Translations under genes and position numbers: made by a program
Part shown: positions 1-64,000 of the stretch, piece by piece
Numbering within the stretch: the stretch's first letter is position 1
Layout of the letters: each line of letters opens with the position of its first letter
Notes under the pieces: generated by a model
What the model was told of the DNA's origin: nothing
Database searches by the model: none
The model's input: only the letters and a program-made list of their open reading frames with translations
NCBI GenBank assembly: GCA_003278765.1
Contig: QCDK01000003.1
Coordinates: forward strand, 62,001 to 126,000
Reading direction: 5' to 3'
DNA from: Prochlorococcus sp. AG-355-G23
Lineage (GTDB): Bacteria; Cyanobacteriota; Cyanobacteriia; PCC-6307; Cyanobiaceae
Length of the DNA: 64,000 nucleotides

Positions 1-2
1 AA

Positions 3-677
3 TTGATTAGCTGGATCAGTGGAGAATTAGTTGAATTATGGCAAACTAACCAAAAGTTTTTTGCTTTAGTAAATTGTCAAGGATTAGGATACGAAATTCA
101 AATTCTAGAATCCTTATTTCTAAAATTAAAAACAAATCAGATATCAAATAAAAAAATAACTCTTTGGATAAAACATATTAAGAAAGAAGATTCCGACTTA
201 TTATTTGGCTTTTCATCAAAGAAACAAAAGAATTTCTTTATTGAAATTTTAAGTATTAGAGGTGTTGGATCTCAAATTAGTATGGGAATATTAAATAAAT
301 TTTCTATTAATGAATTAATAAAAGCAATAAAAACACAAAACAAAAAATTAATTTGTTCCGTACCTGGTATAGGACAAAAAATGAGTGATAGATTATTTTT
401 AGAATTAAAAAGTAAATTTAAAAGTGAAATTCTATTAGAAAAAGAACAAAGCAAAGATGAATTAGAGATTAAAGATCCTGAAATTAATAAAATGATGGAG
501 GACCTTCAGTTAACACTACAATCTTTAAATTACAAAAATAAAGAAATAAAAACTATTATGCCAATTCTTATTAAAGAAGTTAATCTCCCTGCTAAAAAAG
601 AAAATAATTTATCGTTTGAAAATCTATTGAAATTAGCTATGAATTATCTAGATAAGAATAGTAGTAATAGTGCTTGA
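3..677 (+). CDS. ruvA: Holliday junction branch-migration protein RuvA
   Basis: RuvA binds four-way DNA junctions and loads the RuvB motor during recombinational repair. The 224-aa product starts MISWISGEL, the usual RuvA opening of the OB-fold domain. Two helix-hairpin-helix signatures are visible (IRGVGSQISMGIL near residues 84-98 and VPGIGQKMSDRLF near 119-131). A C-terminal helical domain around residues 160-224 would be the RuvB-binding domain III. The start is a TTG only two bases from the window edge; its match to the family N-terminus argues the gene is complete. rpsO follows 36 bases downstream on the same strand. Confidence 0.93.
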   Translation: MISWISGELVELWQTNQKFFALVNCQGLGYEIQILESLFLKLKTNQISNKKITLWIKHIKKEDSDLLFGFSSKKQKNFFIEILSIRGVGSQISMGILNKFSINELIKAIKTQNKKLICSVPGIGQKMSDRLFLELKSKFKSEILLEKEQSKDELEIKDPEINKMMEDLQLTLQSLNYKNKEIKTIMPILIKEVNLPAKKENNLSFENLLKLAMNYLDKNSSNSA

Positions 678-713
678 TGACGTAGTATCATAAAATAAAA
701 GAAAGTAAATTTT

Positions 714-983
714 ATGTCATTAGATACAGCCGAAAAACAGAAGCTGATTGAAACTCATCAAGTTCATCCAACTGATACAGGTTCAGTTGAAGTTCAAGTA
801 GCAATGCTTTCTAAAAGAATATCGAAATTAAGTGACCACCTCCAAGGGAATATTCATGATTTTGCTTCAAGGCAAGGATTATTAAAAATGATTGGAAAAA
901 GAAAAAGATTACTATCTTACATAAAAGACAAAAACATTCAGAAATATCAAGAACTAGTAAAGAAAATTGGAATCAGAGGATGA
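714..983 (+). CDS. rpsO: 30S ribosomal protein S15
   Basis: S15 is a primary 16S rRNA-binding protein of the small-subunit platform. The 89-aa product has the family length and its hallmark features: the [13 protein letters not shown] segment, the LSDHLQ segment, the [16 protein letters not shown] rRNA-binding stretch and a basic C-terminus. It starts at ATG after an AAGAAAG purine stretch. A PAM68-like gene begins ten bases after its stop, so the two are probably cotranscribed. Confidence 0.98.
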
Positions 984-992
984 TCTCAATTA

Positions 993-1442
993 ATGAAAAA
1001 AAAGCAATCCAAAAAAAAGACACAAAATAAAAGGAAAAAAATTTATTCTGAGACAACAGCGTTCGCTAACCTAGAAAAAACCTCTAATAATGTAACATCC
1101 CCAAAGAGATCCTCAAGTGGCATACCTAAATATGTCGCTGACAGAATGGCAAGGAGAATATTTTTTACAGCTGGAATACCGACAATATTAGGAATGTCTG
1201 TTTTTGTTGTGAGTTACATTATCGTAACAAGAAATATTGCTGAGATACCTCCCTCTTCAACAATTGCAATTTCAGCATTGTTTTTCTTGTTAGGTCTGGC
1301 TGGATTGAGTTTTGGTATATTATCAGCTAGTTGGGATAAAGAACCTGGATCTTTTTTTGGTATTGAAAATATTCCAATGAACATACAACGTGCAAAAGCT
1401 GCCTTCAAACCTGCAACTCAAAATTTTGAGGATAAAAATTAA
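993..1442 (+). CDS. PAM68-like (DUF3464) thylakoid membrane assembly factor
   Basis: The 149-aa protein has a very basic, lysine-rich N-terminus, two hydrophobic helices at about residues 56-78 and 90-111, and a soluble tail with the DKEPGSFFGIENI segment. This is the architecture of the cyanobacterial/plastid PAM68 family, which takes part in early photosystem II assembly. Family function is established knowledge; a role in this organism is inferred. It lies just behind rpsO and converges on dnaE, whose stop is two bases away from its own end. Confidence 0.85.
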   Translation: MKKKQSKKKTQNKRKKIYSETTAFANLEKTSNNVTSPKRSSSGIPKYVADRMARRIFFTAGIPTILGMSVFVVSYIIVTRNIAEIPPSSTIAISALFFLLGLAGLSFGILSASWDKEPGSFFGIENIPMNIQRAKAAFKPATQNFEDKN

Positions 1443-1443
1443 T

Positions 1444-4400
1444 CTAGGAAACTAAAGATTTCAAATTAATTTGGAATGATTTATCTTCTAATAATTTGCA
1501 TGCGCCTTGAATATCTCCAATACAGAATTGCTCGCCAAATTTAACGTAGGTAACATTATTTTTATTTCTAACTGCAGCTAAAACTGGAATCTTGATTCCA
1601 CATCTACCTTTATCTGGTTTAAATTTAATTAAACAGTCTCTCAAAGTATTTTGTACTCTTACATCTGATGCTTGAGAACTTTCAAGATTAATAATTAGCA
1701 ACTTAAGGTTATCGATTTCTCTACAATCATCAATTATTAATTGAGTTTTATCACTTTTTTTATCGATTGTACCCCATACCAACAATCTAGTATCAGTAAG
1801 AAGAAATTCTGATAATCTGACATAGGTTTTTGGAAAGACTATTGCTTCACAACTTCCAGAAAGATCTTCTAGCTGAACTATAGCCATCCTATCTCCTTTT
1901 CTCGTTGTAATTTGCTTCAAATCAGGGATCATTCCAACTAAAGAAACTTTAGTTCTATCTTTTGTTTCTTCTAAATGAGAAATGCTTATTGGTGATATAA
2001 GTTTTGCTGGCTTAGTTAAATGCTTTAGAGGATGATCAGATAAATAAAAGCCTAATAACTGCTTCTCTAACTTTAACCTCTCAATAAGTGAATAATCATC
2101 AACCTTAGCTAATTGCGAATCTGAAAAAGCAACATTAGAAAATTCTTCCTTAGAGTCAAATAGATTTCCTTGTCCAGATAATCTATCACGATTTCTTGAA
2201 GAGGCCCACTCAATAACATGCTCAAGATCTGACAATAACTGAGCTCTATTACCATCAATTGAAAACTCATCTAGTGCTCCACAATGAATTAGAGATTCAA
2301 GACTTCTTTTGTTAAGAACATTTGAAGGCAAACGATCGCACAAATCCGATAAAGACTTGAAAATTCCAAGACTATTTCGGTTTTCAATTATATTTCTTAT
2401 TGCAGAATCTCCCAAATTCTTTATTGCAGATAACCCAAATAAAATCTGATTATTCTTAATAGTGAAATCAACCCCAGAAAAATTAATACTCGGTGAAATT
2501 ACTTCTATTCCCATGGAATAACAATTAGAAATATATCTTTGCATCTTGTCACTAGAGCCAGAATTTACACTTAAAAGGGCTGCCATATATGCGACAGGAA
2601 AATGGGCTTTTAAAAATGCAGTTTGATAAGTTACAGCACCATAAGCGGTAGAGTGACTTTTATTAAAACAATATTCTGCGAATAAAACCATTTGATCAAA
2701 AAGATCATTCGCTAATTTTTCATTTACACCCTTCTTCATAGAACCCTCTACAAAAATATTCCTATGCTTTATCATTTCAGAAACTTTCTTTTTTCCCATT
2801 GCTCTTCGAAGTAAATCAGCATCACCCAGTGAATAACCGGCCAGGTCTTGAGCAATTTTCATGATTTGTTCTTGATATACCATAATCCCATAGGTTTCAG
2901 TGAGAATTGACTTAATAAAAGGATGAGGGAAATCAACCTTTTCGTTTCCATTTTTTCGATTTATGAATTTAGGTATAAGGCCTGCATCAAGAGGACCAGG
3001 TCTATAAAGAGCCAGTATGGACGAAATATCCTCCAAAGAGTTAGGTTTGAAATCCTTAACAACCTGTTTCATACCAGAAGATTCAAGTTGAAAAATACCT
3101 TCAAGATCTCCTCTACCAATTAGCTCAAAGGTTTTATAATCATTTTGAGGTAACTCATCAATATTTATTTTCTTTCCAGTAGATTGATTAATAAGTGAAA
3201 CTGTCTTTTCAATCATCGTAAGATTCTTAAGACCCAAGAAATCCATTTTTAATAATCCAAGTGATTCGATATCATCCATAGAATATTGGGTTATTATTTG
3301 TCCTTCATTGTTTCTTTGAAGAGGTACAAGTTCGTCAAGAGGATCTGATGCGATAACAACTCCAGCAGCATGAACTCCATATGTTTTATTAGTTCCTTCA
3401 ATTCTCATAGCCAAATCAACCCATTTTTTAACACTATTATCATTAATATATTTGTCTCTAAACTCTTGGCTAGGAGTATTTTTATCTATCATTTCGTTTA
3501 GTTTATAAGGTTTCCCTCTAACAACCGGTATTAACTTAGCCAATTTATCCGCCTCGCCATAAGGTATGTCTAGAACCCTTGCAACATCTTTTAAAACAGC
3601 CTTAGAGGTCATTTTATTAAAAGTTATTATTTGAGCAACTTTATCCTCTCCATAACGATTAGTAACATAATCAATAACTTCATTTCTCCTATCAATACAA
3701 AAGTCAGTGTCAATATCTGGCATAGACATTCTTGCAGGATTTAAAAATCTCTCAAACAACAAACCATGCTCAACAGGATCTATATTTGTAATTTGAAGTG
3801 CATAAGCTACTAGTGAACCAGCCGCAGAACCCCTTCCTGGTCCTACAGGGATAGAATTATCTCTAGCAAATTTGATGTAGTCCCAAACAACCAAAAAATA
3901 ATCTGGGAAACCCATATCTTTAATAATTTTTAATTCGGAAGATAATCTTTTTTTATAGTTCACATCAACTTCTGTAAGATCATTTTTTTTAAGTCTTTTT
4001 AAAAGACCTTTATTAGATAATTGTGTAAGGAAAGAAAATGAATCTGTATCTTCATTAAGAGGAAACTTTGGCATTCTATAATTACCAAACAAATCAAAAA
4101 CTTCAACTTTTTGTGAAATTTCTACTGTATTGTTAACTGCCTCATAAATAGATTCATCATCAATATGATCTTTAAAAAGTTCCAGCATTTCATTTTCACT
4201 TTTAATGTATTCTGTGCCGGTATACCTCAATCGCTTTTCATCACTTATTAGTTTTCCTGTTAATACGCAAAGCAAAGCATCATGTGCTTCAACATCCATA
4301 CTTGATAAGTAGTGCGCGTCGTTGGTAGCAATGACTTTTATTTGGTGCTTCTTCCCAATTTTTATTAATTCAACGTTAACAATTCTATCCTCAATAGAGC

Positions 4401-4947
4401 CGTGATCTTGTATTTCTAAATAAAAATCATCTGCAAATAATCTTTTATACCAAAGAGCTATATCCTCAGCTACGTCTAATCTACCTTTTAAGATAGCCTG
4501 AGGTATTTCACCACCAAGACAAGCAGTAGAAACTATCAAACCATCACTATATTTACTTAAAAGGGATTTATCAATACATGGTCTAGAAAAAATACCTCGG
4601 CCTCTCATCCCATTTAGGTGACTAATTGTTGTTAACTTCACTAGATTCTTATAACCGTTATAATTTTTTGCTAAAACTACCAAATGATATCTTTTTTCTT
4701 TTTTTGGTTGAGGATCATCAATAGAGCCATTAATCACGTACATTTCATTACCAATAATTGGTTTTATACCTTTCTCTTTACACTTCTTGACCAAATCAAG
4801 AACACCATACATAACTCCATGATCAGTAAGAGCTATCGATTCCATTCCAAGATCAGAAGCTCTATCAACAATTTTTGAGATTTGACTGGCTCCATCTAGC
4901 AAGCTGTAGTCACTATGATTATGAAGCGGAACGAAACCCATATTCAA
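1444..4947 (-). CDS. dnaE: DNA polymerase III alpha subunit
   Basis: This is the catalytic subunit of the replicative polymerase. The 1167-aa protein has an N-terminal PHP domain (PLHNHSDYSLLDG at residues 7-19), the C-family polymerase core with GPGRGSAAGSLVAYAL and the catalytic PDIDTDF motif near residue 411, helix-hairpin-helix regions, and an OB-fold near residues 1010-1050 (ITTRKGDRMAIVQLED). The length is normal for a cyanobacterial DnaE. It starts at ATG and is followed downstream by the convergent PAM68-like gene. gatA lies upstream on the same strand, 78 bases away. Confidence 0.98.
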   Translation of the reverse strand: MNMGFVPLHNHSDYSLLDGASQISKIVDRASDLGMESIALTDHGVMYGVLDLVKKCKEKGIKPIIGNEMYVINGSIDDPQPKKEKRYHLVVLAKNYNGYKNLVKLTTISHLNGMRGRGIFSRPCIDKSLLSKYSDGLIVSTACLGGEIPQAILKGRLDVAEDIALWYKRLFADDFYLEIQDHGSIEDRIVNVELIKIGKKHQIKVIATNDAHYLSSMDVEAHDALLCVLTGKLISDEKRLRYTGTEYIKSENEMLELFKDHIDDESIYEAVNNTVEISQKVEVFDLFGNYRMPKFPLNEDTDSFSFLTQLSNKGLLKRLKKNDLTEVDVNYKKRLSSELKIIKDMGFPDYFLVVWDYIKFARDNSIPVGPGRGSAAGSLVAYALQITNIDPVEHGLLFERFLNPARMSMPDIDTDFCIDRRNEVIDYVTNRYGEDKVAQIITFNKMTSKAVLKDVARVLDIPYGEADKLAKLIPVVRGKPYKLNEMIDKNTPSQEFRDKYINDNSVKKWVDLAMRIEGTNKTYGVHAAGVVIASDPLDELVPLQRNNEGQIITQYSMDDIESLGLLKMDFLGLKNLTMIEKTVSLINQSTGKKINIDELPQNDYKTFELIGRGDLEGIFQLESSGMKQVVKDFKPNSLEDISSILALYRPGPLDAGLIPKFINRKNGNEKVDFPHPFIKSILTETYGIMVYQEQIMKIAQDLAGYSLGDADLLRRAMGKKKVSEMIKHRNIFVEGSMKKGVNEKLANDLFDQMVLFAEYCFNKSHSTAYGAVTYQTAFLKAHFPVAYMAALLSVNSGSSDKMQRYISNCYSMGIEVISPSINFSGVDFTIKNNQILFGLSAIKNLGDSAIRNIIENRNSLGIFKSLSDLCDRLPSNVLNKRSLESLIHCGALDEFSIDGNRAQLLSDLEHVIEWASSRNRDRLSGQGNLFDSKEEFSNVAFSDSQLAKVDDYSLIERLKLEKQLLGFYLSDHPLKHLTKPAKLISPISISHLEETKDRTKVSLVGMIPDLKQITTRKGDRMAIVQLEDLSGSCEAIVFPKTYVRLSEFLLTDTRLLVWGTIDKKSDKTQLIIDDCREIDNLKLLIINLESSQASDVRVQNTLRDCLIKFKPDKGRCGIKIPVLAAVRNKNNVTYVKFGEQFCIGDIQGACKLLEDKSFQINLKSLVS

Positions 4948-5025
4948 ATAATTTATATATACAAGATAGAGAAAATTTCTAAAAGATCTATACTTTTTGA
5001 TTACAAATTAATTATTAATACAAAT

Positions 5026-6474
5026 TTAGAATACAGGTCTGCTCTTAATTACTTGAGCATCAATTTCAAAAATATTTGCTGCATTCAATATTCTATCTTC
5101 TTCTAATACATTGCCTATTAATTGCATTCCTATGGGTAATCCTTTACTATCAAAACCACAAGGAATACTAATTGCTGGGAGTCCCGCTAAATTAGCAGGA
5201 ACAGTTAATAGGTCAGATAAATACATTGAAAGTGGATCATTGACGAAATCACCCTTCAAAAAAGCGGTAGTTGGACAAGTTGGGGTTAGTAAAATATCAA
5301 CTTTCTTAAAAGCATTATCAAAATCTTTTCTTATTAATGTTCTAACTTTTTGTGCCTTCTTGTAATAGGCATCACTATATCCAGCCGACAAGGCATAAGT
5401 TCCTATCAAAATTCTTCTTTGCACTTCATCTCCAAATCCTTCAGCTCTACTTTTTGATGTCATATCAATAAGATTTGAACCTTCGCTCGATCTATAGCCA
5501 AATTTCACTCCATCATATCTTGCTAAATTTGCGGAGGCTTCAGATGGTGCAATGACATAGTATGTAGCAATTCCTTCGTTAAATCTAGGACATTCAACTT
5601 CTATAATTTCAGCTCCTAAAGTTTTGAATCTCTCAACTCCAAAAAGAACAGATTCCTTAACTTCTGGATTGAGACCTCGGTGTTCAAAGCACTCTTTAAT
5701 GATTCCTACCTTTAAACCCTTTATAGATTTATTTAAATCAGCCAAATAATTTGGCACGGGTTCATCAAGACATGTTGAGTCAAAGGGATCTTTACCAGAT
5801 ATTGAATAAAGAATTTCAGCAGCATCTGAAACAGTATTTGTAATTGGGCCAATTTGATCAAGAGAGCTAGCAAATGCTACCAGTCCCCATCTGCTAACTC
5901 TGCCATAAGTAGGTTTAAGACCTACAACACCACAAAAAGAGGCTGGTTGTCTAATTGATCCTCCTGTATCAGAACCTATAGCCCCTGCACAAAATCCAGC
6001 AGCAACTGAAGCAGCACTACCGCCTGAACTCCCCCCTGGCACCCTATTCATATCCCAAGGATTTGAAGTAACACCAAATACTGAAGTTTCCGTTGAACTA
6101 CCCATTGCAAATTCATCTAAATTTGTTTTACCTAAACAAATCCCCCCTGAAGACCATAATTTGCTTGAAGCTGTGGATTCGTAGGGTGCAACAAAGCTTT
6201 TAAGCATTTTACTTGCACAAGATGTTACAACTCCTTTAGTGCAAATATTATCCTTTATTGCTATTGGAATCCCTGCGAGAGGAGGAAGTTTTTCTTTATT
6301 TTGTATTAATTTATCTATATTCTCTGCTTGCATTATTGCATTATCTCTTGTTGTACAAATATATGAGTTTATTTCAGGATCCTTATGATCTATTTTGGCA
6401 AAAAAATCGTTAACTAATTCCTTAACAGAAGCATTATTGCTAATAATTTCCTTTCTAAAAGAGTTAAAATTCAT
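5026..6474 (-). CDS. gatA: Asp-tRNA(Asn)/Glu-tRNA(Gln) amidotransferase subunit A
   Basis: GatA supplies ammonia from glutamine to convert misacylated Glu-tRNA(Gln) (and Asp-tRNA(Asn)) in the GatCAB complex. The 482-aa protein carries the amidase-signature triad: Lys in [10 protein letters not shown], a Ser in the glycine-rich [14 protein letters not shown] loop, and the nucleophilic Ser in [15 protein letters not shown]. Length is normal. It starts at ATG. No gatB or gatC is adjacent, as is common in cyanobacteria, where the subunits are scattered. Confidence 0.97.
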
Positions 6475-6503
6475 CTCTTAATTTATTTCTTAAATTAAAT
6501 TTG

Positions 6504-6719
6504 TCAAACAGTTAATGGTTCTTCTTTTTTGCAACGAACAACACTATGTTTAATATTTTTATAACCCTCTTCAGAGAGATCATTAATAAAAGAAGACATA
6601 TTTTCATTTAAACTACGTTTAGTAATAAATGGACCGAACCAGTAGGTGCCATCAGGTTGTTCTGTCTCAATTTTAGCCCACCAGGCTAATCCGAGTTTGT
6701 TTCCAAAATTTCTAATCAA
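6504..6719 (-). CDS. DUF1816 domain protein
   Basis: This 71-aa protein matches the small cyanobacterial DUF1816 family, with the conserved features LAWWAKIET, YWFGPF and a C-terminal VRCKKEEPL. The pattern resembles the phycobilisome linker C-terminal (CpcD-like) fold used in some ferredoxin-NADP reductases, but no function is established. It is soluble, with no signal peptide. It lies 29 bases upstream of gatA on the same strand, so cotranscription is possible. Confidence 0.8.
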   Translation of the reverse strand: MIRNFGNKLGLAWWAKIETEQPDGTYWFGPFITKRSLNENMSSFINDLSEEGYKNIKHSVVRCKKEEPLTV

Positions 6720-6864
6720 TTTTTTTGGCCAATAAGACCTTCAATTCTTGTTAAATTCTATACAATTTTGTAGTGAAAATTCAATAAATTTTTATTTATA
6801 ATATAAATATATTGAAATAACAACATTTTAGAGGACTTTAAAAACAGTAATTTGTACAAGTAAA

Positions 6865-7872
6865 TTATTTACTTGTCAATTGAAATAGTGATATTGCTGC
6901 CGCCACAGAAGCATTTAAACTTGATGTCTTACCTTTGAGAGGAATGCTTAATAGATAATCACATTTCTTTTGAGTAATCAAAGAAATACCTTTATCTTCA
7001 GAGCCGACTATAACTACCAAGGGTGCTTTTTCAAGAAAATTTGAAATAGATAATTGACCATCTCCAGATAAGCCAACAACAAGAAAGCCATTTTTCTTAA
7101 GCTCATCAAGTGCTCTATTTAAGTTGACAACTCTACTAACATTCAAGTGCTCTAAAGCTCCTGCAGCTACCTTAGCGACTGTTCCCGTCAATCCAGCGGA
7201 TCTTCTCTGAGGGATAATGATGCCTTTGCAATCAAATGCTTCCGCTGATCTAATAATCGCACCAACATTATGTGGATCAGTTATGCCGTCTAATGCTAGT
7301 ATTATTGGATTTGCACAATTGTGTTTAGAAAAATTTATTAATTGTTCTAGGGGTATTGTTTTAGAGCATGCCAACTGTAATGCTACGCCCTGATGTGAAG
7401 CACCATAAGTTAATTGTGAAAGCCTGTTCCAAGATACTTCTTCAATTAGGACTCCTCTTGATTTAATGTCCTTAAGCAAAATATAGAATTTGTCTGAAGA
7501 AAAGATTTCCGAAGTACACCAAATCCTATTAATCGCTCTTTCACTAATAAGAGTCTCATAAACGGAATGTTTACCCCATATCCAATCATCAAAATTTCTC
7601 TTGTTATTAAAAACTTGATGAGATTCAGAATTATTATTAGGAAATTCTGTATTAGGTTTAGATATTGGCTTTCTTCTTTTTGAAGATGAAAATTTATGAT
7701 ATTTTTCATTTTTATTTAAATTTTCAACATTTTTATTTTTTGCAGATTTGTTCAAAAATCTTTCATTTTTTTCTGAACGATTTGTATTTTTTAAGTAATA
7801 ACCATAATCTGAATTTTTTTGGCTATCTTTATTATTTTTTCCAGAAAAAATTTTTTTTGAAGAGTTTTTCAT
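6865..7872 (-). CDS. rlmB: SpoU/TrmH-family 23S rRNA 2'-O-ribose methyltransferase (RlmB-like)
   Basis: The C-terminal half (about residues 95-335) is a SPOUT methyltransferase. It has the substrate-binding L30e-like segment (WGKHSVYETL), the motif ITDPHNVGAIIRSAEAF, the SAM-binding knot VIVGSEDKGIS and the C-terminal IPLKGKTSSLNASVAAAI. The enzyme family methylates G2251 of 23S rRNA in E. coli. The first ~90 residues are a low-complexity Lys/Asn/Ser tail unusual for the bacterial enzyme but common in picocyanobacteria. Mini-RNase III sits four bases upstream, which suggests an rRNA-maturation operon. Confidence 0.9.
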   Translation of the reverse strand: MKNSSKKIFSGKNNKDSQKNSDYGYYLKNTNRSEKNERFLNKSAKNKNVENLNKNEKYHKFSSSKRRKPISKPNTEFPNNNSESHQVFNNKRNFDDWIWGKHSVYETLISERAINRIWCTSEIFSSDKFYILLKDIKSRGVLIEEVSWNRLSQLTYGASHQGVALQLACSKTIPLEQLINFSKHNCANPIILALDGITDPHNVGAIIRSAEAFDCKGIIIPQRRSAGLTGTVAKVAAGALEHLNVSRVVNLNRALDELKKNGFLVVGLSGDGQLSISNFLEKAPLVVIVGSEDKGISLITQKKCDYLLSIPLKGKTSSLNASVAAAISLFQLTSK

Positions 7873-7876
7873 AAGT

Positions 7877-8275
7877 TCAATTGATTTTTAATTCTAAATA
7901 TTCAAAAAGTGTTGATAATCTTTGAGGATCTTTTAAAAATAACCACCCAATGAGAGTTTCAAAACCTGTTGCTCTGGAGTATATGGTAGGGTCAGATGAC
8001 TTCGGATATTTCTTTGTTTTATTTCTAGCACGCCTAATTAGATCAATTTCCTTCGAATTTAATAAATGTTCAATTTGACTTAATGATTTTGATTGAGATT
8101 TTGCTTTTACTTCATTTACTACAGATAAATGAAGATCCTTTGATTTTAAGGGAAAATGAACATGTCTTAATCTTTGGTGAAGCTCCCACACCGAATCTCC
8201 AAGCCAAGCAAGTTGAATAACACCTATATCCTCGGGAGATCCATATGGAACCAAGTTTTGAATCCAATAATTCAA
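7877..8275 (-). CDS. mrnC: Mini-ribonuclease III (23S rRNA maturation)
   Basis: This is an RNase III catalytic domain without the dsRNA-binding domain, 132 aa. Visible motifs are LAWLGDSVWELHQR (catalytic Asp), RRARNKTKKYPKSS and YSRATGFETLIGWLFL (second acidic site). Family members process 23S rRNA termini in Bacillus; in cyanobacteria they act on 23S and intron RNA. The start is TTG at 8275, which overlaps the TGA stop of the upstream STAS gene (TTGA), indicating translational coupling. The neighbouring rRNA methyltransferase supports an RNA-processing role. Confidence 0.88.
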   Translation of the reverse strand: MNYWIQNLVPYGSPEDIGVIQLAWLGDSVWELHQRLRHVHFPLKSKDLHLSVVNEVKAKSQSKSLSQIEHLLNSKEIDLIRRARNKTKKYPKSSDPTIYSRATGFETLIGWLFLKDPQRLSTLFEYLELKIN

Positions 8276-8637
8276 TTCTTTAAATAATTTAATGCATCTT
8301 CGAGGTTTGACTTCAAGTTAAGAAAATCACCTAAACGTACAAGTTTAATTGTTTGGGCAACTCTCGAATTGCCAACCACTGAAAACCCAAGTTTCGATTT
8401 TTTGCATTCTTTTGCAGTTTGAACAAGCGCTCCAAGGCCAGAGGAATCTAAAAAATCTATCTTTGTAAGATCAATAATGAATGGAAACTCATTTTTCATA
8501 TTATTAGTAACAAAAGTCTTAAATTGTTTTTCAGAGAAAGCATCAAGTTGGCCTTTAAAAGTAAAAACAATAATGTTTGTTTTAATCTCGAGGTTTCCTC
8601 TTAAGGAAACCGTTAACTTCTGGAAATCTTCTATGAT
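8272..8637 (-). CDS. STAS-domain anti-sigma factor antagonist-like protein, non-canonical start
   Basis: The domain is clear: FIIDLTKIDFLDSSGLGALV with the phosphorylatable Ser region, then VVGNSRVAQTIKLVRLGDFLNL. The first in-frame ATG (8499) would give only 75 aa and remove the first beta strands. The frame stays open upstream for 46 codons to a TAG at 8638-8640. Those codons encode a typical STAS N-terminus (LTVSLRGNLE, IIVFTFKGQLDAFSEKQF), yet contain no ATG, GTG, TTG or CTG. A GGAGG lies 6 bases before an ATC (8637) and 9 before an ATA (8634), so I place the start there. Function is probably partner-switching regulation. Confidence 0.75.
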   Translation of the reverse strand: MIEDFQKLTVSLRGNLEIKTNIIVFTFKGQLDAFSEKQFKTFVTNNMKNEFPFIIDLTKIDFLDSSGLGALVQTAKECKKSKLGFSVVGNSRVAQTIKLVRLGDFLNLKSNLEDALNYLKN

Positions 8638-8642
8638 CTAAT

Positions 8643-8660
8643 TCCTCCAAAAATTAATAT
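8643..8660 (-). promoter_or_regulatory. Strong Shine-Dalgarno supporting a non-ATG start
   Basis: On the minus strand a GGAGGAATTAG sequence precedes the codons ATC-ATA-GAA at 8637-8629. The spacing of 6 to 9 bases to ATC or ATA is ideal for initiation, and strong GGAGG sites are not common before genes in this AT-rich genome. It decides the start of the STAS gene in favour of the long form. Confidence 0.6.
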
Positions 8661-8697
8661 ATCAAATGTAATTATCAAATCAAAAGAAAACAATATG

Positions 8698-9837
8698 TCA
8701 ACATCTTTCTAACATTAGAGAAACAAATTTTTTAAATAAATAATCTGAATCATGTGGGCCAGGTCCTGCTTCTGGATGATATTGCACACTAAATATTGGC
8801 TTATTATTTACCTCTAGACCAGCCACAGTATTATCATTAAGGTTGTAATGGGTTATTTTAACTTTGTCCTTTGAGAGAGAATTAGGATCAATAGCAAAAC
8901 CATGATTTTGACTAGTAATCTCAATTTTATTATTATCTCCACAAGGATGATTTAAACCGCGATGTCCAAAAGGTAATTTATAAGTTGAACCTCCTAATGC
9001 TAAACCAAATATTTGGTGGCCAAGGCAAATACCGAACATAGGTATTTCACCATATTCAATCAATGATTTTGCTAAGTCTATACCTTCAGAAACAGAAGAG
9101 GGATCGCCTGGACCATTTGAGAAAAATACACCATCCGGGTTGTTAGATAGAACATCTTTTAAAGAAGATCGAGAAGGTAAAACCAAAACTTCACAACCAT
9201 GCGATACAAGTCTATTTAAAATTGAATTTTTAATTCCAAAATCAATTGCTACTATTTTTAATTTTTTGGAAGATTCAGCATATCTTTTTCTTAAATCAAA
9301 AATTGTTTGTGTATGACTTTTCCATAAATATTGTTGCTTTGTTGAAACCACTCTTGATAAATTTAATCCTTCCATCTTTGGTGTATCACCAATCATCTTT
9401 AAACAACTTTCATCAGTTTTATCTAAAGAGGTAATAACTCCATTCATTGCGCCTCTAGATCTCAAAATCTTAACAAGAGCTCTTGTATCAATTCCATAAA
9501 GACCTATTATATTTTTCTCAAATAACCATTGATTAAAATTCTTTTTAGATCTCCAATTGCTGTTATTTGATGAGTAATTTCTAACAATTATACCTTTAAC
9601 ACAAATATTAGATTCTGAATCTTCAAAATTAATACCAGTATTTCCAATCTCTGGAAAAGTGAATGTTAATATTTGACCATAATAACTTGGATCAGTTATG
9701 ACTTCTTGATATCCAGTCATTCCCGTATTAAAAACAATTTCACCAATGGCTGTACCTGAAGCACCAAAAAAGAATCCTGGGAATACATTTCCATTACTTA
9801 AAACTAATTTTGCGTTTTTCTTATATGGATTTATCAT
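8698..9837 (-). CDS. carA: Carbamoyl-phosphate synthase small (glutaminase) subunit
   Basis: CarA hydrolyses glutamine and channels ammonia to CarB, making carbamoyl phosphate for arginine and pyrimidines. The 379-aa product has the N-terminal CarA domain (FFGASGTAIGEIVFNTGMTG) and a class I glutamine amidotransferase domain. The nucleophilic Cys is in FGICLGHQIFGLALGG, with the His/Glu pair in VQYHPEAGPGPHDS. It is full length and starts at ATG. trpD lies 10 bases upstream on the same strand, and STAS/mrnC/rlmB follow downstream. Confidence 0.97.
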   Translation of the reverse strand: MINPYKKNAKLVLSNGNVFPGFFFGASGTAIGEIVFNTGMTGYQEVITDPSYYGQILTFTFPEIGNTGINFEDSESNICVKGIIVRNYSSNNSNWRSKKNFNQWLFEKNIIGLYGIDTRALVKILRSRGAMNGVITSLDKTDESCLKMIGDTPKMEGLNLSRVVSTKQQYLWKSHTQTIFDLRKRYAESSKKLKIVAIDFGIKNSILNRLVSHGCEVLVLPSRSSLKDVLSNNPDGVFFSNGPGDPSSVSEGIDLAKSLIEYGEIPMFGICLGHQIFGLALGGSTYKLPFGHRGLNHPCGDNNKIEITSQNHGFAIDPNSLSKDKVKITHYNLNDNTVAGLEVNNKPIFSVQYHPEAGPGPHDSDYLFKKFVSLMLERC

Positions 9838-9847
9838 GAATTACAAA

Positions 9848-10882
9848 TTAATTTACAGATAAATAATTTTTTAAAAGTAAAAACCTTTTCCAAGGATCTC
9901 CTTGACTAATCGAAAATAAAGCTTTATTAAATCCTTCATTTAAATCATCCTCAATTCCTGCCGCCCAAAGCACTAAAGCAGTGTTCAAGGCAACCACATC
10001 AATATGTGATTTTTGTCCAGAACCATCTAAAACAGACTTTAATATTTCCTCGTTAGAATCAAGATCAGAAACTACAAGTTTTTCGTTAGATATATTTTCA
10101 TAGTTAAAGTCTGAAATATTTATCTCTGAAAAGCGCAATTCACCACTTTCAACAAATACTAATTTATTTTCTCCTTGAAGCGAAGCTTCATCAAGGCCAC
10201 CAGACCCATGAACGACTATTGCTCTATTCATACCCATATTCAAAAGGGCGGTTCCCATAGGTTTTAAAAGATCCTCAGAAGCAACACCCAAAACTTGTGC
10301 ATTGGGTCTTAAAGGATTTACCAAAGGTCCAAGTTGATTAAATACTGTCCTTATTCCAAGGGTCTTTCTTAATGGAGCAAGTTTAATTAAAGATTTATGC
10401 CAAACAGGTGCGAACAAAAAAGTTATCCCGATTTCACTAACTGCTTTGATTACTTTATCTAATGAACAATTTAAATTCAAACCAAGATTCAACAAAACAT
10501 CCGCAGAGCCAACTTTTCCACTAGCACTTTTATTTCCGTGTTTTGCAATTTTCACCCCACAAGATGCAGCTACAAATGCTACTGCAGTTGAAATATTAAA
10601 TGTATTAGCTCCATCTCCCCCGGTCCCACAAGTATCTACCAAATACAAATTTGGCCTTTCTACTGGCAATTCGCAAACATTTAAGAGTTCCTCAGCCATT
10701 GAACTTAGTTCGACACCTGTGGAGCTCTTGGCTCTCAAAGCACTCAAAAAAGCTCCTGTTTCAACATCAGAAATTTCATCATTAAGCCATCTCTGCATTA
10801 AAGTTCTAGCAGTTAAATCATCAAGGTCCCTTCCCTCCAACAAATTATTTAGGATCTCAGCGTTTGATAGTTTGGAAAACAT
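9848..10882 (-). CDS. trpD: Anthranilate phosphoribosyltransferase
   Basis: TrpD joins anthranilate and PRPP in the second step of tryptophan synthesis. The 344-aa protein has the PRPP/Mg-binding loop [18 protein letters not shown] and the [17 protein letters not shown] segment. An N-terminal four-helix region ([19 protein letters not shown]) mediates dimerisation. Start is ATG at 10882. It is followed after 10 bases by carA. No other trp gene is in the window, so the pathway genes are dispersed. Confidence 0.97.
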
Positions 10883-10914
10883 TTATTTATTGAAAAAAAT
10901 TATGCAGATAAAAT

Positions 10915-11211
10915 TCAATTTGAGGTATCAAAACCTGAGCCAACTAAATCTTTATTTGTACTAGAAGGCCTGAAGCTTTTTGACCAAATATTTTTTGTTT
11001 TTGAAAAAAGTTCATATTTAGTGATTTTCCAAAATTTTAAAATCTTTTCAATATCATTTTTAATTTCAATTTCTCCAGGGAAATTTGTATAACGATTTAT
11101 TAATCTAGCTAAGTTAATATAGTCATGATCGTCTGGTGTTTTTTTAGTGATAATGGAATCTATTATGTTCTTATCGGTTTCATGTAATGGATGAGTTTGT
11201 TCGTTACCCAT
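10915..11211 (-). CDS. DUF3288 family cyanobacterial protein
   Basis: A 98-aa soluble protein opening MGNEQTHPLHETDK. Its conserved pattern (THPLHETDKNIID, then LARLINRYTNFPGE, then ILKFWKITKYELFSKTKNIW) is that of DUF3288, a short cyanobacterial family without known function. An ATG six codons upstream (11229) would also be in frame, but the family N-terminus fits the inner ATG. The C-terminal Ser/Asn tail is variable. It lies 33 bases upstream of trpD, on the same strand. Confidence 0.7.
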   Translation of the reverse strand: MGNEQTHPLHETDKNIIDSIITKKTPDDHDYINLARLINRYTNFPGEIEIKNDIEKILKFWKITKYELFSKTKNIWSKSFRPSSTNKDLVGSGFDTSN

Positions 11212-11291
11212 AAATAAATACTGAATCATTTATAAAACTAGCTCACATATTCAAAAATGAAACATTATCTTAATCATATCGGCAAAATAAA

Positions 11292-13037
11292 ATGAAAAAT
11301 TTAAAGTTAAAAGTTATATCTAAATATTTAAGACCATATAAAAAAGAATTCTTATATGGAGCTTTAGCTCTCTTGGTAGTTAACGTTTTAAGTGTTGTAA
11401 TACCCTTGGAAGTAAAAAATATAATCGACCAATTGCAAAATGGGTTTTCTTCGGATTTTGTTATTTCTAAATCTTTGTGGTTAATATTTTTAGCAACATG
11501 TATGGGTTTAATAAGATTATTTTCAAGACAGATTGTCTTTGGCATAGGAAGAAAAGTAGAGGTAAATCTTCGTCAAAAACTTTTTGACCATTTACTTATT
11601 CAAGATCCAGAATGGATCCAAAAAAAAGGTAGTGGAGACATTATTAGTAGAGCCACAAGCGATGTCGAAAACATAAGAAGACTTTTAGGTTTTACTGTTT
11701 TGAGCCTTTGCAACATTGTCTTAGCTTATTCGTTCACTATTCCTTCAATGTTTTCGATAAATAAAACACTTACAATATCAGCTTTATTGATATTTCCATT
11801 CATCCTTGGAATTGTAAGTCTATTTGGCGGTAGGATGGTTAACCAAAGAAAAGCTCAACAAGAATCATTATCAAAACTTAGTGATCTAATACAAGAAGAT
11901 CTCTCTGGTATTAGCGCCATCAAAATTTATGCGCAAGAGAATGCCGAGAAAAAAGAATTTAACATATACAATAATGATTATCGAAATTCAGCGATAAAAC
12001 TTGCAAGAACTGCGAGTACCCTATTTCCATTGTTGCAAGGTATTTCCTCAATTTCATTATTGATTTTATTATCATTAGGAACATTTCAACTAGAGAATGG
12101 ATTTATTTCAATAGGTGGTTTAGTCGCTTTAATCCTATACGTAGAAAGACTTGTCTTTCCTACTGCTCTTTTAGGTTTTACATTAAATACTTTTCAACTC
12201 GGTCAAGTAAGTTTGGATCGAGTAGAAGAAATCTTTCAGAACAATCCAAATATTGTAGATAGAGCAGACACTCAATTTTTAAAAAGAAAGGTGAGAGGAT
12301 TGTTAGAAGCAAAAAATTTAACTATAAAGTATCCAGGATCAAAATTTAATTCATTAAATGGTCTCAATTTTAAAATTTATCCTGGAGAACTTATTGCAAT
12401 AGTTGGCCCTGTAGGTTGTGGTAAGACAACACTAGCAAAGTCTCTAGGAAGAACTATTGAAATTCCCGACAATCAATTATTTTTAGATGAAATTGACGTA
12501 AAAACTTTAAAATTAAGCGATCTAAGAAAAAATATTTCAATAGTTCCTCAAGAGGCATTCTTATTTACTTCTACAATTTCAGAAAATATAAGTTTTGGAG
12601 AACCCAAAGCTTCAAAATTTTTAGTTAAGGAAAGCGCTACAAAAGCTGGATTAATCGATGATATCAATAGTTTTCCTCAAAAGTTTAAAACTATTGTTGG
12701 GGAAAGAGGTATTACATTAAGTGGTGGGCAAAGGCAACGAACTGCACTAGGAAGAGCACTACTTGTTAAGTCACCTATTGTTGTCCTTGATGATGCTTTA
12801 GCAAGCGTAGATAACAAAACAGCAGCTAGAATAATAAATGAAATGAGTGATAGAAGTAATAAAACAATCATAATGATTAGTCACCAACTTTCTGTTGCAG
12901 CAACATGTGATAGGGTTTTAGTAATGGATAAAGGGAAAATAATACAAGAAGGGAACCATAAAGATTTAGTAAAAGAAAAAGGGCTATATAAACAACTTTG
13001 GGAAAGAGAATTAGCCACCAGAATTGTTAAAAGCTAA
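11292..13037 (+). CDS. ABC transporter, fused permease-ATPase (ABC-B/MsbA type)
   Basis: A 581-aa half-transporter exporter. The N-terminal ~300 residues form the six-helix transmembrane domain with QKLFDHLLIQDPEW and GSGDIISRATSDVENIR coupling segments. The nucleotide-binding domain has Walker A GPVGCGKTT near residue 371, the signature LSGGQRQRTALGRAL near 476 and Walker B PIVVLDDALASVD near 493, then the His switch MISHQLS. It probably works as a homodimer exporting a lipid, drug or peptide; the substrate cannot be told from sequence. It is divergent from the DUF3288 gene. Confidence 0.9.
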   Translation: MKNLKLKVISKYLRPYKKEFLYGALALLVVNVLSVVIPLEVKNIIDQLQNGFSSDFVISKSLWLIFLATCMGLIRLFSRQIVFGIGRKVEVNLRQKLFDHLLIQDPEWIQKKGSGDIISRATSDVENIRRLLGFTVLSLCNIVLAYSFTIPSMFSINKTLTISALLIFPFILGIVSLFGGRMVNQRKAQQESLSKLSDLIQEDLSGISAIKIYAQENAEKKEFNIYNNDYRNSAIKLARTASTLFPLLQGISSISLLILLSLGTFQLENGFISIGGLVALILYVERLVFPTALLGFTLNTFQLGQVSLDRVEEIFQNNPNIVDRADTQFLKRKVRGLLEAKNLTIKYPGSKFNSLNGLNFKIYPGELIAIVGPVGCGKTTLAKSLGRTIEIPDNQLFLDEIDVKTLKLSDLRKNISIVPQEAFLFTSTISENISFGEPKASKFLVKESATKAGLIDDINSFPQKFKTIVGERGITLSGGQRQRTALGRALLVKSPIVVLDDALASVDNKTAARIINEMSDRSNKTIIMISHQLSVAATCDRVLVMDKGKIIQEGNHKDLVKEKGLYKQLWERELATRIVKS

Positions 13038-13073
13038 AAATAATTTTTTTACTTATAATGATTAGATTTGATT

Positions 13074-13796
13074 ATGTTTAAATTTCTGAAAAAAATTATG
13101 AATAATGAGGAGGAAAATTTAACCAATGATGCTTATTCACTACATAGGATATTAAAAACAGATATTAAAAAAGATCCTAATATAGAAGAAGGTGAAATAA
13201 TTTTTGGATGTGGTTGTTTCTGGGGAGCCGAAAAATGCTTCTGGAAACTTCCTGGAATTGTCACAACATCTGTAGGTTATGCTGGTGGTGAAAAAAGAAA
13301 TCCAACTTATTATGAAGTTTGTTCCGGCTTAACTGGTCATTCAGAAGTTGTAAGAATTTTATGGGATAAAAGAAAAATAGATATAAGCGATTTATTAAAA
13401 ATGTTTTGGGAATGTCATGACCCTACTCAAAAAAACAGGCAAGGCAATGATATGGGAACTCAATATAGATCAGCAATATACTATACAAATAAAAATAATT
13501 TAAAAACTATATTAGCTAGTAAGGAACAATATCAAAAAGAACTAAACAAAAAAAATTTTGGTTTAATTGAAACGGAAATAAAGATGATTGATGAATATTT
13601 TTATGCGGAACAATACCATCAACAATATCTTGCATCAGCTGGAAGCAGGCAGTATTGTTCTGCCTCACCCACAAAAGTTAAGTTAGGAGTTTTTACGGGA
13701 AGCAACTACAAATTAAAAGACCATATATGGGACAACTTTAATTGGGAAGTTGATAAGTGTGTATTGAGATCTGATAACAATCCCATAAAAAATTAA
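13074..13796 (+). CDS. msrA: Peptide-methionine (S)-S-oxide reductase MsrA
   Basis: MsrA repairs the S-epimer of oxidised methionine. The catalytic motif GCGCFWGAE near residue 45 contains the nucleophilic Cys, followed by VGYAGG, EVVRILWD, FWECHDPTQ and NDMGTQYRSAIYY, all family hallmarks. The C-terminal region contains additional Cys (QYCSASPTKVKLG) that could resolve the disulfide. At about 240 aa it is slightly longer than the E. coli enzyme. A TTG two codons upstream is in frame, but ATG at 13074 is preferred. Confidence 0.95.
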   Translation: MFKFLKKIMNNEEENLTNDAYSLHRILKTDIKKDPNIEEGEIIFGCGCFWGAEKCFWKLPGIVTTSVGYAGGEKRNPTYYEVCSGLTGHSEVVRILWDKRKIDISDLLKMFWECHDPTQKNRQGNDMGTQYRSAIYYTNKNNLKTILASKEQYQKELNKKNFGLIETEIKMIDEYFYAEQYHQQYLASAGSRQYCSASPTKVKLGVFTGSNYKLKDHIWDNFNWEVDKCVLRSDNNPIKN

Positions 13797-13830
13797 CTTT
13801 TAAATCAATCTTATCTTTATAGTTAATGCA

Positions 13831-13904
13831 CGGGGCGTAGCGCAGTTTGGTAGCGCACCACTTTGGGGTAGTGGGGGTCGTGGGTTCAAATCCCGCCGTT
13901 CCGA
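13831..13904 (+). tRNA. tRNA-Pro, anticodon GGG
   Basis: A 74-base cloverleaf can be folded by eye. The acceptor stem CGGGGCG pairs with CGTTCCG using two G-T pairs. The D arm is GCGC...GCGC. The anticodon stem CCACT/AGTGG encloses TTGGGGT, with GGG at positions 34-36 (proline). The T arm contains GGGTTCAAATCCC. The discriminator is A and CCA is not encoded. It lies after msrA and ends one base before the stop of a convergent small gene. Confidence 0.95.
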
Positions 13905-14057
13905 TTACTTATCGTCTTCATTTATAAGAGATTTATATAGTTTATATGAACTTATGCCTACAGCTATGAATGTAAAAGAAGAAAAAAACACTAAAACCAA
14001 TATAGTAAAATTTGAAACTTCTACTTCACCTAGCTGAAAAGAAATAAATATATTCAT
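13905..14057 (-). CDS. Small one-helix membrane protein (50 aa), unrecognised
   Basis: A 50-codon frame from ATG (14057) to TAA (13905) encodes MNIFISFQLGEVETSNF, a strongly hydrophobic stretch ILVLVFFSSFTFIAVGIS (about residues 19-36), and a polar tail ending INEDDK. The build resembles photosystem or cytochrome b6f low-mass subunits, but I do not recognise it as a specific one. It ends immediately beside the tRNA-Pro gene on the opposite strand. It is too short for many gene callers. Confidence 0.55.
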   Translation of the reverse strand: MNIFISFQLGEVEVSNFTILVLVFFSSFTFIAVGISSYKLYKSLINEDDK

Positions 14058-14111
14058 ATGAAAGAATTTTTTTAAACCCTAACACAATTGTGAAAATTTT
14101 TTCACAGCCAA

Positions 14112-14912
14112 TTATAAACTCAGAAGAATCACAACACCAAAAATTAATCTATAGATAATAAATATTTTCAACCCATTTGAAGAAAAATATTTTAATAAGA
14201 AATCTATAGCCAATAAAGAGGACATAAATGCCGTAATAAGACCAACAAAAAGAGGGAGTAAACCTATTGAAAAAAAATCATTAAAAGAAGAAATAAACTC
14301 AACAATCGCAGCAAGAGTGATAGCTGGCATCCCTAATAGAAAAGAAAATTTCGCAGCATCGCCTCTTTCCCATCCTGAAATTAGAGCGCTGGATATAGTA
14401 ACACCCGATCTAGAAACACCCGGTAAAATGGCAAATGCCTGAAAGAAACCGATCAAAAAACTATCTGAATAATTATGGTTTTTAATATTAATAGAACCTC
14501 TTTTAGAACTATCTGCCAAGTACATAAAAAAAGCCATTAGAAATGAGACCAATGCTATTGATAAATTTGAACGTAGAACGTTATCAAAAAAATAAGGGAT
14601 AAATATTTTTATACTCCCACCAAGCAAAACAATTGGGATAGTAGCAATCAAAATAGACGTTAATAATCTTTCATGTAAAATATATTCAAGGAAATTTTTG
14701 AAAGTTCGAGTCTTGAAATTAAAAATATCATTCTTAAAATACCAAGCAATGGCTAAAACACTCCCAAATTGAATAGTAGCTGACAAAGATGCTCCAGGAT
14801 CATCAATACCTAAAAAAAGAGATATAACTTTTAAATGAGCGGTACTACTTACAGGAATAAACTCTGTCAACCCTTGAATTAATCCATATAAAATAAATTT
14901 TAAATATTCCAA
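14112..14912 (-). CDS. uppP: Undecaprenyl-diphosphatase
   Basis: UppP (BacA) recycles undecaprenyl pyrophosphate for peptidoglycan and other envelope polymers. The 266-aa polytopic protein carries both family motifs: GLTEFIPVSSTAHL near residues 14-27 (catalytic Glu and Ser) and AILPGVSRSGVTIS near residue 160 (Arg). There are about eight hydrophobic helices. Start ATG is at 14912. The flanking genes are unrelated small membrane proteins. Confidence 0.95.
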   Translation of the reverse strand: MEYLKFILYGLIQGLTEFIPVSSTAHLKVISLFLGIDDPGASLSATIQFGSVLAIAWYFKNDIFNFKTRTFKNFLEYILHERLLTSILIATIPIVLLGGSIKIFIPYFFDNVLRSNLSIALVSFLMAFFMYLADSSKRGSINIKNHNYSDSFLIGFFQAFAILPGVSRSGVTISSALISGWERGDAAKFSFLLGMPAITLAAIVEFISSFNDFFSIGLLPLFVGLITAFMSSLLAIDFLLKYFSSNGLKIFIIYRLIFGVVILLSL

Positions 14913-14984
14913 TAAATAAATAAATAAATAACCTAATTAATTAATAGCAATTCGCATCATATAGTTAAAAGCTAGTATATCAAA

Positions 14985-15257
14985 ATGTAAAAAAAATCTA
15001 TTTTGATATTATTTTTTCTTCTATCTTTAATCTTTTCGGATTATGCGAAATCTAACTATTGGTTAATAATTGAAATTTATTGACAAGGGCTTGGAGGAAG
15101 ACCAGAGGTTAGTGGAATAACAAATCTCTCGCTACGTTTTATACCGATGACTGAATTAGATGCTCGTAACAATGGAAGAGAAAAAATAACTAATGAAATA
15201 TATAAATCTGTTTGGCTGCTTGATATTAAGAGTGCTTGTGGACATAGAGGTGATTGA
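14985..15257 (+). pseudogene. Decayed small secreted protein gene with two in-frame stops
   Basis: One frame from ATG (14985) to TGA (15257) reads as a secreted peptide interrupted twice: TAA directly after the ATG (14988-14990) and TGA at 15081-15083. Between the stops it encodes a signal-peptide-like KKSILILFFLLSLIFSDYA followed by KSNYWLIIEIY. After the TGA the same frame continues QGLGGRPEVSGITNLSLRF, then TELDARNNG and a Trp/Cys-containing end KSVWLLDIKSACGHRGD. The continuity of a sensible protein across both stops supports recent inactivation. A TTG at 15003 could serve as an alternative start for a short peptide ending at 15081. Confidence 0.55.
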
Positions 15258-15265
15258 TAATAAAT

Positions 15266-15400
15266 TTACCTCTTAACATCGTGAGCACAACCATCACCTT
15301 TATAGTTTTCACTCTCGTAAAAATCATTTTTTGTCCCAAAATAAACTGTTAACAAAACGAAAGGTAAGCTTAAAATAAATAAAATAGTTGTTAAATCCAT
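15266..15400 (-). CDS. Small one-helix membrane protein (44 aa), unrecognised
   Basis: ATG (15400) to TAA (15266) encodes MDLTTILFILSLPFVLLTVYF, an N-terminal transmembrane helix, followed by a charged tail GTKNDFYESENYKGDGCAHDVKR with a single Cys next to His. No family is recognised. The layout (one helix, short stromal or cytosolic tail) fits a thylakoid accessory peptide. It is followed upstream by another mini-membrane gene on the same strand, 55 bases away. Confidence 0.5.
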   Translation of the reverse strand: MDLTTILFILSLPFVLLTVYFGTKNDFYESENYKGDGCAHDVKR

Positions 15401-15455
15401 AGTGTTAATTTATTCAGGAAGGTTATGAAAATATAAATTGTTAATTAACTAATCT

Positions 15456-15581
15456 TTAATAATCTGTAGGTCCTTTAATACCAAGATAAAAAAAGGCTCC
15501 CAGTCCAATCAAAAGTAGAACACCAGCGATAGCTGCAGAAGGAACAAAACCTCCTATTGCAAAGGAAGAAAAATAATGCAT
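15456..15581 (-). CDS. Small one-helix membrane protein (41 aa), possible photosystem-type subunit
   Basis: ATG (15581) to TAA (15456) encodes MHYFSSFAIGGFVPSAAIAG, then VLLLIGLGAFFYLGIKGPTDY. The Gly/Ala-rich single helix with a short polar C-terminus is the shape of low-mass photosystem/cytochrome b6f subunits. I cannot match it to a named one with confidence. It is one of three mini-membrane genes near uppP. Confidence 0.5.
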   Translation of the reverse strand: MHYFSSFAIGGFVPSAAIAGVLLLIGLGAFFYLGIKGPTDY

Positions 15582-15670
15582 TTATAAAACTAAAACTAGT
15601 TAGATAATATCAATAAAAACTAGGTATTTGTAAAAAATTTTGACTCGAAGACAATTAAAGAATATCATCT

Positions 15671-15898
15671 TTAAGCCACTAAAGTCGAGTCTTCATTATC
15701 AGCTGAAATTCTTATTCTCTCTTCCAATTTAGGGCCATATAATTCATTTCCCCAGATCTCAACTCTTGAATCATTTGGGGCCATAAAAGTAAGAATGTCA
15801 GTTGGGAATAAAACTCTTTCTAAAAAAAAATTTGATGGCCCAATACATCGTAGGACAACCATTCTACTACTATCATTTTTGTAGGAAAACTCAACCAT
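15671..15898 (-). CDS. DUF1830 family protein
   Basis: About 75 aa, opening MVEFSYKNDSSRMVVLRCIG. The segment FFLERVLFPTDILTFMAP followed by SRVEIWGNELYGPKLEERI matches DUF1830, a short cyanobacterial family of unknown function (typically 'W-F-E-R-V-V-F-P' in relatives). Upstream in-frame ATG at 15937 adds 13 residues (MIVFNYRYFCDFR) that do not match the family, so I use the inner ATG. Soluble, with no signal. Confidence 0.7.
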   Translation of the reverse strand: MVEFSYKNDSSRMVVLRCIGPSNFFLERVLFPTDILTFMAPNDSRVEIWGNELYGPKLEERIRISADNEDSTLVA

Positions 15899-15990
15899 CC
15901 TAAAATCGCAAAAATATCTATAATTAAACACTATCAAGAACTACAAAAAATGTATAAAAAATTACTGAAAAAAAAGAAATTTAGAAAATA

Positions 15991-16935
15991 CTAAAAATTT
16001 AATCCAGCCTCAACTAGATTTCTTTCTTGATCAATTAACAATAGAGCATAAGAATTTATAAAATCGAAACTTTTATGGGGAATAGAAACATTAAGCATCC
16101 TTAAGAAATTAGATAATTTCTCATCTTGAAGGGCATTCCCTTTTTGTAAGAGCATTGCTTTTTCTTGAGAAGATTTCCACATATTCATATATTCAAACTT
16201 CGGTGGCTTTAAATGCCATATATTGTCTATTAAACTCCAAACATCTAAATACTCATTTAAATTATTTTGAATCTTTAATAAATATCTAGATTCATTTGGA
16301 CTCAATTTTGCTGATTGTATGTGCTGATCCTTAACAACAATTGAGCAGGGTTCTATTCCTAAAAACCATCCCTCAAGAATTACTAAATCAGGATTATCAA
16401 ATCTCCAGTGAGATCTATCTCCTAAGCCATTTCTTAGTGATTTATCAAAAACCGGAACATTTAACTCTCCATTAATTTTCCAATATGATAATTTGTCATA
16501 CATTAATTTTACTGAGTGACTACCAGGGAAACCTCTCGATACTTTCCAAGGATTATTCTTAATTGCTGATTTCATTTCATCTGAAGGAAGATAAAAATCG
16601 TCAATTGAAATAACAGCAATTTTGAAATTTAAATTTAAAGATATTGCTTCAAGCCAATTACCTAAGGTTGTTTTGCCTGTTCCTGGGAGAGCTGAGATCC
16701 CAATAATTTTTCTATTTGAAAAATTTTCATAAAATCTATAGGCCTGAGACAAAAGAGGTAAAGCTAAACCCCAAATCCAATCCTCATTTACTTTATTGTT
16801 CCAATATTGATCAATTGAAAGAATGTTTCTTTTGCCATTCCAAAAATTGAACCAATCATCCAAGGATTCCCAACCAATATCAATAATTAATTTTTCAAAT
16901 TTATCAAGAGGAAAATTAATATCTAAATCTTTCAT
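15991..16935 (-). CDS. D-glycerate 3-kinase (plant/cyanobacterial GLYK type)
   Basis: A 314-aa P-loop kinase with GISALPGTGKTTLGNWL near residues 80-96, the ISIDDFYLPSDEM acidic motif and GFPGSHSVKLM typical of the plant-type GLYK/phosphoribulokinase-uridine-kinase superfamily. The expected product is 3-phosphoglycerate from D-glycerate plus ATP, used in photorespiration. It is the last gene of a tight leftward operon with a glucosyl-3-phosphoglycerate phosphatase and a GH13 phosphorylase-like enzyme, so it may also recover glycerate released from glucosylglycerate. Confidence 0.85.
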   Translation of the reverse strand: MKDLDINFPLDKFEKLIIDIGWESLDDWFNFWNGKRNILSIDQYWNNKVNEDWIWGLALPLLSQAYRFYENFSNRKIIGISALPGTGKTTLGNWLEAISLNLNFKIAVISIDDFYLPSDEMKSAIKNNPWKVSRGFPGSHSVKLMYDKLSYWKINGELNVPVFDKSLRNGLGDRSHWRFDNPDLVILEGWFLGIEPCSIVVKDQHIQSAKLSPNESRYLLKIQNNLNEYLDVWSLIDNIWHLKPPKFEYMNMWKSSQEKAMLLQKGNALQDEKLSNFLRMLNVSIPHKSFDFINSYALLLIDQERNLVEAGLNF

Positions 16936-16939
16936 CTTT

Positions 16940-17737
16940 CTAATTTAGTTCTCGCTTATTTATTAATTTATTGATTTCATTTTTCCAACCATATCCATTT
17001 GGTTCAGAGGCCAGAATAAATTCCAAATCTTTTAATTGATCTAGTAAATTTAAGTTAGGTCCATCTATTCCTGGAATAACTATTTTAATATCTGAGTTTA
17101 AAAGTAAAGGCAAATCATTTGGAGAATCGCCTAGACCTATAATCTCAATATTATGGACATTTGAATATTTTTTAAGAGCATTTATTGCTTTACCTTTATT
17201 CGATTTTGTAGATAATAAGTGACTCATTCTATTGCCCTTAAAAATATCAACATTGAATTTTTTACAACAGATATTAATTTTCTCTTCTAAATAACTTGGC
17301 GGATTTAAAAAGGGCATGCTCCAATGTCTATCACGCATTAAGTTCAATGAGTTGCCTACTAAACCTGTAAGCTGAGTGGCTTCTTGATCAGTGAGATTAT
17401 TAAGAGGAGTAAGTTTGTAATCAATTTCTTTAGAAATAAAATTTAAGATTTCTTCAAGAAATTCGTATTTTATTCCAAGAATAATTTCTCCATTTACTCT
17501 TTTAAGAGATTCACCATATATTGCCGCACCATTCTCAACAATATAAGGATCTGTCAAGTTAAGTTCCTTTCTAATAACTTTTACTTCAGAAGCAGTTTTG
17601 CTTGTACAAAGAATTACGGGAATAGATAATTTTTGTAATTTTTTTATAGTTTCTTTAGCAGGTGATAAATCATATGAGTGATCCATTAAAGTACCATCTA
17701 CATCACTTACTACCCAAATAGAAGAATTTTCTATCAT
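16940..17737 (-). CDS. gpgP: Mannosyl/glucosyl-3-phosphoglycerate phosphatase (HAD family)
   Basis: A 265-aa HAD hydrolase of the MPGP subfamily: motif I WVVSDVDGTLMDHS, motif II VILCTSKTASEV, PYIVENGAAIYGE, and the C-terminal GLGDSPNDLPLLLNSD metal motif. It should remove the phosphate from glucosyl-3-phosphoglycerate to give glucosylglycerate, completing synthesis begun by the divergent synthase at 19.6 kb. The first ATG in frame (17758) overlaps the preceding gene, while ATG at 17737 (MIENSSIW) gives a normal start. Spacing to the next gene is only four bases. Confidence 0.88.
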   Translation of the reverse strand: MIENSSIWVVSDVDGTLMDHSYDLSPAKETIKKLQKLSIPVILCTSKTASEVKVIRKELNLTDPYIVENGAAIYGESLKRVNGEIILGIKYEFLEEILNFISKEIDYKLTPLNNLTDQEATQLTGLVGNSLNLMRDRHWSMPFLNPPSYLEEKINICCKKFNVDIFKGNRMSHLLSTKSNKGKAINALKKYSNVHNIEIIGLGDSPNDLPLLLNSDIKIVIPGIDGPNLNLLDQLKDLEFILASEPNGYGWKNEINKLINKRELN

Positions 17738-17739
17738 TT

Positions 17740-19500
17740 TTATAAAGCACCAAGCCAAATTACTTGAAAAGGATCAAGACTAATATTTTTGCAATTGTAT
17801 TTAGTGGATGTTAAAAAATCATGGGTATTGAAATCATTATCAATTATTTTTGGTAAATCATTATCATTCAATTGATAATTAATTTTATTTTCAGTCATAT
17901 TATGGATTGCAAAAACTGACTTAGGCCCTTTACCTCTTTTGATTACAACAATATCACTTCTACCATTCGACAAACATTTCATTTGTGAACAAGGGTGAAA
18001 TTGCTTTAATTCTGATCGGACATCCATAGCATTACGAAGATATTTTAAGTTTTTATTAGCATTAGATTCAGGATTATTTAAAACAGCTGAAAGATTTTCT
18101 GATTTAAACTTTTCTCTGTTTAGATCTCTTCTTTGACCTGTCATAGAAAAACTTTTGATATCATTTTCTGAAGCTAGTAATGCTGGTAAATAAAATGCAG
18201 GAACCCCTTTCAGAGCCATTACTAATAGTTGACTCAAAATAAATCTCTCATATTGAAATCTTTTAGCATCTCTACTGGAGTCTTCCATTGCACTCCACCA
18301 ACTAATATTCAATTCATAAGGTTTATCATCACCATTTGATAAACGTCTATGACTTACTAATCCTCCTCTTTTCTCACAATTAATTAATAAATTCTTAATT
18401 CTCTGCTCATTCATTAAACCCTCAAGAGCTCTTAAACCAACACCATCGTGCGATGCAGTGAAATTAAATAAAGTAGTATCTTCAGGTAACATGGGCCAAT
18501 CAAAAATCCATGAGTTTAGAATATCAGCTCTTGAAGTAATAATTGCCTCTAAGAGAAGAGGAGGTAATGGGAAATTATATGCCATGTGGGCTTCATCATC
18601 AGAAATGAGATAAGATAGATTCTCCTTCTGAGGAACATTGGTTTCTGTTATTAAAACGCCATCATCAAGAAGATTATTTAAAAGAACTCTTAGGAGTTTC
18701 ACAATTGAATGTGCTTTAGGTAAATGTAAGCACGTAGTCCCTGACTCTTTCCAAATAAAACCTACAGCATCAAGCCTTAACCATTTAATTCCATTAGATA
18801 AATAAGAAGTAATTAAATTTAAGAACTCAAGAGTCATTTTAGGATTATGCCAATTCAAATCAATTTGATCTGGCCCAAAAGTTGTCCAAACTTGTTTAGG
18901 GCCATCATCAGTATTTATTTGAGAAAACAAAGAGGAGCTTCTAGGCCTAACTACATTTGACCAGTCAAGATTTTGTTTCGGTGAAAAAACATTTGATATA
19001 CCCGGTTCTTGGGATTTAATAAATTGCTGAACCCATGGATGAGATGATGAAACATGGTTTAGTACTAAATCAGCCATCAAATCATGATTTTTAGAAATAC
19101 TTTTGAGATCATCCCAACCACCAAATTTTTCTTCTAAGGAATCATAACTTGAGACTGCGAAACCTCCATCGCTTGTGGATTTCAGAAAAGGAAGAATATG
19201 TACAACTTTAGAAAGACTTCCAAAATGTTTACTTAACAACTTTCCAAGAGTTATTAATGTTGCCTCGCCATTTTTATAAATACTATCTGCATAAGTTATC
19301 AAAACTGAATGAGATTCATTCCACCTTTCTTTATCTCTTATTTCTTCATAAGCAGATTTCTCTGAGAAATCATTTAAAATCTGTAATAATTGGTTTGAAA
19401 TAAAATTAATTTCTTCTGTAGTATGATTTGAATAAATTGTTTTTAACAATTTATCAATTTTTAATCTATCTAATTTTTTCTCTGAATCAATTTGCTTCAC
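17740..19500 (-). CDS. GH13 sucrose-phosphorylase-like enzyme, probable glucosylglycerate phosphorylase
   Basis: A 586-aa alpha-amylase-superfamily protein. The barrel motifs are present: MADLVLNHVSS, the nucleophile region IKWLRLDAVGFIW near residue 240, the acid/base LITETNVPQ near residue 287 and FTASHDGVGLRALEG near residue 351. The overall build is that of sucrose phosphorylase / GH13 subfamily 18, which includes glucosylglycerate phosphorylases. Embedded with gpgP and glycerate kinase and divergent from gpgS, glucosylglycerate phosphorolysis is the best guess; sucrose phosphorylase or amylosucrase-like activity remains possible. It starts at ATG. Confidence 0.75.
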   Translation of the reverse strand: MKQIDSEKKLDRLKIDKLLKTIYSNHTTEEINFISNQLLQILNDFSEKSAYEEIRDKERWNESHSVLITYADSIYKNGEATLITLGKLLSKHFGSLSKVVHILPFLKSTSDGGFAVSSYDSLEEKFGGWDDLKSISKNHDLMADLVLNHVSSSHPWVQQFIKSQEPGISNVFSPKQNLDWSNVVRPRSSSLFSQINTDDGPKQVWTTFGPDQIDLNWHNPKMTLEFLNLITSYLSNGIKWLRLDAVGFIWKESGTTCLHLPKAHSIVKLLRVLLNNLLDDGVLITETNVPQKENLSYLISDDEAHMAYNFPLPPLLLEAIITSRADILNSWIFDWPMLPEDTTLFNFTASHDGVGLRALEGLMNEQRIKNLLINCEKRGGLVSHRRLSNGDDKPYELNISWWSAMEDSSRDAKRFQYERFILSQLLVMALKGVPAFYLPALLASENDIKSFSMTGQRRDLNREKFKSENLSAVLNNPESNANKNLKYLRNAMDVRSELKQFHPCSQMKCLSNGRSDIVVIKRGKGPKSVFAIHNMTENKINYQLNDNDLPKIIDNDFNTHDFLTSTKYNCKNISLDPFQVIWLGAL

Positions 19501-19518
19501 TTTGAAAAAATCATCGAA

Positions 19519-19528
19519 GTATTAATAC
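19519..19528. promoter_or_regulatory. Short palindrome in the divergent gpgS/GH13 promoter
   Basis: The only spacer between the two divergent transcription units is 50 bases, so both promoters overlap here. It contains the perfect 10-base palindrome GTATTAATAC. It is not an NtcA site (the inner gap is 4, not 8). It might be a shared operator or a -10 element read from both sides; in AT-rich DNA chance cannot be excluded. Confidence 0.25.
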
Positions 19529-19550
19529 CATTCTGCACATCAATTAGAAA

Positions 19551-20777
19551 ATGGACTTTCAACAAGGTTTAATCACAACAATACATGAATATGGAGTTAC
19601 AGGAAATTTACTTAAAGAATTAAACAAAAGTCTTAAAAGAAGATCAACTAGCATTTTAATACCTTGCTTATATGAAGAGTTTGAGCGTCCAGCATTAAAA
19701 GATATAAGAGAAGTTTTAAAAAACCTTACAGGCTTAAATGAATTAGTTATTGCTCTTTCTGCAAAAACTGTTGAGCAAGTTAAGTCAGCAAAATCATTTT
19801 TTGACTCTATGCCATTCCCAGTTCACGTTCAATGGACTAATTCTCCCTCTGTAATTGAGCTATTAAAAAGCCAAGAAAAAAATGGATTAGAACTTTTAGG
19901 AACTCCAGGTAAAGGATGGGCTGTATGGCAAGGCATAGGAGTTGCGACTAGAAAATCAGAAATTGTTGCTCTTTTTGATGCTGATATAAGAACTTTTAGT
20001 CCTTTATATCCTTCAAGAATGATCCTTCCACTTCTGGATGAATCATATGGAATATCATATGTAAAAGCTTTTTACAGCAGATTATCATTAGAAACAAATC
20101 AATTGCAAGGTAGAGCAACAAGATTATTCGTGGGTCCTTTGTTAGCAAGTCTTGAGCAGTTAGTTGGTAAGGGTCCGTTTTTACAATATCTTCAATCATT
20201 TAGATATCCTTTGGCAGGTGAGTTTGCTTTTACTAAAGACCTTGCTATGAATTTAAGAATACCCTGTGATTGGGGTTTAGAGATAGGTTTATTATCAGAG
20301 GTTTATAGAAACGTAAGGACCTCCAAAATAGCCCAGGTTGACCTAGGTTTATTTGATCACAAACATAAGAATATTGGAGATTCTTCTAAAGAAGGATTGC
20401 AAAAAATGTGTACAGAAATACTTTCAAGTGTTTTAAGAGGTCTCATGGAGCATCAAGCCGAGACCTTAACTAGCACTCAACTTGCAACTTTAGAAGTTCT
20501 CTACAAAAGAGTTGGAGAAGATCGAGTAAAACAATTTGGATTAGATTCAGCAGTTAATCAACTTCCATACGATAGGCACGAAGAAGAATTATCAGTACAA
20601 AAGTTTGCGAAACTATTAAGACCTGCTACGGAAGATTATCTGGCTTGTCCTACGACACTTCAATTACCAAGTTGGTCAAGAGTTCTATCTTGCGAGAACA
20701 AACTACAAGAAGATTTAGCTTTAGCGGGGTCAAAAGACATAAAGATAAGTGAAAAAGAATTAATTAAAAACTTCTAA
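19551..20777 (+). CDS. gpgS: Glucosyl-3-phosphoglycerate synthase (GT81)
   Basis: The 408-aa protein transfers glucose from a nucleotide sugar to 3-phosphoglycerate. Visible features of the GT81/GpgS family are the nucleotide-binding [17 protein letters not shown], a GKGWAVWQG segment, the metal-binding DAD in [12 protein letters not shown] near residue 144, YVKAFYSR, and [13 protein letters not shown]. Glucosylglycerate is a compatible solute, favoured in nitrogen-poor marine picocyanobacteria because it contains no nitrogen. It is divergent from the GH13/gpgP/glycerate-kinase operon and its end overlaps the convergent ureC stop by four bases. Confidence 0.92.
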
Positions 20778-22483
20778 AGCAAAAAATACCTCTGAGCCAT
20801 TGGGACTTCATCAAGTGGTTCACAAGTAAGAAGTTCTCCATCAGAAAAAACTTCATAAGTTTGAGGATCAACTGAAATATTTGGTAGTTTACTATTTAGT
20901 TTTAAGTTTGATTTATTGATATTTCTTGTATTTTCTACGGCAATACATTTCTTTTGCAAGCCTAATTTATTTGGAATATTTTGTTCAATTGAATTTTTAC
21001 TTAAAAAGGTAAAAGAACTCTTAATTAGAGATTGGCCGAAATTTGCAAACATAGGTCGACCATGTACGGGACCTGGAGTAGGAATTGAAGCATTTGCATC
21101 ACCCATTTGGGACCAAACTATAGATCCTCCCTTAACAACTAATTCAGGCTTTACCGCAAAAAAAGAAGGTTTCCATAATGCCAAATCCGCAATTTTACCC
21201 TTTTCTATAGACCCAACATGTTTATCAATACCATGAGCTATTGCAGGATTAATTGTGACTTTAGAAATATATCTCTTTACTCTATAATTATCATTTCTAT
21301 CAGAATCCTGAGTTAGCGGCCCCCTTTGGACTTTCATTTTATGTGCGGTTTGAAAAGTTCTTGTAATTACTTCGCCAACTCTTCCCATAGCTTGAGAATC
21401 ACTAGCAATAATTGAAAAGGCACCTAAATCATGCAAGATATCCTCAGCTGCAATAGTCTCTCTTCTGATCCTTGATTCAGCAAATGCAATGTCTTCTGGG
21501 ATTTTAGAATCTAAATGATGACAAACCATTAACATGTCAAGATGTTCTTCTAATGTGTTCCTTGTATAAGGTCTAGTTGGATTTGTACTACTAGGAAGAA
21601 CATTTTTTTCTCCACAGATTTTTATAATGTCTGGCGCATGACCTCCACCTGCTCCTTCGGTATGAAAAGTATGAATAGTTCTTCCTGCAATAGCGTTAAT
21701 GGTATCTTCAACAAAGCCTGCCTCATTCAAAGTATCAGTATGGATACATACTTGTACGTCAAACTTATCTGCAACATTTAGACAAGAATTTATTGTAGAA
21801 GGAGTGGTTCCCCAATCCTCATGAAGCTTCAATCCACATGCACCAGCCTCGACCTGATCAATAAGATTGCTCTCGTTTGTTGAGTTTCCTTTTCCAAAAA
21901 AACCTAAATTCATTGGAAATGCTTCTGCAGATTGAAGCATTCTTGAAATATGAAAAGAACCCGGAGTACAAGTAGTAGCATTTGTGCCAGTTGCAGGTCC
22001 AGTTCCTCCTCCTAACATGGTTGTAATTCCAGAGGCAAGTGCTGTCTCAATTTGTTGGGGACAGATAAAGTGAATATGGGTATCTATTGAACCTGCAGTA
22101 AGAATATGCCCCTCTCCAGCTATTACTTCTGTTGATGCACCAATAACAATATCAACATTATCCTGGATATCAGGATTGCCAGCCTTACCAATTTCAAAAA
22201 TCATTCCATCTTTTATACCCACATCAGCCTTAATTATTCCCCACCAATCTACGATCAAAGCATTAGTTATTACGGTATCTACAGCCCCATCAGCTCTTCT
22301 TACTTGAGACTGTCCCATCCCATCTCGAATAACTTTACCTCCACCAAATTTAACTTCATCTCCGTATGTAGTTAAATCCTTTTCTACTTCTATAAAAAGT
22401 TCGGTATCAGCTAGCCTTACTCTATCTCCGGTAGTGGGTCCATAAGTTTGGGCATAAGTTTTTCTATCAATTTTATAAGACAT
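20774..22483 (-). CDS. ureC: Urease alpha subunit
   Basis: The catalytic subunit (569 aa) that hydrolyses urea to ammonia and carbamate. Nickel ligands and active-site elements are all present: [11 protein letters not shown], the carbamylated lysine in GLKLHEDWG (near residue 218), [22 protein letters not shown] with the flap His, AESRIRRET and [11 protein letters not shown]. Full length, ATG start, in an operon ureD-ureA-ureB-ureC read leftward. Confidence 0.99.
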
Positions 22484-22487
22484 AATT

Positions 22488-22808
22488 TTAACTATTTAAA
22501 GAACCATTAACTAATGAATTAAAACCATATGCATTTCTTAAACCTGCAAATGGCACTAATTTGACATCTGTTGTATCACCCGGTTCAAATCTAATTGCTG
22601 TTCCTGCAGGAATATCGAGACGCATACCATATGCTATTTTTCGATCAAAAATTAAAGCCTTGTTTGCTTCATAAAAATGATAATGAGATCCAATTTGCAC
22701 TGGTCTATCTCCAGAATTAGAAACCGTTACTGTTTTAACTTGCTTACTAAGATTAAGTTCGATTTCACCTTGTTCAGGAATTATTTCACCAGGAATTAAA
22801 TTACTCAT
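22488..22808 (-). CDS. ureB: Urease beta subunit
   Basis: A 106-aa structural subunit with the hallmarks [51 protein letters not shown] and a C-terminal GFNSLVNG. It is a separate gene, as in most bacteria, and sits four bases before ureC and two bases after ureA, so translation is probably coupled. Confidence 0.98.
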
Positions 22809-22810
22809 AA

Positions 22811-23113
22811 CTAATTAATCGGATTGTGAATAGTAACTAATTTAGTCCCATCGGGGAAAACTGCTTCTATTTGAACTTCATCAACCATTTCAGGAATGCC
22901 CTCCATAACTTGTGATTTTGAAAGCCAGGTAGTTCCCTCTGACATTAATTGACTTACACTTTTACCATCTCGTGCTCCTTCAAGAACTTGAAAACTTAAA
23001 AAAGCAATTGTTTCAGGATAATTAAGCTTAAGACCTCGACTAAGCCTTCTTTCAGCTAAGAGTGCAGCAGAAAAAATCAATAATTTATCCTTTTCTTGAG
23101 GTGAAAGATGCAT
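22811..23113 (-). CDS. ureA: Urease gamma subunit
   Basis: A 100-aa subunit starting [23 protein letters not shown]. Conserved [25 protein letters not shown] and [20 protein letters not shown] segments are intact. It is the first structural gene after ureD; ureB begins two bases after its end. Confidence 0.98.
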
Positions 23114-23163
23114 AATAAAAAATTAAACTATAAATTCTTAAAAAAGGTTCTTTCTGAACATAA

Positions 23164-24063
23164 TTAATAATTCATAGAATCTTGTAAAGGCCATACACCT
23201 TGATATTTTGGCTCACAAAAGCCACAAACAGACCTAATTTGTTTCCAAATACAAAAAAAACATTTTCTAGCATCTTGAGAAGAACTCCCTAGGAATCGTA
23301 CAGAAATTCCATTTTCAAGGATTCCAATTGATAAATTATTAGTTTCATTGAAAATCTTTTTTATATTTCCCACAAGATTATTTATTTTTGACTTGGAAAA
23401 ATCTTTTTCGCAAATCCAAATTAATGATCCAAAAACGGGCATGTAATCCATACCTGACTTGGCCACAAAACTTGCCTTAGATAATTCAATTTGATCAACA
23501 TATTCCCAATCATCAAGTAAATCATTATTTCTCATAATTTCTAATTTAGATCTAAAAACTCCACTCTCAATAGATTCTCCCGAAGATGATCTTCCAAGTC
23601 TTATTAAATCAGTAAATAAAAAACTTGAAGTTTCTGAAATAGATACTTTAAAAGTTTGCTCATATAAACCATTTGCAAAGATTATTGTTTCTTGGGGAAG
23701 ATACTCTAAATGAGAATTGTCAAGAATATTTATGAGATTCTTTTGCTTTGAAAAAATTCCTTTTGGATTGATTTTTGATCTTCCAACTGATCCATATACT
23801 TTCTGAGCTGAAGAAGTCGTCAACAAAACCTTAGAGTTTTTTTCAAGATTAACCTCAAAATCAAGTAAATCACCTCCTACCAATCCCCCTGCAGTATGTA
23901 GAACAGGCAAAATGCATCTCCCCTCTTGATCATGAGTAGACTTTAATAACTTATAAGGAGAAGTTGATTTAGATTTAAAGATTGTTTTATCAACATTTCC
24001 TAAACTTGCTTTATTATTGAAAAAATTTAAGAAACAATTACCTTCCCATGAAGTTTTAATCAT
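23164..24063 (-). CDS. ureD: Urease accessory protein UreD
   Basis: UreD/UreH scaffolds the UreFG complex on apo-urease during nickel insertion. The 299-aa product has the family core [40 protein letters not shown] and [11 protein letters not shown]. It starts at ATG 24063 and heads the leftward ureDABC operon. The divergent ureE starts about 50 bases away. Confidence 0.95.
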
Positions 24064-24111
24064 AAATTGTTTTCTTTAATTACTAAATTAAAGTAACCAA
24101 AAATTTTGATT

Positions 24112-24561
24112 ATGAGAATGAATAAACAAATTGTTGTAACTGATTGGATTAAGGAAAAACCGAAATTAGGTTTATTTTTAAAACTCACCTTAAGTTCAGA
24201 TGAAAGAAGAATCTTAAGAGGTAAAAGATTAACTGATTGTGATCAAGAAATAATTTTACAATTACCTAGAAAAGGGAAATTAAATGATGGAGATATTCTT
24301 TCAACTAATAAGTCCAATTTTTATGTAGAGATAATTGCCAAAACAGAAGATTTAATTGAAATAAGTTCAAATTCTAAAATTGAGCTTATTAAAACTGCTT
24401 ATCATCTTGGAAATAGGCACGTGGAAGTAGAAATCGAAGAAGGCATTCTTTTAACAAAAAGTGATTATGTTATTAAAAATATGCTTCTTAATTTTAAAGT
24501 TGATTTAAAAAATACGAAAAAAAAGTTTTTTCCGGAAAGAGGTGCACATAGTCATGAGTAA
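24112..24561 (+). CDS. ureE: Urease accessory protein UreE (nickel metallochaperone)
   Basis: About 149 aa. The N-terminal domain contains LTLSSDERRILRGKRLTD, the central domain has YHLGNRHVEVEIEEG with the dimer-interface His that binds nickel, and the C-terminus is short, ending AHSHE rather than a long His-rich tail. A TTG at 24106 and an ATG at 24118 are alternative starts; I use ATG 24112. The stop overlaps the start of ureF (ATGAGTAA), implying translational coupling. Confidence 0.95.
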   Translation: MRMNKQIVVTDWIKEKPKLGLFLKLTLSSDERRILRGKRLTDCDQEIILQLPRKGKLNDGDILSTNKSNFYVEIIAKTEDLIEISSNSKIELIKTAYHLGNRHVEVEIEEGILLTKSDYVIKNMLLNFKVDLKNTKKKFFPERGAHSHE

Positions 24562-25240
24562 AAGTCACTTATTAAAATATTTATTAATAAGTCCGAACTT
24601 ACCAGTTGGAGGATTTTGTTATTCGGAGGGTATGGAGAGTTTTCTTCATAATAAAAATTTAACAGATTCAAATTCGGTAAAAAACTTAATAATAACTGAA
24701 CTAGAAATTGGTCAGATAAGACTAGATGCAAGACTTTTACTAGAATTTTTTGATATTTTCAATGAGATAAAGGAAAGCAAAAATTTAAAAGGTAATTTGC
24801 AAAAGCTAATGAGTTTGGATAAATGGATCCTCTCATCAAAGGACTCTCTCGAAATGAGAGAACAACAAATTCAAATGGGAAAATCTCTCTTTGATTTAAC
24901 CAAAGAATTTGGATTTGAATATCTATATGGAAATAATAAAAAAAGCTCCTGGTCATTAGCGTGGAGTTGGGCTTGTTATTGTTTTGAAATTTCCAAGCTA
25001 GAAATGGTTGAAAATTTTTTCTACTCATGGAGTGCAAACCAACTTAGTGCAGCATTGAGGATTATTCCTATTGGTTCAACAAAAGCACAATTAATTCAGA
25101 GAGATTTATTAACAATAATTTCCAAAGTTTCTAAAGAAATTATGGACAAAGAAATTAATGACATCTATTTTGGCAATGTAGGTTTAGCTATGGCACAACA
25201 AAATCATAATGACCTTTATACAAAACTTTTTAGAAATTAA
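24554..25240 (+). CDS. ureF: Urease accessory protein UreF
   Basis: UreF gates GTPase activity of UreG during urease activation. The product (228 aa) shows SPNLPVGGFCYSEGMES, LSLDK-type middle segments, WSANQLSAALRIIPIGSTKAQ and the C-terminal GLAMAQQNHNDLYTKLFRN, all typical. I take ATG 24554, which overlaps the last eight bases of ureE; a longer in-frame ATG at 24542 adds only four residues. Confidence 0.95.
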   Translation: MSKSHLLKYLLISPNLPVGGFCYSEGMESFLHNKNLTDSNSVKNLIITELEIGQIRLDARLLLEFFDIFNEIKESKNLKGNLQKLMSLDKWILSSKDSLEMREQQIQMGKSLFDLTKEFGFEYLYGNNKKSSWSLAWSWACYCFEISKLEMVENFFYSWSANQLSAALRIIPIGSTKAQLIQRDLLTIISKVSKEIMDKEINDIYFGNVGLAMAQQNHNDLYTKLFRN

Positions 25241-25243
25241 TTT

Positions 25244-25855
25244 ATGAGCAGCAAATTGAGAGTGGGAGTTGCGGGTCCTGTAGGCTCGGGAAAAACTGCA
25301 TTAGTAGAGACTCTATGCTTAAGTTTGAAAAAAAATTATGAGATAGCTGTTGTCACCAATGATATTTATACCAAAGAAGATGCTAACTTTTTAATAAATA
25401 AAAAAGTTTTAGAGGAAGGAAGGATAATTGGTGTAGAAACAGGAGGTTGTCCTCATACAGCGATAAGAGAGGATTGTTCCTTAAATAAAAACGCAGTTTT
25501 AGATTTAGAAATTAAATATAATCCTTTAGATTTTGTTTTTGTAGAAAGTGGAGGAGATAATTTAGCATCTAGTTTTAGTCCAGAACTTGTAGATTTATCA
25601 ATATATGTGATTGATGTATCTGCTGGAGACAAAATCCCTAGAAAAGGGGGGCCAGGCATAACAAGGTCAGATTTATTATTAATAAACAAAATTGACTTAG
25701 CAGATATGGTTGGTGCAGATTTAAATATTATGAAAAGTGATACTGAATTTATGAGAAAAGGGAAACCTTGGTTTTTTACCAATCTCAGTAGCGGCAAAGG
25801 AGTTGAAGAAATAACTCAATTTTTAGAGTCACATATACCCAACAATCCAAACTAG
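25244..25855 (+). CDS. ureG: Urease accessory GTPase UreG
   Basis: A 203-aa SIMIBI GTPase supplying energy for nickel delivery. P-loop [15 protein letters not shown] is at the N-terminus; the nickel-binding CPH motif is in [15 protein letters not shown]; Walker B-type [11 protein letters not shown] and the guanine-specificity [10 protein letters not shown] are intact. It begins four bases after ureF. No hypA/hypB-like genes are near. Confidence 0.97.
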
Positions 25856-25893
25856 AAAATTGTTAATTATTTATATATTGGATTCAACAAATA

Positions 25894-25935
25894 GTTACGA
25901 CTGATACAAAACGAATCCTCACTCGTTAATAACTT
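25894..25935 (+). promoter_or_regulatory. NtcA-activated promoter upstream of urtA
   Basis: The sequence GTT-N8-TAC at 25894-25907 matches the NtcA site GTAN8TAC with one change. It is followed after exactly 22 bases by TAACTT (25930-25935), a TAN3T -10 element. This is the class II NtcA-dependent layout known from cyanobacterial nitrogen genes. It lies 49 bases upstream of the urtA ATG, consistent with nitrogen control of urea uptake. Confidence 0.7.
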
Positions 25936-25983
25936 TTATTTTATCCCCCTAAAGAGGGTCAATTACCTAATTTATCCTAATTC

Positions 25984-27261
25984 ATGAGAATTTCAAGGCG
26001 TATTTTGGCAGGATTAGCTACTGCCTCACTTGCTGTCACAGCAACTTCATGCGGTGGAGGCGGTACCTCCGGAAGTTTCGATGACACAGTAACCGTTGGT
26101 ATTTTGCATTCGTTATCTGGAACAATGGCGATTTCTGAATCAACCCTTGTTGATACTGAAAAAATGGCTATTGAAGAGATAAACGCCGCTGGTGGTGTTA
26201 AAGTTGGCGGTAAAAGCTACAAAATAGAATACATAGTTGAAGATGGTGCATCTGACTGGCCTACTTTTGCTGAAAAATCTAAGAAACTTATAGACCAAGA
26301 CGGAGTTCCTGTCGTATTTGGTGGTTGGACATCTGCTAGTAGAAAGGCAATGTTACCTGTATATGAATCAAAGGATGCTTTCCTTTACTACCCAATTCAA
26401 TATGAAGCTCAAGAATGTTCAAATAACATTTTCTATACAGGAGCCACACCAAACCAACAGTCAGAACCCGCTACAGATTTCATGTATAAGCGTTCTCCTG
26501 CAGCCGGTGGAGATTTCTTCCTTGTAGGTTCTGATTATGTTTTCCCAAGAACTTCCAACACAATCACTAAAGCTCAGGTAAAACAGTTAGGAGGTAAAGT
26601 TGTTGGAGAAGATTACCTTCCATTAGGAAATACTGAAGTTGCTCCAATTATCTCAAAAATCAAAAAGGCTCTTCCTGAAGGTGGAATAATCATTAATACA
26701 CTTAATGGTGACCAAAACGTTGCATTCTTCAAACAGATTCAAGATGCGGGTATCACTCCTTCAAGTGGTTACTACGTAATGAACTATTCAATTGCTGAAG
26801 AAGAGATTAGTACTATTGGTCCTGAGTTCCTTGAAGGTCACTATGGCGCTTGGAATTACATGATGTCAATTGATACTCCTGCTTCAAAGAAATTTGCTAA
26901 GAGTTTCAAGAAAAGATGGGGAGCTGATCGTGTTGTAGCTGATCCTCAAGAATCTGCTTATAACATGGTTTATTTATGGAAACAGGCAGTTGAAGATGCT
27001 GGAACATTCGACGATAACGCAGTAAGGGAAGCCCTTGTTGGACAAAAGTTTGATGCACCACAAGGTCCTGTTGAAGTTATGCCTAACCACCACTTATCTC
27101 AAACAGTAAGAATTGGAGAGATTAATGCAGAGGGTGGATTTACAATCCTTGAAGAGACAGGAGTTGTTCTTCCTCAAGCATGGAACCAAAAGCATCCAAG
27201 TTCAAAAGGATTCGCATGCGATTGGACAGATCCTTCAAAAGGAGAAAAGTATAAGCTTTAA
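25984..27261 (+). CDS. urtA: Urea ABC transporter substrate-binding protein
   Basis: A 425-aa periplasmic-binding protein of the branched-chain amino-acid/amide type. The N-terminus MRISRRILAGLATASLAVTA ends in a lipobox with Cys23, so it is a lipoprotein. Then come VTVGILHSLSGTMAISES and VFGGWTSASRK, with YYPIQYEAQECS typical of UrtA. Codon use is noticeably less AT-biased than in its neighbours, as expected for a highly expressed gene. It is followed by a strong hairpin before urtB. Confidence 0.97.
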   Translation: MRISRRILAGLATASLAVTATSCGGGGTSGSFDDTVTVGILHSLSGTMAISESTLVDTEKMAIEEINAAGGVKVGGKSYKIEYIVEDGASDWPTFAEKSKKLIDQDGVPVVFGGWTSASRKAMLPVYESKDAFLYYPIQYEAQECSNNIFYTGATPNQQSEPATDFMYKRSPAAGGDFFLVGSDYVFPRTSNTITKAQVKQLGGKVVGEDYLPLGNTEVAPIISKIKKALPEGGIIINTLNGDQNVAFFKQIQDAGITPSSGYYVMNYSIAEEEISTIGPEFLEGHYGAWNYMMSIDTPASKKFAKSFKKRWGADRVVADPQESAYNMVYLWKQAVEDAGTFDDNAVREALVGQKFDAPQGPVEVMPNHHLSQTVRIGEINAEGGFTILEETGVVLPQAWNQKHPSSKGFACDWTDPSKGEKYKL

Positions 27262-27282
27262 TTTAATTAAAACCTATACATC

Positions 27283-27316
27283 AAAATAAAAGGAGGTTAA
27301 CGCCTCCTTTTATTTT
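27283..27316 (+). terminator. Hairpin terminator between urtA and urtB
   Basis: A perfect 14-bp stem (AAAATAAAAGGAGG pairing with CCTCCTTTTATTTT) encloses a six-base loop TTAACG. It lies 22 bases after the urtA stop. The T-rich right arm would release most transcripts after urtA, giving more binding protein than permease, while read-through serves urtBCDE. Confidence 0.8.
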
Positions 27317-27344
27317 ATATAATCAAATATTTTCTTTTTCTAAA

Positions 27345-28499
27345 TTGGAGTTACTTTTCGATAGTCTTTTTAATGGTGTTGCAATTGGATCTGTACTTCT
27401 TGTTGCTGCACTAGGTCTAGCAATTGTTTTTGGTCTTATGGGTGTTATTAATCTTGCCCATGGGGAACTTATGATGCTTGGGGCTTACACAACATACGTC
27501 ACACAATTAATTTTTAAATTACCTATATTAAAGCCTTTCTACAATTCATACATAATAGTTTCAATTTTCCTTGCTTTTATTGTTAGCGGTGTAGTAGGCA
27601 TTCTCCTAGAAAAAACTATAATAAGGAGGCTTTATGGAAGTCCACTAGAAACACTTCTCGCCACATGGGGCGTAAGCTTAATTCTTCAACAATTTGTCAG
27701 AAGTGTACCTTTAGCTTATGGGACCGGTCTAGTTATAAGTTTGATAATTGGTTTATTTTTACCATCAACGTTTCCTTCAAAAATAAAAGAATCAATAAAT
27801 TTCAAATATTTTAAATTTAGTACTTGGTTATTTGCTGCTTTAACTGGAGTCCTGACAGGCAGCATAATCTCATCCTCTGTTAGCAAACTTAGTAGAGCAA
27901 GCGCTCGAAATGTTGATGTAACTGCACCTTCATGGATGAGAGGTCAAGTAGAAATTATTGGGACTGCATTCCCTAAAACAAGATTAATGATAATTGTAAT
28001 TACACTAATTTCCGTAATAGCAATAACATTATTTCTTAATCAAAGTGCATGGGGGATGCGTATAAGAGCAGTTACTCAGAACCGACAAATGAGTGATTGC
28101 CTTGGTATATCTACTGAAAAAGTGGATATAATTACTTTTGGAATTGGATCTGGCCTAGCAGGAGTTGCCGGGGTAGCAGTATCTCTTTTAGGTTCTGTAG
28201 GACCAAATGTAGGCGGGAACTATATTGTTGGTTGTTTTATGGTTGTAGTGCTGGGAGGAGTAGGAAATTTATTAGGAACAGTATTTGCTTCATTTGGAAT
28301 AGGAATAATGACTGATTTAATTGGTGCTGGAAGGCTCTTATCAATATGGCCAGATATGCCTTTACCTTTATCAAACACAATCAACTTTTTTGCAACCACA
28401 AGTATGGCAAGAGTAATGATATTTGCACTAATTGTTATATTCTTACAATTTAAACCTACAGGTTTATTTCCTCAAAAAGGAAGGATGGTTGAAAACTAA
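27345..28499 (+). CDS. urtB: Urea ABC transporter permease UrtB
   Basis: A 384-aa polytopic LivH-type permease. Visible features are GVAIGSVLLVAALGLAIVFG, GVINLAHGELMMLGAY and TQNRQMSDCLGIS, with GGVGNLLGTVFASFGIG near the C-terminus. The start is TTG at 27345, since the family N-terminus (MELLFDSLFNGVAIG) aligns there. Its TAA overlaps the ATG of urtC by one base. Confidence 0.96.
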   Translation: MELLFDSLFNGVAIGSVLLVAALGLAIVFGLMGVINLAHGELMMLGAYTTYVTQLIFKLPILKPFYNSYIIVSIFLAFIVSGVVGILLEKTIIRRLYGSPLETLLATWGVSLILQQFVRSVPLAYGTGLVISLIIGLFLPSTFPSKIKESINFKYFKFSTWLFAALTGVLTGSIISSSVSKLSRASARNVDVTAPSWMRGQVEIIGTAFPKTRLMIIVITLISVIAITLFLNQSAWGMRIRAVTQNRQMSDCLGISTEKVDIITFGIGSGLAGVAGVAVSLLGSVGPNVGGNYIVGCFMVVVLGGVGNLLGTVFASFGIGIMTDLIGAGRLLSIWPDMPLPLSNTINFFATTSMARVMIFALIVIFLQFKPTGLFPQKGRMVEN

Positions 28500-29629
28500 T
28501 GTCCTTTAGTAAAATTAAATTTGATAAAAAAATAGTATTATCATTTTGGATAATATTAATAGCTCTAATTATTGCAGCACCAACCTTACTCCCCGTATTT
28601 AGATTAAATCTTCTTGGTAGATACTTATCTTTGTCCATAGTTGCTCTTGGTGTAGATCTTATCTGGGGATATACAGGTTTACTAAGTCTTGGACAAGGTA
28701 TATTTTTTGCATTAGGTGGATATTGTGCCGCTATGTATTTGCAAATAACCAGCTCTTCTGAATTCCCAAATAATATTCCTGAATTTTTTGCTTTATATGG
28801 AGTTGAAAAATTGCCTTTTTTCTGGGAACCGTTTAGATCGCCAATTTTCACCTTCTTCGCTATCTGGATAATTCCAGCATTGATTGCTGGTTTAATTGGA
28901 TTTCTTGTTTTCAGGAATAGAATCAAAGGGGTTTATTTTTCTATACTTACTCAAGCTTCTCTTCTTGTATTCTTTAACTTTTTTAATGGACAACAAAAAC
29001 TTATAAATGGAACAAATGGATTAAAAACAGATGTAACACAACTATTTGGTCAGATGGTAGGTTCTGAGTCCATGCAAAGAATATTCTTTTGGATAACCGC
29101 CATGCTAGTAATAGCCGCATGGTTTTTTGCAAAGTGGGTAATTAAAGGAAGATTTGGAAATATTCTTATAGGAATACGAGATGATGAACCAAGAGTTAGG
29201 TTTACAGGATATAACCCAGTAATATTTAAGACGATAATATTTTCTATTGCTGGAGGACTCGCTGGAATTTCGGGAGCTTTATATACTGTTCAGTCTGGAA
29301 TAGTATCCCCTCAATTTATGACAGTTCCCTTTTCTATAGAAATGGTTATATGGGTTGCTGTTGGAGGTAGGGGAACTTTATTGGGAGCGATACTAGGAGC
29401 AGTTTTTATCAACTATGCAAAAAGTCTAGTGAGTGAAGCTTTACCAGCTAGCTGGATGTTTATCCAAGGAGGATTATTTATCTTAGTTGTAACAGCTCTG
29501 CCGGAGGGAGTTTTAGGCTGGATTAAAGGAGATGGTCCTAGGAATCTTCTTCAAAGATTTGGTTTGAAAAGGAAGATTGAAACCTATCCAAGCTTAGAAG
29601 TTAATAATAAGGAGGTGAATAATGAATAA
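28499..29629 (+). CDS. urtC: Urea ABC transporter permease UrtC
   Basis: A 376-aa LivM-type permease with about nine hydrophobic helices, including LIWGYTGLLSLGQGIFFALGG and GRFGNILIGIRDDEPRVRF, the EAA-like loop contacting the ATPases. WVAVGGRGTLLGAILGAVF is also typical. The start ATG overlaps the urtB stop and the end overlaps urtD by eight bases, so the operon is translationally coupled. Confidence 0.96.
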   Translation: MSFSKIKFDKKIVLSFWIILIALIIAAPTLLPVFRLNLLGRYLSLSIVALGVDLIWGYTGLLSLGQGIFFALGGYCAAMYLQITSSSEFPNNIPEFFALYGVEKLPFFWEPFRSPIFTFFAIWIIPALIAGLIGFLVFRNRIKGVYFSILTQASLLVFFNFFNGQQKLINGTNGLKTDVTQLFGQMVGSESMQRIFFWITAMLVIAAWFFAKWVIKGRFGNILIGIRDDEPRVRFTGYNPVIFKTIIFSIAGGLAGISGALYTVQSGIVSPQFMTVPFSIEMVIWVAVGGRGTLLGAILGAVFINYAKSLVSEALPASWMFIQGGLFILVVTALPEGVLGWIKGDGPRNLLQRFGLKRKIETYPSLEVNNKEVNNE

Positions 29630-30371
29630 TACAGATCTTCTGAATTTAATAGATATTACTGTTAGTTTCGAGGGTTTTTTAGCTCTCAACAAACTTAATT
29701 TAAATTTAAAAAAAGGAGAATTAAGAGCTGTAATAGGACCCAACGGGGCAGGTAAAACAACATTTCTTGATGTAATAACTGGAAAGGTTAAGCCAACAAA
29801 AGGTGAAGTAATTTTCAAAGGAAAATCTTTAGTAGGTAGAAAGGAGCATAAGATTGCTCGACTTGGAGTGGGAAGAAAGTTCCAAAGTCCAAGAATCTTT
29901 GAAAATCTAACAGTTAAAGAAAATCTTGAAATATCAGTTTCAACGCCTAAAAGCCCCTTAAACCTTATAAATAAAAGTATTAAAGATGAGCAGCTTAATG
30001 AGATTGAACGTCTTATGAAGATTGTCAATTTAGCTCAAAAAGTTGATTCTAAAGCTGGTTCTTTATCACATGGCCAAAAACAATGGCTCGAGATAGCCAT
30101 GTTAGTAGGACAGAAGCCAGATTTAATGTTAGTTGATGAACCTGTTGCTGGTTTAACTGATGAAGAAACTGATCTTACAGCTGATTTATTAAAATCATTA
30201 TCAGGAGAAAATACTGTAGTGGTAATAGATCACGATATGGAATTTATAAGAAGACTTGATAGTAATGTTTCAGTATTAAATCAAGGCACAGTATTATGCG
30301 AGGGAACAATGGAAACTATACAAAAGGACCAAAAAGTTATTGATGTTTATTTAGGAAGGCCTGAGGATTAA
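29622..30371 (+). CDS. urtD: Urea ABC transporter ATP-binding protein UrtD
   Basis: A 249-aa LivG-type ATPase: Walker A GPNGAGKTTFLDVI, Q-loop GRKFQSPRIFENLTV, signature SLSHGQKQWLEIAML (SHGQ, as in UrtD), Walker B LMLVDEPVAGLTDEE and switch His in VVIDHDMEF. A near-perfect Shine-Dalgarno AAGGAGGTG sits about 4 bases before the ATG inside urtC. Confidence 0.96.
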   Translation: MNNTDLLNLIDITVSFEGFLALNKLNLNLKKGELRAVIGPNGAGKTTFLDVITGKVKPTKGEVIFKGKSLVGRKEHKIARLGVGRKFQSPRIFENLTVKENLEISVSTPKSPLNLINKSIKDEQLNEIERLMKIVNLAQKVDSKAGSLSHGQKQWLEIAMLVGQKPDLMLVDEPVAGLTDEETDLTADLLKSLSGENTVVVIDHDMEFIRRLDSNVSVLNQGTVLCEGTMETIQKDQKVIDVYLGRPED

Positions 30372-30373
30372 TT

Positions 30374-31084
30374 ATGAAAAACTTACTGGAAATCAAATCA
30401 TTGAATACATATTATGGCGAGAGTCATATTCTCAGAGATGTAGATTTAAATGTTAAATCAGGAGAAATGGTTTGTTTGATTGGAAGAAATGGAGTTGGCA
30501 AAACAACTTTATTGAAATCACTTATTGGTTTGTTAAGACAAAAAAAAGGCGATATTTTTTTGATTGGCGAAAATATCAATAGAAAAGCACCCCATCAGAG
30601 GGCGAGGAAAGGAATGGCTTACGTTCCTCAAGGGAGAGAAATTATTCCATATCTATCAGTTGAAGAGAATCTTATGTTAGGAATGGAGTCGCTGCCAGGT
30701 GGATTATCTAAGAACAAGAAAATAGATCCATTTATTTATGATCTATTCCCAATCTTAAAAGATTTTCTACAAAGGAAAGGAGGAGATCTCAGTGGTGGAC
30801 AACAACAGCAACTAGCTATCGCAAGAGCATTGCTGGGTAAACCCCAACTACTATTACTTGACGAACCAACGGAAGGTATTCAGCCGAATATAGTTTTAGA
30901 CATTGAAAATGCAATTAACCAGATAATTAGAGATACCGGAATTGGTGTTTTATTAGTTGAACAACATTTGCATTTTGTAAGACAAGCCAATAGATATTAT
31001 GCGATGCAACGCGGAGGTATTGTTGCTAGCGGAAATACTAGTGAGTTGAGTCAAGCGGTGATTGATAAATTCTTGAGTGTTTAA
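30374..31084 (+). CDS. urtE: Urea ABC transporter ATP-binding protein UrtE
   Basis: A 236-aa LivF-type ATPase with Walker A GRNGVGKTTLLKSLIG, YVPQGREIIPYLSVEENL, signature LSGGQQQQLAIARALLG, Walker B LLLLDEPTEGIQPN and the His switch LLVEQHLHFV. It closes urtABCDE; the coding strand then changes at the small-gene region beyond. Confidence 0.96.
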   Translation: MKNLLEIKSLNTYYGESHILRDVDLNVKSGEMVCLIGRNGVGKTTLLKSLIGLLRQKKGDIFLIGENINRKAPHQRARKGMAYVPQGREIIPYLSVEENLMLGMESLPGGLSKNKKIDPFIYDLFPILKDFLQRKGGDLSGGQQQQLAIARALLGKPQLLLLDEPTEGIQPNIVLDIENAINQIIRDTGIGVLLVEQHLHFVRQANRYYAMQRGGIVASGNTSELSQAVIDKFLSV

Positions 31085-31118
31085 AAGTTTATTATTTTAA
31101 TTTATTAAAAAACTTCAT

Positions 31119-31298
31119 TCATTTTTCGCATCTTATAAGGTCTATACTGTTTGGATGTTCATTTATATACTTATTAAATTCCATTGCTAGTGTTCTAGCC
31201 TCGTAAGCGTCAAAAGCATAAAAACAACTTTCTAATCTTATATTTTGAGTATCACGGTAATGCACTGTGTATGGCTTCAACGTATTATTTTTGTTCAT
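31119..31298 (-). CDS. Small soluble protein (59 aa), unrecognised
   Basis: ATG (31298) to TGA (31119). The product opens MNKNNTLKPYTVHYRDTQN and continues RLESCFYAFDAYEARTLAME, ending NSIDLIRCEK. The pattern, a beta-hairpin then a helix enriched in Ala/Glu with two Cys, looks like a folded mini-domain, not random translation. I do not know the family. It converges on urtE, 35 bases away. Confidence 0.55.
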   Translation of the reverse strand: MNKNNTLKPYTVHYRDTQNIRLESCFYAFDAYEARTLAMEFNKYINEHPNSIDLIRCEK

Positions 31299-31438
31299 TT
31301 AATTTGCTAAAAAGCAATTACTTATATTTCAACCATGCATACATTAATAAGTCTTAAGCACAGATTTTGTTGTTATCAAAATATATTGACTTAAATTATG
31401 TATTTAAAAATACTTTATAAAGAAAAAAAGTAATTAAT

Positions 31439-31549
31439 TTATTTTTTTTTATTTTTGGAATCTTGCTTTTTACCTTCTATCAAAAAAACAAATTTTGATA
31501 AAATATAACCAAAAACTGGAACCCAAAACTTTTCATAAAGAAATTTCAT
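31439..31549 (-). CDS. Very small basic membrane-associated peptide (36 aa), unrecognised
   Basis: ATG (31549) to TAA (31439) encodes MKFLYEKFWVPVFGYILSKF, then VFLIEGKKQDSKNKKK. A short hydrophobic/aromatic helix is followed by a Lys-rich tail. It begins five bases after the stop of the upstream 57-aa frame, a spacing typical of cotranslated genes. Support is limited to that layout. Confidence 0.35.
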   Translation of the reverse strand: MKFLYEKFWVPVFGYILSKFVFLIEGKKQDSKNKKK

Positions 31550-31554
31550 AAAAA

Positions 31555-31728
31555 TTACGCAGCTAATGATTCGTTATCTTCAATTTCAGTTTTATTAATT
31601 CGCTGCAAATCTACAGAATTAAATAAATGTTGAATGAGGAGAAAATCAAGTTCCCCTTTCAACAAATTAATATCGGATGAAAGGAGATCATCAACAAAAT
31701 CATCAAAAGTATCTGAAAGGGGATTCAC
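31555..31728 (-). CDS. Small acidic protein (57 aa), unrecognised
   Basis: A GTG start at 31728 gives 57 aa ending at TAA 31555. The sequence is acidic: NPLSDTFDDFVDDLLSSDIN, LLKGELDFLLIQHLFNSVDL and EIEDNESLAA. It reads as two amphipathic helices. No clear Shine-Dalgarno precedes the GTG, so the start is uncertain. The next small gene starts five bases downstream. Confidence 0.4.
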   Translation of the reverse strand: MNPLSDTFDDFVDDLLSSDINLLKGELDFLLIQHLFNSVDLQRINKTEIEDNESLAA

Positions 31729-32131
31729 AACTAAAAATTTATTTTTGCCATTATCATCGCATTAATAATAAAAGTCAACCAAATTCGAATATTAATTTTT
31801 GAATTTTTTGTAAATTAATTAATGAAGACTAAAATGTTAAATAATAAATATAAACAAGCAAAATAACAGGTTTAACATCAAGCTTAAGGTTTTTGAATTA
31901 AATTTCATTTATCTCGCTTTTCTTAATTTAACATCACTCCTGATTTGCATTATCAAAACGACAATACACATATTTGCTAAAAAGAAATTTAAAGAATGCA
32001 TCATCAATCCTTTTAATATATTAATAGCAAGACTATTGATGTGCCAATTACGAAAGAATCACTAAAAAAATTTTTAAACGTAGTCAATTTTTATAGCAAT
32101 CAAATTTGATATTAATAGCTAATTTTAAATA
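31729..32131. other. 403-base spacer without recognisable gene
   Basis: This very AT-rich stretch holds no frame longer than about 15 codons with a plausible start, no tRNA and no obvious hairpin terminator. It probably contains the promoter of the leftward small genes at 31.4-31.7 kb. A small RNA cannot be excluded by reading alone. Confidence 0.4.
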
Positions 32132-32446
32132 TTATTTTTTAATTAGCTCGAAGTAACCATTTTTATTTAATAAGTACTTATCAAACCAAAGGCTTAATAG
32201 ATTATCTAATCCTATTCCATTCATTTTATTTATTTGTGAAGTCTTATAGTCTGAGAGTGCAAGCAATAAATAAGGAAAAATCATATCAGAAACCCCTTTT
32301 GGCAGTTTATCTAAAGGTACTCCATGCGCTCTATCCCATAAAATTTGCATATCCTGAGAGAACAAGGAACTCCAATAACTAAAATTACAATATAATTTTT
32401 CTGGAGGAAGAAGATTTACAGATAAAAATGGGAGAGATGAATTCAT
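32132..32446 (-). CDS. Hypothetical protein (104 aa)
   Basis: A 104-aa soluble protein opening MNSSLPFLSVNLLPPEKLYC, with an aromatic-rich middle (FSYWSSLFSQDMQILWDRAHG), PLDKLPKGVSDMIFPYLLLAL and a C-terminal LWFDKYLLNKNGYFELIKK. It has no signal peptide or known motif. Composition resembles real Prochlorococcus proteins. It lies in the accessory stretch, 125 bases beyond the RHH-like gene on the same strand. Confidence 0.55.
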   Translation of the reverse strand: MNSSLPFLSVNLLPPEKLYCNFSYWSSLFSQDMQILWDRAHGVPLDKLPKGVSDMIFPYLLLALSDYKTSQINKMNGIGLDNLLSLWFDKYLLNKNGYFELIKK

Positions 32447-32571
32447 AAGAATAAATATTTTATAGATTATTGAATTTAGATTTTTAAATGGTGAAAAAAT
32501 TTTAATATGAAAATCTCCTAGTTAAATTCAAATTAAATTTAACGCACGGTGCATCACTTAGCAACACCATA

Positions 32572-32970
32572 TTAAGTGTTATATTTATCCATCATTTCCT
32601 GAAATTTTAGGAATGATAAAAACTTTTTATAAGTTTGCAAGTCAAAAGCCTCCTGATTCTGTGCATTTAAATCGGTTGATTTACTAGGAATAAATTGATG
32701 TCCTAAATTAGTATCAATTGAGAGTTTTGCATTATCTGTAAAGTCACCAGAATTATAAAATAAGTTTTTTGAATTATCGCAAGTTGATTGATATGATTGA
32801 GTTACTTTACCATTTTTTTTATTAAATATACCTCTTATAGAAAGTGCTTCTTCTACCAAAATACTTATTATTTTTGAATTACTTAAATTGTTTTCTGTGC
32901 TTAACTTTTCAATTATTCTCATAACATCTTCTCTAGGAATAAAACCAACTCTTTTTTTCTTAGTAGGCAT
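32572..32970 (-). CDS. Ribbon-helix-helix (CopG-like) domain protein
   Basis: The first ~48 residues (MPTKKKRVGFIPREDVMRII, then EKLSTENNLSNSKIISILVE, then EALSIRG) have the spacing of a CopG/Arc ribbon-helix-helix: basic strand, helix 1, N-x-S-K turn, helix 2. That suggests DNA binding as a dimer. The remaining ~85 residues are polar Asn/Ser/Gln-rich with a hydrophobic end (KKFLSFLKFQEMMDKYNT). Divergent from a small membrane gene at 33041, it could autoregulate the shared promoter. No toxin gene partner is evident. Confidence 0.55.
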   Translation of the reverse strand: MPTKKKRVGFIPREDVMRIIEKLSTENNLSNSKIISILVEEALSIRGIFNKKNGKVTQSYQSTCDNSKNLFYNSGDFTDNAKLSIDTNLGHQFIPSKSTDLNAQNQEAFDLQTYKKFLSFLKFQEMMDKYNT

Positions 32971-33040
32971 TTAAAAATTAATAAAAGTTCAGCACTTGAC
33001 TGTAATAAGTGTTGCACTATATTCATTATAAGTCAATTTA

Positions 33041-33196
33041 ATGCTAATGATTTTACCAACAACATTACTTTTAGGAGCCCTTGGATATCTTTTTTATACT
33101 TCAAAAAAAGAACTTTCACTAGATCACCATGAACTTATAGAAAACCAAAAAGAGAATGATGATTTGTATAAAGATTTGGAAGATCTATTTATTTAA
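33041..33196 (+). CDS. Small N-terminally anchored protein (51 aa), unrecognised
   Basis: ATG (33041) to TAA (33196). The N-terminus MLMILPTTLLLGALGYLFYT is a membrane anchor or uncleaved signal. It is followed by an acidic coiled segment (SKKELSLDHHELIENQKEND) and ends DDLYKDLEDLFI. It is divergent from the RHH-like gene with a 70-base spacer. Confidence 0.5.
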   Translation: MLMILPTTLLLGALGYLFYTSKKELSLDHHELIENQKENDDLYKDLEDLFI

Positions 33197-33291
33197 AATT
33201 ACCGCATATGCATTAAAGAACTTTGTTTCTTGACTAAAGATATACAAAACCTTAAACATAATTAGAATTAGTTTAAGAAGCTATTAATTCA

Positions 33292-33588
33292 ATGACTGTC
33301 CATCAAGATTACGAAATAAAAATCAATCTAAATGAATTGATCGAGAAGAGAATCCCATGTTGTGATTTACTTCATCCAGATCATTGTCTAACAGAAAAAC
33401 AAGTATCTGAAATTGCACATGATATTCGTATGGATTTAAATTTGCATGATCTTTATAAGCAAGTGGATCAACATATTATGAATTATGTAAATGCAGCAGG
33501 AATTGATAACAAAGATCATTGGGTTGAACCTCATCTTCCAGATTTGGAGAGAGATTTAAAAGAAGAAGTTGGAATAGAATTTGATTAA
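33292..33588 (+). CDS. Conserved hypothetical protein (98 aa)
   Basis: A soluble acidic 98-aa protein. A Cys/His-rich segment IPCCDLLHPDHCLTEKQVSE near residues 21-40 might bind metal. The rest is helical (IAHDIRMDLNLHDLYKQVDQ) and ends EVGIEFD. It has strong codon character and an ATG start. I do not recognise a named family. It stands alone on the plus strand with 95 bases upstream. Confidence 0.65.
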   Translation: MTVHQDYEIKINLNELIEKRIPCCDLLHPDHCLTEKQVSEIAHDIRMDLNLHDLYKQVDQHIMNYVNAAGIDNKDHWVEPHLPDLERDLKEEVGIEFD

Positions 33589-33609
33589 TCTTTTTTCTTA
33601 CAAAAGAAA

Positions 33610-33759
33610 TCAATATATGTATTTTTTTTCCAAATCATCTATTAATTTATAGATACTTTTAGCTGATCTCTTTCTTTTTTTTAATATTCTCAGTACTATA
33701 AATCCAATCAATAATGCAAAAATAGGTGTAAAAATAATAATTTCATGATTCATAACCAT
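33610..33759 (-). CDS. Small one-helix membrane protein (49 aa), unrecognised
   Basis: ATG (33759, or 33753 as MNHE) to TGA (33610). A single transmembrane helix (HEIIIFTPIFALLIGFIVLR) is followed by a strongly basic segment (ILKKRKRSAKSIYK) that fixes a cytosolic C-terminus, then an amphipathic end LIDDLEKKYIY. It converges with the 98-aa gene, ending 22 bases from it. Confidence 0.5.
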   Translation of the reverse strand: MVMNHEIIIFTPIFALLIGFIVLRILKKRKRSAKSIYKLIDDLEKKYIY

Positions 33760-33925
33760 CAAACAGAAGCCTATTATTTAAATTATTAAAATTATTACAT
33801 CAATAAAATAGGTACTTTATACAAATTTCCTTCGCTATAAATAATTAAGATTTTTTATAAAAAAGTGAATGGATACAATTTTTTTTATAAATTATGTAGA
33901 AATAAATTTTAATTCAATAAATATA

Positions 33926-34093
33926 ATGATTAATTATTTTGCTTTAACATTAACTGAGATGGGGATCGGTAAAATAGAATTAGCAGTTATTGGCCTAGTA
34001 ATTTTAATATTTCCAATTTTATTTGTTTATGCTTCTAAAAACCTTGATGCCAAGGGAGTTTTCGAATGGATGATGGAGAAACCAAATGATTAG
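33926..34093 (+). CDS. Small one-helix membrane protein (55 aa)
   Basis: From ATG 33926: MINYFALTLTEMGIGKIELA, then a hydrophobic helix VIGLVILIFPILFVYASKNL and a C-terminus DAKGVFEWMMEKPND. I believe this type recurs in Prochlorococcus but cannot name a function. An in-frame ATG at 33869 would add 19 residues of poor quality; the inner start is preferred. A shorter form could start at the Met before GIGKIELA. Confidence 0.6.
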   Translation: MINYFALTLTEMGIGKIELAVIGLVILIFPILFVYASKNLDAKGVFEWMMEKPND

Positions 34094-34129
34094 ATAGGAA
34101 AAAAATAAGACTCATAAAATATACATTTT

Positions 34130-34471
34130 TTAGTTAAACTTCAAATTTTCTAAATTACTAATATCGAAATCATAAACCTGGCAATTATTTTCTAAATCAT
34201 TAATTATTGAATTTTTTAGTAGAGAATAATCTATCAACTTATTGAGTTTATTATTTTTAAATTCCTTATTAGTTTCTCCAATAGCAAATGCCAAAGCTCC
34301 TTCATAAGAGATGCCGAATTTGGTAGTGTTGCAGTAAGTTCTAGTGAACTTGTTAGAAATCCTTCGAGTATACTTTTCAAGACTTTTTGAAGAAGTATCC
34401 AATGAGTAAACTGGAGTACTAAAAAGAAAAAGCAAAGTTAAAATTAATATCGCAAAAACTCTTTTGATCAT
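34130..34471 (-). CDS. Small secreted protein with signal peptide (113 aa)
   Basis: The N-terminus MIKRVFAILILTLLFLFSTP ends with VYSLDTS, a standard Sec signal peptide with a cleavage site after VYS. The mature part (about 90 aa) has KFTRTYCNTTKFGISYEGAL, a second Cys in ENNCQVYDFD, and no known motif. The two Cys could form a disulfide in the periplasm or lumen. It converges on the preceding small membrane gene. Confidence 0.65.
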   Translation of the reverse strand: MIKRVFAILILTLLFLFSTPVYSLDTSSKSLEKYTRRISNKFTRTYCNTTKFGISYEGALAFAIGETNKEFKNNKLNKLIDYSLLKNSIINDLENNCQVYDFDISNLENLKFN

Positions 34472-34841
34472 AATATTTCATAAATTGCAGATTTAATATA
34501 GTTTAGAATTTAACTCTGCCGACTATGTTTTATCAAAAATATAGAAATTAAAAATTTATTAACCACAATCGCTAATTTATATTTTTGAAGATAAAAACTC
34601 TCTAAATGAGTATTTTATGGTTTGAATTTTTTTTGGTAGTTTTTTAAAAAACCGCCTAAATGCTTTTGGCATAATCAAAAATCCATTTCAATAATTAATA
34701 GATAACAAATAATACATTGGAATTCAATAAATAATTATCCATAAATAAATTAATTAATTAATTATTAAATATATGGATTGAGCTATGGAAATGTTTTTGA
34801 ACATGAATTATTCTTTAATTAAGTATTAAATAAAAATTAAT
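34472..34841. other. 370-base spacer, low-complexity, no gene seen
   Basis: No credible frame was found on either strand. It contains a GTTTTTTAAAAAAC self-complementary stretch near 34640 and tandem TTAA/ATTA repeats around 34745-34770. It may carry promoters for the flanking genes; nothing else can be supported. Confidence 0.4.
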
Positions 34842-35036
34842 ATGGCGCTACCAGAACTGATTTATGCTCCTATAGATGGCGGAACAATACATAGATATGA
34901 AATTAGTGGTGGCAAGAGAAAATTTTTAAGATTTATAGGCTGTTATTTGGGTCAATGCAATTTCCACAAAAATATTGATGATGCTATTGCTTCCATAAAA
35001 AATTTGAAGGAATCACAAAAGATACAAAAAACATGA
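34842..35036 (+). CDS. Hypothetical protein (64 aa)
   Basis: A 64-aa soluble basic protein: MALPELIYAPIDGGTIHRYE, then ISGGKRKFLRFIGCYLGQCN with two Cys six residues apart, then a helix IDDAIASIKNLKESQKIQKT. It reads like a compact beta-rich domain with a terminal helix. Family unknown. It is followed after 158 bases by the Rieske oxygenase gene. Confidence 0.55.
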   Translation: MALPELIYAPIDGGTIHRYEISGGKRKFLRFIGCYLGQCNFHKNIDDAIASIKNLKESQKIQKT

Positions 35037-35194
35037 AATAAAGATACATAGATGCGACAGAGACTAAATATTTTTCGATAACAAAATAATTATTGCTACA
35101 AATAATAGAGAATTTTCTTTTTATAAGAAATTGATTATTTACTTGGGTTATAGTTCCGAAAGATAAACAGTCAGTTAAAAAAAGAAATTAATTT

Positions 35195-36517
35195 ATGGAA
35201 AACAGACAAATTAATTTTTTTAAATCAAAAGACTTTAATACCGTTCTTAAGCCATTTAAAAAAGGAACGGTAGTAAAAATTGACTCGTTTGATATTAGAG
35301 AAAATCAAAAAGAATTAAATATAGGTTTATTTGGTTGGTATGCAATTTGTCCCTCTAAAGAGCTAAAAAAAAATAAGCTATATTATTTTTCACTCTATGA
35401 TGAGCCTCTCGTTCTTTATAGAGATGAAAATAAAAAAGTTAGGTGTATTAAAAATATTTGTCCACATAGAGGAGCCTCCTTTTTGGGAGGGACATTATCA
35501 GATGGGGTAATAACCTGCCCATATCATGGAGCTAAGTTTTCATCTGGAGGAAGTTGCCAAAATCTCAACAGAATTACATGTCGCCATATAGTCGATAATA
35601 ATTACGATAACTACGCCAAAAGAATTCATTTATCTCAATACAAAACTTCAGAAAAAAATGGATATATTTTTGTACATTTTTCTAAAAAATCTGAAACTGA
35701 TTTAAATAATATAAGTGAAGATACACCTATAACTAACTACGAATTATATGAAAATGGGTTTTCACATAAGGATTATGTCTTTGAGGAGGTATTAGTTGAC
35801 TTCAAATGCGATTGGTCAAGGATTATTGAAAATCATCTAGATATCCTTCATATCTTTTGGGTTCATGGCGATACAATCCCTGATAAAGATGTTAATAAAA
35901 ACGTACTTGTTAGTTTTAACCAGAAAATTAATATTAATCCCAAATACATTGAAAGTATTTATTACTACAAGAATGACCCTACAAAAGAATTTATTCGGAT
36001 AAAATACATACCTCCAGGAAGGATATTAATCTACAAAGGCGATCCTTCCGCATCAAGATATTTACAAGTTTTAGATCATATTCCTCTAGGAAACAACAAA
36101 GCAAGGGTAATAGTGAGACACTATAGGAAATTCCTACAAAATAAACTACTTAATAACCTCTTATTATTTAAAGAGACTCAAAGAAAGATTTTTTATAAGA
36201 TATTCGATGAGGATTATATGATTTTAAAAACACAAACATATAATCACGATATGGGATTTATAAGTAAGGATGAAATAAAATTATTAGGAGAAGATAGGAT
36301 AATAAATTATTTTTGGAAGTGGTACAAGAAGTCTGAAGATAAAGATGAACCATGGAAAAATACTAAAAAGGCCCAAAATCATGATGTATATGAAAAAGTG
36401 ATATTGAAATATCCACCTGAGATAAAGAAGTTAGAAATTGAAAATAATCTTGATATTATTAGAAAAACATTTGTAAGATTTGCTGCTCCGCTTATATTTT
36501 TTATGTTAATAATATAA
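35195..36517 (+). CDS. Rieske non-heme iron oxygenase, PAO/CAO-like
   Basis: A 440-aa oxygenase alpha-subunit-like protein. The Rieske [2Fe-2S] motif is CPHRGASF...CPYHGAKF (near residues 92-115). The mononuclear iron site is ENHLDILHIFWVHGD (near residues 210-225), with the N-x2-D-x2-H-x4-H pattern of the plant/cyanobacterial pheophorbide a oxygenase, chlorophyllide a oxygenase and Tic55 group. The C-terminus (FVRFAAPLIFFMLII) is one hydrophobic anchor. Substrate is unknown; a tetrapyrrole is a reasonable guess. A 33-aa membrane peptide and an ABC ATPase follow in a tight operon. Codon use is very AT-rich. Confidence 0.8.
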   Translation: MENRQINFFKSKDFNTVLKPFKKGTVVKIDSFDIRENQKELNIGLFGWYAICPSKELKKNKLYYFSLYDEPLVLYRDENKKVRCIKNICPHRGASFLGGTLSDGVITCPYHGAKFSSGGSCQNLNRITCRHIVDNNYDNYAKRIHLSQYKTSEKNGYIFVHFSKKSETDLNNISEDTPITNYELYENGFSHKDYVFEEVLVDFKCDWSRIIENHLDILHIFWVHGDTIPDKDVNKNVLVSFNQKININPKYIESIYYYKNDPTKEFIRIKYIPPGRILIYKGDPSASRYLQVLDHIPLGNNKARVIVRHYRKFLQNKLLNNLLLFKETQRKIFYKIFDEDYMILKTQTYNHDMGFISKDEIKLLGEDRIINYFWKWYKKSEDKDEPWKNTKKAQNHDVYEKVILKYPPEIKKLEIENNLDIIRKTFVRFAAPLIFFMLII

Positions 36518-36520
36518 TTT

Positions 36521-36622
36521 ATGAAGAAAGTAAATAGACCTTCATGGTTGAATTGGCTTTATCTCTTTATATTTATTTTAAGCTCTATTCAATTGATTAT
36601 ATTTTGGAGTAATAAGTTTTAG
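36521..36622 (+). CDS. Tiny membrane peptide (33 aa) inside the Rieske/ABC operon
   Basis: ATG (36521) is three bases after the Rieske TAA, and its TAG (36620-36622) overlaps the GTG start of the ABC ATPase by one base. The product begins MKKVNRPSWLNWLYLFIFIL and ends SSIQLIIFWSNKF, a single transmembrane helix with aromatic borders. The exact fit between two genes is the main evidence that it is translated. Confidence 0.55.
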   Translation: MKKVNRPSWLNWLYLFIFILSSIQLIIFWSNKF

Positions 36623-37347
36623 TGTTAAATAAATTTTGGTTTGACGCAAAAAATATAAATTGTTTTAAAAATGGCTTTAAAGTAATTAAAGATTTAAATT
36701 TAAAGATAGGTTATTCAGAAAATGTAATATTAATTGGACCAAATGGTTCAGGTAAATCATCCTTAATTGAAATAATTAATAGAAACATATACCCAGTAGT
36801 AGCTAATGAATCGAAACTGAAGATATTTGACAAAGAACTTATAAATTTGTGGGAACTAAGAAATAAAATAAGTACCGTAAATAATGATATAAAAAAAAGA
36901 ATAAATCCAAATTTACAAGTTTTTGATTTAATATTAAGTGGATTATATGGAAGATATTGTTACGTACAAAATAAATCTGAAAGAGATACTTATAAGGTGG
37001 AAAAAATCATCAAAAAAATGAATATTTCTAATTTATCCAAAAAGAAATTTTCATATTTATCAGATGGAGAAAAACAAATTTCTCTCATTGCAAGGGCATT
37101 AATCAAAAAACCGAAAATCTTAATCCTAGATGAACCAATTGCAAATTTAGATTATAAATCAAAATATTTTGTAATCGATAAGGTGAATGAATTATCAAAA
37201 TTAAACACTAAAATTTTATGTGTCACGCATGATATTTCAACGATTACAAAAATTTATGACCGGGTCATAATGCTAAAAGATGGCAAGATAATCGCTGATG
37301 GAGATCAAAATAAGGTTATAAATAGTGAAAATCTTAATAAGTTATAA
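36622..37347 (+). CDS. Solitary ABC ATPase (YlmA/PhrA-like)
   Basis: A 241-aa ATP-binding protein with Walker A GPNGSGKSSLIEII, a signature FSYLSDGEKQISLIARALI (SDGE instead of SGGQ), Walker B ILILDEPIANLDYKS and His switch CVTHDIST. The LWELRNKISTVNNDI and LQVFDLILSGLYG segments resemble stand-alone YlmA/ModF-type ATPases. GTG start, coupled to the 33-aa peptide. No permease is adjacent apart from that peptide. Confidence 0.8.
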   Translation: MLNKFWFDAKNINCFKNGFKVIKDLNLKIGYSENVILIGPNGSGKSSLIEIINRNIYPVVANESKLKIFDKELINLWELRNKISTVNNDIKKRINPNLQVFDLILSGLYGRYCYVQNKSERDTYKVEKIIKKMNISNLSKKKFSYLSDGEKQISLIARALIKKPKILILDEPIANLDYKSKYFVIDKVNELSKLNTKILCVTHDISTITKIYDRVIMLKDGKIIADGDQNKVINSENLNKL

Positions 37348-37402
37348 GATGTTCAAGTAGAAGTAACAAATAATAATGGACTTTGGAATATAAAAAGATT
37401 AT

Positions 37403-37591
37403 CTAAATAACAATTATGAAAATCGCTATCGCAATAGCAAGAAATATTAATTTTTTACTTTTTAAAAATGAAGAGGATTTTTTTTTAAATGAGGAAGAAC
37501 CACATTTAGAGCACACAATCCTACCTCCTAAAGATCGATCTGAGACGAATGAAGAACTTCCACAATTAAAACAAACTCTATTTGCGCTCAT
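37403..37591 (-). CDS. Zinc-ribbon protein with C-terminal membrane anchor (62 aa)
   Basis: Two CxxC knuckles (RVCFNCGSSSF and RIVCSKCGSSSFKK) form a zinc ribbon at residues 7-32, followed by a Lys/Ser linker and a C-terminal hydrophobic helix (LIFLAIAIAIFIIVI). It is a tail-anchored zinc-ribbon peptide of unknown role. It converges on the ABC ATPase. Confidence 0.65.
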   Translation of the reverse strand: MSANRVCFNCGSSSFVSDRSLGGRIVCSKCGSSSFKKKSSSFLKSKKLIFLAIAIAIFIIVI

Positions 37592-37669
37592 CTAAAATAA
37601 AATATTCAGCAATACTATCTAAATTATATTCCTAAATATTATGTAAAGAAAAACTTCATTAAATGTGAT

Positions 37670-37688
37670 GATAATGAGAATCTATTGC
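37670..37688 (+). promoter_or_regulatory. Distal Fur-box-like site upstream of the Crp-type gene
   Basis: GATAATGAGAATCTATTGC agrees with the 19-base Fur consensus GATAATGATAATCATTATC at about 14 positions, with an intact left half. It lies 27 bases upstream of a better site, so Fur could bind cooperatively. Confidence 0.4.
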
Positions 37689-37714
37689 AATAAGCATTTT
37701 TTTAATGCATAATT

Positions 37715-37733
37715 GATAATAATTCTCATTATC
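37715..37733 (+). promoter_or_regulatory. Fur box upstream of the Crp/Fnr-type regulator
   Basis: GATAATAATTCTCATTATC matches the Fur consensus GATAATGATAATCATTATC at 16 of 19 positions, with perfect outer half-sites GATAAT and CATTATC. It ends 12 bases before the ATG of the regulator gene, so Fur bound here would block transcription or initiation directly. Confidence 0.7.
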
Positions 37734-37745
37734 ATATTTTAATTA

Positions 37746-38333
37746 ATGAATTTCCATAGTTATGGAGAATCTCCTTCCAAATCAGTAAGGATAATAACTG
37801 GGCAATCCGTATTAATAGATCCTTCATCAAGACCAAAAGGTACATGCCTGGAAGTTGAAAGTGGAATCGCAAGAGTTTATTGTCCTTGTGAAGAAACTGA
37901 AGGGATGACACTTGCATTTTTACAATCAGGTGATCAATTAAGAACAGACCTTTTATGTAGCGAAGGTGTTTGCGTTGAAGCACTTACAGATTTGTCTTTT
38001 CATAGCAATGTAAATATTGATGAGAATATTGGTTTCGATGCGGTAAATGAATGGACTTTGCAACTCCTTAGGATTAGGCACTTAGGAAATGCAGAACAGA
38101 GATTACAAGCGTTATTTTCAATACTAGTAAATCGTCTAGGTAGAAGATGTGGTCAATGGTGTGAGTTACCTTTTAGGTTAACTCATGAGAGGATTGGTGA
38201 ATTAATCGGTTCTACACGAGTAACATCAACAAGATTAATTTCAAAATTAAGATCATCTGAGTTATTAATAGCTCCTATCGGGACGCAAACAGTAAGTGTT
38301 GCCCCTTCTTTTATTGAAACATCGCCGCTATAA
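37746..38333 (+). CDS. Cys-rich Crp/Fnr-family transcription regulator
   Basis: A 195-aa protein. The C-terminal winged helix-turn-helix is clear: LPFRLTHERIGELIGSTRVT, then STRLISKLRSSELL (residues 141-174). The N-terminal sensory part is shorter than a standard cyclic-nucleotide domain and lacks its phosphate-binding signature. Seven Cys are present at 34, 46, 48, 71, 76, 135 and 139, including C-P-C and C-x3-C pairs, suggesting a metal, Fe-S or redox switch. Two Fur-like boxes precede it and a ferritin lies nearby. Confidence 0.8.
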   Translation: MNFHSYGESPSKSVRIITGQSVLIDPSSRPKGTCLEVESGIARVYCPCEETEGMTLAFLQSGDQLRTDLLCSEGVCVEALTDLSFHSNVNIDENIGFDAVNEWTLQLLRIRHLGNAEQRLQALFSILVNRLGRRCGQWCELPFRLTHERIGELIGSTRVTSTRLISKLRSSELLIAPIGTQTVSVAPSFIETSPL

Positions 38334-38336
38334 AAC

Positions 38337-38624
38337 ATGAAGGAATCACAATCACTCACAAACAATTTATTGATGGAAGTCTATTTTTTATCGAATAGGC
38401 TCAGAAATATCAAGCAATCCTACAAAACCACAGAAAATAAAGCATTAAAGGAAAGATTATTTAATGAAAACAATACTATTTTTAAAAGAGTTAATGAGAT
38501 TTATAAAATAGCTGAACTCTTAAATAAAAATAATGAGAAAATCAACTTTTCAAATTTACTTTATGAAATAACTAAAAGGACATTGAATGAAAATAAATTT
38601 GAAAGTAATTTATTTTTTCTTTAA
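38337..38624 (+). CDS. Hypothetical coiled-coil protein (95 aa)
   Basis: A 95-aa helical protein rich in Lys, Asn and Glu: LMEVYFLSNRLRNIKQSYKT, NKALKERLFNENNTIFKRVN, EIYKIAELLNKNNEKINF. It begins three bases after the Crp-type regulator and is presumably cotranscribed. Its last 15 bases overlap the end of the convergent ferritin gene. Function unknown. Confidence 0.65.
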   Translation: MKESQSLTNNLLMEVYFLSNRLRNIKQSYKTTENKALKERLFNENNTIFKRVNEIYKIAELLNKNNEKINFSNLLYEITKRTLNENKFESNLFFL

Positions 38625-39164
38625 ATCACTATCAATTAATAAGATTGCCGAAGGTTGATTTGAAGCAAACTTTACCTTTCCCAGTATGTTGGCAAATTCA
38701 TCTTCTGATTGTGTTTGAGCCTCTATAATTGGATCTAAGAATACGTTAGTTCTTGTATCTGAAATTCTTTCTGATATGGAATAAAGTTGTTGTAGAGATG
38801 AAGTTAAATCAGCCTCCATATTAAATGAATAAGAAATGAGCTCCTCTATAGAATCCCACATTTGAACAGGTGCAGGAATTTCATCTAATTTTACGCTTTG
38901 TCCTCTTGCGATTAAATAATCTGCAAATTTCTGAGCATGTTCCATTTCACCTTGTGATTCACTTAGAAAATGAGAGGCAAATCCATTTAAATCACGTTCT
39001 TGAAACCATAGATAAATAGAAAAATATTGAACATTAGCATATCTTTCCATTGTAAGATGTTCAAAAATGTTATCTAACAAACTTTTGTCTATCGGTTGAG
39101 CAACAGCTCTTCCAGATGGACCAAAATTAACTAATTTTTTTGTTTTTAAGTTATTTTCATTCAT
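38610..39164 (-). CDS. Ferritin
   Basis: A 184-aa iron-storage protein of the ferritin-like four-helix bundle. Diiron ligands are visible: Glu in HLTMERYANVQYFSIYLWF, the E-x2-H pair in SQGEMEHAQKFADYLI, Glu in NMEADLTSSLQQLY and the C-terminal QTQSEDEFANIL. A Fur-like site lies about 85 bases upstream. It starts at ATG 39164. It forms an iron-related block with the Fur-box regulator and the Fe-type ATPase. Confidence 0.92.
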   Translation of the reverse strand: MNENNLKTKKLVNFGPSGRAVAQPIDKSLLDNIFEHLTMERYANVQYFSIYLWFQERDLNGFASHFLSESQGEMEHAQKFADYLIARGQSVKLDEIPAPVQMWDSIEELISYSFNMEADLTSSLQQLYSISERISDTRTNVFLDPIIEAQTQSEDEFANILGKVKFASNQPSAILLIDSDLKKK

Positions 39165-39248
39165 TTTCGGATAAGTATCTAAGAGAATAATACAACATTT
39201 TGTATAAATTAGTAATTAATAAATACTTTAAATTAAATTAAATAATAT

Positions 39249-39267
39249 GATAATGAAAATCACTCGC
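39249..39267 (-). promoter_or_regulatory. Fur-like site upstream of ferritin
   Basis: GATAATGAAAATCACTCGC (plus strand) agrees with the Fur consensus at about 15 of 19 positions, strongest in the left half. It is 85 bases upstream of the ferritin ATG in an otherwise gene-free 240-base spacer. Ferritin being switched off by a metal regulator would be unusual, so the site might act indirectly. Confidence 0.4.
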
Positions 39268-39407
39268 AATACTATAAATGAATTTTGAGTACAGTTTTTC
39301 AGAACTGCTTTTAAGTAATAAAATATATAAAAATAAAAAAAAGAAATGTAAAAAGAAAAAATGCTCTAATTGGAAGGGAGGGAGGTGTAATTGCCTATAA
39401 ATAAATT

Positions 39408-40484
39408 TTATATATATACCTTATGTGCTCCAGGATATAAAAAATAATAACTATTTTTATTGATAAAAAGAGAACATTTATCACCATTATTTAAGAGATT
39501 ATTAATATCAGTTCTAACCCGCAATATGTTTCCATTAATAGTTACTTTATATATAAGAAATTCTCCAAGAAATTCTTTAGATATCACATTCGCATTTCCA
39601 GATTCTGATTTTTTAATTGAAATAAATTTAGGCGAAATTGACATACTTTTAATATTTGCAGTTTGTAAAACCCCTGAACTATTTATTTCACCTAAACAAG
39701 ACATATATGAATTACCATTTTTTTTGAGATTAATAATATTATTGCCCAAAATAAAACTACTAACAAATATGGTCTTGGGATTATTTAGAAGGTTAATTGG
39801 TGTATCAATTTGATGAATTGTTCCATCATTCATAACAGCGACTTTATCGCAAATTGACATCGCTTCTTCCGGATCATGTGTAACCATCAATCCGCTTGCA
39901 TTACAACCTTTTAGAATATTAGGGAGTTCACTTCTCAATTTTAGTTTGACATGCATATCAAGACTACAAAAAGGTTCATCTAATAAAATAAAATTTGTGC
40001 CTGGAGCAAGAGCTCTCGCAATTGCGAGTCTTTGTTTTTGGCCTCCAGACAATTCATGTGGGTACCTTCCAACAAAACTATCAAGACCGACAACATTTAA
40101 TAAATAATCAACTCTAGATCTATCTTTTTTGTTTTTCAAACCAAAAATTACATTCTCCAAAACAGTTAAGTGAGGGAAAAGTGCATAGTCTTGAAAAACC
40201 ATACCAATATTTCTTTTCTCAGGACTAAGAATTTTTTGCCTACTTGAAATTTCTTTATCATTTAGAGAAATCCTCCCTTTAGAGGGATATTCGAACCCCG
40301 CGATTAATCTTAAAAGAGTAGTTTTTCCGCAACCAGAAGGACCAAGCAACCCTAACAATTCGCCATTTTCAATTTTCAGGTTAATTTCGTTTAATATCCA
40401 ATTTGAACATTCTCGCTTATCATATTTATGATGCAAATCATCAATTATTAACGCATCATTTTTCACTAAGTTCTTCTTATTCAA
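39408..40484 (-). CDS. ABC transporter ATP-binding protein, Fe(III)/FbpC-FutC type
   Basis: A 358-aa ATPase with Walker A GPSGCGKTTLLRLIAG, MVFQDYALFPHLTVLENV (typical of the iron/polyamine importer group), signature LSGGQKQRLAIARALAP and Walker B FILLDEPFCSLD. The C-terminal ~90 residues are a TOBE-like regulatory domain. No permease or binding protein is adjacent. The iron assignment rests on the family resemblance and on the neighbouring ferritin and Fur boxes. It starts at ATG 40484, divergent from nth. Confidence 0.8.
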   Translation of the reverse strand: MNKKNLVKNDALIIDDLHHKYDKRECSNWILNEINLKIENGELLGLLGPSGCGKTTLLRLIAGFEYPSKGRISLNDKEISSRQKILSPEKRNIGMVFQDYALFPHLTVLENVIFGLKNKKDRSRVDYLLNVVGLDSFVGRYPHELSGGQKQRLAIARALAPGTNFILLDEPFCSLDMHVKLKLRSELPNILKGCNASGLMVTHDPEEAMSICDKVAVMNDGTIHQIDTPINLLNNPKTIFVSSFILGNNIINLKKNGNSYMSCLGEINSSGVLQTANIKSMSISPKFISIKKSESGNANVISKEFLGEFLIYKVTINGNILRVRTDINNLLNNGDKCSLFINKNSYYFLYPGAHKVYI

Positions 40485-40561
40485 ATATATTAAGTTAGCA
40501 GAAAATATTCACCTAAAATATTCCATGTATAATTTTATACACCATTTAATTTTCAAATTTA

Positions 40562-41215
40562 ATGAGAAAGTCTGAAAGAGCAGAAATAATACGCAAGGAA
40601 CTCAAAAAGCTATATCCATCGCCTCCAATACCCCTTGATCATACAAATGCATATACTCTTCTGGTAGCCGTAGTTTTAAGTGCACAATCAACAGATAAAA
40701 AAGTTAATGAATTAACAAAAAGCTTATTTAAAGTTGCAGATAATCCAGAAAAGATGATGCAGCTAGGTATTAAAGGCATTTACGAATACATAAAATTTCT
40801 AGGTCTATCCAATCAAAAATCAAAGAACATCTATAATTTATCTAAATTATTGCTTGAGAAGCATAATGGTACGGTCCCAGATTCTTTTGAGAAGCTTGAA
40901 TCTCTTCCAGGGGTAGGTCATAAAACAGCATCAGTTGTAATGTCTCAAGTGTTTAAAATACCCTCATTCCCAGTCGATACTCACATACACAGGTTGGCAC
41001 AAAGATGGGGCCTATCAAATGGCGATAGCGTAGTTCAAACAGAAAAAGACCTAAAAAAAATATTTCCTGTTAATGATTGGAATACTTTACATTTGCAAAT
41101 AATCTTTTATGGCAGAGAATACTGTACAGCAAGAGGCTGTGATGGAACAAAATGTTATTTATGTCGCACTCTTTATCCCAAAAGAAAAAAGAAATTTATA
41201 TGTAAAAAGCCTTAA
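40562..41215 (+). CDS. nth: Endonuclease III (DNA glycosylase/AP lyase)
   Basis: A 217-aa base-excision repair enzyme for oxidised pyrimidines. The helix-hairpin-helix LESLPGVGHKTASVVMSQV contains the catalytic Lys, and VDTHIHRLAQRWGL the catalytic Asp. The C-terminal iron-sulfur loop CTARGCDGTKCYLC has spacing C-x4-C-x4-C-x2-C, not the E. coli C-x6-C-x2-C-x5-C. This variant may still hold a cluster or may be degenerate. Confidence 0.95.
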   Translation: MRKSERAEIIRKELKKLYPSPPIPLDHTNAYTLLVAVVLSAQSTDKKVNELTKSLFKVADNPEKMMQLGIKGIYEYIKFLGLSNQKSKNIYNLSKLLLEKHNGTVPDSFEKLESLPGVGHKTASVVMSQVFKIPSFPVDTHIHRLAQRWGLSNGDSVVQTEKDLKKIFPVNDWNTLHLQIIFYGREYCTARGCDGTKCYLCRTLYPKRKKKFICKKP

Positions 41216-41250
41216 GAAATTTATATAATATTAAAATTAGTTTTTTAATC

Positions 41251-41910
41251 ATGAAAATAGCAATTACTGGTGCATCGGGGAAAACAGGTTATAGAATTTC
41301 CGAAGAAGCAGTTAAGAAAGGATATAAAGTAAGGCAAATCATCAGAAAGAATTCAAAAGTTTCAGCAGAATTAGAGCGTTTAGAAACAATTAGGGTTTCT
41401 TTAGACAAAAAAGGGGAACTTGATGAAGCTTTAAAAGATATTGATGCTTTGATAATTGCGACTGGAGCTAGAGCATCATTAGATTTAACTGGTCCTGCTA
41501 AGGTTGATGCATTAGGTGTATACAGGCAATTAGAGAGTTGCAAAAGAGTTGGTATTAAAAGAGTTATTCTAGTTAGTTCCCTTTGTACTGGCAAATTATT
41601 TCATCCATTAAACTTATTTGGTTTAATTCTTATTTGGAAGAAATTAGGTGAAAACTTTCTACGCAATTCAAATTTTGAATGGACTATTATTAGACCTGGA
41701 GGATTAAAGGAAAATGAAGATATTAAATCAGAAAATATAAATTATTCAAAAGAAGATACTCAAGTTAATGGATCAATACCAAGAAGATTAGTTGCGCGAT
41801 GTTGTATAGATTCTTTAAAAAACAAAGAATCAATAAATAAATTAATAGAAGTTACAAGTTCAAATGATAATAAAAAGATATCTTTTAAAAAAGCTATGCA
41901 AATGATTTAA
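41251..41910 (+). CDS. Atypical short-chain dehydrogenase / NmrA-like NAD(P)-binding protein
   Basis: A 219-aa Rossmann protein starting MKIAITGASGKTGYRISEEA with the GxxGxxG dinucleotide motif, a DALIIATGARASLDLTGPAK segment and VILVSSLCTGKLFHPLNLFG. The family includes Ycf39/HCF173-like factors and plant Tic62-type proteins, so a photosynthesis link is possible. It lies between nth and a 62-aa gene on the same strand. Confidence 0.8.
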   Translation: MKIAITGASGKTGYRISEEAVKKGYKVRQIIRKNSKVSAELERLETIRVSLDKKGELDEALKDIDALIIATGARASLDLTGPAKVDALGVYRQLESCKRVGIKRVILVSSLCTGKLFHPLNLFGLILIWKKLGENFLRNSNFEWTIIRPGGLKENEDIKSENINYSKEDTQVNGSIPRRLVARCCIDSLKNKESINKLIEVTSSNDNKKISFKKAMQMI

Positions 41911-41936
41911 AAGATGTAAATATATTAATTAAAACT

Positions 41937-42125
41937 ATGAAAATAAATCCCAAAATTGATGCATTACAATTAATGCTTACTGATTTAAGAACTAGAAATG
42001 AGCCAATAAGACATAAAGCTGCATTTAAAGGTTGTCAACCAGAATTTCAAAGTCTCGTATCAAGATTAATAAAGCAGTTAGAGGACGAATTAGTTGCTGA
42101 AAAGCTCACTAATCGTGATAATTAA
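41937..42125 (+). CDS. Conserved hypothetical protein (62 aa)
   Basis: A 62-aa soluble protein: MKINPKIDALQLMLTDLRTR, then NEPIRHKAAFKGCQPEFQSL, ending VSRLIKQLEDELVAEKLTNR plus DN. It is predominantly helical with one Cys. It starts 27 bases after the SDR gene, so cotranscription is likely. I cannot name a family. Confidence 0.6.
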   Translation: MKINPKIDALQLMLTDLRTRNEPIRHKAAFKGCQPEFQSLVSRLIKQLEDELVAEKLTNRDN

Positions 42126-42135
42126 AAAATTTAGA

Positions 42136-42747
42136 TTACTTAAATGAAATTAAGTTATCCAATTTTGCTTGTTCTGAAAGTTCATCATATCCTCCAAAAA
42201 ATTTATTATCCAAAAATATTTGAGGGAAAGTATTATGGCTACTTTGAGCCATAATTTTTTGAAAGCTCTCATCATTATCTACTAGAGAAACTTCATGAGG
42301 GATAGATAAAGAATTAAGCAATCTAATTGCTCTTTTAGACCAAGGACAATCCTTTAAAATATATGCTTTTACACGTGATTCATTAGTGATTAAATCATGA
42401 TTTGAGATATTAATAATTTTCTTTTCAAAAGAAAGTAAAAATATATCAGTACCTTTTTTTACAATACATCCCTCCTCTAGATGCCCGCCAAACACATTGC
42501 ATCCCTCATCTGCAAAACTCAAATGTAAATGAACATCTCCTTTATTAAAATGTCCGTTTAAAGAAACTATTTCTAGATTTCCTTCAAATTTATTTATCTC
42601 TTGATTACCTGGGCATTGAATACAAACTGTTCTAAGATTACCAACCACTCCAGAAACATACCCGTATAAATTATTCGATAAAGAATATTCTTTAATTGAA
42701 TTTATCAAATCAGATTCTGGAGATAGCTTTAGGCTATGAGGCTGCAT
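42136..42747 (-). CDS. Fusion of a PPC/DUF296 domain and a glutaredoxin
   Basis: A 203-aa two-domain protein. Residues ~1-120 are a PPC (DUF296) domain, the fold of AT-hook nuclear proteins: YGYVSGVVGNLRTVCIQCPG, GHFNKGDVHLHLSFADEGCN, FGGHLEEGCIV with conserved His residues. Residues ~125-203 are a glutaredoxin with redox site DCPWSKRAIRLLN (C-P-W-S, a monothiol type), TFPQIFLDNKF with the cis-Pro, and GGYDELSE. Such a fusion suggests redox- or Fe-S-linked control of the PPC trimer. Partner and target are unknown. Confidence 0.85.
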   Translation of the reverse strand: MQPHSLKLSPESDLINSIKEYSLSNNLYGYVSGVVGNLRTVCIQCPGNQEINKFEGNLEIVSLNGHFNKGDVHLHLSFADEGCNVFGGHLEEGCIVKKGTDIFLLSFEKKIINISNHDLITNESRVKAYILKDCPWSKRAIRLLNSLSIPHEVSLVDNDESFQKIMAQSSHNTFPQIFLDNKFFGGYDELSEQAKLDNLISFK

Positions 42748-42931
42748 TAGATATAAGGAATAATTTTGTAATATAAAACATCATCATTCATAAAGAGAAG
42801 TTGAGTTTATAATCTTTAGGATTAAGATTTAAATTAAATTTTAGAATCTTGCATCAAAACCCATTTAAAACTTTTACTTAAAATTTAAGCTTGTTGAGAG
42901 TGTAATATACTTTTTAAATACAAAAACTAAT

Positions 42932-43471
42932 TTGTTATTAAGAAAAAATCTTAAAAATTTGGCATTGAATATTCCCAATTTATTATCGATATCTCGCCTT
43001 TTCCTTGTATTTCCATTAATACTTTTTTTAGAAATTAACAGACCTTTTTATGTCTTTATATTGATTATTTTTGGAGGTTTAACTGATTATTTTGACGGCT
43101 TAATTGCAAGGAAATTTAATCTTAAAACCAGATTAGGAGCTATCCTTGATCCCTTAAGCGATAAAGTATTCTATTTAATTCCTTTAACCTTCCTTTGTAA
43201 AAATAATTTTATACCCTTCTGGTCTTTATCATTAATTTTATTTAGAGAATTAATTATCTCTAGCCTAAGGAACTCTACAAAAGACGGTTTGCCAGCGTCA
43301 ATATTAGGAAAATATAAAACATTTTTCTTTTTTATTTCAGTAATTACCTTCTTTACACCATTAAAAATTACCTTATTGAATAATTTGGCTTTAATTTTTT
43401 ATTGGTTAGGATTCATCCTGACCTTAGTGACTTTATTAGGTTATTTAAGAATTAAAAAGAATATTATCTGA
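42932..43471 (+). CDS. pgsA: CDP-diacylglycerol-glycerol-3-phosphate 3-phosphatidyltransferase
   Basis: It makes phosphatidylglycerol-phosphate, precursor of the thylakoid lipid phosphatidylglycerol. The 179-aa membrane protein carries the CDP-alcohol phosphotransferase motif TDYFDGLIARKFNLKTRLG followed by ILDPLSDK (D-G-x2-A-R-x8-G-x3-D-x3-D). Start is TTG at 42932; the family opening NIPNLLSISRLF lies just downstream. Its last 27 bases overlap the convergent CSP41-like gene. Confidence 0.92.
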   Translation: MLLRKNLKNLALNIPNLLSISRLFLVFPLILFLEINRPFYVFILIIFGGLTDYFDGLIARKFNLKTRLGAILDPLSDKVFYLIPLTFLCKNNFIPFWSLSLILFRELIISSLRNSTKDGLPASILGKYKTFFFFISVITFFTPLKITLLNNLALIFYWLGFILTLVTLLGYLRIKKNII

Positions 43472-44371
43472 ATTTTCATCAAACTCATCACTCTTTTTAT
43501 TATTAAAATCATTCACGAAACTATCCTTAAGACCATTAAGTAAATCAAAAGTTGGCGCCCACTCTAAATCACGTTTTATCTTTGAGATATCAGTCTGATA
43601 ATGATTTAATCTAATTGGAAATCCCTTTCGAGACTTAGGATCTAATTTTTGATAATCAAATGTTCTTAGAGAAATCTCATTTTGGTTTAATCCAAGAACT
43701 TTCGCACAGAAAAAGATTAAACCCTTGATTGTTACTCCTTTTTCACCTGAACAATTGTAAATATTATTTCTGGAATTTTCAAAATTTATGCACCTAATCA
43801 TTACATCAGTCAGATCCGAAACATGGCCTAGCTGAGTAATTAAAGAACCGTCACCAGGGATTGGTATAGATTTTTTAGTAAATAACCTTTCAAAAAACCA
43901 ATTTTCAATTTTATTATAATTTCCTGGTCCATAAATATAAGTAGGTCTAAAACTTGTAAAAGGAATTTTTTGTTTTTTTAACCAATTTTCTGTCTCAAAC
44001 TTTCCTTTGTGCCTACTTTCTGGATCAATTGGATCAACTTCGGATAAGGGTAGTTCAGAATTATCTTTATAAACACCTGCAGAGCTTACATATATATATC
44101 TCTGGAAAGAGTTATCTAAATTTTCTATAAGAAGTTTGGTTTGTTCTAACTCTCGTCCAGAAATATCAAAAACAACATCATACTTTTCATTTCTTAGCTT
44201 GACGATATCTTCTGAATTATTTCTATCACCCTTAATCAAATTTGTTTTTTCAGGATTACTTTTATTACCTCTCGTGAAAATATCAATATCATATTTTTTA
44301 CATAATAACTTTCCAACCAAAGACTTGCCAACAAATCTAGTGCCACCCATTACAAGAATTTTCATATTCAA
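43445..44371 (-). CDS. NAD-dependent epimerase-like protein (CSP41-type RNA-binding SDR)
   Basis: A 308-aa extended SDR. The N-terminal ILVMGGTRFVGKSLVGKLL dinucleotide motif and GDRNNSEDIVKL segment resemble cyanobacterial homologues of plant CSP41, an RNA-binding endonuclease-like SDR. YIYVSSAGVYKDNSELPLSE and SFRPTYIYGPGNYNKIE follow. A sugar-epimerase role is also possible. Start could be the second Met (MKILVMGG). Tail-to-tail overlap with pgsA. Confidence 0.75.
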   Translation of the reverse strand: MNMKILVMGGTRFVGKSLVGKLLCKKYDIDIFTRGNKSNPEKTNLIKGDRNNSEDIVKLRNEKYDVVFDISGRELEQTKLLIENLDNSFQRYIYVSSAGVYKDNSELPLSEVDPIDPESRHKGKFETENWLKKQKIPFTSFRPTYIYGPGNYNKIENWFFERLFTKKSIPIPGDGSLITQLGHVSDLTDVMIRCINFENSRNNIYNCSGEKGVTIKGLIFFCAKVLGLNQNEISLRTFDYQKLDPKSRKGFPIRLNHYQTDISKIKRDLEWAPTFDLLNGLKDSFVNDFNNKKSDEFDENSDNILFNS

Positions 44372-44457
44372 AAAATATTTAACTGAGGTAGTAATCTTAA
44401 ATAGAATTACATATTGAATAGTACTACTAATAAGTAATTAATGAAAAGGATGATTCT

Positions 44458-45225
44458 ATGGACCTAATACCCGCAATTGATTTAATGAATGGTAAGTGTG
44501 TAAGGCTTTTTAAAGGCGACTTTAAGAAAAGAAAAGACTTCACAAAAGAGCCTCATGAGCAAGCTAAATTTTGGGAAAGCGAAGGAGCAAAATATATACA
44601 TATAGTTGATTTGGATGCTGCAAAAACTGGATCCCCAACAAACGATAAATCAATAAAAAAGATTGCAAAAACAGTAAACATACCTATTCAAATAGGTGGG
44701 GGTATAAGGTCTCAAGAAAGGATCGAACAATTATTTTCTTATGGTATTGAGAAAGTTATCATGGGAACCTCTGCAATAGAAAATAAAGAACTAGTTAAAG
44801 ACTTATCAAATAAATTTCCTGGAAGAATAATTGTTGGGATAGATGCAAAAGATGGAAAAGTTAGTACAAGGGGTTGGCTTGAGCAATCTAATATTTTTGC
44901 CACAGATCTAGTAAAGGAGTTTTCTTCATTTAAAATTGCTAGTTTTATTGTTACGGATATAAATACAGATGGGACTTTAGAAGGGACAAATGAAGAATTC
45001 ATAAAAAGCATACTTGAAATTACAGATATTCCAGTAATAGCCTCAGGAGGTGTTGGTTCAATTTCTGATTTATTATCCTTAGTAAAATTTGAAAACTCTG
45101 GACTATTTGGAGTAATAGTAGGTAAAGCTCTATATGAAAATAAATTCACGATAAACGAAGCGAATAATGTATTGTCAGCAGAGAGATTAAATGACATTGA
45201 TATAAACACAAATTACTACGCTTAA
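44458..45225 (+). CDS. hisA: Phosphoribosylformimino-AICAR ribotide isomerase
   Basis: HisA isomerises ProFAR in histidine synthesis. The 255-aa TIM barrel has the catalytic Asp in DLIPAIDLMNGKCVRL and the second Asp in FIVTDINTDGTLEG, plus the phosphate-binding PIQIGGGIRS and PVIASGGVGS loops. A GAAAAGGATG purine stretch precedes the ATG. Full length. Confidence 0.97.
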   Translation: MDLIPAIDLMNGKCVRLFKGDFKKRKDFTKEPHEQAKFWESEGAKYIHIVDLDAAKTGSPTNDKSIKKIAKTVNIPIQIGGGIRSQERIEQLFSYGIEKVIMGTSAIENKELVKDLSNKFPGRIIVGIDAKDGKVSTRGWLEQSNIFATDLVKEFSSFKIASFIVTDINTDGTLEGTNEEFIKSILEITDIPVIASGGVGSISDLLSLVKFENSGLFGVIVGKALYENKFTINEANNVLSAERLNDIDINTNYYA

Positions 45226-45265
45226 AAGATTATAAAAATTGATTTAAGGCTGGTGTTTGCAGTAA

Positions 45266-46921
45266 TTGTTAGTTAATTTTGTAAAAGAGATAAGAAATCT
45301 AGTCTTGGAATTAATTTCAAAAAAATCGATATTGATTATTGCTCCAAGCTTAATAGCGGAATCTTTATCGCTTAAGTTAACATCACTAGACCAAAATTTA
45401 GAAATTAATTTCAATAATGGAACAAGTGATAAAACTCCAGATTTAGTTATATGGAATGTTCTTAATTTCCAATCAGAAGATCTTATAAGGTTAGAATTAT
45501 TAAAATTAAGAGAAAGATATGATGAGTCAAAGTTTCTTATAATTCTCTCTGGCGAACTTGTTTATGAAGCAAATACCCCCCCATCGTTAAATGCTGAAGG
45601 TTTTCTTTTAAATCCCAGTGCAGAAAAAGTTCTTGAATCTATTCATACCATTTTAAATGGAGGAAGGGTATTTGATATTGAAAATAATTCCCGAGTTCAA
45701 TTAAACAAAAATAAGCCTCTCTCTTTTAGTCAAAAAATTCTAACTTCAGGTCTTAAACAAATAGATTCTGAAATTAACTATATATTCAAATATGTCAACT
45801 CTGATTCAACACCAGAATTTTATAAATTCATTCTAAAAGGAAGATTAAGAGAACTTATTACTGCAAAATCTTTTCTAATTTTCTTATGGGGTAATTCACT
45901 AGAACTTTATACAGAGGCAGTTTACACTGAAAATAAAATTAATCTTGAAAATAAGAACACTGTTTTCATTAAAGATAAAAACACCGCAGAAATATGGAAT
46001 TTAATTTTAGATAGACTAAAAGAAAGGTATAACTCAACTAACTTACAGGTTGAATTTAATAATTCATCAATAATTCTCTCTGGAATAAAGAAAGAATTCA
46101 TTTCGCGACTAATTTGCAAAATGTTAAATGAGTTAGATAATTTAGTCAAAAATATTAAGGAAAACTATAAGGAGAAAGATTTTAAAGATGATTTAAATTC
46201 TCTTATAAAAGAACTTAAAGTTAATACAATATCAAATATCACAGACAGTTATTTTCGATTAAAAAAAGGAGGCGAATCTATTTCAATAAATGATTTTATT
46301 TATAGTGAGGTAAGTTGCGAAGAGATAGATAGAGAATCACATGAATCAATTATGTTTATTGAGCCAATTATTAAAAATGAAGCTCTTGACTATGATGGGA
46401 AATTACTCCCTCTATATGAAACAGAATCGTTTTTGATCCTTGAAAATATTATTTCAAACTGGACAATAAGGAACTGTAATTTATTAGCTTCTGAAATCTT
46501 TAATATTTGTTCTTCTTGGCCTGAATTAAGAACTGTACTTATAAATCCCGAATTACAATCGACAAGAAATTTTGAAAGATTTAGAAATAATATTAATAAC
46601 TATAATCGCTGGCATGACTATATTTATATGCCTATCTACTTGTATGAGAGTAAAAGAGAATATATTGATATTATCGATAAAAAATTTACCCGTTACTTTA
46701 AAAATGAAAATAGGGAGAAAGAATTAGAGAATCTAGAATGGCTACAAAAACAAGTTACATTGTTAGTTGAGATAAGAGATGCCGTAGCACCGCAGTTAGA
46801 AGTTGCTGTAAAATATATCGGTAATCTTTTCGTAACTTTCCTTACAAAGGTCGTTGGTAAAGCTATCGGTTTAGTGGGGAAAGGAATCCTTCAAGGATTA
46901 GGAAGATCAAGTTCAAAGTAA
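45266..46921 (+). CDS. DUF3685 protein with response-regulator-like N-terminus
   Basis: A 551-aa cyanobacterial protein. The first ~115 residues look like a degenerate receiver fold (ILIIAPSLIAESLSLKLTSL, PDLVIWNVLN, LKLRERYDESKFLIILSGEL) without the usual phosphoacceptor context. The rest is helical and ends in a Gly/Val-rich amphipathic segment (FLTKVVGKAIGLVGKGILQG). The start appears to be TTG at 45266. Function is unknown. It begins the rightward run that continues to lpxD/leuB. Confidence 0.75.
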   Translation: MLVNFVKEIRNLVLELISKKSILIIAPSLIAESLSLKLTSLDQNLEINFNNGTSDKTPDLVIWNVLNFQSEDLIRLELLKLRERYDESKFLIILSGELVYEANTPPSLNAEGFLLNPSAEKVLESIHTILNGGRVFDIENNSRVQLNKNKPLSFSQKILTSGLKQIDSEINYIFKYVNSDSTPEFYKFILKGRLRELITAKSFLIFLWGNSLELYTEAVYTENKINLENKNTVFIKDKNTAEIWNLILDRLKERYNSTNLQVEFNNSSIILSGIKKEFISRLICKMLNELDNLVKNIKENYKEKDFKDDLNSLIKELKVNTISNITDSYFRLKKGGESISINDFIYSEVSCEEIDRESHESIMFIEPIIKNEALDYDGKLLPLYETESFLILENIISNWTIRNCNLLASEIFNICSSWPELRTVLINPELQSTRNFERFRNNINNYNRWHDYIYMPIYLYESKREYIDIIDKKFTRYFKNENREKELENLEWLQKQVTLLVEIRDAVAPQLEVAVKYIGNLFVTFLTKVVGKAIGLVGKGILQGLGRSSSK

Positions 46922-46935
46922 GTTTTTAAACTTTA

Positions 46936-47484
46936 ATGAAAATAATTCAATGGATCCTGATAGCATTAATTTTCTTAAGCCCATTTAAAGCAAATGCCTC
47001 TAGAGATACTGATAGTTACGATGGCAACATTTTCCCAATATACGCAGGTAATGGGGCTATAGTTCCTCCCCAGACAACTCTTCAGGAATCATTAAAAAAT
47101 AAAAGAGTTGCAGTTTTATTTTTTTATCTTGACGACAGCTCGGATAGTAAAGCTATGGCTCCGATAATATCCGGTTTAGATTTGATATGGAGAAATAATA
47201 TAGATATCATTGCTCTAACTACTGATGAATTACAGGATAAAGAAAAGTCTGATCTTAGAAATGAACCTAATTATTATTGGAACGGATTAATTCCACAAAC
47301 CATTATTTTAAATAGTGATGGTGAAGTTAAATTTGATAAAAATGGAATGATTAATATCGATGAATTAAACAAAGTTATTGGAGAACTAAAGGGAATTGAT
47401 ATAGAAGAAACGACATTTTCTTTAGAAAGTTTTAATGAATACAACAGTATCATTTCTGAGAAAAAAAATAAAAACAAAAATTAA
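46936..47484 (+). CDS. Lumenal thioredoxin-like protein, possible photosystem I accumulation factor
   Basis: A 182-aa exported protein: the signal peptide MKIIQWILIALIFLSPFKAN ends at NAS. The mature part opens RDTDSYDGNIFPIYAGNGAI, then RVAVLFFYLDDSSDSKAMAP where a thioredoxin would have C-x-x-C, then WNGLIPQTIILNSDGEVKF with the cis-Pro. The redox cysteines are absent. This is the pattern of a cyanobacterial thylakoid family annotated as a photosystem I accumulation factor; that role is from the family, not from sequence. Confidence 0.65.
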   Translation: MKIIQWILIALIFLSPFKANASRDTDSYDGNIFPIYAGNGAIVPPQTTLQESLKNKRVAVLFFYLDDSSDSKAMAPIISGLDLIWRNNIDIIALTTDELQDKEKSDLRNEPNYYWNGLIPQTIILNSDGEVKFDKNGMINIDELNKVIGELKGIDIEETTFSLESFNEYNSIISEKKNKNKN

Positions 47485-47492
47485 TTAAAAAA

Positions 47493-48659
47493 ATGATATT
47501 AATAAATATCTTCTTAGTTCTTTTAATTTTTTTAATTATTTCAGATTTATATATTAAAAACTCACCCAAATCAAAGTTAAATCTGGTACCTATTAAATAC
47601 AAAATCAAAAAAAAGGATGGTTTAAACGAATTAATTATTGATTTAAAAATAACTAATAAAAGTAAAACTAAAGAGACGATGGTTTCTAATATAAATTTTG
47701 AGTTAGATTGTTTTAAAAGTAAAGGTAACGAATATTGCCAAAATTTTAATTATCATCAAGATATTTATATATATGAAAATAATAAAATTAAGAATTTAAA
47801 TAATTACTGGCCAACAACAATTATCAAGTCAAATTCAGAATTATTTGTAAGAATCATTTATAAATTTAGCAATGATAATTTTAGAAAAAAAATAAAATAT
47901 CTATGGTTAAAAATATATTGGGAGAACTATGGACATTTTGGTATTTCAAATAATAAGGATAGTTTCTTAATTAATTTAGATGGTCAAAAACAAAGGCCGA
48001 AAGAAGTTTTTGAAATTCCAATAAATAATAAATATAAAGCTTTTGCTATTGAAACTGATTTACTTGGTTGCTTTGATAACCCAGTAAAGACTGTGATTGA
48101 ATACTGCAAAGGAATTGTAGAAAAAAATGATATTTTAACTATCGGTGAGAGTCCGCTAGCGATTATGCAAAATAGATATATTTCCCCTCAAAATTTAGAA
48201 TATAGTGTATTTTCGAAAGCTTTATGTTATTTTTTTCACCCTACAAGCAGTCTCGCAACAGCTTGCGGGATGCAATTATTAATAAATAGAATCGGAGTCA
48301 CAAGAATAACCTTTGCACTATTTGTTGGATATCTCTTCAAATTAGTTGGGATTAAAGGTATGTTTTATAGGTTAACTGGTTCAGAATCATCCCTCATTGA
48401 TGATATAAGCGGCACAGTTACACCTTACGACAAGAGTATAGTTATGGGTCCTCTTAATGCGGATTTATTTTGTAAGGAGGTCTCGAACTATCTAAATATA
48501 GATGTTGCAGTTGTCGATGTTAATGATCTTGGAGGTGTGAAAGTCTTAGCAAGTTCAAATAAAAAAGTAAATAAAATACTTAAAAAAAACTTATTATCTA
48601 ATCCAGCTGGCAATGGAGATGAAAAAACCCCTATAGTATTAATAAGAGAAAAAAAGTAA
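47493..48659 (+). CDS. CofE-like protein (F420-0:gamma-glutamyl ligase homologue)
   Basis: A 388-aa protein with an N-terminal membrane anchor (INIFLVLLIFLIISDLYI), a beta-rich region, and a C-terminal domain resembling coenzyme F420-0:gamma-glutamyl ligase: TIGESPLAIMQNRYISPQ, ATACGMQLLINRIGV, DDISGTVTPYDKSIVMGPLN, IDVAVVDVNDLGGVKVL and NPAGNGDEKTPIVLIR. Picocyanobacteria are not known to make F420, so the true substrate is probably different. Confidence 0.8.
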   Translation: MILINIFLVLLIFLIISDLYIKNSPKSKLNLVPIKYKIKKKDGLNELIIDLKITNKSKTKETMVSNINFELDCFKSKGNEYCQNFNYHQDIYIYENNKIKNLNNYWPTTIIKSNSELFVRIIYKFSNDNFRKKIKYLWLKIYWENYGHFGISNNKDSFLINLDGQKQRPKEVFEIPINNKYKAFAIETDLLGCFDNPVKTVIEYCKGIVEKNDILTIGESPLAIMQNRYISPQNLEYSVFSKALCYFFHPTSSLATACGMQLLINRIGVTRITFALFVGYLFKLVGIKGMFYRLTGSESSLIDDISGTVTPYDKSIVMGPLNADLFCKEVSNYLNIDVAVVDVNDLGGVKVLASSNKKVNKILKKNLLSNPAGNGDEKTPIVLIREKK

Positions 48660-49715
48660 ATGAAAAAAGATACCTCTTATTCTTTTCAATCTAAAAAAGG
48701 AATGGAAGTAACTTTTGAAGAACTCCATATACGGCACATTAATCTTTTAATAGATATTAAAAATAAGGAATTGAATAATTGGTTTTTAAAGATGGCAATT
48801 ATCAATACCTTTGATGACTTAAAAATCTTCTTGAATAATCTTAAGAAAAATAAAAATAAATGCATAATTGCCATATATGGAAACGAAATTATTGGTTATT
48901 TGAATATTTTTCCTTTAAACAAAAAAGAGACTTGCTTAAAAATATCTAAGCCCAATTTGATTAATAGCAAGTGTTCTTTAACCGATAAACAATTAACTTT
49001 AGGATTGATAAAAAAATCCATCTCAATAAAAGAAATCAAAACTTCAAGTTGGATAATTAATTCAGATATAAATAATGTTGATCTCATATCAAACGCAAGA
49101 GAATTAGGCTTTCAACCTTTAGGAGAGATAATCCTTTGGGATGGTTCTGATCTAAATAAACCTAAAAATCAAAATACCAATGCCTATACATTAATTAATG
49201 AATTCCAAAACATTAATAAACAAAATATATTAAAAATAGTTAATTTCATAAGATCAAATCAATCTCCCTTAATAAGAAATATTTTAGATTTTGATCAAGA
49301 CGACATTCTTAAAAGAAATAACTCTAAGAGTGGTTCCTTAATATATGAAAATTCAGTTTTATGTACAATTTTAAAAGATATTAATTATCAAAATGAGGAA
49401 ATTTATACTTTAACCATTAGTAGATATTGGGATAAGAGATTCAATTCTATTTTAAAAGAATTTATAAAAAGATTTTTTGAAAAATCACCTGTTTCATATC
49501 TAAAAACCTATAAAGAAAATTCTCAATTAAATGTTTTTCTTGAAGAGTGTAATATCAAAGAAAAAAATCAAGAAATAATTCTTATTAGGAACACAATAAT
49601 TAAGAATGAAGCCAAACAAGTAAATATAATAAATCAATCTTTGGAATCAATCTTTGAAAAATTAAGTCCACAAGGTAATCCGTATCCATCTCCTTTTCCA
49701 TTAAAAACAAAGTGA
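48660..49715 (+). CDS. GNAT-like protein (351 aa)
   Basis: A 351-aa protein that looks like one or two degenerate GCN5-related N-acetyltransferase folds. The segment [20 protein letters not shown] resembles the beta2-beta3 hairpin, and [16 protein letters not shown] the C-terminal beta5-alpha4. A second half repeats [20 protein letters not shown] and a further helix. No clear acetyl-CoA pyrophosphate loop is seen. ATG follows the CofE-like stop directly; its TGA overlaps the GTG of ruvX. Confidence 0.55.
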
Positions 49716-50173
49716 AATTTTGCAAACCCAAACCCAAGTCAATTTTGAGTTTGGATATAGGTACCAAAAGAATAGGATTAGCTTATTGTGATCCCCTCTG
49801 CATAACATCAAATATACTTCCAGCAGTAAAAAGATTTGAAAATAATCAAGAGATTAAAATCATTAGAAATTATATAAATAAATTTAATTTGACTGGTTTT
49901 ATTGTGGGTATTCCGCTAGATGAGGAAGGTAAAATGACCACTCAAGCTATTGACTGTAAAAATTACGGTCAATTACTTTCAAATAATTTAAAGCTTCCAT
50001 TTTCTTATGTCAACGAACATAGTTCAACTTGGGAATCTTCAGAAAGATTTGGAATAAAAAAAGATAAATCCGGATTGATTGATAGTTTTTCAGCAAAAAT
50101 AATACTTGAACAATGGATCCAAGAAGGTCCTGAATTAGAAGAAATAGCTGGTAAACGTCAGATAAAATATTAG
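49712..50173 (+). CDS. ruvX: Holliday junction resolvase-like / pre-16S rRNA nuclease
   Basis: YqgF/RuvX family RNase H-fold protein, 153 aa: [48 protein letters not shown] and an Asp near the C-terminal helix ([16 protein letters not shown]). In E. coli it finishes the 16S rRNA 5' end. The start is GTG at 49712, overlapping the preceding stop. ATG is not available in a suitable position. Confidence 0.9.
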
Positions 50174-50199
50174 TATTAAAAAGGATAGATAATTTTTAA

Positions 50200-50736
50200 A
50201 TGAAAGAACGCAATTCAAATGATAATTATGATGCACAGACTCTTTTATTAAATGACTCAAATGGAAACGAGCTATTTTGTTATCTTGAACAATTAGTAAG
50301 TGTTGAAGGCCAAGAATATGCTTTATTAACGCCAGTTGATACACCTGTAAGTCTTTTTAAGATAAATGAAAAAGATGAACCTGAACTAATTGAGAAAATA
50401 GATAAAAATGAACAAATACTAAAAAATGCTGAAGCAGTCCTTCAAGAACATGATTTAAGACTTATCAGATCAGCAGTTACATTAACAGTATCAGGAGAAC
50501 TTGAAGAACCAATTTACGATGAATTAGAAGAAGATTACGTCGATGATGATAGTGAGAGTTATGAATTGCTAGTTAACTTTAATCTTTTTGACCAAGAATA
50601 TGGCTTATATATACCACTAGATCCTTTTTTTATTGTTGGTAAATTAAAAGACAAAGGTGTCTTATTAGTTGAAGATGATGAGTTCGATAAAATTCAACCT
50701 TTGATTGAAACTGAGCTTGAAAAAAGTAGTTCCTAA
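50200..50736 (+). CDS. DUF3727 family protein
   Basis: A 178-aa acidic cyanobacterial protein: LLNDSNGNELFCYLEQLVSV, LLTPVDTPVSLFKINEKDEP, an acidic linker (DELEEDYVDDDSESYELLVN) and YGLYIPLDPFFIVGKLKDKG. It matches DUF3727 (partly related to DUF1292). Function unknown. It lies between ruvX and yqeG, a neighbourhood conserved in picocyanobacteria. Confidence 0.8.
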   Translation: MKERNSNDNYDAQTLLLNDSNGNELFCYLEQLVSVEGQEYALLTPVDTPVSLFKINEKDEPELIEKIDKNEQILKNAEAVLQEHDLRLIRSAVTLTVSGELEEPIYDELEEDYVDDDSESYELLVNFNLFDQEYGLYIPLDPFFIVGKLKDKGVLLVEDDEFDKIQPLIETELEKSSS

Positions 50737-50741
50737 AATAA

Positions 50742-51236
50742 ATGAGATCTATCCTAAATGTCAATTGGGATTCAAACTTACCAATATATAATATTTCTCA
50801 ATCTGAGTTGCAAAAAAAAGGAATTAATTCTTTATTGCTAGACGTGGATGGGACTCTATTAAATAGAAAATCAAATATGATCCCAAAAGCTGTAAAAAAT
50901 TGGATCATAGAATCTAAAAAACTTTTCTCTTTATATCTAATAAGTAATAATCCATCAAAAAAAAGAATCGAAAAAATAGCAAAAGAATTAAATTTAAGTT
51001 ATAAATACAATGCATCAAAACCTAGAAAAAAAGCTACTTTGTCTGCTATCAAAGAAATTGGCAGAGAGCCAAAAAATATAGCCATTATTGGCGACAGAAT
51101 TTTTACAGATATTATTGTTGGGAATAGATGTGATATAAAAACAATATTAGTTAAGAGATTAAATAGAGATGGCCTGCCTATAAAATTTAATTTAACTTTG
51201 ACAATAGAAAAACTAATTTCTCATTTTATAAAATGA
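50742..51236 (+). CDS. YqeG-family HAD IIIA phosphatase
   Basis: A 164-aa HAD hydrolase: motif [19 protein letters not shown], motif [22 protein letters not shown], the Lys of motif III in ASKPRKKA and motif [20 protein letters not shown]. The family acts on small phosphomonoesters, possibly phosphatidylglycerophosphate (as in the GEP4/Pgp1-type enzymes), but this is inference. It overlaps proB by four bases. Confidence 0.85.
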
Positions 51237-52315
51237 AAACTTGGGTTATAAAAATTGGTACTAGTATTTTAAGAGGAACAGAGGTAACATCTACAGAAGA
51301 AGTTATTGAAAACCTTTCTAGATCCTTTACAAGTTTTCTTTCAAAAGGAAACAAGTTAATTTTAGTAACTAGTGGAGCCGTTGGATTAGGTTGCCAAAAG
51401 TTAAATATTAAAAAAAGACCAAATGATTTAAGTACCCTTCAAGCTACTGCTGCAGTAGGTCAAGTTAATTTAATGTCCTTATACGATAAAGTATTTAATA
51501 AATTAGGTCTTAATATTGCTCAAATTTTAATAACTAAAGCTGATTTCAATTCACGAGAATCCTTTAATAACGCTTCTAAAACTTTAAAAAGATTAATCGA
51601 TTTGAATGTTATTCCAATAGTAAATGAAAATGATACCGTAGCAAATGAAGAACTTAAATATGGAGATAATGATACCCTCTCTGCTTTAGTTGCCTTGGCT
51701 ATAAATGCTAACAAGCTTATTTTATTAACCGATATTGAAAATCTATACTCAAAAGATCCACGTAATAATAAAGATGCTCAACCTATTAAAGAAGTCCATA
51801 ATAGTGAATTAAAGGAAATTAAAGATAAAAATATTCAAAACTCAAATAATGAATGGGGAACAGGAGGAATTTCTACAAAATTAATTTCTGCAGAAATAGC
51901 AACAAAAGGAGGAGTCGAAGTCCAACTAGTTGATGGAACTAATAAAAAAAACTTAATTGAAATATTTAATGACAAAAAAATTGGAACTTTATTTTATCCA
52001 GTAGAAAAACCTATTGGAAACAAAAAAAGTTGGCTTTCACACGCAATCCAAACAGTAGGTAAAATTACTTTAGATGATGGCGCTTCTTTTGCAATTAAAA
52101 AAAAAGGTGCCTCACTTTTAGCGGTTGGTGTTAAGAATGTAGAAGGAAACTTTACGATTAATCAGGCAGTTAAAATCGTAAATACAAATGATAAAGAAGT
52201 TGCAAAAGGTTTAGTATCAATAAGTAGCGACAAATTGAGAAGTATCTTAAAGAATAAAGAAAATAACAACTCCTCGATAATAGTCGTTCATAGAGATGTT
52301 CTTGCTCTCTCTTAG
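51233..52315 (+). CDS. proB: Glutamate 5-kinase
   Basis: First enzyme of proline synthesis. The 360-aa protein has the amino-acid kinase domain ([63 protein letters not shown]) and a C-terminal PUA domain from about residue 275 ([20 protein letters not shown]). ATG start, coupled to yqeG. No proA is adjacent. Confidence 0.96.
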
Positions 52316-52334
52316 AAAAAATTAAAACTGAAAA

Positions 52335-53369
52335 ATGCTTTTAAGTGATTTAGTTGATCTAATAAAAAAAGGAAATTCAAATTTTATTAGTGCCAATATT
52401 TTCGAAGATTTAAATATAGATGATGCTGCCTCATTAGATGCTGCAGTTAAACATCAAATATCTTTTTTAGAAGAAAATAATATACTTAAAGAAAAATTAG
52501 ATCAAACTAAAGCATCAGCAATAATAACTACTAACAACGATAAAATCGTTAGTGCCCTTAAAAAACTCAATATATCTAACATAATCGTTAAAAATCCAAG
52601 AATTGCATTTGCAGAAGTATTGGATTATTTATATAAAACTATCAATTTCAAACCAGGAATTCATGCTTCAGCAGTTATAGATAAAACAGCAATAATTGGA
52701 GCAGATTGCCATATTGGACCTAATGTCTATATTGGAGAAAATACCGTAATTGGAGACAATAATCATATTCTTCCTGGATCATCAATTTTAGGCAATGTTC
52801 AAATAGGAAATAATAATATAATTCATCCAAATTGTGTTATTTACGAAAATACCACTCTAAAAAATAATTGTGTAATTAATTCAAATTCTGTTATTGGATC
52901 AGAGGGATTTGGTTTTATCCCTGAAAATGGCAAATGGGTAAAGATGCCACAAAAAGGTGGTGTAAAAATAATGAGTTTTGTAGAAATTGGAACTAATTGT
53001 TGTATTGATAGACCCGCAGTTGGATTTACTTTTATTGATGAGGGAACAAAGTTGGATAATTTAATACAAATAGGTCATGGCGTTAAAATTGGAAAGAATT
53101 GTGCATTTGCAGCTCAAGTTGGTATCGCTGGAGGGGCAAATATTGGAGATGGTGTTATTTTGGCAGGGCAAGTAGGAGTCAATAATAGAGTAAAAGTTGG
53201 TAATAATGTCATTGCGAGTTCAAAATGCGGAATCCATTGTGACATTGAAGATGGCAAGGTAATAAGTGGTTTCCCCGCGATGGAAAATAAATCATGGCTA
53301 AGGAGTTCAAGTATTTTTAAAAAATTACCAGAATTAGCAAAAAAACTTAGACAATTAGACAAGCAATAA
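52335..53369 (+). CDS. lpxD: UDP-3-O-acylglucosamine N-acyltransferase
   Basis: Third step of lipid A synthesis. The 344-aa product has the LpxD N-terminal domain and a left-handed beta-helix of hexapeptide repeats from about residue 115 (IDKTAIIGADCHIGPNVYIG) with the catalytic His in NLIQIGHGVKIGKNCAFAAQ. The C-terminal helix FKKLPELAKKLRQLDKQ is normal. ATG start. leuB follows after 28 bases. Confidence 0.95.
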   Translation: MLLSDLVDLIKKGNSNFISANIFEDLNIDDAASLDAAVKHQISFLEENNILKEKLDQTKASAIITTNNDKIVSALKKLNISNIIVKNPRIAFAEVLDYLYKTINFKPGIHASAVIDKTAIIGADCHIGPNVYIGENTVIGDNNHILPGSSILGNVQIGNNNIIHPNCVIYENTTLKNNCVINSNSVIGSEGFGFIPENGKWVKMPQKGGVKIMSFVEIGTNCCIDRPAVGFTFIDEGTKLDNLIQIGHGVKIGKNCAFAAQVGIAGGANIGDGVILAGQVGVNNRVKVGNNVIASSKCGIHCDIEDGKVISGFPAMENKSWLRSSSIFKKLPELAKKLRQLDKQ

Positions 53370-53397
53370 TTTATTGTTCTATTAAACAAAAATTTAA

Positions 53398-54471
53398 ATG
53401 AAGAAATATAAGATTGTTTTATTGTCAGGAGACGGAATTGGACCAGAGATTTCAGAAGTTTCAAAAAAAGTTTTAAAAAAGCTTTCAAAAAATCATAATT
53501 TCGATATTGAGATTATTGAAAAATTGTTTGGAGGGATAGCGTATGAAAAATATGGTACTCCTGCTCCAGATGAGACACTAGATCAATGTAAAAAAAGTGA
53601 CGCGGTACTTTTAGCATGTGTTGGAGATATTAAATATGATTCTCTTGCAAGAGAATTAAGGCCAGAAAGTGGGTTACTAAAGTTAAGATCTGCCCTAAAC
53701 CTTTTCGCAAATATCAGGCCTGTCAAAATAAGAAAATCTCTATTAGATTCAAGTACATTAAAAAAAGAAATCGTTGAGCATGTAGATCTTATTGTTGTAA
53801 GAGAATTAATAGGAGGAATTTATTTTGGAAAACCAAGAGGACACATAACAAATACAAAAATCCCAAAAGCTTTCAATACGATGGTTTATGATTCGACTGA
53901 AATAGTAAGGATAACCGAAATAGCAATAAAAATTGCTAACCAAAGAAATAAAAAAATATGTTCTGTTGATAAATCAAACGTTCTTGAGGTTAGCCAATTG
54001 TGGAGAGATACAGTTTTAAATATCACCTCAAAAGATAAAAACATATCTCTAAGCAATATGTACGTTGATAATGCAGCAATGCAATTAGTTAGAGATCCTG
54101 GTCAATTTGATGTGATTTTAACTAGTAATTTATTTGGAGATATTTTAAGCGATTTAGCCGCAATGTTAACTGGTTCTATTGGTATGCTTCCATCTGCTTC
54201 ACTAAACAATAATGGCCCGGGCGTTTTTGAACCTGTTCATGGTTCGGCTCCTGATATAGCTGGTAAAAACATAGCTAATCCTATTGCAATGCTTTTATCT
54301 GCTTCCATGATGTTAAAAATTGGATTAAATGAAGAAGAAGCTGCAGAAAATTTAGAAACTGCCATTGATAAAGTTTTATCAAAAGGATTTAGAACAGCAG
54401 ATTTAGCTGATGGGTCTACTGAAGTTTTATCTTGCAGTGAAATCGGAGATAAAATAATGGATGAAATTTAA
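53398..54471 (+). CDS. leuB: 3-isopropylmalate dehydrogenase
   Basis: Leucine synthesis enzyme, 357 aa. IVLLSGDGIGPEISEVSKKV at the start, the Arg-rich substrate loop RPESGLLKLRSALNLFANIR, YFGKPRG, the Asp metal ligands in NLFGDILSDLAAMLTGSIGM and EPVHGSAPDIAGKNIANPIA are all present. Full length with ATG start. The next gene, prk, follows after 90 bases with its own spacer. Confidence 0.97.
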   Translation: MKKYKIVLLSGDGIGPEISEVSKKVLKKLSKNHNFDIEIIEKLFGGIAYEKYGTPAPDETLDQCKKSDAVLLACVGDIKYDSLARELRPESGLLKLRSALNLFANIRPVKIRKSLLDSSTLKKEIVEHVDLIVVRELIGGIYFGKPRGHITNTKIPKAFNTMVYDSTEIVRITEIAIKIANQRNKKICSVDKSNVLEVSQLWRDTVLNITSKDKNISLSNMYVDNAAMQLVRDPGQFDVILTSNLFGDILSDLAAMLTGSIGMLPSASLNNNGPGVFEPVHGSAPDIAGKNIANPIAMLLSASMMLKIGLNEEEAAENLETAIDKVLSKGFRTADLADGSTEVLSCSEIGDKIMDEI

Positions 54472-54561
54472 AAAAAAAATTAATAAATAAAAAAATATTT
54501 TTAAGTAAAACATAAAGTTGGCATATGACCTGTCAGAATTATTAGATATTGTTTTTAAAAA

Positions 54562-55458
54562 ATGTCAAAACGTCATCCAGTAGTTGCTGTAACAGGGTCT
54601 TCAGGAGCAGGAACAAGTACAGTAAAAAGAGCCTTTGAGCATATTTTTGCCAGAGAAGATATTGTTCCCGCAGTTGTTGAAGGTGATAGTTACCACAGAT
54701 TTGAAAGAATGCCTATGAAAAAAGCTATGGCAGACGCTCTTTCAAAAGGTGAAAATTTCTCACATTTTGGTCCAGAGGCTAATCTTTTTGACAAGCTAGA
54801 AGAACTTTTTAAAATCTATGGTGAAACTGGAGGAGGAAAGAAAAGATATTATCTACATAGTCTTGAAGAAGCAGAAGAACATAATACAAGACTTGGGACA
54901 TCCCTAGAACCTGGGCAATTTACTCCATGGGAAGATATTCCTGAGGGAACAGATGTACTTTTTTATGAAGGTTTGCATGGCGGGGTAGAAGGTGATGGAT
55001 ACAATGTTGCCTCTTATGCTGATCTACTTGTTGGAGTTGTTCCGATAACAAATTTAGAGTGGATTCAAAAAATCCATAGAGATAACGCAGAAAGAGGTTA
55101 CTCAGCGGAAACCATTGTAGATACTATATTGAGGAGAATGCCTGATTATATAAATCATATTTGCCCACAATTCAGCAAAACCGATATTAATTTCCAAAGA
55201 ATTCCCACAATTGACACTTCTAATCCTTTCATATGCAGGAATATCCCAACTCCTGATGAGAGCTTTGTGATCATACATTTCAGAAAAGGGGCAAGAGAGA
55301 AATGGGGGATTGATTTTCAATACTTGCTTGGAATGATTAATGATTCATTTATGTCAAGTCCAACAAGTATCGTTGTAAATGGAGGGAAAATGGGATTCGC
55401 AATGGAACTAATTCTCACTCCAATAATTCATAAAATGATTGAGGAGAAAAATAAATAA
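54562..55458 (+). CDS. prk: Phosphoribulokinase (class I, proteobacterial-type)
   Basis: Phosphorylates ribulose-5-phosphate to RuBP in the Calvin cycle. The 298-aa protein has P-loop VAVTGSSGAGTSTVKRAF, VEGDSYHRFERMPM with the catalytic Asp, FYEGLHGGVEGDGYNVASYA and LEWIQKIHRDNAERGY. This short form lacks the Cys pair used for thioredoxin control in plant and freshwater cyanobacterial enzymes, as expected for the class I type in marine picocyanobacteria. Confidence 0.95.
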   Translation: MSKRHPVVAVTGSSGAGTSTVKRAFEHIFAREDIVPAVVEGDSYHRFERMPMKKAMADALSKGENFSHFGPEANLFDKLEELFKIYGETGGGKKRYYLHSLEEAEEHNTRLGTSLEPGQFTPWEDIPEGTDVLFYEGLHGGVEGDGYNVASYADLLVGVVPITNLEWIQKIHRDNAERGYSAETIVDTILRRMPDYINHICPQFSKTDINFQRIPTIDTSNPFICRNIPTPDESFVIIHFRKGAREKWGIDFQYLLGMINDSFMSSPTSIVVNGGKMGFAMELILTPIIHKMIEEKNK

Positions 55459-55597
55459 TAATTAATTTTCGATTATCAACTTAAATCATTATTTTTTAAT
55501 TTTTAGAAGTTTTTAATCTAGAGGATCTCAAATTTTTATATATCTTTCTTGATAAAAGTACCTTACTTAGATTTAAATAGAAAAAACAGGAAAAGTT

Positions 55598-56481
55598 GTG
55601 TCATTAATCGACTGGTTTGCCGCAAGGCGTAAAGATCAATTTGTTGGGAAAGTTTCCCAAGATACTGATGAAGGAGATGGTTTATGGGTTAAATGTTCAG
55701 AGTGTTCACAAGTAGCCTATAGAAAAGACCTAATTTCAAATTTCAATGTTTGTAGTAATTGTGGACACCACAATAGGATTAATAGCGATGAAAGGATAAA
55801 TATAATTGCTGATAAAAATTCATTCAAAGAATTTGATAGTTCACTAAGTCCTACAGATCCTTTGGGTTTTAAAGATAGAAGAGCGTATGCTGATCGAATT
55901 AAAGAAAGTCAAGCAGGTACAGGTTTAAGAGATGGAGTCGTAACAGGTATCTGTTCTGTGAATTCAATGCCTTTAGCATTAGCTGTTATGGATTTTAGAT
56001 TTATGGGAGGATCAATGGGTTCAGTAGTTGGTGAAAAAATTACAAGGATAATTGAGAAAGCAACTTTGGAAAATTTTCCAATTCTTATTGTTTGCGCATC
56101 AGGAGGAGCAAGGATGCAAGAAGGTATGTTAAGTCTCATGCAAATGGCAAAAATATCTGGAGCACTAAAAAAAAACATAAAGAGAAAAATCTCCTATATA
56201 TGCCCTTGTTAACTCATCCAACTACTGGAGGGGTAACAGCCAGCTTTGCGATGTTAGGTGATTTAATTTTGGCGGAACCTAAAGCACTTATTGGATTTGC
56301 TGGAAGAAGGGTTATAGAACAAACATTAAGAGAAAAATTACCCGATAATTTTCAAACAGCTGAATATCTGCTTGAGCATGGTTTTGTTGATGTAATAGTG
56401 AAAAGGAAAGATCTCAAGGATACTCTGACTAAAATTTTAAAAATTCATGGTGTAAAAGAATTCGCGGAATCAAATATATAA
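55598..56481 (+). CDS. accD: Acetyl-CoA carboxylase carboxyltransferase beta subunit, frameshifted
   Basis: AccD with AccA transfers CO2 to acetyl-CoA. The first frame (GTG at 55598) encodes the zinc finger [18 protein letters not shown] with NVCSNCGHH and the core up to [11 protein letters not shown], then runs into a premature stop at 56210-56212. The remainder ([20 protein letters not shown] through VKEFAESNI) continues in the -1 frame to TAA at 56479. The frames meet at a run of nine A (56167-56175); one more A, or a -1 slip, gives Leu-Lys-Lys-Lys-His-Lys and a full-length protein of about 294 aa. Error, slippage or true mutation are all possible. Confidence 0.9.
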
Positions 56482-56482
56482 A

Positions 56483-56875
56483 ATGAGAATAATTTCTAAT
56501 TTATTTTATTTTTCTTTAAGCCTTCTACTCTTTATTTTAAACTTTGCCTCTTATTCATATGCGATAGGAAATGTTGATTGGGTTCTACTTAAAGAGAATG
56601 ATGATGGGAAGGAATGGCTTGATAAAGGGAGTATTAAGTCGCTCCCAAATGGCGAAATAAGTGTATTAACAAAGTTCTTTAGGAATCCAACTAATTCTGA
56701 TGATGATGGAGAGTTATCACTTTATGTAATGAGAATTAATTGTAATGAAAAAAAGTTCAAAGATACATCAATAAATGGAATTCCTCAATTCAATTCAAAA
56801 TGGCAAACTTCTAATAATGATGAACTTATAGATGTTGTTATTGAAAATAGCTGTTCAGAGTTTATTAATAAATAA
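56483..56875 (+). CDS. Secreted protein of about 130 aa, possibly surface-adhesin E-like
   Basis: The signal peptide NLFYFSLSLLLFILNFASYS ends near YAIG. The mature domain of about 100 aa reads VDWVLLKENDDGKEWLDKGS, then ISVLTKFFRNPTNSD, SLYVMRINCNEKKFKDTS and ends in a second Cys (ENSCSEFINK), so a disulfide is likely. The layout (W-x-G...D...S...V.T...Y...C) resembles the short 'surface-adhesin E' type domain, with weak support. Start ATG lies two bases after the accD stop. Confidence 0.6.
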   Translation: MRIISNLFYFSLSLLLFILNFASYSYAIGNVDWVLLKENDDGKEWLDKGSIKSLPNGEISVLTKFFRNPTNSDDDGELSLYVMRINCNEKKFKDTSINGIPQFNSKWQTSNNDELIDVVIENSCSEFINK

Positions 56876-56877
56876 GA

Positions 56878-57974
56878 ATGAATACTAAAAATAAAAAATT
56901 AAAAATAGCAATCGCTGGACTAGGATTTGGGAAAAAAGTTCATTTAGAGGCATTAAAAGAGTCTGATCACTTAACTCCTGTAGCAATTTATCATTACGAG
57001 AAAAAGCAAAAATCGATATTAGAAAAAGAAACGGGCTTAGATTTTTTTCACAATTGGGAAGACTTAGTTAAATCTCCAAAAATTGATGGAATTATTATTG
57101 CCACTCCTCCCGAATCAAGATTCAAGTTAGCAAAACAAGCCCTTGAGAACAATAAAAATTTGCTCCTAGAAAAACCTGTTTCAATATCCTCCTCAGAAAT
57201 TGAAGAGCTTCAGAGAATATCTTTGATTAATAATTTAAGCGTATGTGTTGATTTTGAATATAGAGCAGTACCTCTTTTCCTACAGACAAAAAAACTTATT
57301 GATGAAAATATCTTAGGAGATATATATTTAGTGAAATTAGATTGGTTAATGGGCAGTAGATCCGACCCCAAAAGATCCTGGAATTGGTATTCATTGGAAG
57401 AAAAAGGTGGAGGAGTTATTGGCGCTTTAGGTACTCATGCATTCGATATGTTGAATTGGTTTTTTGGAGAATCAATAAACGTGTCTGGCAAGTTAGCAAC
57501 ATCAATAAAAAAAAGACCTTTACCTAATTCATCTGATTTAAATGATGTTACGAGTGAAGATGTATGTTTAGCCAATATAGAAATATCAAACTACAGCTCA
57601 AATCTTATTCCATGTCAGGTATCTTTATCATCAATTTCTAAAATGGTAGAGGATTTAGTTTAGAAATATATGGAAGCGAAGGTTCACTAATTCTTAAAAG
57701 CGAAAACCAAAAAGATTATGTACATGGTTTTAATTTGAAATATTCAAACAACGAAAATAAAATACAAAATCTAACTGCAGATTCAAGTTTTAATTTTGAA
57801 AAAACATGGACTGATGGGAGAATAGCTCCAGTTTTGAGAATTCAAAATTTATGGGCTCAGAGTATAATTAATGGAACACCTGTAATCCCAGGCTTATGCG
57901 AGGGACTTGCTAGTCATAAAGTTTGCGAAGCCATAAGAGAATCTTCCAAAAGTGGATTAAGTATCAAAATTTAA
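56878..57974 (+). CDS. Gfo/Idh/MocA-family oxidoreductase, frameshifted
   Basis: NAD(P)-dependent sugar/tetrapyrrole-type oxidoreductase. The Rossmann start LKIAIAGLGFGKKVHLEALK, GIIIATPPESRFKLAKQALE, NLLLEKPVSIS with the catalytic Lys-Pro and GGGVIGALGTHAFDMLNWFF are in the first frame, which stops at 57661-57663. The C-terminus (YGSEGSLILKSENQKDYVHG onward to KSGLSIKI) continues in the -1 frame. Adding one A to the AAAA at 57640-57643 gives SKNGRGFSLEIYGSEG, a typical family segment. Full product would be about 365 aa. Confidence 0.8.
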
Positions 57975-58077
57975 GGCTATACATTTATAAGTAGCAATTA
58001 TCACCCAATAAAGTATTGGATTGATTTTATTTTTTTTTCATATTCTGGAAAAATCAATTGAACTGATTTATTAAAGA

Positions 58078-59145
58078 ATGGCTTTAAATTATTACAAAAA
58101 TGAGCTTAAAGAAAATGCTGAATTACTTGCTTCTAAAGGAAAAGGAATATTAGCGGTAGATGAATCCACTAAAACAGTAGGTAAAAGACTCGCTGGAATT
58201 GGCGTTGAGAATACTGAAGACAATAGGAAGGCATATAGAGGAATGCTTTTTACTACAGAAGGTCTTGGCAAATATATAAGTGGAGCAATCCTCTTCGAAG
58301 AAACTCTTTATCAGAATCACCAAGATGGCGAGTCAATGGTTAAGAAACTTAATGATTTAGGTATTATTCCAGGTATAAAAGTCGATAAAGGCCTAAATCC
58401 ACTTCCAGGAGGAGGAGATGTAGAAACTTTTTGCTCTGGCCTAGATGGGTTAGTTGAAAGAGCCGCAAAATATTATGAACAAGGTGCCAGATTTGCAAAG
58501 TGGAGAGCAGTTCTGCAAATTACAAATGATGGTTGTCCTTCAAAACTATCAATTCAAGAGAATGCATGGGGATTAGCAAGGTATGCAAGATCAGTTCAAG
58601 AATCTGGGTTAGTACCAATTATTGAACCTGAAATCTTAATGGACGGAGACCATACTATTGAAAAAACTGCTGAAGTTCAAGAAGAGGTAATAAAGCAGGT
58701 TTATATTGCCTGTCAAGCAAATGGAGTTTTTCTAGAAGGTACTCTATTAAAACCTTCTATGACTGTTAATGGAGCAGATTGTCCAATAAAGGCTGATCCT
58801 ATGAAGGTTGCAGAAATGACAATAAGAACTATGGAAAGATGCGTTCCTGCATCTGTTCCTGGAATAGTTTTCTTATCAGGAGGGTTAAGCGAAGAAGCTG
58901 CTTCTGTTTATCTAAATAACATGAACACTCTTTACAGGAAAGCTTTATGGAATGTTTCATTCTCCTATGGAAGAGCATTACAGCACTCATGTTTAAAGGC
59001 CTGGAAAGGAAGCGACGTTGAAGGAGGTCAAAAAGCATTAATAGCAAGAGCTCAAGCAAACTCTGAAGCTTCAAAAGGTGCCTATGCAGCAGGATCTCAA
59101 CCTTCATCTGATGAGCAATTGTTTGTGGCAGGCTACACTTATTAA
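58078..59145 (+). CDS. Fructose-bisphosphate aldolase, class I
   Basis: A 355-aa Schiff-base aldolase: ILAVDESTKTVGKRLAGIG, RGMLFTTEGLGKYISGAILF, FAKWRAVLQITNDG, PIIEPEILMDGDHTIEKTAE and the lysine-forming FLEGTLLKPSMTVNG. Metal-independent. Codon use is near-optimal, indicating a highly expressed gene. The class II aldolase follows 147 bases downstream on the same strand. Confidence 0.96.
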   Translation: MALNYYKNELKENAELLASKGKGILAVDESTKTVGKRLAGIGVENTEDNRKAYRGMLFTTEGLGKYISGAILFEETLYQNHQDGESMVKKLNDLGIIPGIKVDKGLNPLPGGGDVETFCSGLDGLVERAAKYYEQGARFAKWRAVLQITNDGCPSKLSIQENAWGLARYARSVQESGLVPIIEPEILMDGDHTIEKTAEVQEEVIKQVYIACQANGVFLEGTLLKPSMTVNGADCPIKADPMKVAEMTIRTMERCVPASVPGIVFLSGGLSEEAASVYLNNMNTLYRKALWNVSFSYGRALQHSCLKAWKGSDVEGGQKALIARAQANSEASKGAYAAGSQPSSDEQLFVAGYTY

Positions 59146-59238
59146 CTAAAAAATCCTAAAAATGTACTCTGGGTCATAAAATAAGTTTCTTTAATTTAGT
59201 ATTTTGTATATCTAATGACGTGACATTTGATACCTCTT

Positions 59239-59244
59239 TATACT
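59239..59244 (+). promoter_or_regulatory. Possible -10 element before the class II aldolase
   Basis: TATACT lies 49 bases before the ATG of the class II aldolase in a spacer that separates it from the class I aldolase. No clear -35 is seen 17 bases upstream, so it would be an extended or activator-dependent promoter. This is a weak visual call. Confidence 0.3.
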
Positions 59245-59292
59245 AAACTCTCGGAAACATATGCTTTATATAGCATTTAACTTATTTTAATT

Positions 59293-60366
59293 ATGGCCCT
59301 CGTTCCACTAAGACTACTTTTAGATCACGCTGCTGAGAATGGTTACGGTATTCCAGCTTTCAATGTTAATAACCTTGAACAAGTTCAAGCAATCATGGAA
59401 GCAGCATATGAAACTGATAGTCCTGTAATCCTCCAAGCTTCAAGAGGGGCAAGAAATTATGCAGGAGAAATTTTCTTACGTCATCTAATCCTTGCTGCTA
59501 CAGAAACATATCCTAATATTCCAGTGGTAATGCACCAAGACCACGGTAATGAGCCATCAACATGTTATTCAGCAGCAATAAATGGTTTCACATCAGTTAT
59601 GATGGACGGTTCTCTAGAGGCAGATGCAAAAACACCCGCTAGTTACGAATATAATGTTTCAGTTACTAAAAAAGTAGTAGATTTTGCTCATTCAGTTGGA
59701 GTTAGTGTTGAAGGAGAGTTGGGTTGCTTAGGTTCATTAGAGACAGGAAAAGGTGAAGCGGAAGATGGTCATGGATTTGAAGGTGAACTTTCTACAGATA
59801 TGCTTCTGACTGATCCTGAAGAAGCTGCAGATTTTGTAGCTAAAACAAAAGTCGATGCTTTAGCTATTGCTATAGGAACAAGTCATGGTGCTTATAAATT
59901 TACAAGAAAGCCTACAGGAGAAGTTCTTGCAATAAGCAGAATTGCTGAAATTCATAAAGCACTTCCAAATACCCACCTTGTAATGCATGGATCTAGTTCA
60001 GTTCCTCAAGAATGGTTGGATATCATTAACAAATATGGTGGTGAAATTCCTCAAACATATGGTGTTCCTGTTGAAGAAATTCAAGAGGGAATAAGAAATG
60101 GAGTTAGGAAAGTCAACATTGATACTGATAACAGACTTGCTTTTACTGCCGCGGTTAGAGAGGCAGCATTTGCTGATAAGGCAAACTTCGACCCAAGACA
60201 TTTCAACAAGCCTGCTAGAAAATACATGAAGCAAGTTTGTCTTGATAGATACAAGCAGTTCTGGTGCGAAGGTCAAGCAAGTAAGATCAAACAAAATAGC
60301 ACTAATTATTTTGCTGATCTTTACGCAAAAGGTGATTTGGATCCAAAAGTAAAAGCTACTGTTTAA
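59293..60366 (+). CDS. cbbA: Fructose-bisphosphate aldolase, class II
   Basis: Zinc-dependent aldolase acting on fructose- and sedoheptulose-bisphosphate in the Calvin cycle. The 357-aa product shows [34 protein letters not shown], the zinc/catalytic [43 protein letters not shown] and [21 protein letters not shown] strong terminator lies just beyond the stop. Highly expressed codon pattern. Confidence 0.97.
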
Positions 60367-60384
60367 TTTCTTCCCAAATTAAAT

Positions 60385-60417
60385 AAAAAAGACCTCCATA
60401 ATTTGGGGTCTTTTTTT
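60385..60417 (+). terminator. Rho-independent terminator after cbbA
   Basis: AAAAAAGACC pairs with GGTCTTTTTT around a 12-base loop, then a T-run follows. The A-rich left arm makes it usable in the reverse direction as well, so it can also terminate the convergent purS-purQ transcript, which ends at 60416 inside the hairpin. Confidence 0.85.
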
Positions 60418-61081
60418 ATTTCAATATTAATGATTTTAATGTAAAGAGACCATCAGTCCCACCAATTATCTCGTCACATGCACGCTCTGGATGAGGCATT
60501 AAACCTAGAACATTTCCCTTCTCATTAGTTATGCCTGCGATATCAAATGAGGATCCATTGGGATTATTTTTATATCTCAAAGCGATCAATTCATTATCTA
60601 CAAGTTTCTTTAAAGTATCAGAATCACAATGATATCTTCCTTCCCCATGCGCTATTGGCAACTTAATTGTTTGTTTTTCATCTAAATTATTAAACCAACC
60701 TCCTTTTGAAGAAACGATGTCCAGTTCAACGTCATCACAGATAAAATTAAGATTTTTATTTGCAACAAGAGCACCAGGCAAAAACCCTGATTCTGTTAAA
60801 ATTTGAAACCCATTACAAATTCCTAAAACTCTTTTCCCGCTTTTAACAAACTCATCCAAGGCATTTATTAATGGAGAGAATCTCGCAATTGCTCCGCATC
60901 TTAAATAATCACCATAGCTAAATCCTCCGGGTAAAACTATTGCATCTACATCACTTAAATCTGAAGACTCATGCCACAAGTATTTTGTTCTTACGTCTAA
61001 ACAACCTTCCAATGCCCATGAAACATCACGATCACAATTTGAACCAGGGAAGACAACAACTCCTACAGTAAAATTATCCAT
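60416..61081 (-). CDS. purQ: Phosphoribosylformylglycinamidine synthase, glutaminase subunit
   Basis: A 221-aa class I amidotransferase: [40 protein letters not shown], the nucleophilic Cys in [15 protein letters not shown], and the catalytic [14 protein letters not shown]. It supplies ammonia for FGAM synthesis with PurL and PurS. ATG start follows purS by one base gap; purL is not in the window. Confidence 0.97.
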
Positions 61082-61082
61082 C

Positions 61083-61337
61083 TTATAATTTTTCTAGTGA
61101 ATACTCATAATCTTCAATAACAGTATTTGCGAATAACCTATCACACAATAAATCAATTTTTTCTCTTACTTCGTTTTCACCATTACCTTCTATTTTTACC
61201 TCAATCATTTTTCCTATACGTAATGATTTTATTCCCTCGGCTCCAAGTTTTATAGAAGCAGATTTGGTAGCTTCCCCTGCTGGATCTAAAACTGAGGGTC
61301 TTAGTCTTACAAAAACTTTTACAGCAAATTGGTCCAA
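61083..61337 (-). CDS. purS: Phosphoribosylformylglycinamidine synthase, small subunit
   Basis: An 84-aa structural subunit, [20 protein letters not shown], then [20 protein letters not shown] and a C-terminal [10 protein letters not shown]. It bridges PurQ and PurL. ATG start; purQ follows immediately. Confidence 0.95.
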
Positions 61338-61434
61338 TTAAAAATTAATTTCTACTAGAAGATTAGTTTAAATTTTTATAAAAAGTACTATTGATTAATA
61401 AACAAATATTTTTACCTTAAGGTTTTATGAGTTA

Positions 61435-61599
61435 TTAAATGTTTATGAAGCCTCTACCAAAACAAACTAAGCAAGTTCTTCTTGAATTTTCATGAGTTTT
61501 GAAATTTCCTGCCCCTCCACATTTTGAACATTTTATTTTATCAATTGATGTAACTTCGTTAGAGATTATTTGTTTAAAAGCAATTTTTGGATTTTCCAT
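61435..61599 (-). CDS. Small zinc-finger protein (54 aa), DnaJ-like CxxC knuckle
   Basis: ATG (61599) to TAA (61435) encodes MENPKIAFKQIISNEVTSID, then CSKCGGAGNF and RRTCLVCFGRGFINI. The two C-x2-C-x-G-x-G knuckles are those of a single DnaJ-type zinc finger (similar to the BSD2 or PSII-assembly finger proteins). Such small finger proteins often act as chaperones for thylakoid complexes. It lies between purS and the CobW gene on the same strand. Confidence 0.65.
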   Translation of the reverse strand: MENPKIAFKQIISNEVTSIDKIKCSKCGGAGNFKTHENSRRTCLVCFGRGFINI

Positions 61600-61645
61600 A
61601 TTAGGCTGTCTACTGTAGTAAGTATCCCGATAGGTAACTATAAAG

Positions 61646-62710
61646 TCAAATTGCTATTTTTGGGTCACTTAAAATCTTAAATTTCTCTGTAATTTTTCTA
61701 TTGAAAGTTTTTATAGATTTTTCATCAAAGGAAATTATTACTAATTCAAGCCCAGCATTATCATTTGGTCTCCAACAATTGTCTGGAGCTTCTTCAAACC
61801 AAGTATTAATTTTCTTTCCAACAATTTGTATTTGTAAAGGCAATGATTTGTTTGGTATCCAAATACGTCCTTTTATTCGAAGAATGTTTAATTCATCCAA
61901 GATTTCTGACATCTCCCTTTCAAAGTCATTTTTTTCAAGGAAGTAATTTAATTTAAATGAATCTGATACAAGCTCAACATGATTATGGTCATGTTCTTCA
62001 GTTAAAAATTCTTTATAAGTCTCTTTTTTTAAATTTAAATCAAATAGATAATTTAAATCAATCTTGCCATTCTTAGATTTAAGGACTGGTGTAGATGAGT
62101 TTAGACTTCCTTGAATTTTATTTTTTACAACGTTAAACTGATCATCATTTAAGACATCTGATCTAGAGACTAAAACGATATCAGAAACTTCTAGTTGCTC
62201 CTCAAAAAGTTCATCTATAGTGGCATTATGATCGATTTTATCTGTTTCATTATATTGTTTTGTTATTTTATTTAAATCATTAATTGGTGAACCATTAAGC
62301 ATTGATTCTCCGTTAACGATACCAACAACAACATCAAGGTAGATGGAAGATCTAATATCAGGCCAGTTAAGTGCTTGAATTAAGGGAATTGGTAGTGCCA
62401 AGCCACTTGTTTCGATAATTATTGACTCGATAGGAGGATTAAATTCTAGGAGAGCTTTTATTGATGGAACAAAATCATCTTGAACAGTACAACATAAACA
62501 TCCATTGTTTAATTCGATTACGCAGTCGTCTTCAGATTCATCACATTTATCACAACTTTTAATCAAATCACCATCGATTCCAACATCACCAAATTCATTA
62601 ATTATTAAACCAAATTTTTTATTACTTTCTTTTAGTAAATATCTTAGAAAAGTTGTTTTACCTGAACCAAGAAATCCAGAAACAACTATAACTGGTATTT
62701 TTTTTTTCAT
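61646..62710 (-). CDS. CobW/COG0523 family metal-chaperone GTPase
   Basis: A 354-aa GTPase: P-loop VVSGFLGSGKTTFLRYLLKE, INEFGDVGIDGDLIKSCDKC, the metal motif NNGCLCCTVQDDFVPSIKAL, Walker B IIIETSGLALPIP and an acidic/His stretch EEHDHNHVELVSD near residue 235. The family supplies Zn or Co to client enzymes. ATG start overlaps nothing. The next gene upstream, a pentapeptide protein, is ten bases away on the same strand. Confidence 0.9.
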   Translation of the reverse strand: MKKKIPVIVVSGFLGSGKTTFLRYLLKESNKKFGLIINEFGDVGIDGDLIKSCDKCDESEDDCVIELNNGCLCCTVQDDFVPSIKALLEFNPPIESIIIETSGLALPIPLIQALNWPDIRSSIYLDVVVGIVNGESMLNGSPINDLNKITKQYNETDKIDHNATIDELFEEQLEVSDIVLVSRSDVLNDDQFNVVKNKIQGSLNSSTPVLKSKNGKIDLNYLFDLNLKKETYKEFLTEEHDHNHVELVSDSFKLNYFLEKNDFEREMSEILDELNILRIKGRIWIPNKSLPLQIQIVGKKINTWFEEAPDNCWRPNDNAGLELVIISFDEKSIKTFNRKITEKFKILSDPKIAI

Positions 62711-62719
62711 CTTTGATGA

Positions 62720-63232
62720 TTAACAACCTAAGCTATATTCTGTACTCTCTCCTGTAGAACTATTTGTGCCATTAGCAATCGCACATAATTGTTTTTGTTG
62801 TGTACGACTAAGAACAGCATCAGTAAAATCTGCACCATCTATTTTTGCCCCTTCAAAATTGCTCTCCATTAATAAAGCATTTGTAAAATTAACATCCGAA
62901 AGATCTGCATCTGTAAAGTCTGTTGCGTAAGCTAGTGCATCTCTTAAATTGGCTCCAGTAAACTTTGAGTTTTGCAATTTACTATTATTGAACACCGCGC
63001 CTTCTAAATTACTTTCACTGAAATTAAACCCATTCAAATCAAACTTAACGTATTCGTTACCGCTTAAGTCTTGACCATGCATATCTGGCTCTAAATTAAG
63101 GTCTTGCTGGTTTCTAATCTCAGGAGGTCTTTTAGCCCATGCAGAATTTACAGAATTAAAAAATAAAATCCCAACGAATAACAAAGTAATTAATGCATTC
63201 TTTAGTGAGGGGAAAACAATTGATTTAATCAT
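62720..63232 (-). CDS. Secreted pentapeptide-repeat protein
   Basis: A signal peptide (ALITLLFVGILFFNSVNSAW, cleavage after AWA) is followed by about 14 degenerate A(D/N)LXX repeats: NFSESNLEGAVFNNSKLQNS, KFTGANLRDALAYATDFTDA and DLSDVNFTNALLMESNFEGA. The product (170 aa) ends with a Cys pair. Lumenal pentapeptide proteins are common in cyanobacteria; function unknown. Confidence 0.88.
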   Translation of the reverse strand: MIKSIVFPSLKNALITLLFVGILFFNSVNSAWAKRPPEIRNQQDLNLEPDMHGQDLSGNEYVKFDLNGFNFSESNLEGAVFNNSKLQNSKFTGANLRDALAYATDFTDADLSDVNFTNALLMESNFEGAKIDGADFTDAVLSRTQQKQLCAIANGTNSSTGESTEYSLGC

Positions 63233-63295
63233 AATAAGACTGTATTTTAGAACTTAAGTATTTAAAGTTTGTAAGAGTATCTTAAAGGAAAATAT

Positions 63296-63913
63296 ATGGC
63301 AATGTCACTAAAGGTTATTGTTCCTCCTCATCCATTAATAAAACATTGGCTTTCAATATTGCGAGAAAAAAATACTCCAAATATTTTGTACTCAACTGGA
63401 TATGAGCAATTAGGGAAATGGCTTACATATGAAGCATTACGTAATTGGCTGCCATATAAAAAAGAAATAGTAAATACTGATAATGGAGACGCAGATGGAT
63501 TCTTTATTAATAGTGATTATCCAATAAAAGTGCTCGCAATGTTGCCTGAAGGGTTATCTCTTTGGTTTGGATCTAAAGAGGTAATTCCTAATTCAACCCT
63601 CTCATTAGGAGAACTTCCTAAAACTATTGAATCAAATGAAGGAGTTATATTTTATTCAGAACAAATAACAACAAAATCATCAACATTAGAAACTTTAATT
63701 AAATTAAAGGACTTAGGTGTTGATTCAAATAGGATTCTTTTAATAACTGCTATTTGCTCAAATAAAGGATTAAATGAAATTGCGAAATTATTCCCTAATC
63801 AGGTAATTTACACTTCTTGCATAGATGAGGAAGACGAAAAAACACAATTATTAGTACCGGGTATTGGGAATCCTCTATCGCGTTTAAGTACTATATTTCG
63901 AGATAAGAACTAA
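63296..63913 (+). CDS. Uracil phosphoribosyltransferase-like protein, PRPP loop not recognisable
   Basis: The protein (205 aa) follows the UPRTase plan: VIVPPHPLIKHWLSILREKN, LGKWLTYEALRNWLPYKKEI, GLSLWFGSKEVI and a C-terminal VIYTSCIDEEDEKTQLLVPG with IGNPLSRLSTIFR. However, where active enzymes have the PRPP loop D-P-M-L-A-T-G-G, this one reads IFYSEQITTKSSTLETLIKL. The usual Gly-Asp near the end (GLGDAGDR) is GIGNPLSR. It is likely an enzymatically altered or inactive paralogue. ATG start. Confidence 0.8.
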   Translation: MAMSLKVIVPPHPLIKHWLSILREKNTPNILYSTGYEQLGKWLTYEALRNWLPYKKEIVNTDNGDADGFFINSDYPIKVLAMLPEGLSLWFGSKEVIPNSTLSLGELPKTIESNEGVIFYSEQITTKSSTLETLIKLKDLGVDSNRILLITAICSNKGLNEIAKLFPNQVIYTSCIDEEDEKTQLLVPGIGNPLSRLSTIFRDKN

Positions 63914-63942
63914 TATAGAATATAGGAGTAAATATTTTACCA

Positions 63943-64000
63943 ATGTCTGAATACAGAGATTCGTCTTCAAATAATCTTTTATCATTAATAAGCGGTGCTT
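63943..64000 (+). CDS. Start of a downstream gene, truncated by the window
   Basis: ATG at 63943 opens an in-frame MSEYRDSSSNNLLSLISGA that reaches the window edge. A TAGGAG purine stretch lies upstream. The start of a hydrophobic segment is visible, but there is not enough to assign a family. Confidence 0.45.
   Translation, partial: MSEYRDSSSNNLLSLISGA

Follow-up and report, generated by a model that had tools for sequence, protein, structure and literature searches.

The chlorophyll(ide) a oxygenase of Prochlorococcus, or chlorophyll b synthase (PcCAO), has reportedly been in print since 2006, when the gene was tested by Satoh and Tanaka. In the available parts of two papers PcCao is described as a chlorophyll b synthase that is specific to Prochlorococcus (PMC3441193; PMC10284923). 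Canonical CAO, from plants, green algae and Prochlorothrix, displays a Rieske cluster together with a mononuclear iron (PMC9615114, PMC13297055, both available in part), and the ligands modelled for the iron of the Arabidopsis enzyme are N159/H165/H170/D285 (PMC13297055). PAO, Tic55 and canonical CAO are members of the PaO family (PF08417), and PAO-type Rieske oxygenases of this family are also present in cyanobacteria.

The sequence analyzed here is a 64,000-nucleotide stretch of Prochlorococcus sp. AG-355-G23 DNA (the window), from a genome of 1.35 Mb that is 84% complete. It displays a Rieske oxygenase gene, a gene for a small one-helix membrane peptide and an ABC ATPase gene in tandem (Table 1). 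The first two are separated by three bases and the last two overlap by one base (TAGTG); these junctions, and the coordinates of the three genes, are the same as those of the preliminary description of this DNA. Promoter-like sites at the locus number 15 where 22.9 are expected, and a terminator search of the locus found none. The three genes may share one transcript.

Table 1. Open reading frames of the locus and of the two flanking genes used as synteny controls (window positions)
Feature	Coordinates	Strand	Remarks
Rieske oxygenase	35195..36517	+	440 aa, ATG start, C-terminal hydrophobic segment; Pfam Rieske 1e-22
One-helix membrane peptide	36521..36622	+	33 aa, ATG start; motif RPxWxNW...
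ABC ATPase	36622..37347	+	241 aa, GTG start; ABC_tran 6e-27
Zinc-ribbon protein, synteny control	37403..37591	-	62 aa; Zn_Ribbon_TF 2.9e-5, below cut-off
Upstream ORF, synteny control	34842..35036	+	64 aa

The reading that we consider likely is that the oxygenase is PcCAO and that the two genes downstream, for the peptide and the ATPase, are of older picocyanobacterial origin and would be its neighbors rather than its partners. In place of a supposed new export system, the locus would then record the history of gene order around an enzyme that is central to the most abundant phototroph of the ocean. About 1.3–3 kb downstream on the other strand (window positions 38610–40484) are a ferritin gene (5.5e-28) and the gene of another ABC ATPase; by eye, this second ATPase resembles that of an iron importer.

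The oxygenase and its distribution

In addition to the Rieske domain, the oxygenase shows Pfam matches to VanA_C (E = 8e-8) and PaO (E = 5e-4; 20.6 bits, the curated cut-off being 27 bits). The preliminary description held that the Rieske and mononuclear iron motifs are intact and that the protein has a C-terminal anchor, and the alignment of orthologs agrees with it. All 17 aligned sequences share, without exception, the Rieske ligands C89/H91/C108/H111 and the candidate mononuclear iron ligands N213/H219/H224/D340, and each of them carries a hydrophobic stretch inside the last 60 residues. This stretch is helical in the AlphaFold2 model of the window protein (17 sequences, mean pLDDT 70, pTM 0.73) and is probably the membrane anchor of the oxygenase. 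The model displays a Rieske-oxygenase fold (best Foldseek match, E = 8e-16). Among dicamba, saxitoxin, carbazole and KshA-type oxygenases, which the VIA-align comparison covers, the best match is dicamba monooxygenase (3gb4; Z = 23.9, rmsd 3.7 over 305 residues).

Strong orthologs (E ≤ 1e-100) are present in 88 of 300 genomes of the family, all of 1.2–2.6 Mb in size; 28 of the 88 belong to the genus of the window and 60 to other genera. The remaining 212 genomes show matches of 4.7e-16 or weaker, i.e. generic Rieske proteins, or none. Within the genus of the window a full-length oxygenase is found in 51 of 61 genomes (its own included); the other ten comprise seven with no match, two with weak matches and one with a fragment. 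Most genomes of the genus that miss the gene are incomplete, and G029 misses it at 92% completeness; several small genomes of the family also do not have it, e.g. G162 (94% complete). With such exceptions, the oxygenase is present in Prochlorococcus, and its strong orthologs are confined to Prochlorococcus-type genomes and not found in Synechococcus. Similarly, among the best 80 of 239 relatives in named GTDB contigs, 78 are from Prochlorococcus, including the best ones (MIT 9314, MIT 9401 and MIT 9201 among them), and two are from "uncultured Synechococcaceae". In all 20 single-contig genomes with the oxygenase, it is the sole match to the oxygenase query. In viral contigs, scanned with an alignment of the oxygenase and one of the peptide, no relative could be confirmed, and phage records gave six distant Rieske matches and nothing closer.

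In a few of the 88 genomes the strong match is a fragment or a frame in pieces (G374, G155 and G290). In G290 (71% complete; locus L153) the frame is in two pieces, by decay or by an assembly error. One MIT9313-like genome, G184 (85% complete, 1% contamination), has two oxygenase copies at separate places, L045 and L046. The L046 protein is about 51% identical to the copies of the same genus in L043, L044 and L052 and is either a second ancient copy or the result of a binning mix. The window genome itself has two Rieske domains, i.e. that of the oxygenase and that of a 179-aa open frame which, going by its size, would be the cytochrome b6f subunit. Some genomes of the same genus have a second Rieske oxygenase of 341 aa. 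At L292 (G038) it adjoins, by eye, a TauB-like ABC ATPase gene, an arrangement reminiscent of the Rieske gene next to a guanidine/TauABC-like cluster that is described in the available part of one paper (PMC10119275).

Relation to PAO, canonical CAO and PcCAO

The preliminary description termed the oxygenase PAO-like. This is correct in that it is a Rieske oxygenase with a C-terminal domain distantly similar to that of the cyanobacterial PAO-type proteins; membership in the PaO family did not hold. The window protein scores about 21 bits against PaO, below the cut-off, whereas Synechococcus-type PaO proteins score 85–95 bits (n = 6). The best ortholog listed (G131) scores 29.3 bits, and five further family genomes with the oxygenase gave no match to the PaO profile. 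In a tree of 57 proteins (a quick method, with long branches flagged), the 17 oxygenase sequences form one clade (support 99) with a long stem, separate from the PAO-type proteins and outside the PaO group. Because the match is below the cut-off and the clade lies outside the group, "PAO-like" is a loose term.

Canonical CAO is closer in one respect. The iron ligands of the window protein are at offsets 0, 6, 11 and 127, and those of Arabidopsis CAO are at 0, 6, 11 and 126 (PMC13297055, available in part), so that the two spacings are nearly identical. The difference is in the PaO score, which is under the cut-off in the window protein; the tree contains no labelled canonical CAO.

The Prochlorococcus-specific distribution is the same as that described for PcCAO (PMC3441193, PMC10284923, available in part), and closed genomes offer a single candidate. 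No difference between the two is known in these respects. The oxygenase is thus very probably PcCAO, i.e. an already known enzyme and not a new one. This assignment rests on distribution and elimination. The preliminary description counted it against its own reading if the oxygenase were to group with a characterized enzyme, and this is very likely the case, as far as the available descriptions of PcCAO go. It also placed the protein among tetrapyrrole-type oxygenases, and action on a tetrapyrrole is indeed very probable.

It is very improbable that the protein is instead some other Prochlorococcus-specific Rieske oxygenase, acting on another tetrapyrrole or in catabolism. The weak VanA_C match, the sub-threshold PaO match and the long stem outside the PaO group would fit such an enzyme. 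However, the organisms whose single-contig genomes have this one match (20 of 20) make chlorophyll b, published descriptions restrict PcCAO to Prochlorococcus (PMC3441193, PMC10284923, in the parts available) and the ligand spacing is CAO-like. In Prochlorococcus MED4, PMM0808 is listed as a Rieske iron-sulfur protein (PMC9606707, available in part); going by position, it may be the MED4 copy of the oxygenase. In the part of the literature that was searched, PMM0789–0794 are not mentioned, and among PMM0804–0808 only PMM0808 was found.

If the oxygenase is PcCAO, its reaction would follow that of CAO (PMC9615114, PMC13297055, both available in part). The Rieske cluster would take electrons from a reductase or ferredoxin and, in a trimer, pass them to the iron of the neighboring subunit. 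Two successive monooxygenations would then convert the C7 methyl of (divinyl-)chlorophyllide a to the formyl of chlorophyllide b. The divinyl form of the substrate is suggested by the pigments of Prochlorococcus, as far as the accessible sources describe them. None of 14 Prochlorococcus-type genomes has the BciB-type domain PF04432; this supports a divinyl substrate weakly, because four of six Synechococcus-type genomes do not have the domain either.

Gene order in Prochlorococcus and its relatives

Gene order was compared at 35 loci from the genus of the window (its own included; termed HL) and at 61 loci in other genera (60 genomes), of which 56 loci are termed LL and five belong to the MIT9313-like genus (termed g55). 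In the HL loci the peptide gene is behind the oxygenase gene in 35 of 35 cases and the ATPase gene follows in 34 of 35; the remaining contig ends. Most HL loci have junctions of 1–3 bases, and such spacing fits an operon. From these counts, the gene order is not due to chance. The preliminary description would have failed had no relative conserved the order, but the search for the triplet in relatives shows that it is kept in 34 of 35 HL loci.

The LL loci show the ATPase within 1300 nt in 54 of 56 cases. The peptide gene is behind the oxygenase gene at 31 of these loci and missing from that place at the other 25. As to the synteny controls, the opposite-strand zinc-ribbon gene keeps its place close to the oxygenase at 55 of 56 LL and 34 of 35 HL loci (limit 3000 nt), and the upstream gene in 35 of 56 LL and 32 of 35 HL loci (limit 600 nt). 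In the LL loci the linkage of the ATPase is therefore about that of the zinc ribbon, and it exceeds that of the upstream gene and of the peptide. The zinc ribbon is not a fully independent control because it is just beyond the ATPase. Since the oxygenase-ATPase linkage is no tighter than that of the zinc ribbon, plain synteny can explain the order. An ATPase linkage greater than that of the upstream gene is also expected from a functional tie.

Such a tie is the basis of a second explanation, in which the three genes form a working module. The peptide, recruited in Prochlorococcus, would serve PcCAO as a membrane adaptor, and the ATPase would aid assembly, iron-sulfur delivery or pigment handling. 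The full order in the HL loci, the short junctions in most of these and the presence of the peptide (31 of 56) and the ATPase (54 of 56) at LL loci from many genera are in accord with it. We nevertheless regard it as unlikely in view of the genomes in which the genes are found apart. Two complete genomes, G125 (99%) and G142 (100%), have the oxygenase without the ATPase and show no ATPase ortholog elsewhere; at their loci (L034 and L036) the zinc ribbon still follows the oxygenase. Both neighbors are missing from four of five g55 loci, and 25 of 56 LL loci do not have the peptide there. In addition, both neighbors are frequent in genomes that have no oxygenase. The three genes therefore do not regularly co-occur, and, going by genome content, the oxygenase would not need the ATPase, at least, in every genome in which it works, and neither neighbor would be tied to it.

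The g55 loci show where the genes are located when separate. At L043, and by eye at L044, L045 and L052, the oxygenase gene precedes a transcription-repair-coupling-factor gene; at the fifth locus, L046, it is separated by 1.1 kb from an ATPase gene that is read divergently. The peptide gene of this genus is about 0.7 kb from a flavodoxin gene (L164), and the ATPase gene is beside the zinc ribbon (L163). In the seven Synechococcus-type genomes whose coordinates were compared (G102, G107, G164, G217, G262, G296 and G304) the peptide and ATPase genes are more than 100 kb apart or on different contigs. The surroundings of seven ATPase and six peptide genes were read in relatives. Because the two are separate in these relatives, the triplet is most likely a secondary assembly, which is tightest in HL. 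Judging from gene order, the peptide and ATPase genes would have come to be downstream of the oxygenase in an ancestor shared by most Prochlorococcus; genome compaction would then have packed the three together.

The third explanation is that of the preliminary description, which proposed that the three gene products act in export or as a membrane complex; here the ATPase and the peptide would move an oxidized pigment product of the oxygenase. The gene order and the presence of an ABC ATPase are compatible with it, yet we find it scarcely credible. The peptide and the ATPase are found, separately, without the oxygenase, which in turn occurs without the ATPase (G125 and G142) or without both (four of five g55 loci), a phyletic pattern in which no gene of the three requires the others. 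To our knowledge, ABC permeases are larger than one 33-aa helix, and the peptide would be too small to serve as one. Further, the likely product is a pigment that is retained in the cell (PMC3441193, PMC13297055, both available in part).

Eleven of the 56 LL loci have a flavodoxin gene at a distance of 340–470 nt from the oxygenase (L036, L037, L108, L113, L115, L117, L118, L120, L125, L143 and L144; limit 1 kb, Pfam on L037). It could encode an iron-sparing electron donor; in g55, however, the flavodoxin is near the peptide and apart from the oxygenase.

The membrane peptide and the ABC ATPase

The tiny membrane peptide noticed in the window belongs to a conserved one-helix family of 33–37 aa. 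Across 15 sequences, ten positions do not vary (R, P, W, N, W, L, F, S, L, W). Relatives summed against the window, in comparisons that are not independent, show 104 synonymous and 34 non-synonymous substitutions over about 17.5 and 81.5 sites, respectively. This indicates a real gene under purifying selection.

In one draw of genomes the peptide was found in 16 of 16 of the family and in none of 130 other cyanobacteria. A peptide profile (E ≤ 0.05) matches 261 of 300 family genomes, with four of the listed matches being weak (E = 0.007–0.03). Since no more than 88 of these 261 can have a strong oxygenase match, the peptide is also present in 173 or more of the 212 genomes that do not have one. 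The peptide has no match in NCBIfam, and its matches in Pfam and PDB are at chance level. No description of the peptide or of the gene order was found in the part of the literature that was searched. The peptide family therefore appears to be the undescribed part of the locus, a picocyanobacterial membrane microprotein. As a by-product, the analysis yields a near-universal picocyanobacterial one-helix microprotein for which the libraries searched hold no family model. The peptide might be a small and so far unnoticed component, general to picocyanobacteria, of a membrane complex, photosynthetic or otherwise, and might in most Prochlorococcus have become the membrane adaptor of PcCAO, although we consider this quite unlikely.

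The ATPase is probably a lone ABC ATPase of the YlmA/ModF type. Among single-domain PDB chains its best matches are 4hzi and 2ihy, which we take to be of this type and which, like the window protein, have a single ATPase domain; nearly the whole profile is covered. The top PDB chains overall are long exporters. None of the 25 NCBIfam models listed is close to its cut-off. The claim of an ATPase without a permease is correct for the immediate neighborhood: no ABC permease gene is beside it in the window and, by eye, none of its own is present at the seven loci of relatives. ATPase orthologs (E ≤ 1e-75) are present in 15 of 21 Synechococcus-type and four of five g55 genomes searched.

The window ATPase is about 21 aa shorter than the 33 relatives of the same genus that were measured (241 vs 261–275 aa). 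Its early end is a feature of the strain or a sequencing error. In a Synechococcus-type locus (L161, positions 7527–8234), a ZIP-like metal transporter (2.5e-7, below the cut-off) is located about 35 nt past the lone ATPase gene.
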